Shown here: piece after piece, positions 1 through 36,432 of the stretch
How the letters are laid out: every line of letters starts with the position of its first letter
Position numbering within the stretch: position 1 is the stretch's first letter
Virus record (IMG/VR): IMGVR_UViG_3300020421_000067
Span: 1 to 36,432 of that record
Source: a virus
DNA: 36,432 nt
Strand: one strand, 5' to 3'
Translations under genes and position numbers: made by a program
The notes under the pieces: model-generated
The model's input: only the letters and a program-made list of their open reading frames with translations
Databases searched by the model: none
Told to the model about the DNA's origin: nothing

Positions 1-1
1 C

Positions 2-433
2 AAACTTACTGCAGCAATGCAACCTGAGTTTGAAGACGAGGAAGCAATCGATCCATTCGATTTCTGGCAAGGTGCTAACTTCAAGTTAAAAGCAAAGAAT
101 GTTGCAGGATACAGAAACTATGATAGTTCTGAATTTGCTGCACCAAGTCCTTTACTTGATGATGACGATGCAATGGAAGCACTCTGGAAGAAACAGTTCT
201 CACTTGCTGAGATTGTTGCACCAGACCAGTTCAAGACATACGATGAGTTAAAGACTCGTCTAGATTATGTTCTTGGAAATAAGAAGTCCGCTGCACCACA
301 GTTTGAAGAAGAGGACAATGATCGTGGAGAAGCAGAAGAGTTAGTAACTGCTGCTGTATCAAAACCAACTCCTGCAGTAGCAGAAGAAGAGGATGACGCA
401 CTATCATACTTCGCCAAACTTGCAGAAGAATAA
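2..433 (+). CDS. 32: gp32 single-stranded DNA-binding protein, C-terminal part
   Basis: This is the 3' end of the T4-type gene 32. The frame is open at the window edge (KLTAAMQPEF), so the ATG at 17 is internal and the true start lies outside. The product coats single-stranded DNA during replication, recombination and repair. The visible part contains the conserved core segment DPFDFWQGANFKLK, close to the same segment in T4 gp32, followed by the KTYDEL region. It ends in an acidic tail (EEEDD...YFAKLAEE), which in T4 gp32 is the domain that contacts other replication proteins. A strong terminator follows immediately. The call rests on the motif and the acidic tail; the zinc-binding and N-terminal domains are not in the window. 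Confidence 0.9.
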   Translation, partial: KLTAAMQPEFEDEEAIDPFDFWQGANFKLKAKNVAGYRNYDSSEFAAPSPLLDDDDAMEALWKKQFSLAEIVAPDQFKTYDELKTRLDYVLGNKKSAAPQFEEEDNDRGEAEELVTAAVSKPTPAVAEEEDDALSYFAKLAEE

Positions 434-439
434 TTATAT

Positions 440-464
440 GGGGGTCAAACGACCCCCTTTTTTT
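440..464 (+). terminator. Rho-independent terminator of gene 32
   Basis: A perfect 7-bp stem, GGGGGTC (440-446) with GACCCCC (451-457), has a 4-nt loop AAAC and is followed by seven T residues (458-464). It sits 7 nt after the gp32 stop and overlaps the stop codon of the convergent gp53 gene. The minus-strand side lacks a clean U-run, so it should act mainly on plus-strand transcripts. Confidence 0.9.
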
Positions 465-1188
465 ATGGATTAACAGTTTCTGTATTTTCTGTTGCAACTA
501 GACTTGATGAAATATAATTTGAACTCTTGTCATATTTTAGAATATCTCTTAAATCATTAATGAATGTTTGTATATATCCATTTTTCAAAACGTCAATTTT
601 TCTCTTTTTTTCATTTTCAGTATATTCAAATTCTAAATTTGTAACTGCCCTTGCGATACCATCAGTTGCAACTGAGTACTCATTTTTATCATCAAGTTGT
701 CTATTTCCTGCTTGTGAACGCAAAAAATATCTTACAGAACCTGCCTGTGTTGATGAACCATATATTTTAAAGTCAGTATCTACAATTAATTTTGGAGGTA
801 AAATTTGGCGATCTTGGTCATCTCTTATTTCAAAGGTTTCATGGTATCGAATCTCATTCATTTTTTCTTCACTACCATATTTTTCTAACGCATAATCATA
901 AACTTGATAATCTTGAAGTGGCCATTCATGATTTATATTTGTAATTCCTGCAACTAATATGATTATATAATCTAAGGATGAATCACCATATAAAAAATCT
1001 GCGAGTGTATCTGGTCTATCTCCATCTTTTATCACTAACTTTTGTTGTGCTATCGCTCCACTCCTTACATAATCCATCAATTTCGCACTACGAAAAATAT
1101 TTTTAATTACAATAAACTCTCTCGCAGATATTTTGTGAGATAGTGGTGATTGATATGCTATTTGAGGTAATTCTCTAAAAAATCCCAT
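463..1188 (-). CDS. 53: Baseplate wedge subunit gp53
   Basis: The 241-aa protein has the features expected of cyanophage gp53, a wedge component that helps join baseplate wedges around the hub. It opens with MGFFRELPQIAY, followed by KNIFRSAKLMDYV and a central stretch LADFLYGDSSLDYIILVAG-like that resembles the gp53 core (a short wedge protein binding a flexible position in the baseplate). T4 gp53 is of similar size. Its start codon overlaps the stop of gp48 by one base, so the two are translationally coupled in a minus-strand operon 4 - unknown - 48 - 53. The identification uses recognised sequence character plus gene order. Confidence 0.8.
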   Translation of the reverse strand: MGFFRELPQIAYQSPLSHKISAREFIVIKNIFRSAKLMDYVRSGAIAQQKLVIKDGDRPDTLADFLYGDSSLDYIIILVAGITNINHEWPLQDYQVYDYALEKYGSEEKMNEIRYHETFEIRDDQDRQILPPKLIVDTDFKIYGSSTQAGSVRYFLRSQAGNRQLDDKNEYSVATDGIARAVTNLEFEYTENEKKRKIDVLKNGYIQTFINDLRDILKYDKSSNYISSSLVATENTETVNP

Positions 1189-2402
1189 TAGTACCCTACT
1201 CCTGGTCCCGCTCCCACTTGTTGATAATCTTCATGATATATTGGATTAAGTTCTTTAAATGTTAAACTCATTCTAATATTTACTGGTGTACCATCCTCAT
1301 ATGTACTGTAAGTACCTGCGTTAGTATAATTTACAGCCATTCCTGTCAATGCACATAATTTAAATGAATGTAAAAATGGATGATCAACATCATCTTTTAA
1401 AAATTTAAGTTGAAATACATCGGGTGATTGTATGAATATACCTGCAGCGGTTCCATTAAATTCTCCAGCTTTTGGTGCCATTGATGCCTTTAAGCGTCTT
1501 ATTATTTGTCTTACAATATCCGCTTCTTTTGGACTTCTTGGAGAGAATGTGATAGCATATGGAAAAGTTCTTAAATTAACTCCTTTAAAAAGTAATTCTA
1601 AATTATTATTAAGAATTTGACCTGTTGAACGAGATATGACACTTTGTGGACTCACGTTTGATCCTAATGCACCAATCGCTGCACCTGATAACGCTGCTCT
1701 GACTGCACCCTGAGTTTCAGGTTTTAAACCTGGAATATCAATTCCACTATTTAATGCAGTGACCGCTGCTTGTGCTACATTAACCGCACCTTCTCCAATA
1801 TTCTCACCCATCGCTTTTTGTGCCACTGCTAATGCACCAAGTTCTAGTGCATTAGCACGATCCTCACCCCAAGTTACAGAGTTTGAATCAGTTAAATCTT
1901 GAGGTATGGGTAATTCAATTAAATATTTCATCAACCTATCTGCATGCTTACTCATTCTTGAGTTAGCATCAGTCACCTTGAAATCAATGCCTGGTCTTTC
2001 ATTCCCAGTCATTAACTCTCCCTTTTCGTTTTTTATTTTCAATTCACCTTTTTTCATCAATTTCTTATCATCAGCACTGATAACAGAAACTTTCTTTGTC
2101 TTATCATTTTTTTTGAACATATTTATTGGTGTAACAGTAGCTCCTGCACCATCTTCTGGGGGTTCAAATTTAAGACATTTAATAACGAGTCTATCACCAG
2201 TCCTTTGACTAGGACCTGTAGCAAGTGGATAGCTCAGTGGTGGTAATTTTTTATTTCTTATTCTATTTGTTATTTTTCTATCTCGTGTAGCGTAAGTAGG
2301 TAGTTCATTTCCAGTTTCCAGAGCTTGCTCAACAGCATCCTTATACTCTTGAGAAGCATAATAAGATTCTTGTGTTTTATAATCGGCAGAATAATCGGGC
2401 AT
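1188..2402 (-). CDS. 48: Baseplate tail-tube cap protein gp48
   Basis: The 404-aa protein fits gp48, which sits on the central hub and starts polymerisation of the tail tube. The C-terminal third has a tube-like domain (FPYAITFSPRSPKEADIVRQ near residue 285, then GIFIQSPDVFQLKFL and ALTGMAVNYTNAGTYSTYED, ending SLTFKELNPIYHEDYQ), a pattern shared by tube and tube-initiator proteins of T4-like phages. An Ala/Gly-rich middle (about residues 190-265) may be a helical insertion. It is followed directly by gp53 and preceded by a late-promoter-like CTAAATA on the minus strand. T4 gp48 is about 364 aa, so this homologue is slightly longer. Confidence 0.85.
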   Translation of the reverse strand: MPDYSADYKTQESYYASQEYKDAVEQALETGNELPTYATRDRKITNRIRNKKLPPLSYPLATGPSQRTGDRLVIKCLKFEPPEDGAGATVTPINMFKKNDKTKKVSVISADDKKLMKKGELKIKNEKGELMTGNERPGIDFKVTDANSRMSKHADRLMKYLIELPIPQDLTDSNSVTWGEDRANALELGALAVAQKAMGENIGEGAVNVAQAAVTALNSGIDIPGLKPETQGAVRAALSGAAIGALGSNVSPQSVISRSTGQILNNNLELLFKGVNLRTFPYAITFSPRSPKEADIVRQIIRRLKASMAPKAGEFNGTAAGIFIQSPDVFQLKFLKDDVDHPFLHSFKLCALTGMAVNYTNAGTYSTYEDGTPVNIRMSLTFKELNPIYHEDYQQVGAGPGVGY

Positions 2403-2413
2403 ATATAATTTTT

Positions 2414-2761
2414 TTAACTATTTAGTATGATTTTGACAAAAGGTAGAGTTCTTAAATCCCTTAACTCCATTTCATCTACTTTGTATAAACCACCAACTAC
2501 TTCTGGGAAGGTATATTGCCTCATTTCACCCCAATGATAATTCAATCCTTTGAATCCCCATTGAAAAACATCAGTCACCGCTACAAGTGGATGAGAATCA
2601 TACGCAATGCCTGGTGTTTTTGCACGATATACAAAGACATAAAAATTACCTGCTTCAGGAACATTACTTCCTTCAGTCAATGCACCTAATATTTCTGTTG
2701 CTAAATCATCGGGACTTTCTGTGCCGATAAGATTTTTCATAATAGGATCTAATCTACTCAT
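2414..2761 (-). CDS. Conserved phage protein of unknown function between gp4 and gp48
   Basis: This 115-aa protein is not assigned to a named T4 gene. The middle reads YVFVYRAKTPGIAYDSHPL followed by GFKGLNYHWGEMRQYTF, a compact beta-rich, aromatic-rich pattern I associate with small conserved proteins in the structural modules of marine T4-like phages. There is no signal peptide or membrane segment. Its start overlaps the gp4 stop by an ATGA junction, and a 3'-terminal CTAAATA motif may serve the downstream gp48. The position suggests a role in the virion or its assembly, but the function is unknown. Confidence 0.7.
   Translation of the reverse strand: MSRLDPIMKNLIGTESPDDLATEILGALTEGSNVPEAGNFYVFVYRAKTPGIAYDSHPLVAVTDVFQWGFKGLNYHWGEMRQYTFPEVVGGLYKVDEMELRDLRTLPFVKIILNS
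2419..2425 (-). promoter_or_regulatory. Late-promoter-like CTAAATA for gp48
   Basis: On the minus strand the sequence reads CTAAATA, with 16 nt between it and the gp48 start codon. It lies inside the last codons of the preceding gene. It is similar to the T4 late element TATAAATA and to other copies in this window. The shorter spacing makes it less certain than the others. Confidence 0.4.
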
Positions 2762-3192
2762 ATGTCTAATTCTTTCTCAGTAATCACTTTAAATTCCCAC
2801 ATTCTGTCTGCACAATATTCTCGTGCTGCTTTCCATTTTGCTTGGTTTCTTGCGTATTCAAATGCTTCACGAATGTAACCTTTAGTTTGTCTTTTTGGTT
2901 TCTTTGGTTTCGTTGTTTGCTTCAATGGTTTGACTTCGATAAGATATCTTTTTATTTTACCTGTGTTCTCTTGCACCTTGATATAAAAATCTGGAAAATA
3001 ACGGTGAACACGACTATCATGTGGAGAAATATATGGTAATGCTATCTCTTCACTTCCCCACTCTAAAATCTTCGCATTCTTGTCACAATATACCATAAAC
3101 TTTCTTTCCCAAAGTGATCTGTAAATAATATTTGTTGGATCACCTTTGTACTTTCTAGGAAAGGATGGATAGTATTTTCCCCTATAAGCCAT
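2758..3192 (-). CDS. 4: Head completion protein gp4
   Basis: The 144-aa protein closely follows T4 gp4 (50/65), which completes DNA-filled heads before tail joining. Matching elements are the start MAYRGKYYPSFPRKYKGDP, then IIYRSLWERKFMVYCDKN, the segment EWGSEEIALPY, and YFPDFYIKVQENTGK...YLIEVKPLKQT. The pattern E(44-ish)...D...E-V-K resembles a PD-(D/E)XK-type nuclease core, which has been proposed for this family. Length agrees with T4 gp4 (about 150 aa). It is the first gene of the minus-strand late operon and shares a symmetric promoter region with the divergent gp54-like gene. Confidence 0.9.
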   Translation of the reverse strand: MAYRGKYYPSFPRKYKGDPTNIIYRSLWERKFMVYCDKNAKILEWGSEEIALPYISPHDSRVHRYFPDFYIKVQENTGKIKRYLIEVKPLKQTTKPKKPKRQTKGYIREAFEYARNQAKWKAAREYCADRMWEFKVITEKELDI

Positions 3193-3221
3193 CTAAATAA
3201 CTATACTATAGAAGTATTTAG
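3193..3221. promoter_or_regulatory. Divergent pair of late-promoter motifs between gp4 and gp54
   Basis: CTAAATA occurs on the plus strand at 3193-3199 and on the minus strand at 3215-3221 (plus-strand TATTTAG). Together they form a perfect 7-bp inverted repeat in the only 30 nt between the two genes. The plus motif ends 23 nt before the GTG of the gp54-like gene, and the minus motif ends 22 nt before the gp4 ATG. The arrangement is that of two back-to-back late promoters. CTAAATA resembles the T4 late -10 element TATAAATA. Confidence 0.65.
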
Positions 3222-3222
3222 A

Positions 3223-4053
3223 GTGCCAGCACCAAGACCAAGAGGAATATCGGATATAATGCCTAAGTTACAGAATGTAGCTCAGACATCACAGTTTTTA
3301 GTAAAATTTGTTTTACCAAGAGGAGATTGTCGAAGATTTTTAAGACAGAAAGGTATAAATGATCGTTTTATTTCAGATAATGTTGGTTTGCTTTGTAGTG
3401 ATGCAGTTTTACCAGGCAGTGCTATGGCAACTCTCAATACTGCAGGTGATTATCAAGGATTGATTGAAAGATTTGCACATACAAGAAATTTTACTCAGGT
3501 AAATTTTGATTTTTATGTAGATAATGAATATAAAACATTGAAATTTTTAGAACACTGGATGGAATTTATATCAGGTGGTTCTATTGCAGATGCTTCCTCA
3601 GATACCTACCACTTCAAAATGAAGTATCCTGATGAATATAAATCTAACGATACTAGAGTAGTAAAGTTTGAAAAAAACCACGAACAATTTTTAGAATATA
3701 GATTTATTGGAATGTTCCCACTATCACTTAATTCAACAAGAGTATCTTATCAAAATTCAACTGTATTGAAAGCAACTGCAACATTTAGTTTTGACAGATA
3801 TATATGTGGTGAATCAAATTCTTTAGCGAGAGCATTAGGATTAGACTTTAATAATCAATCTGCAAGAGATAGAAGAGCGTCAGCAAGACAGACTGAGAGA
3901 AATAATAATACTTTGTCTAGAATAATGAATGATGATTTAGCACTATTAAATTATGGAACAGCATATAGAAATCTTCCACCAGAATTAGTAGGTGGAGGAA
4001 TAACAAGGAGATTTGGTACAAATACCACTCTGACTCCATTTAGCGAAAGATAG
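3223..4053 (+). CDS. 54: gp54-like baseplate tail-tube initiator
   Basis: The 276-aa protein resembles the tube/tube-initiator family (gp19, gp54). It contains VGLLCSDAVLPGSAMATLN, a segment ERFAHTRNFTQVNFDFYVDN and LKFLEHWMEFI, a combination seen in tail-tube-type beta-barrels of T4-like cyanophages. In T4, gp54 binds gp48 on the baseplate and begins tube assembly. The chosen start is GTG at 3223, giving MPAPRPRGISDIMPK; the next ATG (13 codons on) would remove conserved-looking residues. gp19 itself is shorter, so gp54 is preferred, but a tube-protein paralogue is possible. A late motif lies 23 nt upstream. Confidence 0.7.
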   Translation: MPAPRPRGISDIMPKLQNVAQTSQFLVKFVLPRGDCRRFLRQKGINDRFISDNVGLLCSDAVLPGSAMATLNTAGDYQGLIERFAHTRNFTQVNFDFYVDNEYKTLKFLEHWMEFISGGSIADASSDTYHFKMKYPDEYKSNDTRVVKFEKNHEQFLEYRFIGMFPLSLNSTRVSYQNSTVLKATATFSFDRYICGESNSLARALGLDFNNQSARDRRASARQTERNNNTLSRIMNDDLALLNYGTAYRNLPPELVGGGITRRFGTNTTLTPFSER

Positions 4054-4067
4054 ATTTTTAAAACACC

Positions 4068-4075
4068 TATAAATA
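4068..4075 (+). promoter_or_regulatory. T4-type late promoter TATAAATA before gene 26
   Basis: This is an exact match to the T4 late consensus TATAAATA, in the gap after the gp54-like gene and 25 nt before the gene 26 ATG. It is the best match in the window and anchors the reading of the CTAAATA variants. Confidence 0.7.
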
Positions 4076-4100
4076 ATCATACTGAAGTGCTGTAATTATT

Positions 4101-4820
4101 ATGCCTTTACCAACCATATCAACTCCTACGTATGAGTTGACTTTACCATCATCGAATAGGAAAATTAAATATCGTCCTTTTTTAGTTAAAGAGGAAAAGA
4201 TTTTAATTATTGCGATGGAAACCCAAGATGCAAAACAGATTGCAAGAGCAGTTAAAGATGTTTTGGCAAAATGTATACTAACGAAAGGAATCAAAGTTGA
4301 AAAACTTGCAACTTTCGATATTGAATATTTGTTTTTAAATATTCGAGGAAAATCTGTGGGAGAACATATCGAAGTCATGGTGACTTGTCCTGATGATGAA
4401 AAAACACAAGTTCCAGCATCAATTAATATTGATGATATCAAAGTAAAAAAAGATAAAGGTCACTCTACTGATATCATTCTAGATGATACCTATACTTTAA
4501 GAATGAAGTATCCATCATTGAGTGAATTTATTAAAAACAACTTTGATTCAATGACAGATTTAAAGGTTGAAGATACCTTTGAATTAATCTCATCTTGTAT
4601 AGACCAAGTATATTCTGAGGAAGAAACGTGGTCTCATCAAGAGTGTACTAAGAAAGAACTTTCAGATTTTGTGGAATCATTAAATTCAAATCAATTTAAG
4701 ATGGTTGAAAATTTCTTTACAACAATGCCAAAATTATCTCATGTTGTAAAAGTTACAAATCCAAATACAAAAGTTGATAGTGAAATAAAACTTGAGGGGC
4801 TGCAGAGTTTTTTCGGATAA
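4101..4820 (+). CDS. 26: Baseplate hub subunit gp26, probable tail-assembly chaperone
   Basis: The 239-aa protein matches T4 gp26 (the T4 baseplate family, about 208 aa in T4). Recognised features are the N-terminal MPLPTISTPTYELTLPSSNR, then KYRPFLVKEEKILIIAMET, and the middle LFLNIRGKSVGEHIEVMV. In T4 the protein is needed for the hub but its exact place is unclear. The sequence ends LQSFFG* over T-TTT-TTC, a slippery heptamer in the correct phase two codons before the stop, followed by a stem-loop (separate entry). A fraction of ribosomes could shift -1 and make a fusion of about 300 aa with the next frame. That arrangement is typical of tail-assembly chaperones of siphophages and P2-like phages. 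Confidence 0.85.
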   Translation: MPLPTISTPTYELTLPSSNRKIKYRPFLVKEEKILIIAMETQDAKQIARAVKDVLAKCILTKGIKVEKLATFDIEYLFLNIRGKSVGEHIEVMVTCPDDEKTQVPASINIDDIKVKKDKGHSTDIILDDTYTLRMKYPSLSEFIKNNFDSMTDLKVEDTFELISSCIDQVYSEEETWSHQECTKKELSDFVESLNSNQFKMVENFFTTMPKLSHVVKVTNPNTKVDSEIKLEGLQSFFG

Positions 4821-4848
4821 GTATGGCACACGAGGATCTTGTGTCATA
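4808..4848 (+). promoter_or_regulatory. Predicted programmed -1 ribosomal frameshift signal
   Basis: Three elements line up. The heptamer T-TTT-TTC (4808-4814) is in the X-XXY-YYZ phase of gene 26. A 7-nt spacer (4815-4821) contains the gene 26 stop codon TAA. A hairpin then follows with a perfect 9-bp stem (one G-U pair), TATGGCACA (4822-4830) with TGTGTCATA (4840-4848), and a 9-nt loop. After a -1 shift the frame runs F-R-I-S-M-A-H-E-D into the 59-aa frame that begins at 4823. No experiment is implied; the prediction rests on the geometry. Confidence 0.7.
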
Positions 4849-5002
4849 CTATAAGTTAAATTTTGCTTTGATGCAGCATCATAAATATAGTTTAACTGAA
4901 CTTGAGAATATGATTCCGTGGGAAAGAGAAATTTACGTTTCACTTTTACAACAATACATTGAAGAAGAAAATTTAAAAGCACAACAAGAACGTAATGGAT
5001 GA
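4823..5002 (+). CDS. Small gp51/GT-like tail-assembly partner, -1 frame extension of gp26
   Basis: A 59-aa frame, MAHEDLVSYYKLNFALMQHH followed by KYSLTELENMIPWEREIYVSLLQQY. It is predicted to be helical and acidic, with an E-x-M-x-P-W-E-R-E-I-Y core like the short T-part of tail-assembly chaperones and the gp51-type proteins listed next to gp26 in cyanophages. Its ATG is 2 nt after the gene 26 stop and lies inside the predicted frameshift hairpin. There is no convincing Shine-Dalgarno of its own, so it may be made only, or mainly, as a C-terminal extension of gp26. It overlaps the next gene by 8 nt. The exact match to T4 gp51 is an inference from position. Confidence 0.7.
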   Translation: MAHEDLVSYYKLNFALMQHHKYSLTELENMIPWEREIYVSLLQQYIEEENLKAQQERNG

Positions 5003-6587
5003 GGAACAAGGGTTACAATCCCCGATAGCAGGAGGAATTAGAGGTATTAGAAGAAGTGTATCTTCTGGTATCTTTACTGGTCGTGCTGTTCCACCACCAG
5101 TTCAACCAGATCCACAAACAACAAGTCTACTTAGTCAAAACTCATTATCTTTATCAAGTGTCTCAGGACAACTATCTGCAATATCCGATCAGATACTTTC
5201 ATTAAATAGTTCACTATCAGTGATAAAATCTAACTTAGACGTTAGTGATCAATTAGATAGACAAAGAGAGGCAGCAAAACAAAAAAGAGAAGCAATACTA
5301 GCAGAGCAAGGACTTAGAGAGGGAAAGGAATCAGAATTAGAGAGAAAAATACAAACTGCTTTACTTGCTCCAGTGAGGAGAGTAGCAGGTTTTGCTCAAG
5401 GTATATTAAGTAGATTAGGTAATTTTTTATTCATTCTCGCTGCTGGTTGGTTGACTGATAAAACTTTATCATTTTTAAGATTAACATCAGAAGGAAATGT
5501 TGATAAACTAAATGAATTTAAAAGAAAATTTTTATTTGACCTTGCAATTTTAGGTGGTGTTGGTTTAGCACTCACAGTTGGTATTGGAAAGTTAGTTGGA
5601 GTGGTGGGTGCTATTTCAGGATTAGCACTTAAATTTGCATTCTCTGCATTACTGGCAGCACCATTTGTTGGAGCATTAAAATTTATAAAAAATAATGTCG
5701 ATAATTTTCGTAAGAATTTCGGATTGTATATACGGAATCTTGTTACAAAAGGTCCAGGCAAAGTTGTAAAAAATTTAGGATTACCGTTGTTAGGATTAGG
5801 TGCTATTCCAGCATTGTTTCCTAAACAAATAAAAAATTTCTTCAAATCAGTATTCGGTAAGAAATTAGTCGCTGAAGCAGCGGAGGGAGTAGCAAAAACT
5901 GGTGCAAAAACGGGATTAAAAGGTAGTTTAAAAACTTTAGGACCTCTTGGAATAGGTCTTGAAGCAGCATTAACACCTCTCTTTGCATATTTTGATTTTA
6001 AAGATAGAAAAAAAGAGGGTCAGACAGATAAACAGGCAAAAGTTGGGGCAACTGCAACTGCGGCTGGTGGATTAGTTGGTACTCTGATTGGATTAACTCT
6101 TATACCAGAACCGTTAACAAGTGCTGCTGGTATCATCGGTCTTACTTTACTAAGTATGTTTGGTGGTGGCGGTGCTGGATTTTTAGCTGATAGATTTACT
6201 GGAGCTAATAAGAAGAAGAAGAAAGAAGAAGAAACATATACAGTTGAAGGAGTTGAAGGAAGGGCAGATGGTGGTCCTGTCGATGCTAAAAAACCATATG
6301 TCGTTGGAGAAAAAGGACCTGAATTATTCAGTTCGGATGTATCTGGAATGATTACACCTATTAACTTCAAAAAAGATTCAAAAGTGAGTGATTTGATAGC
6401 ATCCTTTGATCAATCTGCAGAGATAACTACAATACCATTAAGTCCTTCAGGAACATCATTACCAGCAAGTGCAACTATGGCAACGAGTTCAAAGACTCCT
6501 AGTGATTCAATACCTAATATTCCATCTTCAGATTTTGCAAATAATTTCATTGGATATTCTGAATCAGTGTATAATGTGGTGGTATAA
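4995..6587 (+). CDS. Tape-measure-like tail protein 1 (gp29-type position)
   Basis: A 530-aa protein. The N-terminus is disordered and Gly/Pro-rich, followed by a coiled-coil-like region (about residues 45-125, QLSAISDQILSLNSSL). Several hydrophobic helices follow (residues 130-230 and 330-395; RLGNFLFILAAGWLTD, FDLAILGGVGLALTVGIG). Near residue 430 is the segment ADGGPVDAKKPYVVGEKGPELF ending in a G-x-I-x-P element, a motif repeatedly found near the C-terminus of phage tape measure proteins. It stands directly after the predicted chaperone pair, the classical place for a tape measure gene. T4 gp29 is of similar size, but direct homology is not claimed. Confidence 0.65.
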   Translation: MDEEQGLQSPIAGGIRGIRRSVSSGIFTGRAVPPPVQPDPQTTSLLSQNSLSLSSVSGQLSAISDQILSLNSSLSVIKSNLDVSDQLDRQREAAKQKREAILAEQGLREGKESELERKIQTALLAPVRRVAGFAQGILSRLGNFLFILAAGWLTDKTLSFLRLTSEGNVDKLNEFKRKFLFDLAILGGVGLALTVGIGKLVGVVGAISGLALKFAFSALLAAPFVGALKFIKNNVDNFRKNFGLYIRNLVTKGPGKVVKNLGLPLLGLGAIPALFPKQIKNFFKSVFGKKLVAEAAEGVAKTGAKTGLKGSLKTLGPLGIGLEAALTPLFAYFDFKDRKKEGQTDKQAKVGATATAAGGLVGTLIGLTLIPEPLTSAAGIIGLTLLSMFGGGGAGFLADRFTGANKKKKKEEETYTVEGVEGRADGGPVDAKKPYVVGEKGPELFSSDVSGMITPINFKKDSKVSDLIASFDQSAEITTIPLSPSGTSLPASATMATSSKTPSDSIPNIPSSDFANNFIGYSESVYNVVV

Positions 6588-7969
6588 TGTCAATTAAAAA
6601 AAGAAGAGATGCAGTTCTCAAATCAAATATAAGTATTAATTCAATAAGAGATTCAGTAGTTAATTTTACAAAAGGTTTGACTGCTTCTAGACAAACATCA
6701 AACGAGATAGTACAAAGAACATCTGAAAATAATAAATTTAAAAGAACATTAATTGGAAATGATAATAGTTTTTTTACAAAAAGAAGAGAAAATGCAAGAA
6801 GAAGGCAAAGAGAAGATGAATTAGAAGCATCAACAGTTCAAGGATCAACAAAGAGACAGGGAAATGTTGTCTCAAGAAGTACAAAGGGTTTTCTTGGTAG
6901 AATACTTGATTTCTTTGGTATTGTATTAATAGGATGGTTTGTTAATTCGTTACCAAAAATTATAAAGGCAATTCAAGGATTGATAAAAAGAATACAAAGT
7001 GTGATAACTGTTCTTTCAAATTATATGGATAGTATTGGAGATTTTCTAATCGGTATTGGTTCAGGTATTTCTGCTGCATTTCAAAAGTTATCCCAAGGGG
7101 TTGATTTAATATTATTAAGAAGAACTAATGAGGAAAGTATAGAGAGAGCAAATAATAGTTTGAATAAAGTAAGAAAAGATATGATGATAACTGCGTTTGC
7201 GGCTAGAAATCCTGCAAATGCTGGATTGACAGATTTTGATGGAAAACAATTAATTGAATCTGAGATAGATGAAAAAAAGGATAAAAAAGAAGATGAGAAA
7301 CCTAAACAGGAAAAACCAAAAGAAGGTGGTGCCGATAATGTAGAGGGTGAAAAAGGTAATTTTAATGTCGATAATACTGGAACTGAAAAACAACAGGATG
7401 ATGATCCTAATGATCAGAATTTAATAAAAGGAGTAAGTGATGATAAAGATTTCAAAAATTTAGAATCTAGTAAAGCTCAAGACAAGGGAGAGACTATTAC
7501 TGATAGAGATGAGTCTAATAATGCAGATAAAGATGAGCAAGATCAAACAAAAGGAATATTTTCAAGAACAAAAAATTTCATTTCTAATTTTCTTGGTGGT
7601 GATGGAAAACAGCAGTCAGATAATCAAAAAAGAGAAACAGATAGTAAGAAAGATAGCAGTTCTTCAGTAAGTGGTGCTATAGAGACTATAAGAAGAGTTG
7701 CCACTAATGCTAATAAAGAAGTAAAAGGTGAGAAGAAAAATTTAAGTATTGAAACTCCCAAGAGACAAAGAACTAATATGAATACAAGTAAAAATAAAAA
7801 TAGAAATCAAGTTGTTATAATTGAAAAGGGTATACCAATTAATACTCCCTCTGCTCCATCTGGTGGTGGCGGTGGTGGATCAAGCTTAAATAGTCTTGAT
7901 GGACTTAAAGATTCTGACGCAATGAAAAAAGTAGTGTCGAAACTCCAATCAGTTATACTTGCAAACTAA
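6587..7969 (+). CDS. Tape-measure-like tail protein 2, probable distant paralogue
   Basis: A 460-aa protein starting at the last base of the previous gene. It repeats the same plan: a basic coiled-coil N-terminus (to about residue 95), then an amphipathic/hydrophobic segment GFLGRILDFFGIVLIGWFVN that parallels GILSRLGNFLFILAAGWLTD of the neighbour. A long charged, low-complexity region (about residues 225-375, rich in D, K, E, N, Q) follows, and the C-terminal part is Gly-rich. This looks like a structural protein inside the tail tube or hub. I recognise no catalytic motif. The pairing with the upstream gene suggests duplication or a two-part tape measure. Confidence 0.6.
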   Translation: MSIKKRRDAVLKSNISINSIRDSVVNFTKGLTASRQTSNEIVQRTSENNKFKRTLIGNDNSFFTKRRENARRRQREDELEASTVQGSTKRQGNVVSRSTKGFLGRILDFFGIVLIGWFVNSLPKIIKAIQGLIKRIQSVITVLSNYMDSIGDFLIGIGSGISAAFQKLSQGVDLILLRRTNEESIERANNSLNKVRKDMMITAFAARNPANAGLTDFDGKQLIESEIDEKKDKKEDEKPKQEKPKEGGADNVEGEKGNFNVDNTGTEKQQDDDPNDQNLIKGVSDDKDFKNLESSKAQDKGETITDRDESNNADKDEQDQTKGIFSRTKNFISNFLGGDGKQQSDNQKRETDSKKDSSSSVSGAIETIRRVATNANKEVKGEKKNLSIETPKRQRTNMNTSKNKNRNQVVIIEKGIPINTPSAPSGGGGGGSSLNSLDGLKDSDAMKKVVSKLQSVILAN

Positions 7970-9303
7970 TGGCAGCAATAGATAGTTCAATTTACGAAAA
8001 GTTTATAGTTGAATCCGCAGACAGATCAAAATCTGCTGATATATCAGAGGGTGTCATAGCGTTCACATACTTTGAAAATATATTTTCACCATATTTGACT
8101 GCTAGAGTAATCGTAACTAATACAAGTGGTGCGATTGAGGGTGAGGATGGTAATATGCAATCAATATATAATGGATTACCTTTAAGAGGAGGTGAAAGAG
8201 TATTAATTAAAATAGCAGGTAATTCAAAATCAAATAAGGGATTAGATTTCTCAGCATCTCCTGAACAATATTTCTATGTCGCATCTGTAACTAATGTACT
8301 ACTGAATGAAGGGACAGAGAGTTTTACTTTGAATTTAGTTTCTAGAGAGGCAATAACAAATGAGACAACTAGGGTTGGTAAAAAATTTCCCACATCACAA
8401 AAAATATCAGGATCAGTTGAGGATATTTTAAAAAAATATTTAAAAGTTGATAAGATAGGTGAAATTGAAGAAACTCAGAATACATACGGATTCATAGGAA
8501 ATATGAAGAAACCTTTTTCAATTATTACTTGGTTAGCGTCTAAATCAGTTTCAGGTGCAGCTAAACCTGGTGAAGATTCAAGTGCAGGATATGTATTTTT
8601 TGAGACACAAGATGGATTTAATTTTGTATCTATTGATAAAATTATGGAATCCAAACCATATAAAGTTAATTTTATATATTCACCAGGTATTATTTCTTCA
8701 GACGATCCGAACAAAGATTTTAAGATATTAACTTATTCAACAAATAGAAATCAAGATTTGATAGGTAAACTTGAAAGAGGTGCGTATAGTAGTGTTCGCT
8801 ATTACATAAACCCCGTTTCTTTTGTACCATCTATTTCGGTATTCAAAGCTGATGATTATCAAGGTAAAGCTAATAATTTAGGTGATAAAGAAGTTGCATT
8901 ACCTAATGTTGATGAAAAGAGTGATAAAACATTAGGTGATTTGCCAAGTCGTATATTTGTTGGTATGTTAGATGTTGGAACTCTTGAAAAAGATGCAAGT
9001 GATGAGGGATGGAATGATCCTGTAAAAAGAAATGCAGATCCACAGAGGATTCACTCTCAATCTATGATGAGGTATAATCAAATTTTCACTCAAGTCGCTG
9101 AGATACAAATTCCTCTTAACACAAATTTGACCGCTGGTTCAGTCATACGTTGTGAATTTCCTCAGTTATCAAAAGCGAAGAGAAAACAACCTGATCCTGA
9201 AATAAGTGGTCTATATATGATAAAAGAACTAGCACATTATTTTGATGGTAAAGGTTCATATACAAAATTAAAAATAGTTAGAGATACTTATGGAAGAAAA
9301 TGA
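7969..9303 (+). CDS. Baseplate hub protein, gp27-like
   Basis: The 444-aa protein has the character of a T4 gp27/VgrG-N-type hub ring protein. It starts with an early beta-rich segment (residues 20-60, EGVIAFTYFENIFSPYLTAR). A domain typical of hubs follows (NLVSREAITNETTRVGKKF; EDILKKYLKVDKI; YGFIGNMKKPFSIITWLASK). The C-terminal barrel has L-T-A-G-S-V-I-R-C-E-F-P and ends in GLYMIKELAHYFDGKGSY plus TKLKIVRDTYGRK, a tail I associate with phage hub proteins. It overlaps its neighbours by one and four bases and precedes the OB-fold spike protein, as gp27 partners gp5. Cyanophage annotation usually says only structural protein. Confidence 0.65.
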   Translation: MAAIDSSIYEKFIVESADRSKSADISEGVIAFTYFENIFSPYLTARVIVTNTSGAIEGEDGNMQSIYNGLPLRGGERVLIKIAGNSKSNKGLDFSASPEQYFYVASVTNVLLNEGTESFTLNLVSREAITNETTRVGKKFPTSQKISGSVEDILKKYLKVDKIGEIEETQNTYGFIGNMKKPFSIITWLASKSVSGAAKPGEDSSAGYVFFETQDGFNFVSIDKIMESKPYKVNFIYSPGIISSDDPNKDFKILTYSTNRNQDLIGKLERGAYSSVRYYINPVSFVPSISVFKADDYQGKANNLGDKEVALPNVDEKSDKTLGDLPSRIFVGMLDVGTLEKDASDEGWNDPVKRNADPQRIHSQSMMRYNQIFTQVAEIQIPLNTNLTAGSVIRCEFPQLSKAKRKQPDPEISGLYMIKELAHYFDGKGSYTKLKIVRDTYGRK

Positions 9304-11924
9304 TTGAAAATAATTTACTTAAAACAAATTTTATAGGTAAAGATGGTTTCCGTTGGTGGATAGGTCAGGTTGCTCCTGAAGCAGCACAAGGGAATCAGAT
9401 TAATCAGATTGGTAACACTTGGGGATGTAGATTAAAAGTACGTATATATGGATATCACCCAGCTGATATTACTGAATTAGCAGATGATGATCTTCCTTGG
9501 GCACAAGTTTTACTATCATCGCAAGGTGGATCAGGAAAAGCAAACCGTGCAAGATCAATTCGCATATCGCCTGGTGATACTGTTATGGGATTTTTTCTTG
9601 ATGGTGATGATGCACAACTACCTGTAATATTAGGGATATTTGCAAATACTGGATACTACACAAGTAGTGAAGAATATAAATCTCCATTTCAACCATTCAC
9701 AGGATATACAAGTAAGATAAAACCAAATAATGAGTTTATCGCTAAGAATGAAGGTGGTGATGATTCAAATAAAAGTCAAAAATCACCGAGATTTTTACCT
9801 AAAGAAATTGTAGAGGATTTAAAAGAACAACAGGAAAAGGGTAAAGCACAACTTGAACAACTTGTAGATTCTGAAGAATTAAAACAAGTCCTTGATTCTG
9901 GAGCAGTACAGACTGGATTAAAAAATACAGCAGCAAATGCTAAACCAATACTTGATAATTTAAAAAAGAATTTAGAAAACGTTGACACGCAAGCATTCAA
10001 AGCTATTGGACAGGAGATTATACTTGGTAGTGGAGTCCAAGCAGCTGTTGCTAATACAAAGTCTACAAACAAAATAAAAAATACTCTTAAGAATACTCTA
10101 AGTGAAGTTCAGAATGCAGTTCCAAAAGACAAATTTAAGGGATTAGCAGAGGGTGCATCTGAAATTGTTTCCGCATCGAAACCGATGATTAAAGATATGG
10201 TTAATACAACTTTTGATGAGTTAGCACCACAATTGAATGGTGGTTTACACAAATTATATAAGGATAAGTTTGGTGAGGTGATGAATAAAACAGGTAATCT
10301 TGCTCTTGCTAAGAAAGCAGCACAAGCAGCACAGGTAGCGATGATTGGTCCCGTTTCAAGTCTTCAAAATTTATTACCTTGTGCTGTAAAAAATATTACT
10401 GATAAATTAACTGGTGATGTAGGAAATTTACTTGCAGAATTTGTCAATAATGTTGATAATTTTACAGATTGTATTGGTGATCAATTCGTAGGAGCTATAT
10501 TTAATGATATAATTAAAGGTATCAATAATGAACTTAGTGATGCTATAAAGGGTGTTGCTAATATATTCCCAAGCGGTGATATTGAAGGATTATTGAGGAA
10601 CAAGGCAGAGGGTTTACTTGGTATTGCTAGTGTTTTTGATGATTGTGATATACCAACTGCAGACTTAGGTTCTAAAACGAATAAATGGATACTTGGTGCT
10701 GGTCCTGGTAATTTGAATTTAGAAAATATAGCAGGTAAAGTTCTGGCAATTGCTAATGCAGCACAGGAATTAAAAGAGGCAGCAGAGAGTCCTGGTGGAG
10801 TAATAGGTAATTTAGGATTGTTTGATTTTATGAGACCTGATGTTAGCACACCTGGTTTTAGTAGCACATTAAGTGATTGTTATACAGGACCACCATTAAA
10901 TTGTTCTGGTATTAAAGTCAATCTATTTGGCGGTGGAGGGTCAGGAGCAGAGGTCAGTCCAATTTTAGGTGCAATCGTAAGTGATACTTTTGCAAAACAA
11001 ACCGCAAGTTTAATTGGAATGAAAGTCACAAATGCTGGTTCGGGTTATAAATCACCTCCATTTGTTGAGATAGAAGATACTTGTCGTAAAGGTTATGGTG
11101 CAATTGCTAGATCGGTGATTGATTACGATCCGTCATCACCAACTTATCAACAAGTTACTGACGTTTATGTTGTTAGTGTAGGTGAAAACTATCCAGTTAT
11201 TGATCCAGAAGAGGGAGATGATGGTGTTTATACCGTCGATCATGTTGTAGTTGTTAAACCTGGTCAAAATTATAAACAAGATGATATTGTTATTGATGAT
11301 AAAGGTAATGTTTATGAGAAATTCTTAGATGAACAGGGTAGAATACTTAATGTTATACCACCTAATCCATCAAATAATAATTTGGAGACTTATAACACAC
11401 TGCCAGAGATGGAAGTTATTTCGTCAACAGGAACAGGAGCATTGTTGGCAGCTCAGTTAGCTCCTAGACCATCTTATCAGGGAGAGATAAGACAAGTAAT
11501 TGATTGTGTTTCTCCTCGTAATACTGGAATTGTTGGGTTTATAAATGGTGAACCTTATTATGGGGATTTCCATGTTCATCCAACTACGGGTGCTAAAATG
11601 GTAGGTGCTGCACACACTACTTCACCTCATGCTATAATATATGATACACCACAGGAAAGTAGAACTTCTAGAGTTCCACTGGCAACATCAACCAGAATAA
11701 CAACAGTTTCTTCACCACAGGTACAAACAAATGTTTCCGACACCACTACAACGAGTCAGTCTGATACAAGTACTATCACTCAAACTGACCCAGTTGACAC
11801 GTCAAGTCAACAAACGACTGGACAGAGTTACACTCCTCCTCCTTCTAGTTCTCCTAGTGGTGGCGGGTCTTCGGGATCAGGTGGCGGATCGTCAGGTGGC
11901 GGTGGATATGGAGGAGGGTACTAA
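9300..11924 (+). CDS. OB-fold hub/spike protein, gp5-N-like, with repeats and Gly-rich tail
   Basis: An 874-aa protein. Residues 1-118 look like the OB-fold of gp5/VgrG: GFRWWIGQVAPEA, CRLKVRIYGYHPAD, LPWAQVLLSS, SPGDTVMGFFLDGDDAQLPV and ILGIF. A long helical, Ala-rich part (about 150-400) follows. Short repeats appear later (VTNAGSGYKSPPFVEI, VVSVGENYPVI, VVVKPGQNYKQDDI). A His-containing segment reads YYGDFHVHPTTGAKMVGAAH, and the C-terminus is rich in Thr/Ser then Gly. I see no gp5-type lysozyme domain. The beta-helix needle is encoded by the next gene, so the gp5 functions appear split. This role is inferred from domain order and position. Confidence 0.65.
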   Translation: MIENNLLKTNFIGKDGFRWWIGQVAPEAAQGNQINQIGNTWGCRLKVRIYGYHPADITELADDDLPWAQVLLSSQGGSGKANRARSIRISPGDTVMGFFLDGDDAQLPVILGIFANTGYYTSSEEYKSPFQPFTGYTSKIKPNNEFIAKNEGGDDSNKSQKSPRFLPKEIVEDLKEQQEKGKAQLEQLVDSEELKQVLDSGAVQTGLKNTAANAKPILDNLKKNLENVDTQAFKAIGQEIILGSGVQAAVANTKSTNKIKNTLKNTLSEVQNAVPKDKFKGLAEGASEIVSASKPMIKDMVNTTFDELAPQLNGGLHKLYKDKFGEVMNKTGNLALAKKAAQAAQVAMIGPVSSLQNLLPCAVKNITDKLTGDVGNLLAEFVNNVDNFTDCIGDQFVGAIFNDIIKGINNELSDAIKGVANIFPSGDIEGLLRNKAEGLLGIASVFDDCDIPTADLGSKTNKWILGAGPGNLNLENIAGKVLAIANAAQELKEAAESPGGVIGNLGLFDFMRPDVSTPGFSSTLSDCYTGPPLNCSGIKVNLFGGGGSGAEVSPILGAIVSDTFAKQTASLIGMKVTNAGSGYKSPPFVEIEDTCRKGYGAIARSVIDYDPSSPTYQQVTDVYVVSVGENYPVIDPEEGDDGVYTVDHVVVVKPGQNYKQDDIVIDDKGNVYEKFLDEQGRILNVIPPNPSNNNLETYNTLPEMEVISSTGTGALLAAQLAPRPSYQGEIRQVIDCVSPRNTGIVGFINGEPYYGDFHVHPTTGAKMVGAAHTTSPHAIIYDTPQESRTSRVPLATSTRITTVSSPQVQTNVSDTTTTSQSDTSTITQTDPVDTSSQQTTGQSYTPPPSSSPSGGGSSGSGGGSSGGGGYGGGY

Positions 11925-11932
11925 ATAAAATT

Positions 11933-12541
11933 ATGACAAAACCAGTAGAAAACCAAAATTGGCAGAAGAGACAGTATGACTCTTTTGGACCACATTTTAG
12001 AATAGAAACAGCAAACCCAGAGCTAGGAACTGCGGGTAATATTGCTTATAATTTATATGGATATTCAGATTCAAAAGATGTAAGTAATCTGGGTATGATG
12101 GGTGATGGACAATTTCAAATATTTGCAGATCAATGTATTACAATCGCAGGTGGAGCAAGTGTTGATGGAGGTGGTTTATGTGTGAATATTGTTGGAACTA
12201 AAGGTGACGTTGCAATATCAGCAGAGAAAAATGGTGATGTAAGAATCAAAGGAAGAAATATATTTTTGGATGCATCAGAAAATATAGAGTTGACCACAGG
12301 TGGTAAAGTTGAAGTAGATTCTGCAGAATTTATAGCAACGACACAAAATACTACTCGAATTAATGCTAGAAATACGAAGGTAAGTGGAAATAATATTGAC
12401 ATTGGTGGTTCAACAGATATTACTTTAATTACACCAAAGGGTCCAATTAAAGTCAAGAGAATTGTAGCAAGAGAGGTAAATTGGGCAGGATCAGTATTCG
12501 CAAATACAGCTGTTCCTGCTAGTGCGTTGACAGGTATATAA
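11933..12541 (+). CDS. Beta-helix spike/needle protein, gp5-C-like
   Basis: The 202-aa protein consists largely of short beta-strand repeats of about 8-15 residues, such as GDVAISAEKNGDVRIKGRN, IFLDASENIELTTGG and VEVDSAEFIATTQN, then IDIGGSTDITLITPKGPIKV. This is the pattern of the triple-stranded beta-helix that forms the membrane-piercing needle at the tip of gp5 and VgrG. The N-terminus (QYDSFGPHFRIETANPELG) probably docks on the OB-fold protein upstream. A CTAAATAA immediately before the ATG is too close to act as a promoter; translation probably uses the GGAGGAGGG stretch. The final residues (SVFANTAVPASALTGI) may make the tip. Confidence 0.65.
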   Translation: MTKPVENQNWQKRQYDSFGPHFRIETANPELGTAGNIAYNLYGYSDSKDVSNLGMMGDGQFQIFADQCITIAGGASVDGGGLCVNIVGTKGDVAISAEKNGDVRIKGRNIFLDASENIELTTGGKVEVDSAEFIATTQNTTRINARNTKVSGNNIDIGGSTDITLITPKGPIKVKRIVAREVNWAGSVFANTAVPASALTGI

Positions 12542-12542
12542 G

Positions 12543-13703
12543 ATGACTGATTTTATAACAGGTGGAGTTCCCAATCCTGATTACGATAGTGATGACATAA
12601 ACTATGTCAATAAAAAAACAGAATTTACGGATGATGTTTTTGTTTATGGAAAATTATATGCAGATTTAGGTGGTGATGTCCAAACATTCAGCACAGCAGG
12701 TGTTGAGAGAATGCGTATCACAAAAGAAGGTGATGTCATTTTTACTAGTAATCTAAGTATCGCTGGTGTTGTAACTGCAATTAATTTTAGTGGTAATTTA
12801 AATACGTCAGGAATATCAACATTTAAAGACGATGTTGAATTTCATGGAACTAATGGAATATCATCTATTACATTTGATAAATCTCAAAATTCATTGAAAT
12901 TTCTTGATGAATCGAAAGCTATTTTCGGAACAGGAGATGATTTAAGAATATATCATACTGATGAACTTAAGGATCAAACTGATTCTAATGGAGATTCAGT
13001 TTGTGATAATAGAACTTCATTAATTAAAGAGAAAGGGTCTGGTGGACTGATATTTAAAACAGATGGTGGAGATGGACCAGGAGCTTTTCAATTCTTTGAT
13101 CAGGGTTGGAGACCAATGTTAAAGATGCATGGTGGTAATAATGCAAGAACTGTTTTATATCATGATGGAGACGAGAGATTAGTTACTACTTCAAGTGGGG
13201 TGACAGTAACTGGAACTGTTGCTGCAACTAATGCAAATATTACTGGTAATCTGACTGTTGCAGCACAACCTTGTGTTCAATTATATACTGTTAGTAACGT
13301 ATCAAGTTTTGGAACCAGTACTGAAGCCACACCCCTCCAATTTTCAGATGTTCATATAAATCAGGGAGGGATGACCTTATCCAATAGTAATAGTAGAGTA
13401 CAAGTTCCAGTATCTGGAATATATTTGGTAAATGCTATGGTATCGGGTGGAAATTACAGTACTGTTAGTTCTGGTGATGGTGTGCGATTACAAGTAATGA
13501 GAAACGGATCATCCTATCCAGGAATAAAAGCTTATGGTTTGAATACATTAGGAAGTGCAACTAATATGGAATTTCTCTGGAGTTTTTCAATATTACTTAA
13601 TCTTACTGCAACTGATTATCTTGAATTAGAGTTTGAGAATATACAAACAGACTTTGGTGGTGCCATAACAAGAGGTCAATTCGGTATTCATCTCTTGTCA
13701 TAA
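12543..13703 (+). CDS. Tail fibre protein with C-terminal C1q/TNF-like jelly roll
   Basis: A 386-aa structural protein. The N-terminus carries fibre-type repeats also seen in the two large fibres downstream (LSIAGVVTAINFSGNLNTSG, ISTFKDDVEFHG, FGTGDDLRIYHTD). From about residue 250 the sequence becomes a C1q-like domain: VQVPVSGIYLVNAMVSGG, GVRLQVMRNGSSYPG, MEFLWSFSILLNLTATDYLE and the closing RGQFGIHLL, which match the spaced aromatic and hydrophobic strands of C1q/TNF trimers. Such domains trimerise and often bind ligands at fibre tips. It is the last gene of the hub transcript; a separate sigma70-like promoter begins right after its stop. Confidence 0.65.
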   Translation: MTDFITGGVPNPDYDSDDINYVNKKTEFTDDVFVYGKLYADLGGDVQTFSTAGVERMRITKEGDVIFTSNLSIAGVVTAINFSGNLNTSGISTFKDDVEFHGTNGISSITFDKSQNSLKFLDESKAIFGTGDDLRIYHTDELKDQTDSNGDSVCDNRTSLIKEKGSGGLIFKTDGGDGPGAFQFFDQGWRPMLKMHGGNNARTVLYHDGDERLVTTSSGVTVTGTVAATNANITGNLTVAAQPCVQLYTVSNVSSFGTSTEATPLQFSDVHINQGGMTLSNSNSRVQVPVSGIYLVNAMVSGGNYSTVSSGDGVRLQVMRNGSSYPGIKAYGLNTLGSATNMEFLWSFSILLNLTATDYLELEFENIQTDFGGAITRGQFGIHLLS

Positions 13704-13704
13704 C

Positions 13705-13732
13705 TTGACGATTTTTATACATATGCTATAAT
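13705..13732 (+). promoter_or_regulatory. Sigma70-type promoter, extended -10
   Basis: TTGACG (13705-13710), a 16-bp spacer, and TATAAT (13727-13732) preceded by TGC, which makes an extended -10. It directs transcription of the two small genes at 13754 and 13949, so these need not depend on the late structural transcript. Confidence 0.7.
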
Positions 13733-13753
13733 AAGAAAAAAAATAATTCTCAT

Positions 13754-13948
13754 ATGGAAGATTTTGTATACGAAGTTATCGTAGACATCTGTGCTAAAAC
13801 TTTCAAACTTAAAAGTAGCGAAGGAGATAATAAGATAATTGCGTGTGAAGATTCTGAAGAGTTTATGAGAGTTTTAGAAGTGTGTGACCAAATGCTTGAA
13901 CCACATATGATTAAATATGCAGAATTGGCATTAACCTCAGATAAATAA
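13754..13948 (+). CDS. Small acidic protein of unknown function
   Basis: A 64-aa protein, MEDFVYEVIVDICAKTFKL..., acidic and probably helical at the C-terminus, with two cysteines in the first half. I recognise no domain. It is the first gene after a clear sigma70-type promoter, which suggests early expression in an otherwise late structural region. Its stop codon is immediately followed by the ATG of the next gene. Confidence 0.6.
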   Translation: MEDFVYEVIVDICAKTFKLKSSEGDNKIIACEDSEEFMRVLEVCDQMLEPHMIKYAELALTSDK

Positions 13949-14245
13949 ATGAAATACAAGATAAGCACCAACTTCTGTTGGTTTCGTGGCGGTAGTATGA
14001 TCGTTAAAATGTATTTCATAAATGGTATGCCATTTACATTTGATGAATTGCCAGAAGGACATTTAAAAGATCAAGACCTAATTAAAGAAGCAGATAAGCA
14101 TCGTACATACAACGATGACGAGATGTATCAATATTATGGATACCTTGTAGAAGAAGAATTACACCCGTGTTTGTTCTCAGTCGATTTAGAGAACCCAGAG
14201 GAATTGCCAGATGATATCTCAATTCATATAGACACGGAGGAGTAA
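13949..14245 (+). CDS. Small acidic protein of unknown function
   Basis: A 98-aa frame with an acidic C-terminus (DLENPEELPDDISIHIDTEE) and a conserved-looking centre (MYFINGMPFTFDELPEGHL). The ATG at 13949 directly abuts the previous stop. The later ATG at 13997 (MIVKMYFINGMPFTF), preceded by GGCGGTAG, would give an 82-aa protein and may be the true start because the first 16 residues look unlike the rest. Function unknown; it shares the promoter at 13705. Confidence 0.55.
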   Translation: MKYKISTNFCWFRGGSMIVKMYFINGMPFTFDELPEGHLKDQDLIKEADKHRTYNDDEMYQYYGYLVEEELHPCLFSVDLENPEELPDDISIHIDTEE

Positions 14246-14249
14246 CCAG

Positions 14250-14257
14250 CTAAATAA
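14250..14257 (+). promoter_or_regulatory. Late-promoter-like CTAAATAA before the large fibre gene
   Basis: CTAAATAA in the gap after the small gene, 47 nt before the ATG of the 1907-aa fibre protein. It is the same motif as at 3193, 33665 and 34783. The leader is longer than at the other copies. Confidence 0.5.
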
Positions 14258-14304
14258 ACCTAGTATGTACGGTCTATTGATCTCATTTATTGTAGTTAAA
14301 AAAG

Positions 14305-17300
14305 ATGCCTCTTAATAAGTTAGAGAATTTTATAAAGAATACTGAGGGTCGTGTTCTTTATGTAAATCCAAATGATCTTGATTCCACTGATGGTGTCGAA
14401 AATCAAGGTAATTCATTAACCAAACCCTTCAAAACGATTCAAAGAGCACTTATTGAGGCTGCTAGATTCTCATATCTTCGTGGAAACGATAATGACTTAG
14501 TAGAAAGAACGACAATATTAATATTTCCAGGCGACCATGTAATTGATAATAGACCAGGATTTGGTATAAGAAATGAGTCAGGTATTGCAAAAGCAATCAG
14601 TCCAAGCGGTTCAGCAACAGGTGCACAAAATACATTAACTCTCACATTAAACTCTAACTTTGATTTAACACAAGAAGATAATATTTTATACAAGTTCAAT
14701 AGTGTTCATGGTGGAATTGTTGTCCCAAGAGGTACATCAATAGTTGGTTTGGATTTAAGGAAAACTAGAATTAGACCATTATATGTTCCTAACCCAACAG
14801 ATAATAATGTAAAGAGCACTGCTATATTCAGAATTACTGGTGCTTGTTATTTCTGGCAGTTTACATTTTTTGATGGAGATGAAGCAGGTTTAGTATATAC
14901 AGATCCATCAGACTTTAGTGCAAATAATCAATCAAAACCAACATTCTCTCACCATAAGATAACTGCATTTGAATATGCGGATGGTGTGAATACTCTTGAT
15001 AATTTTAGTGATTTAACTGACTTAGACATATATTACAGTAAACTTACTAATGCATTTAACAGAGCATCTAATCGAGAGATAGACCAAAAATATCCATCAG
15101 CACCTGCTGCATTTTCACCACAAAGACCAGAATTTGAAATTGTTGGTGCTTTTGCAACTGACCCACTTAATATAACGAATATTGAATCAGGTGATGGTGC
15201 AACACCTGGTCAGGTTGTAACTGTCACAACTCAAACAAATCATAATCTTACTGGTGGAACTCCAATTAAGATTCGTGGAATTAACGTAGCAGATTATAAC
15301 ATATCAACTAAGGTATCGAATGTAATAGATGATACGAGGTTCCAATTCTCACTACCATTTGTAAGACCAAACTTACCAGCAGGTTCTGCTGGAGGACTAA
15401 GTTCTGCAAACGGGCAAGTATTAGTCGAAACTGACACAGTTACAGGTGCATCACCATACATCTTTAACTGCTCAATGCGTTCTGTATATGGTATGCAGGG
15501 TTTACACGCAGATGGTGCAAAGGCAACTGGATTTAAATCTATGGTTACTGCTCAGTTTACAGCAGTATCTCTACAAAAAGATGATAGGGCATTTGTAAAG
15601 TATGATAAAACTAATAGAAGATATAGTGGTATTGCTTTCTCAAAACAGACAGGAGCATTACTATCTTCTGAATCTTCATCAACAAATCCAGAAACAGTAT
15701 TCCATCTAGATCAAGAAGCAAATTATAGAAAAGGATTTAGAACAACTCATATTAAAGTAAGTAATGATGCAGTTGTACAGATTGTGTCAGTGTTTGCGAT
15801 TGGTTTCCACGCACACTTTGAAATGATAAATGGTGCAGACGCATCTATTACAAACTCTAACTCTAACTTTGGTACATTCTCACTTCTCGCTGAAGGATTT
15901 AAGAAAGAAGCATTTGCAAAGGATGATAAAGGTTTTATAACATCTGTAATTACACCTCGTTCAATTGTAAATGATCAGCAACAGATTGAATTTTTACAAA
16001 TAGATGTATCGGAAACAACAGCAACCAAGTTATTCTTATTTGCACAACCAACTTTAAGTCTACCACCTGCACATATCGCACAAGGTTTTAGAATTGGTGC
16101 AAGGTTTGATGAAAAACTGTTCATTGATAATGGGGGTAGCACATTCTCTGCGACAGTTGTAATGCCAAATGGTGCTTCTGGTACTTCAAATGTTGGTGAG
16201 AAAAATTATGAAGCAATTCATTCAGATGCTAGTGCGTCAACTAAATCTGTGTTCACAATTAATGCGGGACACGAACTTGCAAACGGTGAATCCATAAGAA
16301 TTATTGCAGATAATGGTGATTTACCTGAAAATATTGACCCACATACTGTATATTTTGCTATTACTAGTACACAAGATAGTGCACTAGGTGCAAATCAAAT
16401 CCGTATTGCATCGTCAAAAACAAATGCTGATTTAGCAATACCTGTTTTTGTTGCAACAGTAGCAAGCACAACAGACAAATTTAGAATTGTAAGTAGGGTA
16501 TCAGATAAAAGACCAAATGATGCTGGACATCCAATACAATATGATACAAGTGCTGGACAATGGTTTGTTCATACTTTAGCTGCTGGTAATACTATACACA
16601 ATGGTTCATCAATATATGCAAACGCAACTGATGATGACATTACATATGTTTTAAGAACAGATGATGATAGAAGTTTAGATGAGAAAATATACAAATTAAG
16701 ATATGTTGTACCAAAAGAACTCACAAATGGTAGAGATCCAACAGATGGATTTGTTTTACAAGATTCAAGTTCAACTAATGTCCTAGCAAATACAGATTTT
16801 AGTAAGACAACAATCACTGCAAATGACTATGCTTTTGATCGTAATACAAGATTTATATCTCAAGCAAGTTTTGATAGTACAGAAAATTTAATTACAATAC
16901 GTTCAGATAAACCACATAATTTAGGTGTTGGTGATCAAGTAGTAGTTAGAAATGTTCAAAGTACAACTAACTCAAACGCATTAGTAAATAAAGGATACAA
17001 TGGTACATTTTTAGTTTCTGAAATTAAAAATGATAAGGAGTTTAGATACTCTAATGTAGACACAGCAGGAGTGACACATACTACTGGTACATTTACAAAC
17101 AACACTCAGACACGTTCTACTTTATTACCTAGATTTGACAGGAATGATAATAGTGGTAACTTCTTTGTATACAGAACTGAAACAATCACTCCGTATATTC
17201 AAGGAGTTCAAGATGGTGTTCATCATCTTTTCGTATTGAATAGTAACAATGCGATGGATGAACCATCAAATGAATTTTCAGAAAAGAAGTACAATCAGAA

Positions 17301-20028
17301 CATTGTCAACTTATTTCCAGAATATGATCGTGACAATATAAATGCAAACCCACCAGCAGCGGTATCTTACGCAAAAAGATTCCCTATCGGTGATGTTGTA
17401 ACTAATGATTTAAAGAAAAGTATTACTAGAGAGACTACTAACCAATTCTTAAAAAATTTCGAGGGTTCAATAGGTATTACATCAGTTGTCAATAATAACA
17501 CAAATGCAGTAATTAACCTTAACAAAGAACATAGTTTCCAATCACTTAAGTTTCATAATACTTTAAATGGTGGTTCGGGTCATACTGATGGTACTTATTA
17601 TAACGTCAGATTATTGAATAGTAATGCAACTCCAGCGACTGCACCTTGGGATGGTGCGACTGCAAAAGTTGTTGTATCAAGTAATGCTGTAACTTCAGTT
17701 GAGATTACTGATGGGGGATCCGCATACACAAACGGTGAAACATTATTCTTTGATAGTCAAACCCCTGCTTTAGGTGGTATTGGTGGTTCACCAAATGCTA
17801 GTTTAACTATTGCAACTGCTGGTATATCATCGGCTACTGGACATTATATTCAAGTTACGGGTATTACAACTGGGACTGACTCTTATCATCGTATATCAAG
17901 TATTAATAGCACTAAACAAATTACTGTTGCTAAGTCTGCTGCTGATACTTTATTAGATGGACAACAGATACACGATATGGGTCCTTGGGTTGCAGTTGGT
18001 TCTGCTACTACAACTTCAGGAACAACAACATTTACTACTCCTGTTGACCACGGACTAGCAGTTGGTAACAAATTCAGAATATTAAACAGCAATGATGCTA
18101 GTTTGGGTGACTTTGTTGTTACATCAATCGTTGGTATAACACAATTTTCTGCTAAAACAACAACCTCACTAACAGATGCAAAATACATTCTGAAACATGG
18201 TTTATCAGACAATGAATCAATCTCAGGAGTTGCTGGTGAAAATATAGATGTAAGAGGATTTAATATATTTGATCACGAAACACTAATCCTAAATGAGGCG
18301 ATTGGAACTGGTGATGCTGCATTCAAAGTTAAACTTCCTGATGGAACTACAACTGCAACATCTATTGTAAATCGTTTTCCACTTGGTTCATATATTCAGA
18401 TTGGTGGAGAGATTATGCGTGTTGCATCAAGCTCACTATCTGGTGGAGGTGGAGATGAGATAACAGTTATTCGTGGTTCACTAGGAACAAATACAGAAAC
18501 TCATCTTGTTAATTCAAGAATCAAGAAGGTAAAACCATTACCGATTGAACTCCGCAGACCTTCGATATTAAGGTCATCAGGACACACATTTGAATATGTT
18601 GGTTTTGGTCCAGGTAACTATTCAACTGCATTACCTCAATTACAGAATAGATCATTAACTGAGAGAGAAGAGTTCCTTAACCAAGCACAGGAAACATCTT
18701 GTGGTAACGTTGTTTATACAGGTATGAATGATAAGGGTGATTTCTATATTGGAAACACCAAGATTGCATCTGCTAGTGGACAACAAACTACATTCGATAT
18801 CCCAGTCGCAACAGTTACTGGTGAAGATCCAAATCGTTTGAGTGCTGTATTTGATGAAGTTGTTGTTAAAGAAAGACTACTTGTTGAAGGTGGAGCATCG
18901 AAACAAATATTATCTCAGTTTGATGGTCCTGTTACATTCAATAGTGACTTAAGATTATCAGATAATACTAAGCAACTTATTACTGAAGCAGAGATTCGTG
19001 CACAAGATGCTAAGTTTAGAGATACAACCAACTCAACTGCTGTAACTAATGGTGCAGTGGTTATTGATGGTGGTATGGGTATCGCTAAAGATATTGTAAT
19101 AGGTGGTAATATCATTGGCGATGGTGCAACTAATATTTCAGGAATTGCATCTGTTACTGCAACATCATTCTTTGGTGATGGTGCTGGATTAACAAATACA
19201 GGTGCTCAATTAACAGCAACATCTGGTTCGCAAAGGGTTGTTCTTACAACTCTTACCAGTGGAACTATGACATCTGCTACAACAGATGGAGATCTAACAT
19301 TTAATGCTTCCACAAACACTTTATCCTGTCCTAATTTTGTTGGTGCAATAAATGGTAATGCTGGCACTGCGACTCTAGCAACTAATGTTGTTGGTGGTGC
19401 CAATAGAGTGATATTTAATAACAATACAGATACAACAACCACCTCTGCTGCACTCACGTTTGACGGGACTCAACTTAATGTTACCAATAACATAAGAGCA
19501 AACAATCTAACACTTGGATTAACTGCTGGTACAACAATCAATACCACAACTGGTGATTTAGTATTAGATTCATCAAACAACAAAGTTCATATCACTGCAA
19601 ATGCAGAGGTAGATGGATCAATGACCATTGATAGTAGTACAAACTCATCAAGTAAAGATACTGGTGCACTTGTTATTACCGCTGGTGGACTTGGAGTTGA
19701 GGGCAATATACATTGTGGTGGTGATATAATTGCATTTAGTTCATCTGATGTGAATCTAAAATACAACATCAATATAATAACAAATGCACTTGATAAGATA
19801 AACGCAATCTCAGGTAATACATTTACTTGGAAAGATACTGAGGACACATTCTTATCAGGAAATGATACAGGTGTTATTGCACAAGAAGTTGAGGCACTTG
19901 GATTACCAGGTATCACTACAACTAGGGATGATGGTTTTAAGGCAGTAAATTATCATAAACTTGTTCCACTTCTCATTGAAGCAGTCAAAGAACTTTCTGC
20001 GAGAGTTTCTGCACTTGAGGGTTCATAA
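14305..20028 (+). CDS. Large tail fibre/spike protein with C-terminal S74 intramolecular chaperone
   Basis: A 1907-aa virion protein. The N-terminus (GRVLYVNPNDLDSTDGVENQ, then GNSLTKPFKTIQRALIEAAR) is the start of a pectate-lyase-like beta-helix seen in large cyanophage structural proteins. The middle has repeated beta-rich segments (for example GGSAYTNGETL, SGHTFEYVGFGPGNY). Residues 1690 onward carry fibre repeats shared with the next gene (TSFFGDGAGLTNTG). The last 100 residues form a peptidase-S74 chaperone: SSSDVNLKYNI, then GVIAQEVEALGLPGI and AVNYHKLVPLLIEAVKEL. By analogy with endosialidases the dyad would be S1814 and K1819, with self-cleavage before S1814 after trimerisation. Confidence 0.8.
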   Translation: MPLNKLENFIKNTEGRVLYVNPNDLDSTDGVENQGNSLTKPFKTIQRALIEAARFSYLRGNDNDLVERTTILIFPGDHVIDNRPGFGIRNESGIAKAISPSGSATGAQNTLTLTLNSNFDLTQEDNILYKFNSVHGGIVVPRGTSIVGLDLRKTRIRPLYVPNPTDNNVKSTAIFRITGACYFWQFTFFDGDEAGLVYTDPSDFSANNQSKPTFSHHKITAFEYADGVNTLDNFSDLTDLDIYYSKLTNAFNRASNREIDQKYPSAPAAFSPQRPEFEIVGAFATDPLNITNIESGDGATPGQVVTVTTQTNHNLTGGTPIKIRGINVADYNISTKVSNVIDDTRFQFSLPFVRPNLPAGSAGGLSSANGQVLVETDTVTGASPYIFNCSMRSVYGMQGLHADGAKATGFKSMVTAQFTAVSLQKDDRAFVKYDKTNRRYSGIAFSKQTGALLSSESSSTNPETVFHLDQEANYRKGFRTTHIKVSNDAVVQIVSVFAIGFHAHFEMINGADASITNSNSNFGTFSLLAEGFKKEAFAKDDKGFITSVITPRSIVNDQQQIEFLQIDVSETTATKLFLFAQPTLSLPPAHIAQGFRIGARFDEKLFIDNGGSTFSATVVMPNGASGTSNVGEKNYEAIHSDASASTKSVFTINAGHELANGESIRIIADNGDLPENIDPHTVYFAITSTQDSALGANQIRIASSKTNADLAIPVFVATVASTTDKFRIVSRVSDKRPNDAGHPIQYDTSAGQWFVHTLAAGNTIHNGSSIYANATDDDITYVLRTDDDRSLDEKIYKLRYVVPKELTNGRDPTDGFVLQDSSSTNVLANTDFSKTTITANDYAFDRNTRFISQASFDSTENLITIRSDKPHNLGVGDQVVVRNVQSTTNSNALVNKGYNGTFLVSEIKNDKEFRYSNVDTAGVTHTTGTFTNNTQTRSTLLPRFDRNDNSGNFFVYRTETITPYIQGVQDGVHHLFVLNSNNAMDEPSNEFSEKKYNQNIVNLFPEYDRDNINANPPAAVSYAKRFPIGDVVTNDLKKSITRETTNQFLKNFEGSIGITSVVNNNTNAVINLNKEHSFQSLKFHNTLNGGSGHTDGTYYNVRLLNSNATPATAPWDGATAKVVVSSNAVTSVEITDGGSAYTNGETLFFDSQTPALGGIGGSPNASLTIATAGISSATGHYIQVTGITTGTDSYHRISSINSTKQITVAKSAADTLLDGQQIHDMGPWVAVGSATTTSGTTTFTTPVDHGLAVGNKFRILNSNDASLGDFVVTSIVGITQFSAKTTTSLTDAKYILKHGLSDNESISGVAGENIDVRGFNIFDHETLILNEAIGTGDAAFKVKLPDGTTTATSIVNRFPLGSYIQIGGEIMRVASSSLSGGGGDEITVIRGSLGTNTETHLVNSRIKKVKPLPIELRRPSILRSSGHTFEYVGFGPGNYSTALPQLQNRSLTEREEFLNQAQETSCGNVVYTGMNDKGDFYIGNTKIASASGQQTTFDIPVATVTGEDPNRLSAVFDEVVVKERLLVEGGASKQILSQFDGPVTFNSDLRLSDNTKQLITEAEIRAQDAKFRDTTNSTAVTNGAVVIDGGMGIAKDIVIGGNIIGDGATNISGIASVTATSFFGDGAGLTNTGAQLTATSGSQRVVLTTLTSGTMTSATTDGDLTFNASTNTLSCPNFVGAINGNAGTATLATNVVGGANRVIFNNNTDTTTTSAALTFDGTQLNVTNNIRANNLTLGLTAGTTINTTTGDLVLDSSNNKVHITANAEVDGSMTIDSSTNSSSKDTGALVITAGGLGVEGNIHCGGDIIAFSSSDVNLKYNINIITNALDKINAISGNTFTWKDTEDTFLSGNDTGVIAQEVEALGLPGITTTRDDGFKAVNYHKLVPLLIEAVKELSARVSALEGS

Positions 20029-20031
20029 ATA
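20024..20031 (+). promoter_or_regulatory. Late-promoter-like CATAAATA before the 730-aa fibre
   Basis: CATAAATA matches the N-ATAAATA form of the T4 late element. It overlaps the stop codon of the large fibre gene and ends 16 nt before the next ATG. The spacing is short, so it may be partly coincidental. Confidence 0.4.
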
Positions 20032-20047
20032 ACTAAAAAAATAACTG

Positions 20048-22240
20048 ATGGCAAATATCAAGAAGAATTTTAATTTTCGTAACGGTGTTCAGGTAGATGA
20101 TGACAACCTGTTAGTAACTGATACTGGTCTGGTAGGTATTGGAACTACTATACCAAATGAATCTCTTGATGTCAGAGGTAATGTGGTTGTTACAGGTTTT
20201 ACAAGTTCAACAACCGCACAAATTGGTGTATTGACAGTAACAACATTTGTTCCAAATCAGATTACTGGTGCAGGACTTAGTGTTTTTAGTGGAATTGTTA
20301 CAGCACAAGGAGCTGGTATATTAACATACTTTGGTGATGCAAGAAATCTACAAGGTATGCCAACATCACAGTGGGAAGATAAGGATGTTGGTTTAGGATT
20401 CACAAGTATATACAACACAGGAGGCAACGTGGGTGTGGGAACCGAAGATCCCCGTTCCACTTTCCAAGTTGGTAATAACGCTGATGCTGGAGAAAAAGGT
20501 GTAGGCATCAGTTCTGTTGGTAATATAAATGCAACTGGTATTATTACTGCATCAAGTTTCATTGGTAATATCACTGGTGATGTAGTTGGTAGAATTACTG
20601 GCGATGTAGTAGGTAATACACAAGGTATTCACACTGGTGCTGTTAATCTTGGTGATGACGTAAAAGCAATATTTGGAGACCAATCAGATTTAGAGATATA
20701 TCACACATCAAATACTAGTTTTGTTGATGCCACTGCAGATGGAAATGGCAATTTAATTTTATACGGTAATACTGTTTCTATAGGTAAAAACGTAGGTAGT
20801 TTGGGTTTAAAATTTACACATGGTGCTAAAACTCAATTATTTTATGCTGGATTAAAGAAATTTGAGACAGAATCATTTGGTGCAACTGTTACTGGTGAGT
20901 TACGGACAGATGATTTAAATGTATCAGGTGTATCAACATTCACAGGACTCATTGATGGTAATGGTGGAGCAACTATTGATAATGTACAAATAGGTGTTAC
21001 AGGTGACAATGAGATTGATACTTCATCAGGTAATTTAACGATTGATTCCGCTGGTGGAACTATCACAATCGATGATAATTTAGGAGTAACAGGTACATCA
21101 ACCTTTAGTGATGATGTTGGAGTTGTTGGATTAACAACCACTAAAACTTTATTAGTTACAGGTATAACAACATTAACAGGAAATGTTAATGCATCATTTG
21201 TTGGTGCATCATCAACATCATTTGCCTTGAAGATGGGAGTTGGAACAACAGAAGCTCCAGTAAATGATATTCAGGTAAGAAAATCAGGTGACGCAGAAAT
21301 TCAGGTAACAAGTGAAACTGGTTCTGCTGGACTTACAGTTGGTAGAGAAACAGGTAATTTAGATACAAATAATGCAGAGTTTAGATATGGAGAAGTATCT
21401 GCTGGTTCACCCTACAGTTCTGCACAGTCACTTGATATATTAAACTACGGTACAGGTAATTTTAATTATCATATAAGTGCAAACAATGCAGGAGCAGTCG
21501 ATGGTGATTTCCATTGGCATAAGGGTAAAAACTCTGCTAGATTAATGACCCTTACTGGTATCGGAGGTTCGCTAGGTATTGGTATTACTCAACCGACAAA
21601 AGAATTAGATGTTGTGGGAGCTGGTAACTTTAGTGGTAATTTGTCTGTTGGAAATAATTTATCAGTTGGTGGATTATTAATTGGTAATGTTCAAGGTACA
21701 TTAACAGGTAATGTTTCTGGAACACTAGCTGGTAATGCAAACGCAACTGTTGGAGTTTCTACTCTAAACAACTTGACTATATCTGGTGTTGCAACAGTTG
21801 GATCAAGAATTGAAACTGACATAATTGGTATTGGCACCGACTCTGAAGAGTTTGTTTTGAATATTAATGATAAATTTGGTGAAGTTAATGATGCTGCTCT
21901 TACCGAATCTCCACAAGTATTTGTAACTGCAACAGGAAGTGTTGGTATTAGAACTACAAGTGAATTAGCAAACGTCAGTATCAATGCTCATCAAGCACAA
22001 GCTGTTGTTGGTGGACTTGGTGTTGGTTCAACTGTCATTGTCGGTTCAGTTGATATGAGAGCTGCTGGTAGAGATGCGACAACTAGATTTATGCTACCTC
22101 CTCAAGTGAATACTTCACAGAGAGCATCTTTGACTGGTGTTATATCAGGTGCAGTTATATTCAACACCTCATTGAACAAGTTACAAGTTTATGTTGGTAG
22201 TGGGTCATATAATGTTGCAAACTGGCAAAATCTCCATTAA
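20048..22240 (+). CDS. Repeat-rich tail fibre protein
   Basis: A 730-aa protein beginning MANIKKNFNFRNGVQVDDDN. It has many short repeats of the type G-x-(V/I)-T-(A/G)-x-x-F-x-G-N-x-(T/S)-G, for example TASSFIGNITGDVVGRITGD and LIGNVQGTLTGNVSGTLAGN, plus VGIGTTIP and FGDQSDLEIYHTSN elements shared with the 386-aa and 1907-aa fibres. Such repeats form long trimeric beta-structured shafts. There is no S74 chaperone at the C-terminus, which ends LNKLQVYVGSGSYNVANWQNLH; this ending resembles a small fibre-tip module. It lies just upstream of a polyglycine adhesin, consistent with a shaft-plus-tip arrangement. Confidence 0.7.
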   Translation: MANIKKNFNFRNGVQVDDDNLLVTDTGLVGIGTTIPNESLDVRGNVVVTGFTSSTTAQIGVLTVTTFVPNQITGAGLSVFSGIVTAQGAGILTYFGDARNLQGMPTSQWEDKDVGLGFTSIYNTGGNVGVGTEDPRSTFQVGNNADAGEKGVGISSVGNINATGIITASSFIGNITGDVVGRITGDVVGNTQGIHTGAVNLGDDVKAIFGDQSDLEIYHTSNTSFVDATADGNGNLILYGNTVSIGKNVGSLGLKFTHGAKTQLFYAGLKKFETESFGATVTGELRTDDLNVSGVSTFTGLIDGNGGATIDNVQIGVTGDNEIDTSSGNLTIDSAGGTITIDDNLGVTGTSTFSDDVGVVGLTTTKTLLVTGITTLTGNVNASFVGASSTSFALKMGVGTTEAPVNDIQVRKSGDAEIQVTSETGSAGLTVGRETGNLDTNNAEFRYGEVSAGSPYSSAQSLDILNYGTGNFNYHISANNAGAVDGDFHWHKGKNSARLMTLTGIGGSLGIGITQPTKELDVVGAGNFSGNLSVGNNLSVGGLLIGNVQGTLTGNVSGTLAGNANATVGVSTLNNLTISGVATVGSRIETDIIGIGTDSEEFVLNINDKFGEVNDAALTESPQVFVTATGSVGIRTTSELANVSINAHQAQAVVGGLGVGSTVIVGSVDMRAAGRDATTRFMLPPQVNTSQRASLTGVISGAVIFNTSLNKLQVYVGSGSYNVANWQNLH

Positions 22241-22242
22241 TT

Positions 22243-23229
22243 ATGACTATTAAATCATCTGGAAGTTCATTAGCGTTCTCTGAAATAGAAGCAGAGTTTG
22301 GTGCAAATGGATCTAGATCTTTAGGAGCATATAGAACAACACAAAATGTAGGTGAATTATCAAATTTACCTCTAGATTCTGGTATCCCAACATCAGGTCA
22401 AATAAAGTTCAGTGATTTTTATAGTAAGCAATTAAACGTAGTTGTTGATATGCACTCAGGAGGTACAGAGTTTCGTAAGAGTGCAAAGAGTGATAAATGG
22501 AATAATAATCAAGTTACAGTCATTGGTGGATTTAGAAGTAAAAAGGAAAGTGGAAGTAAAATAATCATTCATATTAATAAAAAATTTGGTTCTGATAAGA
22601 GTAGTGTTAATAATTGTGCAGTCAAAACAGGTTCTTGGAGTGCTGCTGTAGTACAAGTTGATGTTGGCGGTGAAGGTGAAGTTTTGGGTGCTGGAGGTAA
22701 CGGAGGACGAGGTGGTGAGTGTTTAAATAATGGACAAGCTGGTGGTACTGGCACCAGTGGATTAGGTGTAGAACATAATGGTGCTATAGTTAATGTGTTA
22801 AATGGTGGTATAATTCGTGCTGGCTTCGGAGGAGGCGGTGGCGGTGGCGGTGGTCAACAGGTAGATAAAGGTTCAGATAGAAGAGCGTCAGGTGGTGGCG
22901 GTGGTGGTGGAGCTGGATTCCCTGCTGGAGAAGGTGGTGCACAGGTTGGTGGATGTGGTGGTTCAGGAGTTCAAGGAGGAAGTGATGGAAACGAAACAAG
23001 TGCTGGAGAAGGTGGTAGTGGTGCTAATAACGCTGGAGAAGCTGGTGGTGGCAGTGGTGGAGATGGTGGACAATTTGGTGAAGCAGCAAATAATGGAGTT
23101 AGTTCTCAAAGATCAGGTGGTCAAAAGGGTGGTGATGGAGCAGCAATAAGGCGAAATTCTGGATTTAGTGTTACAATAAACAATAATGGTACAATACAAG
23201 GAAGCACTTCTGCAACAGGAGTAGGATAA
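22243..23229 (+). CDS. Polyglycine-rich tail adhesin, gp38-like
   Basis: A 328-aa protein. Residues 1-60 carry a known phage fibre-attachment pattern (SSLAFSEIEAEFG, then IPTSGQIKFSDFYSKQ). A beta-rich middle follows (about 65-145). Residues about 146-300 are extremely Gly-rich, with blocks such as GGGGGGGGG and GAGFPAGEGGAQVGGCGGSG, separated by short polar loops. This layout (attachment domain, then polyglycine strands with variable loops) is that of T4-like gp38 adhesins, in which polyglycine-II helices present receptor-binding loops. The homology is inferred from architecture. It starts 2 nt after the fibre gene and is followed by the oxygenase island. Confidence 0.65.
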   Translation: MTIKSSGSSLAFSEIEAEFGANGSRSLGAYRTTQNVGELSNLPLDSGIPTSGQIKFSDFYSKQLNVVVDMHSGGTEFRKSAKSDKWNNNQVTVIGGFRSKKESGSKIIIHINKKFGSDKSSVNNCAVKTGSWSAAVVQVDVGGEGEVLGAGGNGGRGGECLNNGQAGGTGTSGLGVEHNGAIVNVLNGGIIRAGFGGGGGGGGGQQVDKGSDRRASGGGGGGGAGFPAGEGGAQVGGCGGSGVQGGSDGNETSAGEGGSGANNAGEAGGGSGGDGGQFGEAANNGVSSQRSGGQKGGDGAAIRRNSGFSVTINNNGTIQGSTSATGVG

Positions 23230-23250
23230 CTGTTTTAAATTTTTTTTATT

Positions 23251-23826
23251 ATGGCAATTGAATCTGATTTGATACGAAGGTATAGGGGTGCTGTCTCACC
23301 TGAAGAATGTGATGAAATAATATCCCATATAGATTATCTTGAAAAAAATAACATAATGACTTATGATAAAAAATCTCTTCATAATCAAGATCATAAATCT
23401 ATTAACATCGCACATGATTGGAGTGTCGATTTACCTGCTTATAGTAGATTATCAGAACTTATAATTCCAAGATTACAACCTTGTGTCGATGAGTATCTAA
23501 CTGCTTTTAGTGTTCTAAAACAATGTAAATTTTTATTATATGACTTGAAGATTAAGAAAATACCTATAGGTGGAGGATTTCACTCTTGGCACTTCGAGAA
23601 TGGTGGAATACCTTATTCACAAAGAACTTTTGTATGTCAATTATATCTAAATGATAATTTTAATGGTGGGGAGACAGAGTTTTTATATCAAAATAGAAGA
23701 GAGGTGGCAGTCGCAGGTGATGTTATAATGTTTCCAGCTGGTTTTACTCATACACATCGTGGTAATCCACCAATAGGTAATCCAAAGTATATTGCCACAT
23801 CTTGGGGTATTTTACAAAATGAATAG
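23251..23826 (+). CDS. Prolyl-4-hydroxylase-like Fe(II)/2-oxoglutarate oxygenase
   Basis: A 191-aa protein of the P4H-type 2OG-Fe(II) family, common in marine cyanophages. The double-stranded beta-helix core shows GGFHSWHFENG (residues 108-118), LYLNDNFNGGETEFL (131-145), AGDVIMFPAGFTHTHRG (155-171) and K179 followed by YIATSW. The proximal iron ligands would be H114 and E116, an H-x-E variant of the usual H-x-D, with the distal ligand H167 or H169. Typical substrates are proline or other residues in proteins, but none is known here. It follows the glycine-rich adhesin by 21 nt and overlaps the next oxygenase gene by 8 nt, so it may act on a structural protein. Confidence 0.8.
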   Translation: MAIESDLIRRYRGAVSPEECDEIISHIDYLEKNNIMTYDKKSLHNQDHKSINIAHDWSVDLPAYSRLSELIIPRLQPCVDEYLTAFSVLKQCKFLLYDLKIKKIPIGGGFHSWHFENGGIPYSQRTFVCQLYLNDNFNGGETEFLYQNRREVAVAGDVIMFPAGFTHTHRGNPPIGNPKYIATSWGILQNE

Positions 23827-24526
23827 ACAAATATATAATATCTTTCCCACTACAATTTATGTGAGCGAGGTTGAAAATCATAATCAATACAAGGAGCAGT
23901 TTTATAAATTATATACTAAGTATGATTATGAACAAAAATCATTTCGAGATAATGAAGAATGGTTTAATACAACAAGTGAAAATGCAGGTAATCCCCTTAT
24001 TCATCTAGAAGAAAGTTTATCTGAGTTATTCAATGAGATAATACACAATGTCAAAATATATACTCTTGATGTACTAAAGTATCAGGACATATTTGATTAT
24101 GTGATTACAAAAACTTGGTTGTCTAGATCAAGGGCAACTTATGAAAACATCAAGTGGCACTCACATTCGACAAGTCATATTTCTTTTTCATATTATCTCA
24201 ACACTCCACAAAACTCACACGCAATTAAATTTGCAAACCCACATAACACAAATAGTTTATTTACTGGATTAAATAGCAGTGATGTTAAAGATGGTGTTGC
24301 AGAAAGAAATGAACTCAACGCATCAACATTTCATATTGAACCAAGAGAAGGTTCTTTAATTTTATTTCCAAGTTCGCTTGACCATTGCACTCAATGTCAA
24401 AATGAGAATTTTGATGGTGAAAGGTTGGCAATAGTTGGTGATGTAACTTTGGTTTATAAAGAAGATGGAACAAATGATTACTCAATGGGGTATATTAACC
24501 CAAAATATTGGAGGATTTACAATTGA
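23819..24526 (+). CDS. Putative 2OG-Fe(II) oxygenase
   Basis: A 235-aa protein (start at MNRQIYNIFPTTIYV, ATG at 23819; an upstream in-frame ATG at 23792 lies inside the previous gene). The opening and the core KWHSHSTSHISFSYYLNTP (H114, H116), then EPREGSLILFPSSLDHC (distal H189) and GERLAIVGDV (R202 for the 2-oxoglutarate carboxylate), fit the 2OG-FeII_Oxy_5 family. Its product and substrate are unknown. The H-x-H pair in place of H-x-D is typical of this subgroup. It overlaps its upstream neighbour, and its stop overlaps the next start (TTGA). Confidence 0.75.
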   Translation: MNRQIYNIFPTTIYVSEVENHNQYKEQFYKLYTKYDYEQKSFRDNEEWFNTTSENAGNPLIHLEESLSELFNEIIHNVKIYTLDVLKYQDIFDYVITKTWLSRSRATYENIKWHSHSTSHISFSYYLNTPQNSHAIKFANPHNTNSLFTGLNSSDVKDGVAERNELNASTFHIEPREGSLILFPSSLDHCTQCQNENFDGERLAIVGDVTLVYKEDGTNDYSMGYINPKYWRIYN

Positions 24527-24870
24527 AATCAATTATTAAAATAGATGAGTACTTATCTGATAGGAATAGTATAGTTGTAAAAATATGCAACTTGCACTCA
24601 CAGAAACCAATTGATGATTATGCTGCAAAAATTGTTGATTGTGATAATTTAGATACTACTGACGTTGAAATATTTGTTGATGATCTTATGAAAAAAAGTG
24701 GTAGTAGAAGAATACAGAGACAGGAGGAAAAATTACCAATATTAAAAGAAAACATACCAGAAGAAGTAAGTGGTGAACTAGATTTACAAAGTTTAGTTGG
24801 TAAGGTAATAGAAGGAAAGGTTGATAATTGGAGAAAAAAAGTATTAAAAATGAGAAAGGTAGAATTATGA
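24523..24870 (+). CDS. Unknown charged protein in the oxygenase island
   Basis: A 115-aa protein. I choose TTG at 24523 (MKSIIKIDEYLSD) because GGAGGAT lies 8-12 nt upstream and the TTG overlaps the previous stop (TTGA). A TTG at 24508 would add five residues. It is rich in Lys and Glu with a helical C-terminus (VDNWRKKVLKMRKVEL). No domain is recognised. Its position between oxygenase genes and a cupin-like protein suggests a partner role. Confidence 0.55.
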   Translation: MKSIIKIDEYLSDRNSIVVKICNLHSQKPIDDYAAKIVDCDNLDTTDVEIFVDDLMKKSGSRRIQRQEEKLPILKENIPEEVSGELDLQSLVGKVIEGKVDNWRKKVLKMRKVEL

Positions 24871-25340
24871 ATTGTCAGCATTACTTTAAAAAATTAGATA
24901 AGTTTGCAGTTTGTGCATTTAAGGCAGATAAAGGATTCTTAGAAATAGAACCTTTCTCTGAGAGTTGTGGCATATATCATTATGTTTTTTATGGTTCAGC
25001 AAAGATAGGTAAACCTTTTCAATCTGAGTTTGAGATTGTCAATAAGGGTGATTTTTTTGATATGAAAAATTATCTACATCAACCCAGACTTTATGAAGCA
25101 CTTGAGGATTTTTATGTTTGGGGTTTTAATACATTTGGAGAGGAGGAATGGGATGCGAGATTATTGACTAATGAAACATTAAAAGTAGAAGGAGATTCAG
25201 TTTTGATATGTCTTGACGGAAAACCAGTAGTAAATGATAAAACTTTAAGGAGATTTGATTATAGTGAATTATCGACAGAAAAATCTTATGATGTAAAACT
25301 AGGTGACGGGGTGATTGCTTTATTCACCCGTAGTAAGTAA
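24867..25340 (+). CDS. Possible cupin-like protein of unknown function
   Basis: A 157-aa protein starting at ATG 24867 (MNCQHYFKKLDKF), overlapping the previous stop (ATGA). An earlier TTG at 24828 is not needed. The sequence alternates beta-strands and turns (FLEIEPFSESCGIYHYVFYG, GDSVLICLDGKPV, KLGDGVIALFTRSK), suggesting a small cupin-type barrel, but no metal-binding H-x-H is visible. The gene ends in a 17-nt tail-to-tail overlap with the halogenase. Function unknown; the cupin idea is a weak structural guess. Confidence 0.55.
   Translation: MNCQHYFKKLDKFAVCAFKADKGFLEIEPFSESCGIYHYVFYGSAKIGKPFQSEFEIVNKGDFFDMKNYLHQPRLYEALEDFYVWGFNTFGEEEWDARLLTNETLKVEGDSVLICLDGKPVVNDKTLRRFDYSELSTEKSYDVKLGDGVIALFTRSK
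25306..25331. terminator. Hairpin in the convergent overlap of two genes
   Basis: ACGGGGTGA (25306-25314) pairs with TCACCCGT (25324-25331), with one bulged G and a 9-nt loop. It lies where the cupin-like gene and the halogenase gene end on opposite strands. No T-run follows on either strand, so its role as a terminator is uncertain. Confidence 0.35.
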
Positions 25341-26496
25341 ATTCATTAAAATACACACCTAAAGTTGCCCATATTGCATTTGAAAATAAATTAGTTTTTT
25401 TATTTTTCTTTTTTCTATAATTTTCCCATAACGATTTCCTCACATCAAATTGATTGTAGTATTTCCAAAATTCAGTATCAGTTCGACTGCTAAGTTTGTA
25501 GTGGTGTAATATAAAATCTGAGTTACCTTTCCATATTCTCCGCATATTGCGATTATATACGTCTTGTGATTTGTTCTTCAATATGCAGTCAACGAGTGAA
25601 GTAATGCCATACACAGTCATATACAAAGCATTTGCTTCTAATGGGTCAATAAACCCACAAGCGTTACCAATTGCTACTACGTCATCACTCCAAGCATTTG
25701 TTAGAATATTTGGTTTCCATTTTAATAATCTTGGTTTACCGATTGGTTTTAGATGCGAATTATATTTTTTGAATTGTTCGAGTGCATCATCATCAGATAC
25801 ATATTGACTTGAGAAAACATATCCATTACCAATTTTGTTTGTTAAGTCAATTACAAACTGCCAACCATACTCTCTTGCAATTGATTTAGTATAGTTTTCT
25901 ATTTTATCAGTTTGTTCATATGGACATACCCAAGCACTATCAACTAAGTGGTCATCAAATATAGTTTCAGATTTATCTTTGACAAATTTGCGAGAGAACC
26001 CAGTACAATCAACATATAAATCATATCCTTTTGGTAATTCTGATAATGTTTCAATCTTATGAGTTATATTATCACAATGATTCTTCATTATTGAATTAGC
26101 TTTCTCTGCATCAAGGTGATAAGCGATTGAACCCCAATCACCCTTTGAATATAATTCATTTAACTGGTGTTTTGTTTTATTCTGTTGATACCACTTCTTA
26201 AATTTATTATTATCATCGTGCCAAAAAGTAAATGTAAATGGTTTTCCATCAACCTTATCCCAACCTATTTTTATATTTCCATACTTATAAACTGCACTAC
26301 ATTCTTCCATCCACTCTGATTCTTCAACACCTATAGCATCAAAGAAAGTTTTGATTTGTGGTAAGGATGATTCTCCTACACCTAAAATTGGTATATCATT
26401 ACTTTCTATAAGTGTGATTTCAGCATCTAGAAATTTATTCATATAGGCAGCACACCACCATCCTGATACTCCACCACCAATAATACAGATTTTCAT
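25324..26496 (-). CDS. Flavin-dependent tryptophan-halogenase-like enzyme
   Basis: A 390-aa protein of the tryptophan halogenase family. The start is ATG at 26496 (MKICIIGGGVSGWWCAAYM). A FAD-binding Rossmann G-x-G-x-x-G motif lies at residues 7-12, and GVGESSLPQIKTFFDAIGV at 39-57. AVYK at 68-71 lies where the catalytic lysine of PrnA (K79) falls. GWQFVIDLTNKIGNGYVFSS corresponds to the G-W-x-W-x-I-P / G-Y-V-Y-S signature, and GFIDPLEANALY holds the conserved Glu. The two Trp of G-W-x-W-x-I-P are changed to W and F. These enzymes use FADH2, O2 and halide to make hypohalous acid. Homologues exist in other cyanophages, including an iodinating one. The start overlaps the stop of an oxygenase gene. 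Confidence 0.85.
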   Translation of the reverse strand: MKICIIGGGVSGWWCAAYMNKFLDAEITLIESNDIPILGVGESSLPQIKTFFDAIGVEESEWMEECSAVYKYGNIKIGWDKVDGKPFTFTFWHDDNNKFKKWYQQNKTKHQLNELYSKGDWGSIAYHLDAEKANSIMKNHCDNITHKIETLSELPKGYDLYVDCTGFSRKFVKDKSETIFDDHLVDSAWVCPYEQTDKIENYTKSIAREYGWQFVIDLTNKIGNGYVFSSQYVSDDDALEQFKKYNSHLKPIGKPRLLKWKPNILTNAWSDDVVAIGNACGFIDPLEANALYMTVYGITSLVDCILKNKSQDVYNRNMRRIWKGNSDFILHHYKLSSRTDTEFWKYYNQFDVRKSLWENYRKKKNKKTNLFSNAIWATLGVYFNEFTYYG

Positions 26497-27062
26497 TCGT
26501 GATCTATGCAATTAGTAAGTAAGTTTGTTACAACTTTAAAGTTATGAGGGTTTATATAAATTCCGATTAGTATATGATAGATGTCATCAACCATCGCAAA
26601 TGAACCGTGTTGTTTCTTGGTATTTAATAAGTATGCTCTACCTGCCTTGAGTTCAACTATATTCTTATCGTATATAAATGCAAATTCGTGCAACTCTGTT
26701 TTGTTAAGTGGAATAAAAATTCTCATTTGTTGAGTTGTCTTATATGCGTCACGATGCAATCGAAAGAAACTACCACTATTCATATTGACTGCGTGACATT
26801 TAGCGAGACTGTTCCATAATTTAAAAAAATCTATGAGTGAAGGGCATTTCTTTAAATTATCGTTTATACTACAATCATTTCTTTTTGTGAGTTCTAAGTC
26901 ATCAACACTACCTGTAAGAGTCAATCCTTTCTTATTATTAGAACCATCCATCCATTTATCAATAGATTTTAGTTCATTAATAATTAAAGGAACATCAAAT
27001 TGATAATCTAGTTCAACTATATCTCCATAACTATTCAGTATCGTTAGATATGTATCGTTCAT
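26493..27062 (-). CDS. Putative 2OG-Fe(II) oxygenase, upstream of the halogenase
   Basis: A 189-aa protein with start ATG at 27062 (MNDTYLTILNSYGDI). A TTG at 27089 would add nine residues. The core shows GSFFRLHRDAYKTTQQMRI (H103-x-D105), then ELKAGRAYLLNTKKQHGSF (distal H152). A conserved basic position is not obvious. The spacing of motifs fits small aspartyl/asparaginyl-hydroxylase-like 2OG oxygenases. The stop overlaps the ATG of the halogenase (ATGA), so the two enzymes are co-produced. Its own start lies inside the end of the DUF6356-like gene (32-nt overlap). Confidence 0.65.
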   Translation of the reverse strand: MNDTYLTILNSYGDIVELDYQFDVPLIINELKSIDKWMDGSNNKKGLTLTGSVDDLELTKRNDCSINDNLKKCPSLIDFFKLWNSLAKCHAVNMNSGSFFRLHRDAYKTTQQMRIFIPLNKTELHEFAFIYDKNIVELKAGRAYLLNTKKQHGSFAMVDDIYHILIGIYINPHNFKVVTNLLTNCIDHE

Positions 27063-27312
27063 TTTTTGGATATTTGTGGAGTTTGTCAAGTTTTTGAATA
27101 TGTTGTATTTTCATAATTTCGTGGTATAATATAATTACACCTTTGGGTGCATCTGATTTCCACATAAATGGAAGTAATCCATGAACTAGACTCTTAAACG
27201 AGATTTTAATCAATTTATAAGAGTTTACGAGAGAGTGTCTAAGATGAAACCAATAAGTCCATCCAGTTTCTACTTCTAAGTGATATTTGGATTCCTTAAA
27301 AATATTTCTCAT
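27031..27312 (-). CDS. DUF6356-like small membrane-associated protein
   Basis: A 93-aa protein with ATG at 27312 (MRNIFKESKYHLEVETGW). The pattern F-K-E...H-L-x-x-T-G-x-T-Y-x-x-H, then a hydrophobic stretch SFKSLVHGLLPFMWKSDAP, matches the DUF6356 family, known from marine bacteria and phages with no assigned function. There is probably one membrane-interacting helix (residues 38-56). It leads the minus-strand group DUF6356 - oxygenase - halogenase and has a sigma70-like promoter in front of it. Confidence 0.65.
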   Translation of the reverse strand: MRNIFKESKYHLEVETGWTYWFHLRHSLVNSYKLIKISFKSLVHGLLPFMWKSDAPKGVIILYHEIMKIQHIQKLDKLHKYPKNERYISNDTE

Positions 27313-27318
27313 AATTAT

Positions 27319-27346
27319 ATTATAACACAACTATCTAGTAATGCAA
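27319..27346 (-). promoter_or_regulatory. Sigma70-like promoter for the halogenase operon
   Basis: On the minus strand, TTGCAT (27341-27346), a 16-bp spacer, and TATAAT (27319-27324) preceded by TGT (extended -10). The expected start is at or just before the ATG at 27312, giving a very short leader or a leaderless message. The -35 overlaps the start codon of the divergent oxygenase gene. Confidence 0.45.
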
Positions 27347-27967
27347 AATATATCTGCCGATGCCCATCTAAAACCATTCCCACATATTATATTTCATAAT
27401 TTTTATGATGATAATGAACTAGAACTTATATGGGAAGAATTAACTTTTTATACTAGACCTAAAAAGTTATTTGATGTAGAAGAATATCAAGGTGTTGTGG
27501 GATATACGAAGGCAAAGGCATTACACCTAGATTCTGTATATACAGGTAAAAATAGAGTTTTATCAAGTATCCTAGAAGTATCTAGAAAAGTGTTTGACAG
27601 TCAAATTTTAGAACCATTTTCTAATATACACGATTGTTGCTCTGCTGCCACACAATCAAATTACGATGTAACTAAAGTAAGATATTACCATAATGGAGAT
27701 TACTATAAACCACATAAAGATATATATTTTGATTTTTTAGCATTTTCTTATTTTTTTAAAGAACCCAAAAAATTTGAAGGTGGTAATCTAATATTCCCAA
27801 AATATGATTATGAATTTAATTGCGAACATAATTCATTGATTATGATGCCATCTTGGGTTGAACATGGAGTAAGTGAGGTTTCAATAAACGATTCAGATTA
27901 TTATGATGGATATGGTAGATATGCCATAACTCATTTTTTTGGATGCAAGGAGAAAAATAATGACTAA
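27341..27967 (+). CDS. 2OG-Fe(II) oxygenase, P4H-like
   Basis: A 208-aa protein with a clear double-stranded beta-helix: YYHNGDYYKPHKDIYFDFLA (H125-x-D127), then EGGNLIFPKYDYEF, then NSLIMMPSWVEHGVSEV (H175) and Y-G-R193-Y-A-I for the co-substrate. H-x-D...H...R is intact, so activity is likely. It resembles the P4H-like enzymes of cyanophages; the substrate is unknown. It is transcribed divergently from the halogenase operon and overlaps the next oxygenase by 8 nt. Confidence 0.8.
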   Translation: MQNISADAHLKPFPHIIFHNFYDDNELELIWEELTFYTRPKKLFDVEEYQGVVGYTKAKALHLDSVYTGKNRVLSSILEVSRKVFDSQILEPFSNIHDCCSAATQSNYDVTKVRYYHNGDYYKPHKDIYFDFLAFSYFFKEPKKFEGGNLIFPKYDYEFNCEHNSLIMMPSWVEHGVSEVSINDSDYYDGYGRYAITHFFGCKEKNND

Positions 27968-28502
27968 TTATAAACCACCTTACTGGTATCACGATAATAT
28001 TGAATTTACTTATGAAAATTTAAAGGAACTTAAATTTGATATTGATTCTGTTGGTTCTAAAAAATTTGCTAAAGAAAACCAACACATAAGCACATATTTT
28101 TTAAAAGAAATCGAAAGACCTGATAAAAAATTTAATGACATATACTCAATTATAGTTCGTGACATAGTAGAAAAGGTAGGTGTATATGATAAAGTGAGAT
28201 ATGATTGCACTTACTGGACACAATTATATGAAAAAGGAATGAAACATAAACCCCATCATCACGCACATGAAGATAAAAAGATGGGTTCTGATATATCTTG
28301 GGTTCATTTTTTAGATGTGCCTAAACAAAAATGTTTCAGATTTACAGATACAAAAGGAAATATATTAATACCCAATGAGCAAAGTAATGGAGATATAATA
28401 TGTTTTCCCTCTTGGGTATGGCACGAAGTTATACCAAATGAAACTAACAAAAGGAGAATCGTTATATCAGGTAATATTACATTTACACACTATGATGATT
28501 GA
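27960..28502 (+). CDS. Putative 2OG-Fe(II) oxygenase
   Basis: A 180-aa protein with ATG at 27960 (MTNYKPPYWYHDNIEFTY). The core has MKHKPHHHAHEDKKMGSDIS (histidines 96, 99-101 and 103), DISWVHFLDVPKQKC, then GDIICFPSWVWHEVIPN (distal H155) and KRRIVISGN (R165/R166). This fits the small 2OG-FeII family, with the proximal iron ligands among the His cluster; which residues bind metal cannot be fixed by eye. It is last of the plus-strand island and is followed by a terminator. Confidence 0.7.
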   Translation: MTNYKPPYWYHDNIEFTYENLKELKFDIDSVGSKKFAKENQHISTYFLKEIERPDKKFNDIYSIIVRDIVEKVGVYDKVRYDCTYWTQLYEKGMKHKPHHHAHEDKKMGSDISWVHFLDVPKQKCFRFTDTKGNILIPNEQSNGDIICFPSWVWHEVIPNETNKRRIVISGNITFTHYDD

Positions 28503-28514
28503 TAAACTGGCACA

Positions 28515-28538
28515 ACCTCCTGCACAGGAGGTATTTTT
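28515..28538 (+). terminator. Rho-independent terminator after the oxygenase island
   Basis: A perfect 7-bp stem ACCTCCT (28515-28521) with AGGAGGT (28526-28532), a 4-nt loop GCAC, then A and five T. It insulates the island from the helicase gene. Confidence 0.8.
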
Positions 28539-28539
28539 A

Positions 28540-28548
28540 TGCTATGAT
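28540..28548 (+). promoter_or_regulatory. Extended -10 promoter for the helicase gene
   Basis: TGC-TATGAT (28540-28548) immediately follows the terminator and matches the extended -10 arrangement at 13724-13732 (TGC-TATAAT). No good -35 is visible; the extended -10 may suffice. The ATG is 21 nt downstream. Confidence 0.5.
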
Positions 28549-28569
28549 AGGTACATCTAAAGAACACTA

Positions 28570-29745
28570 ATGCAACTAAGACCCCACCAAGAACAAGCGA
28601 TACAATCAATGTTAGACAATGACAAAGGACAAGTCATTGTTCCTACTGGTGGTGGTAAGACTATCTGTATGATTATGGATGCTATCAGACAGTTGGAAAC
28701 TGATGCTACAGTTGTAGTCGTTGCACCACGCATACTTCTTGCAGAGCAACTATGTAAAGAGTTTATAGAAATCCTTGACGAACATTATATTGATGTGTCT
28801 TATTTGCACGTTCATAGTGGTAGAGTTAAAGGAATGTATAATACCACAAACCCATTTGAGATTCAATCTTTTTATGAGACAACAAGTGGTCGTAAGATTA
28901 TTTTTACAACTTATCATTCACTACACAGGATTGAAGAGTCAGGTATCAATGTTGATACTATCTACTTTGATGAAGCACACAACTCAGTACAGAAAAACTT
29001 TTTCCCTGCTACTGATTACTTCTCTCAGTATGCTCATCGTTGTTACTTCTTTACAGCAACACCAAAGCATAGTCGTTCTCCTGTCAAGGCAGGTATGAAC
29101 TGGACAGAGGTGTATGGTGGTGTAATATGTCAAGTACCTGCACCAAAGTTAGTCAAGCAAGGTTACATACTACCACCTAAAGTCAAGGTGTATCGTTCAA
29201 GAATACTCAAGAAAGATGAGTTAGTTGCAGACAGAGACAATGAGCAAATGATAGGTGCGATTGACAATCTTGATAAGGACAAAGTATTGATATGTGCTAA
29301 GTCAACCAGACAGATTGTTGCACTTGTTTCTCAGACAGATTTCGTACAACAACTTGCTATTCGTGGTTACTCTTATATGTTTATCACAGCAAAAACAGGT
29401 GCGATGATTGATGGAGAAAAGGTTGACAGAGAGACTTTCTTTGATACACTAAATCAATGGGGTAGGACAGACAAAAAGTTTGTTGTATTGCATCACAGCA
29501 TACTCTCAGAGGGTATCAATGTCAATGGTCTTGAAGCAGTATTGTTTATGAGGTCTATGGACTACATAGGTATCTCACAGACAATTGGTAGAGTTATTCG
29601 TAAGGGCGATGCAGACAAAGTATTTGGTCTTGTATGTGTACCAGTTTACTCTAATGTTGGTATTACTACCGCAAGAAAGGTTGAAGCAGTAGTCGATACT
29701 ATCTTCAACAAAGGACAGGCAGCTACAACAATTATTACACGATGA
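28570..29745 (+). CDS. SF2 DEAH-box DNA helicase
   Basis: A 391-aa ATP-dependent helicase. Residues 1-10 hold the Q-motif-like LRPHQEQAI. Walker A is PTGGGKT (25-31), motif Ia VVAPRILLAEQL, motif II DEAH (134-137), and motif III FTATP (161-165). The C-terminal part has SEGINVNGLEAVLFM and QTIGRVIRKG (motifs V-VI). It lacks the N-terminal domain of T4 UvsW (about 500 aa), so I call it an SF2/SSL2-type helicase rather than UvsW. Such a gene is common next to nucleotide-transfer genes in cyanophages. It overlaps the next gene by ATGA. Confidence 0.85.
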   Translation: MQLRPHQEQAIQSMLDNDKGQVIVPTGGGKTICMIMDAIRQLETDATVVVVAPRILLAEQLCKEFIEILDEHYIDVSYLHVHSGRVKGMYNTTNPFEIQSFYETTSGRKIIFTTYHSLHRIEESGINVDTIYFDEAHNSVQKNFFPATDYFSQYAHRCYFFTATPKHSRSPVKAGMNWTEVYGGVICQVPAPKLVKQGYILPPKVKVYRSRILKKDELVADRDNEQMIGAIDNLDKDKVLICAKSTRQIVALVSQTDFVQQLAIRGYSYMFITAKTGAMIDGEKVDRETFFDTLNQWGRTDKKFVVLHHSILSEGINVNGLEAVLFMRSMDYIGISQTIGRVIRKGDADKVFGLVCVPVYSNVGITTARKVEAVVDTIFNKGQAATTIITR

Positions 29746-30179
29746 GTAGAATAGTTTTAGTCACAGGTGGATTTGACCCAATACACACAGGTCATATATC
29801 ATACTTCAAAAATGCAAAAGAGTTATATCCACATACACCATTATGTGTGGGATTGAATTCAGATGAGTGGTTAATTCGTAAGAAAGGAAAGTATTTCTTA
29901 CCGATGACAGAAAGAAGAGCAATCGTTAAAGAAATGAAACCAGTTGACCTTACTATTACTTATGATGACTCTGATGATAGTAGTTGCAATGCGATACTAA
30001 AGTGTTTACAAATGTATGATAAAGTGGTATTCTGTAATGGAGGAGATAGAGTAAATACCAATGTTCCTGAGTTACAAAAATTCAATGACGATGAAAGAGT
30101 TGTCTTTGAGTGGGGTGTGGGTGGCGATAATAAAATGAATAGCAGTAGTTGGATTTTAAATGAGTTTTTAAAAAAATGA
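29742..30179 (+). CDS. Cytidylyltransferase-like nucleotidyltransferase
   Basis: A 145-aa protein of the small HxGH nucleotidyltransferase family (glycerol-3-phosphate cytidylyltransferase and RfaE-C types). It has GGFDPIHTGH (residues 9-18, with HTGH at 15-18), the central V-V-F-C-N-G-G-D-R, and a C-terminal NSSSWILNEFLKK where family members usually have I-S-T-T/S. The acceptor substrate cannot be stated. The protein might activate a small sugar or polyol phosphate for lipid or glycan precursors, or have a phage-specific role. It overlaps the helicase and the 34-aa gene (ATGA junctions). Confidence 0.75.
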   Translation: MSRIVLVTGGFDPIHTGHISYFKNAKELYPHTPLCVGLNSDEWLIRKKGKYFLPMTERRAIVKEMKPVDLTITYDDSDDSSCNAILKCLQMYDKVVFCNGGDRVNTNVPELQKFNDDERVVFEWGVGGDNKMNSSSWILNEFLKK

Positions 30180-30280
30180 ACACAGAAACATTACTCAGGA
30201 TATACAAAGCGGTAAGGGTAAAACCTAAACCCAAATACCCACCAGTTCGTAAAAATTACAACATACACACATACGGATGA
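30176..30280 (+). CDS. 34-aa basic microprotein, coupled to both neighbours
   Basis: A 34-aa frame (MNTETLLRIYKAVRVKPKPK then YPPVRKNYNIHTYG). Its ATG overlaps the upstream stop and its stop overlaps the ATG of the methyltransferase, both as ATGA. This double overlap, filling the whole gap of about 97 nt, argues for a real coding sequence. It is Lys/Arg/Pro-rich. No family is recognised. It could be a regulatory or DNA-binding peptide acting with the methyltransferase, or a coupling leader. Confidence 0.55.
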   Translation: MNTETLLRIYKAVRVKPKPKYPPVRKNYNIHTYG

Positions 30281-31239
30281 GAGACACAATTTTATTTGGA
30301 GATTGTCGAGAGACACTTAAAGAGTTTGATGAACAGGCAAGAATGTGTGTGACATCCCCACCATATTACGGACTCAGAGATTATGGAGGAGAGGAGAATC
30401 AAATAGGTCAGGAACAAACACCTGATGAATTTATTGAACAGTTAGTCAACGTATTTAAGGAGGTGCGAAATGTGCTTACAGATGATGGAACTTGTTGGGT
30501 TAATCTTGGGGATAGTTACTATAATTACAGACCTGGAAAAGGACAAGGACTACCAAGACAAACTGTTGCAAATACAAAACAAGACTTACCAGATGTGTGT
30601 CCTCGTAGAGGAAATAGAATCGAAGGACTCAAAGAAAAAGACCTTATTGGAATCCCATGGCTCTTTGCCTTTGCAATGAGAAATGATGGATGGTATCTGA
30701 GACAAGATATAATATGGCATAAACCTAATCCGATGCCTGAGAGTGTGAGAGATAGGTGTACGAAGTCACACGAATATATATTTTTGTTCAGTAAAAATAA
30801 AAAGTATTTTTATGACAACGAAGCAATCAAAGAACCCGCAAAAGATTGGGGAACAAGAGATAGAACCAACGGAAAATATCATAACGAAGGAACAGGACTA
30901 TCGCCACATACAGGACTTACAAAATCATATCCAACAAAGAATAAACGCTCTGTCTGGTCAGTAACTAACAAACCATATCGTGAAGCACATTTTGCCACAT
31001 ATCCACCTGACTTGATTGAACCTTGCATATTAGCAGGAAGTGAGAAGGGAGACATTGTACTTGACCCATTTATGGGTAGTGGTACTACAGCAGCAGTAGC
31101 TAAGGCACTTGGTAGAGATTACATAGGTTGCGAACTACACGAAGACTATGGTAATCTAATTCAGAAAAGAGTGCAAGAATATAAACCAGTTAAAGAAGTG
31201 GCACAAGAACCTTGCATCAATATCTTAGATATTATATAA
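30277..31239 (+). CDS. DNA methyltransferase, beta-class (N4-cytosine or N6-adenine)
   Basis: A 320-aa amino-methyltransferase. The catalytic motif TSPPY (residues 26-30) comes first, and the AdoMet-binding DPFMGSGTTAAVAKAL (263 onward) lies near the end, giving the beta-class order. An S-P-P-Y catalytic motif is typical of N4-cytosine enzymes, although N6-adenine enzymes also use it. Between them are DGTCWVNLGDS, GWYLRQDIIWHKPNPMPESV and CTKSHEYIFLFSKN, all family signatures. No restriction partner is seen. It probably modifies phage DNA to evade restriction. Target specificity cannot be read from sequence. Confidence 0.9.
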   Translation: MRDTILFGDCRETLKEFDEQARMCVTSPPYYGLRDYGGEENQIGQEQTPDEFIEQLVNVFKEVRNVLTDDGTCWVNLGDSYYNYRPGKGQGLPRQTVANTKQDLPDVCPRRGNRIEGLKEKDLIGIPWLFAFAMRNDGWYLRQDIIWHKPNPMPESVRDRCTKSHEYIFLFSKNKKYFYDNEAIKEPAKDWGTRDRTNGKYHNEGTGLSPHTGLTKSYPTKNKRSVWSVTNKPYREAHFATYPPDLIEPCILAGSEKGDIVLDPFMGSGTTAAVAKALGRDYIGCELHEDYGNLIQKRVQEYKPVKEVAQEPCINILDII

Positions 31240-31240
31240 T
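31212..31240 (+). promoter_or_regulatory. Sigma70-type promoter at the end of the methyltransferase gene
   Basis: TTGCAT (31212-31217), a 17-bp spacer and TATAAT (31235-31240). It overlaps the stop of the methyltransferase and drives the small genes starting at 31266. Confidence 0.65.
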
Positions 31241-31265
31241 AGAAGAGTAAACAAAGGAAAACACT

Positions 31266-31406
31266 ATGAGAGTCAAAGTAGAACTTTATGTAGCAGGTCA
31301 AACTTTTACTGAAGAAGTAAGAGCAGTTGACTATCAGGAAGCGAGACAAGTTGCACTTGCAAGAAATCCAAATGCAAGAGTAGTAAGTGTTACTGCTGTA
31401 TTTTAA
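31266..31406 (+). CDS. Conserved 46-aa cyanophage protein
   Basis: A 46-aa frame, MRVKVELYVAGQTFTEEVRA... ending NPNARVVSVTAVF. It is a compact beta-alpha-beta pattern of the kind seen in many cyanophage genomes. The short size argues for a tiny folded domain; function unknown. It is first after a sigma70-type promoter, and its stop overlaps the next start (TAATG). Confidence 0.7.
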   Translation: MRVKVELYVAGQTFTEEVRAVDYQEARQVALARNPNARVVSVTAVF

Positions 31407-31663
31407 TGGCAAGAGGAGAAAATTACCAATCTTTTTATCCAACTAAAAATCTGACTTTGCTTAATGCAAAGGTAGGACAACCAAATGGTTGGGTATCTAA
31501 AGATGGTATGTGGGCAGCAGTTCCGTCTAACGGAAGAAAGTTTGCCATTGTTCATAATGGTATCGTAGAACACTTTTCAAAAAACTTTGAATGTGCTATG
31601 ACATACATAAAAAAGGGAATTTCAAAAGAAAAGAGGGATGCACGAAAAAAACTTAGCAGATAA
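31406..31663 (+). CDS. Conserved small basic protein, unknown
   Basis: An 85-aa protein (MARGENYQSFYPTKNLTLL, then QPNGWVSKDGMWAAVPSNGR, with a basic Lys/Arg-rich C-terminus KGISKEKRDARKKLSR). No motif is recognised. The basic tail could bind nucleic acid. It starts at the last base of the previous stop codon and overlaps the next gene by 26 nt. Confidence 0.65.
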   Translation: MARGENYQSFYPTKNLTLLNAKVGQPNGWVSKDGMWAAVPSNGRKFAIVHNGIVEHFSKNFECAMTYIKKGISKEKRDARKKLSR

Positions 31664-31844
31664 GTGGGATAGAGGTAGAACTCTCTTACTTGAATCCTTA
31701 TACAAACCTGACACTAAACTTCGTGGTTGTGCATACAATCAAGATTGTTTTGATGAAATGATTGAAATTCGTGATGAAGTTATTGATTATGTTAGGAAAT
31801 TGGAGAATCCACATTCTAATAAACCTTTATCTAAGTGGAGATAG
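31638..31844 (+). CDS. Conserved small protein, unknown
   Basis: A 68-aa protein starting with ATG at 31638 inside the preceding gene (26-nt overlap). It is helical and charged, with a CAYNQDCFDEMIEIRDEVIDY core. Two cysteines are spaced C-x5-C. Function unknown. It ends exactly where purN begins. Confidence 0.6.
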   Translation: MHEKNLADKWDRGRTLLLESLYKPDTKLRGCAYNQDCFDEMIEIRDEVIDYVRKLENPHSNKPLSKWR

Positions 31845-32399
31845 ATGAGAATAGGTGTCATGTGTTCTGGTAATGGAACGAACTTTGAGAATATTGTTCG
31901 CTCCTGTAAAGAAGATGAAGTTGTATTGATGATATACAACAAAAAAAATTGTGGTGCTAAGAAGAGAGCAACTAAATTAGGTATCCCAAATGTCTGTATC
32001 AAGAGTGCAGATGAGGATGATATTATTAAATTGTTTAAAACCTATGAGGTTGACTTAATCGTATTAGCAGGGTGGATGAGAGTTATATCATCCAAATTTG
32101 TCAATTCCTTTCCACGCAGAATAATTAATTTACATCCATCATTACTTCCGAAGTATAAAGGATTACACGCTATTGAGCAAGCATTTTATAGTGAAGATGA
32201 TGTCACAGGATGTACGGTACACTTTGTAAATGAGGAACTGGATGGAGGAGAAATCATCCTACAGGAGGAAGTACCTATACTCAAAAATGATACTATCGAG
32301 TCACTCACAAAGGCAGTACAGAGAAGAGAATATTATGTGTTACCACAGGCAATACAGAAGTTTAAGGAGACAACTTTGTGTGTGTTAGATGACAAATAA
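31845..32399 (+). CDS. purN: Phosphoribosylglycinamide formyltransferase PurN
   Basis: A 184-aa GAR transformylase, slightly shorter than the E. coli enzyme (212 aa). It transfers a formyl group from 10-formyl-tetrahydrofolate in de novo purine synthesis. The phosphate-binding loop is CSGNGTNF (7-14). The active-site segment INLHPSLLPKYKGLH gives N95 and H97, and CTVHFVNEELDGGEII supplies D133. These align with the E. coli catalytic residues N106, H108 and D144, at the same spacing. Cyanophages carry several purine genes, which would raise nucleotide supply during replication. It follows the small genes without a gap. Confidence 0.93.
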   Translation: MRIGVMCSGNGTNFENIVRSCKEDEVVLMIYNKKNCGAKKRATKLGIPNVCIKSADEDDIIKLFKTYEVDLIVLAGWMRVISSKFVNSFPRRIINLHPSLLPKYKGLHAIEQAFYSEDDVTGCTVHFVNEELDGGEIILQEEVPILKNDTIESLTKAVQRREYYVLPQAIQKFKETTLCVLDDK

Positions 32400-32417
32400 T
32401 AAAGCATACATAAAGAA

Positions 32418-32425
32418 AATAAATA
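32418..32425 (+). promoter_or_regulatory. Late-promoter-like AATAAATA
   Basis: AATAAATA matches the N-ATAAATA form of the T4 late element, 19 nt before the ATG at 32445, in the gap after purN. Confidence 0.45.
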
Positions 32426-32444
32426 TATCAGATTAGATTTTCTT

Positions 32445-32747
32445 ATGCTATCAACCCAATACCGATTAAGATTAGAGGCAATTTGCAAAGACATTGCCTC
32501 TGGAAGTGAAGTAAGTTTAGAGGATATGATATGGGCAGAGAAGTTAGGGAAAGCAAATACAAGTGCCAGAGGGATGCTAAAACAGGCAAGAAGAATGAAG
32601 ACAAATCCGAACGATTCTTTTTTGAATAACTTGAATATAGGAGACTCCGATTCAAGTGGTAGGCAAATAAGGGGTTTCAATAGTCCAGATGAAATCTACG
32701 ATTGGTTCCGACCAGATAGGTCAGATGATTGGAGACAAAGAGACTAG
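32445..32747 (+). CDS. Conserved 100-aa cyanophage protein
   Basis: A 100-aa protein beginning MLSTQYRLRLEAICKDIASG, then EVSLEDMIWAEKLGKANTSA and RGMLKQARRMK. It is a helical, charged protein repeatedly seen in T4-like cyanophages as a conserved hypothetical. The second half is disordered and Asp/Ser-rich. Function unknown. It has its own late-type motif. Confidence 0.7.
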   Translation: MLSTQYRLRLEAICKDIASGSEVSLEDMIWAEKLGKANTSARGMLKQARRMKTNPNDSFLNNLNIGDSDSSGRQIRGFNSPDEIYDWFRPDRSDDWRQRD

Positions 32748-32808
32748 GTATAAGTGCGTAGGCATAAATTTTTGTAACTTTGTATCAGCAAATACAGACA
32801 CATTTGGT

Positions 32809-32855
32809 CTAAATATTTTCAGAATTAGGAGAAACAAGATGCACTAAAACTCCTA
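32809..32855 (+). promoter_or_regulatory. Late motif, sequestered ribosome site and two-codon ORF
   Basis: CTAAATA (32809-32815) is followed after 23 nt by ATG CAC TAA (32839-32847), a start codon with one sense codon and a stop. A good Shine-Dalgarno (AGGAG) precedes the ATG. The segment TAGGAG (32826-32831) pairs exactly with CTCCTA (32850-32855), so the ribosome site and ATG sit inside a hairpin loop. It lies in the 145-nt gap before the small Cys-rich gene and could be a regulatory leader. Confidence 0.45.
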
Positions 32856-32892
32856 CATTATGTCATACTAAGTCCAATAATTCGATAAAGAA

Positions 32893-33036
32893 ATGCACAA
32901 CTTAATTCCACTAAATCAACTCAATGGTTACAATGAGGATAATGATTTAATCACAGAATACTACGAGTGCCTAGTCGAATGTGACGAACAGCAAGCAGAA
33001 TGTAAAAGAATATGTAAGGAGGTTTTAATTCGTTAA
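32893..33036 (+). CDS. Small Cys-rich cyanophage protein
   Basis: A 47-aa frame, MHNLIPLNQLNGYNEDNDLI then EYYECLVECDEQQAECKRIC. Four cysteines (C-x3-C-x6-C-x3-C) suggest two disulfides or a metal site. The repeated x-C-x-x-x-C helices resemble a helical hairpin of the CHCH type. Such small Cys-rich proteins recur in cyanophages; the function is unknown. It is short, but a clean ATG and the regular cysteine spacing support it. Confidence 0.6.
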   Translation: MHNLIPLNQLNGYNEDNDLITEYYECLVECDEQQAECKRICKEVLIR

Positions 33037-33105
33037 TTGTAGTTTACCGAGTTATTAAATGTATCAATTCACTCATCCACCTTAACCAAATTAGCAAAGA
33101 AAAAC

Positions 33106-33136
33106 AAACCCACTTGACATTTTGTTGAGTGGGTTT
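33106..33136 (+). terminator. Hairpin with 3' T-rich tail overlapping a promoter
   Basis: AAACCCACT (33106-33114) pairs perfectly with AGTGGGTTT (33128-33136) over a 13-nt loop, followed by TATAATT. The form (A-run, stem, T-rich end) is that of a terminator for the Cys-rich gene. The downstream T-run is weak, so it may be a moderate terminator. Confidence 0.5.
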
Positions 33137-33142
33137 TATAAT
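33114..33142 (+). promoter_or_regulatory. Consensus sigma70 promoter inside the terminator
   Basis: TTGACA (33114-33119), a 17-bp spacer and TATAAT (33137-33142), both exact consensus. The -35 begins at the last base of the left arm of the hairpin, and the -10 directly follows the right arm. The start is expected near 33149, with a leader of about 12 nt. Confidence 0.75.
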
Positions 33143-33160
33143 TGGGGAAACAAATTATTA

Positions 33161-33346
33161 ATGATTAGTCCGTTGTCTTTTGTAAAAAATGTCAGAACTG
33201 TATATGATAGGTTCTATCAAAAAAATGTGAAGGAAGTGCAAGTACAATTTCAAAATGAAAACCCTGCTTGGATTCCTTATGACACACTTATTTCGATGAT
33301 GTCTTGTAAGATACCAAGTGATTATACAGATTGGGAAAATTTATGA
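33161..33346 (+). CDS. Small protein of unknown function
   Basis: A 61-aa protein starting at ATG 33161 (MISPLSFVKNVRTVYDRFYQ). An upstream in-frame TTG at 33122 lies inside the hairpin and promoter and is not used. Basic N-terminal half, then NPAWIPYDTLISMM. No domain recognised. Its stop overlaps the next start (ATGA). The strong promoter in front suggests early expression. Confidence 0.6.
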   Translation: MISPLSFVKNVRTVYDRFYQKNVKEVQVQFQNENPAWIPYDTLISMMSCKIPSDYTDWENL

Positions 33347-33660
33347 AAATATTATTTAAAATTAGAGAGTTTGCTTGGGTCATTGTATCTGAGGTAGAGG
33401 ATTGGTTATATCCATATCGTAATAGATTGACACCAGAAGAACAATTTGAAATCAGAGTAAAAGACCCTATGAGTGGGGAGACATTTATGGTCGAAGAACA
33501 TATACAACAGCAGAATGAAAGAATCGAAAGATTACAGGATGAAATGCTAACTGTTCAAATGAAATTAGCAGAACACGAAGAGAGATTTAAGACAAAAGTT
33601 AAGATTAAAAAGGATAGCACATCTGTATCAGGAGACATCAAAAATATCTTTAATTCCTAA
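33343..33660 (+). CDS. Coiled-coil protein of unknown function
   Basis: A 105-aa protein with ATG at 33343 (MKILFKIREFAWVIVSEVED). A hydrophobic N-terminal helix is followed by a typical coiled coil (about residues 48-85, HIQQQNERIERLQDEMLTVQ) and a basic tail. It overlaps the previous gene by ATGA. The coiled coil suggests oligomerisation. No family recognised. Confidence 0.6.
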   Translation: MKILFKIREFAWVIVSEVEDWLYPYRNRLTPEEQFEIRVKDPMSGETFMVEEHIQQQNERIERLQDEMLTVQMKLAEHEERFKTKVKIKKDSTSVSGDIKNIFNS

Positions 33661-33664
33661 TATA

Positions 33665-33671
33665 CTAAATA
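33665..33671 (+). promoter_or_regulatory. Late-promoter-like CTAAATA
   Basis: CTAAATA, 24 nt before the ATG at 33696. The spacing is the same as at 3193 and 34783. Confidence 0.5.
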
Positions 33672-33695
33672 ATTCTTAATATAACTTAACTATTG

Positions 33696-33851
33696 ATGAA
33701 GGATAAGAAGGCAGCTAAGATATTGATTAAGAGAGCAAAAGCGAACCCAGAATTATATACCGATATGGAAGTGAAATATGCAAAACTAATTAAAAAAACT
33801 TTAAAACTTTCCAAAGATGACCAACAACTCTCTGAAAATCAATCAAAATAA
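33696..33851 (+). CDS. Small Lys-rich protein, unknown
   Basis: A 51-aa frame, MKDKKAAKILIKRAKANPEL then KYAKLIKKTLKLSKDDQQLS. It is strongly basic and helical. It overlaps the next gene by 35 nt in a different frame. A CTAAATA motif precedes it at the usual distance. Function unknown; the basic charge suggests nucleic acid contact. Confidence 0.6.
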   Translation: MKDKKAAKILIKRAKANPELYTDMEVKYAKLIKKTLKLSKDDQQLSENQSK

Positions 33852-33975
33852 AGATGGTACTTTTACTGTTGAGTGGGATAAACAAGACCCTGATTGGTCT
33901 TGGATGAACAACTTGACATCAAAAGAGATTCAAGGTATTATGGAGAAAGCAATTCACTTAGACCAGAACAAATGA
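33817..33975 (+). CDS. Small Trp-rich protein, unknown
   Basis: A 52-aa frame, MTNNSLKINQNKDGTFTVEW, then DKQDPDWSWMNNLTSKEIQG and IMEKAIHLDQNK. The pattern D-G-T-F-T-V-E-W-D-K-x-D-P-x-W is a conserved motif I recognise from small cyanophage proteins. Function unknown. It starts inside the previous gene and its stop overlaps the next start (ATGA). Confidence 0.65.
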   Translation: MTNNSLKINQNKDGTFTVEWDKQDPDWSWMNNLTSKEIQGIMEKAIHLDQNK

Positions 33976-34358
33976 TAGAAGAATTTTCAAGTCCATCACT
34001 TAATAATTTGAAAGATTCCATCGAGGATGCACTCACAGTTGAGTCTCCACAGGATATTTTGGATTGTATTATGCTTACTTTAAAAAGAAATTCACAATAT
34101 CATCGTGTATGTGCAAGACACAGTAAAGAAGTTTTAGACTTATTATATGGTGTTGATAAAAGTAAAAATGTGGTTGAACTTAATGCAGCTGCAGAAGATG
34201 ACCATAGTTGGATAACAGACTCTAAAAAATGGGTAGATTACACAGAAACACCTGATGGTAACATAGATATTGTAGCGAGTGCTACAGACGTTATGAGTGA
34301 TGATGAGTTGGTTGCAAGTGGTTATCAATTAACAGATACAGGATGGGTTAAAGCATAA
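33972..34358 (+). CDS. Small acidic protein, unknown
   Basis: A 128-aa protein with ATG at 33972 (MIEEFSSPSLNNLKDSIEDA). A TTG at 33894 would extend it into the previous gene and is not preferred. It is acidic, with a helical N-terminal half and a C-terminal D-D-E-L-V-A-S-G-Y-Q-L-T-D-T-G-W-V-K. No domain recognised. It is chained by overlaps to the genes on either side. Confidence 0.6.
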   Translation: MIEEFSSPSLNNLKDSIEDALTVESPQDILDCIMLTLKRNSQYHRVCARHSKEVLDLLYGVDKSKNVVELNAAAEDDHSWITDSKKWVDYTETPDGNIDIVASATDVMSDDELVASGYQLTDTGWVKA

Positions 34359-34594
34359 TGGCACTATCTGAAACTGTCAAGTCAGCATTAAGGGATGCAC
34401 AAGAGGATTTAAAAAATGCTCTTGCCTGTTCAGCTAGAACAGAAAAACCATTTGTGAGTAAAAACATAGCAGATATGTTGGCACATATAGACAACTTAAT
34501 TGACGCAAGTGATATGCTTGAGAAAATAGAAAATCGCAAAGATGGAGATAGCGGTTTCTTTGGAACTTTCTTTAACACCGATTTACCACAATGA
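34358..34594 (+). CDS. Small helical protein, unknown
   Basis: A 78-aa protein with ATG at 34358 overlapping the previous stop (TAATG). It is predicted all-helical (SETVKSALRDAQEDLKNALA, then NIADMLAHIDNLIDASDMLE), with a Gly/Phe-rich end. Function unknown. Confidence 0.6.
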   Translation: MALSETVKSALRDAQEDLKNALACSARTEKPFVSKNIADMLAHIDNLIDASDMLEKIENRKDGDSGFFGTFFNTDLPQ

Positions 34595-34767
34595 AGTATC
34601 ATCTGTATGACGAAAATTATGACCATAAAGGAGATTTCCAGAACCTAGAGGAAATGAAAAACTTTTTATGTGAGTGGAAGTATGACAATAATGATAAAAC
34701 TTATATGGAAGATACGTTTGATTTTATTAAATCTATCAAGTGGCATTGGGATTTAACCGAACACTAA
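34591..34767 (+). CDS. Small acidic/aromatic protein, unknown
   Basis: A 58-aa frame, MKYHLYDENYDHKGDFQNLE, then EMKNFLCEWKYDNNDKTYME and ending IKWHWDLTEH. It overlaps the previous stop (ATGA). Conserved-looking aromatic positions suggest a small folded domain. Function unknown. Confidence 0.6.
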   Translation: MKYHLYDENYDHKGDFQNLEEMKNFLCEWKYDNNDKTYMEDTFDFIKSIKWHWDLTEH

Positions 34768-34782
34768 AATAACATTAAAAAC

Positions 34783-34789
34783 CTAAATA
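34783..34789 (+). promoter_or_regulatory. Late-promoter-like CTAAATA before CP12
   Basis: CTAAATA, 24 nt before the CP12 ATG at 34814, in the 46-nt gap. The motif and spacing match those in front of structural genes. Confidence 0.5.
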
Positions 34790-34813
34790 GTATTGTAACA
34801 AGAGGAACACATT

Positions 34814-35041
34814 ATGAAAACAATAGAAGACCATATCGAGTTCGATAAGCAAAGGATTGAAGACCCAACAGTTTCATCCGCAGCTAGAAGGCACTATAAA
34901 GATGAACTCCATGAACTACAGGAATACGTTGGACATCATAAAGAGGAAATTGAAGCGGGTGATCATCACGACCCAAATGCTTTAGAACTATTTTGCGATT
35001 TGCACCCTGACGAACCAGAGTGCTTAGTCTATGATGACTAA
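34814..35041 (+). CDS. cp12: CP12, Calvin-cycle inhibitor (phage-encoded)
   Basis: A 75-aa protein with the form of cyanophage CP12. The acidic helical N-terminus is MKTIEDHIEFDKQRIEDPTV, and the C-terminal signature LELFCDLHPDEPECLVYDD carries the two cysteines (C-x8-C) that form the redox-active loop. Host CP12 binds GAPDH and PRK and switches the Calvin cycle off. Phage CP12 is thought to shift carbon flow toward the pentose phosphate pathway, providing NADPH and ribose for nucleotide synthesis. The N-terminal Cys pair of plant CP12 is absent, as in other phage forms. It is tail-to-tail with the next gene (4-nt overlap). Confidence 0.85.
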   Translation: MKTIEDHIEFDKQRIEDPTVSSAARRHYKDELHELQEYVGHHKEEIEAGDHHDPNALELFCDLHPDEPECLVYDD

Positions 35042-35280
35042 CCTGACATATTAATCGCAAAGTCAAGTGCTTTTTTTGCACTATCAGATAACCTGATGAC
35101 CCGACTAGATTTAACAACTTGGAAACCGAGTAAGTCTCCGTCTGGGTCTTCGGGTAAACCAAATGGAAGAACTAGAAATATACCTGCGTTGGCAACACAT
35201 TTCCAACCTACATCTACAAAACCCAACTCCCTTAATGCACATTCTAGTTTTAGAGAGTGGCAACCATCAATTAATTTCAT
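35038..35280 (-). CDS. Small protein of unknown function, minus strand
   Basis: An 80-aa protein with ATG at 35280 (MKLIDGCHSLKLECALRELG). The longer upstream frame is Ser-rich and not needed. The sequence FVDVGWKCVANAGIFLVLPF then GLPEDPDGDLLGFQVVKSSR is typical of a small mixed alpha/beta protein. The plus-strand frame at 35096-35332 is its antisense shadow. It is oriented opposite to the neighbours and separated from the methylase by a short divergent promoter region. Function unknown. Confidence 0.6.
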   Translation of the reverse strand: MKLIDGCHSLKLECALRELGFVDVGWKCVANAGIFLVLPFGLPEDPDGDLLGFQVVKSSRVIRLSDSAKKALDFAINMSG

Positions 35281-35309
35281 ACGGATAACCGAACTTTTTA
35301 TATTTAGAA

Positions 35310-35338
35310 TAGACAAAACTAGATTTGTGTGATATAAT
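35310..35338 (+). promoter_or_regulatory. Sigma70-type promoter for the DNA adenine methylase
   Basis: TAGACA (35310-35315), a 17-bp spacer and TATAAT (35333-35338) with extended -10 (TGA). The ATG is at 35345, so the leader is only a few nucleotides long or absent. Confidence 0.6.
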
Positions 35339-35344
35339 ATTTGT

Positions 35345-35902
35345 ATGACATCAACAGCACTTAAAGCTTTAACAGCAACAACAGGAACTAGAACTGATTG
35401 TTGGAACACCCCACCTGAGTTTGTAGGGGATGTACTAGAATTTTTCGATAACAAACTAGATTTAGACCCCTGTTGTAATGACATCGAGAATCCCAACGTA
35501 CCCGCTAAAAAACTTTTCGATGAGAAAATGAATGGACTTGCACAAGATTGGGTTGCCGATAGTGTGTTTATGAATCATCCATACAGTAATAGTAAAGAGT
35601 GGATACCTTATGCAGTATCACAATACAAACTAGGACACGCAAAAGAGTTAGTCTTGCTGATAAAGATGGATGTATCTACAAGATGGTGGAAGTCAATATC
35701 TACCTATCCATTTCTAGCAATTAATAAAAGATTGAAATTTGGAAATGGCAAAGGTGCAGCACCTTTTCAATCCGCAATAGTTTATCTTGGCGATAGACTT
35801 GGTAAGTTTAGACGAGTATTCGGTAAATATGGAACCCTCTATATGCCAGTAATTGAAGTGTCACAAGAGAAGTTGAATCCTCTTGCAGATGTGTTATATT
35901 AA
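35345..35902 (+). CDS. Phage-type DNA N6-adenine methyltransferase (Dam family)
   Basis: A 185-aa protein of the phage DNA N6-adenine methyltransferase family. The family pattern D-x-W-x-T-P-x-x-F (DCWNTPPEFVGDVLEFF, residues 18-34), then LDLDPCCND, GLAQDWVADSVFMNHPYSNS, LVLLIKMDVSTRWW and NKRLKFGNG are all in place. The catalytic motif normally N-P-P-Y/F reads N-H-P-Y here. It would methylate adenines in phage DNA. The recognition site is unknown, though GATC is typical of Dam-type phage enzymes. It has its own promoter. Confidence 0.8.
   Translation: MTSTALKALTATTGTRTDCWNTPPEFVGDVLEFFDNKLDLDPCCNDIENPNVPAKKLFDEKMNGLAQDWVADSVFMNHPYSNSKEWIPYAVSQYKLGHAKELVLLIKMDVSTRWWKSISTYPFLAINKRLKFGNGKGAAPFQSAIVYLGDRLGKFRRVFGKYGTLYMPVIEVSQEKLNPLADVLY
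35873..35900 (+). promoter_or_regulatory. Sigma70-like promoter at the 3' end of the adenine methylase
   Basis: TTGAAT (35873-35878), a 16-bp spacer and TATATT (35895-35900) preceded by TGT (extended -10). It would start transcripts near 35907, giving the last gene a leader of about 120 nt. The sequence after the -10 (TGGGGAAACAAA) repeats the one after the promoter at 33142. Confidence 0.5.
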
Positions 35903-35904
35903 TA

Positions 35905-36008
35905 GTGGGGAAACAAACCCACCAACATAAGACTTTCAAGGTAACGGATACCCAGAGGAATACGTTTTTAAGTCGAACTTAAGCAGTTGGTTGTGTTTTG
36001 TTTCCTCT
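35905..36008 (+). ncRNA. Structured leader or small RNA candidate
   Basis: A 127-nt gene-free stretch between the methylase and the last gene holds several complementary segments: GTGGG (35905-35909) with CCCAC (35918-35922); ACCAAC (35921-35926) with GTTGGT (35986-35991); GGTA (35940-35943) with TACC (35949-35952); TTAAG (35968-35972) with CTTAA (35978-35982); AGAGGAA (35954-35960) with TTCCTCT (36002-36008). The second and last pairings interleave and could form a pseudoknot. It matches no riboswitch or tRNA I recognise. Confidence 0.35.
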
Positions 36009-36029
36009 CGTCAATTTATTTAAACCCTT

Positions 36030-36432
36030 ATGTCAACAAACGCAAGAATTGGTATCAAACTTGAAGATGGTTCAATCCTCTCAGCATATCATCATTGGGA
36101 TGGATACCCAGAGTGGTTAGGTGTCACTCTTAAAGAACAGTACAATACAAAAGAGAAAGTTGCCGAGTTGATAGATGGTGGCAATATGTCATCTTGCTAT
36201 TCTGATAGTGATTTTGATTATGAAAAGCAAGAATTTGTTAAGTTAGATAACCCAAAACCCAACTATTATGGTGGGGATGATGAAGCACCCAGACTAAGTA
36301 AGAACTTTACTCAGTTTGCATTTGACTCAAAATCAGGAGAAGAGTTTTTGTATCTTTTCTCAGAAAATGAGTGGAATGGATTTGCAATCAATCACAAGTA
36401 TTATGATGATGGAGAGATTGTTGATACTAGCA
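36030..36432 (+). CDS. Conserved phage protein, truncated by the window edge
   Basis: The N-terminal 134 codons of a larger protein: MSTNARIGIKLEDGSILSAY, then HHWDGYPEWLG. H-x-W-D-G-Y-P-E-x-L is a signature of a family of unknown function common in marine phages. Later parts are acidic with aromatic clusters (FAFDSKSGEEFLYLFSENEW). No catalytic motif is recognised. The ATG at 36030 has no strong Shine-Dalgarno; expression may depend on the structured leader. The gene continues past 36432. Confidence 0.7.
   Translation, partial: MSTNARIGIKLEDGSILSAYHHWDGYPEWLGVTLKEQYNTKEKVAELIDGGNMSSCYSDSDFDYEKQEFVKLDNPKPNYYGGDDEAPRLSKNFTQFAFDSKSGEEFLYLFSENEWNGFAINHKYYDDGEIVDTS

Follow-up and report, generated by a model that had tools for sequence, protein, structure and literature searches.

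The window analysed here, a 36,432-nucleotide stretch of DNA from a virus of marine bacteria (IMG/VR record IMGVR_UViG_3300020421_000067, positions 1 to 36,432), has P-SSM2 and other T4-like cyanophages as its nearest named relatives. Its tail genes lie in the order tail tube, 26, 51, tape-measure-like (Table 1), which is also the order of the lambda genes V-G-T-H; the tail tube identity is clear, whereas the tape-measure identity is drawn from weak PHROG matches (best E 8e-5). Elsewhere in the window, a tryptophan halogenase (25324-26511, minus strand; PF04820, E 4.7e-74) and several 2OG-Fe(II) oxygenases near it (23251-23826, 27341-27967) form a metabolic island in a tailed phage, and a purN-like formyl transferase and two DNA methyltransferases are found on the plus strand (31845-32399, 35345-35902, 30277-31239).

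Table 1. Genes and predicted recoding elements at the gene 26 locus (positions in the window)
Feature	Position	Strand	Evidence
Tail tube protein gene, upstream neighbour	3223..4053	+	PF23849 E 1.3e-14; phrog_45 tail tube E 2e-32
Gene 26, short form, TAC-N like, 239 aa	4101..4820	+	PF12322 E 1.6e-73; phrog_150 E 7.9e-79
Shine-Dalgarno-like element GAGGGG, 5′ of slip site	4794..4799	+	Glu codon bias; anti-SD pairing
Slippery heptamer T_TTT_TTC	4808..4814	+	T6N in 148/148 non-redundant frameshift-type relatives
Gene 26 stop TAA	4818..4820	+	TAA, TAG or TGA among relatives
Hairpin, 11 bp, with ATG 4823 inside	4820..4850	+	fold z -2.9; covariation
Post-shift -1 frame, 62 codons + stop; TAC-NC like part	4814..5002	+	open in all 148 loci
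59-aa ORF, gp51 / TAC-C like domain	4823..5002	+	phrog_634 E 2.8e-28; phrog_150 C-terminal end E 2.4e-6
Tape-measure-like gene (weak), downstream	4995..6587	+	phrog_8892 tail length tape measure E 8e-5

The 3′-end of gene 26 reads AGT TTT TTC GGA TAA, so that the heptamer T_TTT_TTC follows the X_XXY_YYZ pattern of -1 programmed ribosomal frameshift sites, in phase near the end of the gene. Its first T is the third position of a codon, the phase that a -1 site requires, and after it comes a single codon, GGA, before the stop. In accordance with the preliminary description, which had proposed this slip site and a fusion of about 300 aa, no stop interrupts the -1 frame before the end of the 59-aa ORF, and the ORFs give a predicted fusion of 238 gp26 residues plus 62 codons, 300 aa in all, with the predicted junction peptide Q-S-F-F-R-I-S-M-A-H. 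A single sequence proves little here, since the heptamer alone is frequent in the A+T-rich window (16 copies versus 18.9 expected), though an in-phase T6N within 30 nt of a stop occurs in gene 26 only, among the 36 genes of the window. A scan for other in-phase slippery heptamers near gene ends returned A7 at 30170 and 31645, where the -1 frames are short, and CCCAAAA at 24499, where the -1 frame overlaps the neighbouring ORF; all three were judged to be chance or ordinary overlap.

The predicted frameshift cassette was confirmed, on comparative grounds, by its conservation across relatives. These were picked by gp26 alone, the slip site being no selection criterion, and the 266 loci collected from the first relatives, further scans (two loci came from the KVP40 scan) and GenBank phages were reduced to 151 at 90% identity. 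In 148 of the 151 non-redundant gp26-encoding relatives, T6N is present in phase with a gp51 frame downstream; 139 of these have TTTTTTC at -10, and the remainder have T7 or shifted stops. Among the first 80 relatives, TTTTTTC lies exactly 10 nt 5′ of the stop in all 79 contigs that reach the junction (the contig of L071 ends short of it), and every contig with enough sequence left shows gp51 in the -1 frame. T6N is also present in every frameshift-type locus after thinning to 117, 55 and 26 sequences, the last being the 148 thinned at 60% identity. The heptamer is conserved beyond what the amino acids need: T6N is invariant in the 148, and elsewhere in gp26 phenylalanine is encoded by TTT 1132 times and by TTC 473 times. 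In none of the 148 is the -1 frame interrupted across the slip site; it ends 164-200 nt past the gene 26 stop, with 560, 147 and 1442 differences at codon positions 1, 2 and 3; by this comparison the frame is under protein selection.

A homopolymer run such as this one could also cause the polymerase, rather than the ribosome, to slip on the T6 run and produce edited mRNAs. This explanation is hardly credible, as the bacterial cases involve runs of ~9 A or T (PMC5009743), while most loci here have a run of exactly T6 and then a C, in a fixed phase and accompanied by stimulators of the ribosomal type.

Three of the 151 loci depart from this pattern. Vibrio phage D509 (L083, 3190-3260) has a gp26 gene and an open -1 frame with no slippery heptamer, its stop and start overlapping as TAATG, and the domain may come from reinitiation or from another slip site. 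In L185 a premature stop lies upstream and the T-run is intact. In L273 (1201-2094) a 2-nt deletion in the slip site changes T6C to T5 and so joins gp26 and gp51 in a single open frame; this may be a true fused form that lacks the short chaperone or a 2-nt assembly error, and owing to the latter possibility our first reading of L273 as a natural fused gene was withdrawn and the locus was used as a structural template only.

The main alternative to a ribosomal frameshift is that gp51 is a separate small protein made from ATG 4823 by termination-reinitiation and that the slip site is incidental. In the window 2 nt separate the ATG from the gene 26 stop, and this ATG could start gp51 alone in this genome, gp51 has its own gene in GenBank records, and TAATG or TGATG overlaps occur in KVP40, Cr30, Yut3 and D509. 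We nevertheless regard a separate gp51 as very improbable. Besides the invariance of the slip site, 43 of the 148 loci lack any ATG, GTG or TTG in the -1 frame over the stretch that starts at the slip site and ends at +24, and they still keep the conserved residues encoded there, such as FFRIAL.H..L..YY..NF. Since these loci are startless and yet conserved in protein sequence, frameshifting would be the sole plausible route to a whole gp51 domain there. Annotators have been forced to internal ATGs that remove conserved residues, as in the deposited gp51 of syn9, P-SSM7, S-RIM2, HTVC008M and C48C1. An independent start of the small frame is by codon content excluded in the startless relatives, and no other evidence for production of the domain by fusion is as strong as these startless frames.

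Two further observations concern the same region. Aeromonas phages 65 and CC2 (L093:2714-2881, L094:2702-2866) carry a conserved gp51-type frame 3′ of T_TTT_TTC that is not annotated as gp51. In four relatives of the window's clade (L062, L063, L073, L077), CCCTCTCCC takes the place of the ATG and of the 5′ arm of the stem, as in the startless clades; recombination at the junction may account for this.

Upstream of the slip site we found an element that the first reading of the sequence had not mentioned, a GAGGG 9 nt 5′ of the heptamer that resembles a Shine-Dalgarno (SD) sequence. The Glu codon 14 nt upstream is GAG in 109 of 130 loci (84%) versus 863 of 2936 (29%) elsewhere (P 4e-36), a bias that persists after thinning (P 1e-4 at 26 sequences), and pairing with the anti-SD has a median of -6.9 kcal/mol versus -2.3 in control stretches. 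Positions -14 to -10 thus hold a conserved SD-like element of the dnaX type, about 10 nt upstream and with a bias in codon choice, and stimulation is its predicted role. Because the element is also present in startless loci, it probably does not act as an initiation signal for gp51; in the window it lies ~24 nt from ATG 4823, too far to serve it, which again argues against a separately initiated gp51.

Downstream, the stem of the window pairs 4820-4830 with 4840-4850 over 11 bp, with one G-U and a spacer of 5 nt. The preliminary description had a stem of 9 bp with a 7-nt spacer; its core (4822-4830/4840-4848) is real, and it is the length and the spacer that had to be revised. The folding z is -2.9, with 1 of 200 shuffles equally stable. 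In the window's clade, 92.1% of stem cells are paired by formal count, versus 23-47% when the arms are slid, and at column pair 44/58, 83 of 88 loci are paired (T-A 44, G-C 20, A-T 18), whereas permutation gives a mean of 37.8 and a maximum of 55 in 20,000. As shuffle tests are inflated by relatedness, we rely on the slid control and on the three pair types. The 5′ base of this pair is a third codon position and mostly synonymous, while the 3′ base is a second position that alters Val, Glu or Ala; as the mostly silent base tracks the non-synonymous one, RNA pairing appears to dictate the silent 5′ base. The S-PM2 clade has a different stem, of other sequence, in the same place, and in these two clades the predicted role of the downstream structure is stimulation. 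A conserved hairpin was not found in the P-SSM7 and ALSH clades, where the slip site is kept, nor was a downstream stem common to all clades found when one was sought. The alignment that had been proposed as a check therefore bears out the heptamer in 148 of 151 loci and a covarying stem in the window's clade, while the hairpin, as folded from these alignments, is not universal and is missing in several startless clades.

The stem encloses ATG 4823, a further point against separate initiation there, and it raises the question of whether lineages that bear an ATG use both routes, making a free gp51 domain besides the fusion while the hairpin restrains initiation at the ATG. This reading is compatible with the frameshift explanation, with which its probability overlaps, and we consider it rather unlikely. 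The ATG is retained in 100 of 148 loci, and loci that bear an ATG have the stronger stems (median -13.5 versus -6.5 kcal/mol; P 3e-13, ATG versus all others), but this comparison is confounded by clade, and S-PM2-clade members with TTG for ATG still fold strongly (L111 z -4.2, L125 z -4.8).

What the frameshift would produce can be read from the homology of its two parts. The domain of the small frame had been suspected to be gp51-like, and its match to phrog_634, the baseplate hub assembly catalyst gp51, agrees with this; as it additionally matches phrog_150 at the C-terminal end, some gp26-family proteins in the databases would appear to have the gp51 domain fused, like T4 gp51. T4 gp51 (249 aa) is indeed a gp26-like part (PF12322 at 1-201, E 3.9e-52) followed by a C-terminal domain, whose 38-letter piece matches the gp51-frame profile (hhalign E 2e-7), and T4 gp26 is the short form alone. 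A common N-terminal domain is thus found by sequence in gp26 and the predicted fusion, and in T4 gp26 and the fused T4 gp51. Since T4 gp51 is the same two-domain protein as a single gene, which also speaks against a separate gp51, gp26 probably serves as the short tail-assembly chaperone and the fusion as the long one, as judged by homology, gene order and architecture. T4 gp51 is required for assembly and absent from the particle (PMC3004832).

Structure prediction was carried out with AlphaFold2 on the L273 fusion, and in the model the gp26 domain is predicted with confidence and the helical C-terminal domain with less (mean pLDDT 86.8; 55-71 in the blocks around the junction). In Foldseek, other T4-like hub proteins match strongly, and the HK97 chaperone 2OB9 has the highest probability among the matches listed (0.38) at an E of 1.4-2.0, below significance. 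The gp26 and gp51 profiles gave no match to sequences of solved structures, and a Pfam scan of the gp51 domain gave no credible family.

Several known systems resemble the predicted cassette. The lambda slip site, GGGAAAG, is unlike the T_TTT_TTC found here. The lambda G/GT pair nevertheless has the same arrangement: the -1 shift occurs late in the chaperone gene, which precedes the tape-measure gene, and the short form is in excess (PMC5009743). In P2, E/E+E′ likewise uses a -1 shift on a T-rich site directly before the tape-measure gene, but the C-terminal domains do not match, and P2 E′ was rejected as a sequence relative of the gp51 domain (hhalign P 0.28). T4 makes its short and long forms from two genes, 26 and 51, on opposite strands and with no shift, so that one lineage would use two genes where others use a shift. 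The spacing of the E. coli dnaX cassette is similar to that of the window. dnaX also has the SD-like element, slippery heptamer and hairpin in identical order, but it differs in its A_AAA_AAG site, its ~50% efficiency and a shift that yields the shorter product; its stem loop and 5′ SD stimulator are mentioned in PMC5009743.

The preliminary description had regarded a frameshift in gene 26 as new, which it is not. As conveyed by the papers that cite it (PMC10885494, PMC12846349), the study of Vladimirov, Gautam and Davidson (2022, Virology 566:9-15) reported T4-like TAC-N genes with poly-T -1 signals, while some T4-like phages instead carry a short gene and a fused long gene. To the extent conveyed there, the likeness to the present case covers the poly-T slip site in TAC-N and the short and long forms. 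A frameshift of gene 26 in T4-like phages was thus already proposed in 2022; our comparison confirms it, at the level of sequence, over 148 distinct relatives and maps extra control elements. The abstract of that study is said to name the chaperone genes as 26 and 51, in agreement with the citing papers. Neither the covarying stem nor the SD-like element of this site was described in the literature that we searched, but Vladimirov et al. 2022 may contain them.

Taken together, a -1 frameshift in gene 26 very probably yields a 300-aa fusion with the gp51 domain, gp26 being the short tail-assembly chaperone. In the proposed mechanism, gene 26 would encode the short chaperone, and a minority of ribosomes at TTT TTC would slip back one base, from T_TTT_TTC to TTT_TTT, bypass the stop one codon on and add 62 codons to make the fusion. 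The slip rate would probably be raised by pairing of the internal GAGGG with the ribosomal anti-SD and also by the hairpin that follows the slip site after 5 nt. Short forms in large number and a few long ones would then cover the tape-measure protein and bring in subunits of the tube, as in lambda G/GT. We infer the slippage itself, its rate, the roles of the stimulators and the chaperone function from evidence that is comparative throughout. More tentatively, and as a possibility that we would not favour outright, a three-part cassette of the dnaX type may drive the shift, with the SD-like element and T6N ancestral and near-universal and the hairpin gained, re-invented or lost by clade; where the ATG persists, the hairpin would mask it and the domain would be made only as a fusion.

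The frameshift would explain why gp51 often lacks a start codon in the many marine T4-like phages that have it annotated as a separate 'baseplate hub assembly catalyst': in these phages gp51 is most likely the frameshifted end of gene 26 and not a gene of its own, and the annotation of these abundant phages can be corrected. A 2016 review listed T4 as an exception to the tail-chaperone frameshift (PMC5009743), and the present case ties T4-like phages to a frameshift once believed absent from T4. In addition, the SD-like and covarying stem elements provide a natural comparative series in which the evolution of stimulators can be followed while the slip site stays fixed.

Follow-up and report, generated by a model that had tools for sequence, protein, structure and literature searches.

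Cyanophage genomes encode 2OG-Fe(II) oxygenases in many copies (PMC3037559), and DNA repair, nitrogen/2OG balance, or antibiotic protection of the host have been proposed as roles for these enzymes and for cyanophage halogenases (PMC3037559, PMC2984593, PMC9964418, PMC9146016). The abundance of the oxygenases and the natural substrate of the halogenase are questions dating from 2010; earlier proposals mostly concerned DNA repair or host metabolism. For the phage enzyme VirX1, diverse small aromatics are described as accepted substrates (PMC8407142). No literature on fibre hydroxylation or on a fibre-linked halogenase/oxygenase locus was found, a weak absence because the original VirX1 paper lay outside the search. 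Here, we analyzed positions 22243–28502 of a viral DNA stretch of 36,432 nt (IMGVR_UViG_3300020421_000067, referred to as the window), and compared this locus with more than 150 IMG/VR contigs.

Results

Gene content of the locus

The gene set that a sequence-only reading had listed for this locus, including its order and the terminator, was recovered in full by ORF, Pfam, PHROG, and fold analyses (Table 1). The late-promoter motif ATAAATA was absent from the locus, with one match at position 20025 ahead of the 730-aa tail gene; matches to this motif were below chance expectation. Sigma-70-like sites showed no significant excess over shuffled sequence, and a search for structured RNA revealed none.

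Table 1. Features of the adhesin locus and its upstream neighbours in the window
Feature	Coordinates	Strand	Evidence or remark
Fibre protein, long, tail-fibre/baseplate-linked, 1907 aa	14305..20028	+	PHROG 529 tail fiber protein, score 1399; upstream neighbour
Distal tail protein/fibre, 730 aa	20048..22240	+	PHROG 3269 tail protein
Adhesin, gp38-type, glycine-rich	22243..23229	+	Pfam GP38 3.4e-7
oxA, prolyl-4-hydroxylase-like 2OG oxygenase (predicted)	23251..23826	+	PF13640 2OG-FeII_Oxy_3 7.2e-8; PHROG 61
oxB, 2OG-FeII_Oxy_5 oxygenase (predicted)	23819..24526	+	ATG start 23819; PF13759 2e-14
unkC, small conserved protein	24508..24870	+	conserved across 14 aligned loci
unkD, predicted cupin fold (HutD-like)	24828..25340	+	ATG at 24867; AlphaFold and Foldseek
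Trp_halogenase-family flavoprotein, compact, ~390–395 aa	25324..26511	-	PF04820 1.5e-74
2,000-bp stretch from unkD to oxF, housing the reverse-strand cassette	25341..27340		
oxE, fifth 2OG oxygenase (predicted)	26493..27089	-	AlphaFold and Foldseek; invariant HxD...H
DUF6356 protein	27031..27330	-	ATG start 27312; PF19883 6.9e-8
oxF, 2OG oxygenase (predicted; H125-x-D127)	27341..27967	+	PF13640 2OG-FeII_Oxy_3 3.8e-7
oxG, 2OG-FeII_Oxy_5 oxygenase (predicted)	27939..28502	+	PF13759 1.5e-9; PHROG 81 5e-28
Intrinsic terminator-like stem-loop and T run	28515..28532	+	

T4-like gp38 adhesins are exemplified by gp38 of phage S16. The first gene of the locus was assigned to this type by a Pfam GP38 score of 30.7 bits (cut-off 25), a Gly-rich C-terminal domain, and its place behind a fibre gene. 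Its product comprises an N-terminal domain of ~135 aa, found among named phage records only in two single-cell-derived marine viruses, and a Gly domain with 73 Gly in 193 residues, one Pro, and neither Trp nor Tyr. Candidate residues are few in this domain, an observation that speaks against hydroxylation of virion proteins.

The products of oxA, oxB, oxE, oxF, and oxG are predicted enzymes of the Fe(II)/2OG oxygenase superfamily. The double-stranded β-helix domain was recognized by Pfam/PHROG in oxA, oxB, oxF, and oxG, and by AlphaFold modeling with Foldseek in oxE. Intact HxD/E...H iron triads were identified in oxA (H114-x-E116...H167/H169, invariant in homologues), oxE (H112-x-D114...H161, invariant in 18 homologues), and oxF (H125-x-D127); oxB and oxG contain His-rich HxH-type motifs typical of their own family, in which the triad is not assigned at the residue level. 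Sequence searches with oxE in Pfam, PHROG, and PDB gave no match. The fold matches of its AlphaFold model (pLDDT 83.9) in the PDB were L-proline cis-4-hydroxylase, proline 3-hydroxylase, and AspH. We regard oxE as a new sequence family of predicted 2OG oxygenases. Because of these fold matches and the invariant HxD...H motif, the count of five oxygenases given by the sequence-only reading stands, although oxE has no Pfam match. The P4H, AspH, and JmjC_2 families contain known protein hydroxylases.

Searches with unkC in Pfam and PHROG gave no match. The AlphaFold model of unkD (pLDDT 90.0) had its best PDB matches by Foldseek in cupins and HutD (TM ~0.57–0.63); the metal-binding HxH...E...H motif was absent, with no conserved His in 19 aligned sequences, and we predict that unkD is a cupin lacking a metal. 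The DUF6356 protein scored 33 bits with PF19883 (cut-off 24.4). Among 50,697 annotated phage records, no close relatives of DUF6356 were found, and oxE gave no close relative and a single distant match. A bacterial origin of DUF6356 or oxE was rejected, as two genome-contig scans revealed no relative of either.

The flavoprotein combines the Trp_halogenase profile with a GxGxxG FAD motif (GGGVSG). In an alignment with RebH, the catalytic Lys (RebH K79) and Glu (RebH E357) are retained, and K71 and E287 of the flavoprotein are invariant across 11 homologues. The WxWxIP halogenase motif is replaced by WQFVID, and the protein is for this reason classed by family and not as a proven halogenase; its halogenase activity is putative. 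The compact cassette class to which it belongs has the motif W-x-F-x-[IV]-[DH]; VirX1-type phage enzymes retain WVWNIP/VP.

Linkage of the oxygenases to the adhesin

Of the 48 adhesin loci for which 4 kb or more of downstream sequence was available, 46 had a 2OG oxygenase downstream of the adhesin, with oxA present in 39/48 and oxF in 31/48. The gene order of the window recurs in many contigs, with adhesin-oxA-(oxB)-unkC-unkD-(oxF) as recurrent unit (unit 1); the position of oxB varies (after oxA, ahead of the adhesin, or past the reverse-strand genes), but oxB remains within the locus. Distance matrices of oxA, oxB, and unkD correlated with that of the adhesin C-domain with r = 0.95, 0.91, and 0.88, respectively; the value for the halogenase was 0.40. 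Exceptions were two adhesin relatives with no oxygenase immediately downstream (L057 and L058) and two loci with none within reach of the adhesin (L195/L196). These exceptions speak against hydroxylation of virion proteins, and a single recombination block covering the fibre gene region could also account for linkage and covariation.

In cultured cyanophages, fibre genes are followed by a halogenase and oxygenases in Syn9, S-RIM44, P-TIM40, S-WAM1, S-SZBM1, S-CREM1, P-RSM6, and Sf-CH11. The fibre-linked clusters of cultured phages encode P4H-like, DUF6445, and JmjC_2 proteins, and Syn9 gp42 has a VirX1-like length of 530 aa. Within 6 kb of a halogenase, 54 oxygenases were counted versus 17.7 expected (p = 2e-4; 15 cultured phages, random rotation, relatedness ignored). 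Because the gene order recurs and oxygenases cluster near halogenases in cultured phages, we consider the locus more than a product of chance. The adhesin link of the oxygenases, originally drawn from the window, thus extends well beyond it by occurrence, by covariation of oxA and oxB, and by the same layout in cultured cyanophages.

A portable DUF6356-oxE-halogenase cassette

The reverse-strand trio of DUF6356, oxE, and halogenase genes (unit 2) is sited between unkD and oxF. In two cassette-free relatives (L095/L097) the unkD-oxF gap amounts to ~5 bp versus 2,000 bp in the window. This trio is an insertion separable from unit 1, and its halogenase undergoes exchange independently of the neighbouring genes. 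In trio-free relatives the slot often contains extra 2OG oxygenases, among them a protein of the aspartyl/asparaginyl hydroxylase family; some cargo is by sequence appearance DNA methyltransferase-like and not an oxygenase. Altogether, the cargo from unkD to the helicase varies widely, both in length and in content. The trio was also seen in phages that lack this adhesin, which, like the DNA methyltransferase-like cargo, speaks against hydroxylation of virion proteins.

The empty site and the independent exchange led us to reject the single pathway suggested by the sequence-only reading, with its five oxygenases, and the occurrence of the trio in phages lacking this adhesin likewise does not support it. 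Scattering across genomes with no adhesin link was not observed for the oxygenases and was partly observed for the halogenase cassette. Halogenation of the adhesin tip, also considered before, is disfavoured by the absence of Trp and Tyr from the glycine-rich domain both in the window and in L037, despite the slot halogenase of the latter. An invariant adhesin Trp (TGxW motif) was dropped as halogenase target, since it is kept in the halogenase-free loci L057 (TGSW) and L058 (TGSGW, one residue longer).

Discussion

We propose that the locus has a modular tailoring function connected with the adhesin through which uncultured marine T4-like phages bind their receptors, and that unit 1 hydroxylates virion proteins, a proposal to which we assign slightly less than an even chance. 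Unit 1, in the window comprising the adhesin, oxA, oxB, unkC, unkD, oxF, and oxG, would most likely hydroxylate side chains of freshly synthesized virion proteins, namely the adhesin and/or its fibre, in a reaction that consumes O2 and 2-oxoglutarate and precedes or accompanies assembly; unkC and the cupin unkD may assist in binding or assembly. Unit 2, as a portable cassette on the opposite strand, would probably add one oxidative step, halogenation or possibly hydroxylation, at an aromatic group outside the adhesin Gly domain. We infer the virion protein as substrate, as we do the residue modified and any effect on binding.

It is rather unlikely, though well worth considering, that the enzymes instead tailor a glycan or lipid of the host surface or a small metabolite during infection, for example for superinfection block or cell protection; the proximity of the adhesin would then reflect that both concern the host surface. 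The small aromatics accepted by VirX1 and the lack of Trp and Tyr in the Gly domain fit such a role. So do the surroundings of related halogenases, which sit among carbamoyltransferase, DegT aminotransferase, radical SAM, and AMP-binding genes in L247, among Nol-like carbamoyltransferase and heptose genes in S-SSM7, and behind an ORF in L206 that was tested and is SbmA/BacA (similar ORFs precede the halogenase in L219, L225, and L226), as well as the sulfotransferase-like genes in DUF6356-oxE clusters elsewhere. However, the window contains none of these biosynthetic partners, the divergence of oxA and oxB follows that of the adhesin, and the oxygenases remain with the adhesin when the halogenase is absent.

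An improbable explanation is a recombination hotspot behind the adhesin that gathers auxiliary cargo, the enzymes being unrelated in role and functionally unconnected with the adhesin. The variable unkD-to-helicase cargo, the portability of the trio, and the independent exchange of the halogenase are in agreement with it, but a random collector would not yield an oxygenase in nearly all loci, usually oxA directly after the adhesin, and the alternative cargo again consists largely of oxygenases. The published roles cited above are very improbable here, as the window genes lie behind fibre genes rather than with repair genes, partner genes for pyrrolnitrin are missing from the trio, and the enzymes are adhesin-linked.

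The near-constant place of oxygenases behind the adhesin, the covariation, and the VirX1-type layout make fibres a concrete and testable candidate substrate. Tentatively, and with the chances against it, we extend this to the view that in marine T4-like phages each adhesin type carries matched hydroxylases in varying combinations and an optional portable flavoenzyme cassette, so that receptor binding would be partly post-translational and not set by the adhesin sequence alone. If true, phage host recognition would gain a layer of oxidative modification hidden from sequence-based host prediction.

Compared with known systems, the adhesin resembles T4-like gp38 in its polyglycine-rich C-terminal domain, its Pfam GP38 match, and its place as last gene of the fibre run; it differs in an N-terminal domain rare among named phages and in the oxygenases downstream. 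The oxygenases belong to the same families as those of cyanophages (PHROG 61, 81; T4-GC 104/240/412/611), but are adhesin-linked and adhesin-matched, unlike the scattered metabolic or repair genes of the literature view. VirX1 (PDB 6qgm, Syn10) and the Syn9 gp41/gp42 cluster share the Trp_halogenase family and the T4-like cyanophage setting, and in Syn9 the halogenase immediately follows the fibre genes and precedes 2OG oxygenases. The window enzyme shows ~30% identity, has 395 aa versus 531, contains WQFVID versus WVWNIP in Syn9 gp42, and, unlike VirX1 and Syn9, is carried in reverse orientation together with oxE and DUF6356.

Gene content and distribution of the adhesin-linked locus

The gene list that the sequence-only reading had drawn up for the adhesin-linked locus was borne out, with all genes recovered in the order it gave. 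The window, an IMG/VR virus record of 36.4 kb, belongs to a T4-like phage, and its baseplate region is nearest to those of P-SSM2-type phages and single-cell marine viruses (approximately 70% DNA identity). Comparison of oxE, the minus-strand Fe(II)/2OG oxygenase, with sequence profiles gave no match; its predicted model has a 2OG-oxygenase fold, with top PDB matches including proline cis-4-hydroxylase, proline 3-hydroxylase, and AspH, and HxD...H was invariant in an alignment of homologues. The sequence of unkC is conserved among relatives. For unkD, a cupin lacking conserved metal ligands is predicted with high confidence. The nucleotidyltransferase-like gene behind the helicase is kept together with the locus in relatives; in L057, it is placed between adhesin and unkC instead.

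Features of the locus and its flank in the window
Feature	Position	Strand	Remark
gp38-type adhesin, oxA, oxB, unkC, unkD	within 22243-28502	plus	
Halogenase-family protein, oxE, DUF6356	within 22243-28502	minus	
oxF, oxG	within 22243-28502	plus	after minus-strand trio
Terminator	28515		closes locus after oxG
Nucleotidyltransferase-like gene	29742-30179		after helicase

The locus is not unique to the window. Scans with oxE and DUF6356 as queries recovered approximately 25 contigs, one of them 235.8 kb in length; in the majority, adhesin-oxA-(oxB)-unkC-unkD converged on halogenase-(oxE)-DUF6356, beyond which lay oxF and a helicase. Annotated phage records contained no DUF6356 and a single weak oxE relative, the Asp_Arg_Hydrox protein of Pelagibacter phage Mosig. 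Among 61 unkD loci, 60 contained a 2OG oxygenase, 48 the adhesin, and 30 a halogenase. A scan with the adhesin N-terminal domain, limited to the best 80 of 374 relatives, gave 48 loci in which 4 kb or more lay downstream; 2OG oxygenases were present in 46, oxA in 39, oxF in 31, unkC/unkD in 25, and a halogenase in 15, the minimal arrangement being adhesin-oxA-oxF-helicase. Halogenases also lay close to the adhesin in different arrangements (L183, L188, L193-L196).

Covariation with the adhesin and candidate substrates

Mantel-type correlations between pairwise identity matrices, with the adhesin C-domain as reference, were 0.95 for oxA, 0.91 for oxB, and 0.88 for unkD, versus 0.66 for DUF6356, 0.58 for oxE, and 0.40 for the halogenase. 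In contig L021, DUF6356 and oxE were 97% and 94% identical to those of the window, the halogenase only 57%; in L008, both were 92% identical, and the halogenase was of a different class (approximately 505 aa). Thus, the oxygenases behave as adhesin-matched and the halogenase as exchangeable. The correlations fall short of functional proof because neighbouring genes share recombination tracts and the compared contigs are mutually related.

The glycine-rich domain of the window adhesin (193 residues) has no Trp, no Tyr, and one Pro, and that of L037, which carries a slot halogenase, has none of the three; halogenation of the adhesin tip is therefore unlikely, judging from composition. Possible targets lie in the adhesin N-terminal domain, which has 2 Trp and 2 Tyr, and in the fibres, with Trp counts of 5 and 3 and Tyr counts of 44 and 11. 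An invariant adhesin Trp was discounted since it is retained where the cassette is absent. The compact halogenase retains the Lys and Glu of RebH and has W-x-F-x-[IV]-[DH] in place of the WxWxIP of characterised enzymes; WVWN[IV]P is retained in the Syn9 and S-RIM44 proteins. Its properties as a halogenase may be altered, or it may be a related protein with a different activity.

Beyond the gene content, order, insertion, covariation, and intact motifs established here, we tentatively infer that oxA/oxB and their neighbours hydroxylate the adhesin or a fibre, because these enzymes lie behind the adhesin and are members of families containing protein hydroxylases; the trio would add a further step on an aromatic group elsewhere. 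Tailoring of a host surface or metabolite is a less likely reading.

A slot and a portable cassette

The locus divides into two units. In many unkD loci, oxF directly followed unkD without the reverse-strand cassette, and the gap between the two genes was approximately 5 bp in L095 and L097 versus 2,000 bp in the window. Closer relatives free of the trio had this slot occupied by other oxygenases, including an Asp_Arg_Hydrox protein. From the side of the compact halogenase, 65 of 80 loci were without a window-like fibre or adhesin, and many kept DUF6356 and oxE; the trio is therefore portable and shared by several phage lineages. An Mtd_N fibre lay near the compact halogenase in L214, and tail and neck genes in L206. 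That the locus is simply a cargo hotspot is improbable; adhesin or fibre hydroxylation is the reading we tentatively favour.

One slot halogenase (L035:8001-9781) was apparently broken or shortened, with two separate matches and a missing N-terminus, beside an intact DUF6356. Shortly before the L206 compact halogenase, a phage-encoded SbmA/BacA-like peptide transporter homologue was found (L206:6966-7934, PF05992, 2e-138); ORFs in L219, L225, and L226 were similar as judged by sequence start, the Pfam match being that of L206. An AMP-binding protein adjoined the compact halogenase in L247:3209-14562 and L214:6153-11814, and the former also had genes for carbamoyltransferase, DegT aminotransferase, and radical SAM proteins, giving a phage cluster of biosynthetic appearance. 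In other phages, DUF6356-oxE clusters (L032:8819-11297, L020:9763-12505, L019:14-1553) had in common a 268-317-aa protein that Pfam did not match, together with sulfotransferase-like genes, of which the one in L019 gave a weak Pfam hit; the clusters of L019 and L032 were near fibre genes.

Comparison with cultured cyanophages

2OG oxygenases and halogenases of cyanophages are already known (PMC3037559, PMC2984593, PMC8407142), and protein modification has been mentioned in passing among possible roles (PMC9964418); the published repair, nitrogen, and antibiotic ideas are very improbable for this locus. A literature search of incomplete coverage found no paper on an adhesin-linked, adhesin-matched oxygenase arrangement and no description of the DUF6356-oxE-halogenase cassette.

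Pfam identifies some genes annotated 'DNA endonuclease V' behind the fibres (S-RIM44, L039:13777-14409; P-TIM40, L042:10988-11593) as 2OG-Fe(II) oxygenases. Matches to 2OG oxygenases were likewise seen for PHROG 274 and related labels (2297, 3531 'ferrochelatase'), which appear to be misannotations. DUF6445 proteins inside fibre-linked oxygenase clusters (L038:14948-15556, L039:12454-13215) may be another oxygenase-like family; that of S-RIM44, annotated 'minor coat protein', matched under the Pfam cut-off.

Across 15 cultured genomes, 54 oxygenases lay within 6 kb of a halogenase (17.7 expected), a figure inflated by double halogenases and related genomes. Clusters without a fibre link occurred in S-PM2, Syn1, Sf-CH3, S-B64, S-H38, and CP21. 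In Syn9, S-RIM44, P-TIM40, S-SZBM1, S-CREM1, S-WAM1, and P-RSM6, one or two halogenases came next after the fibre genes, with oxygenases behind them, and in Sf-CH11 a halogenase flanked by oxygenases lay 3' of a structural protein. The layout, including that of S-SZBM1, whose oxygenases were termed scattered by its authors (PMC9146016), thus recurs in cultured cyanophages with genes other than those of the window.
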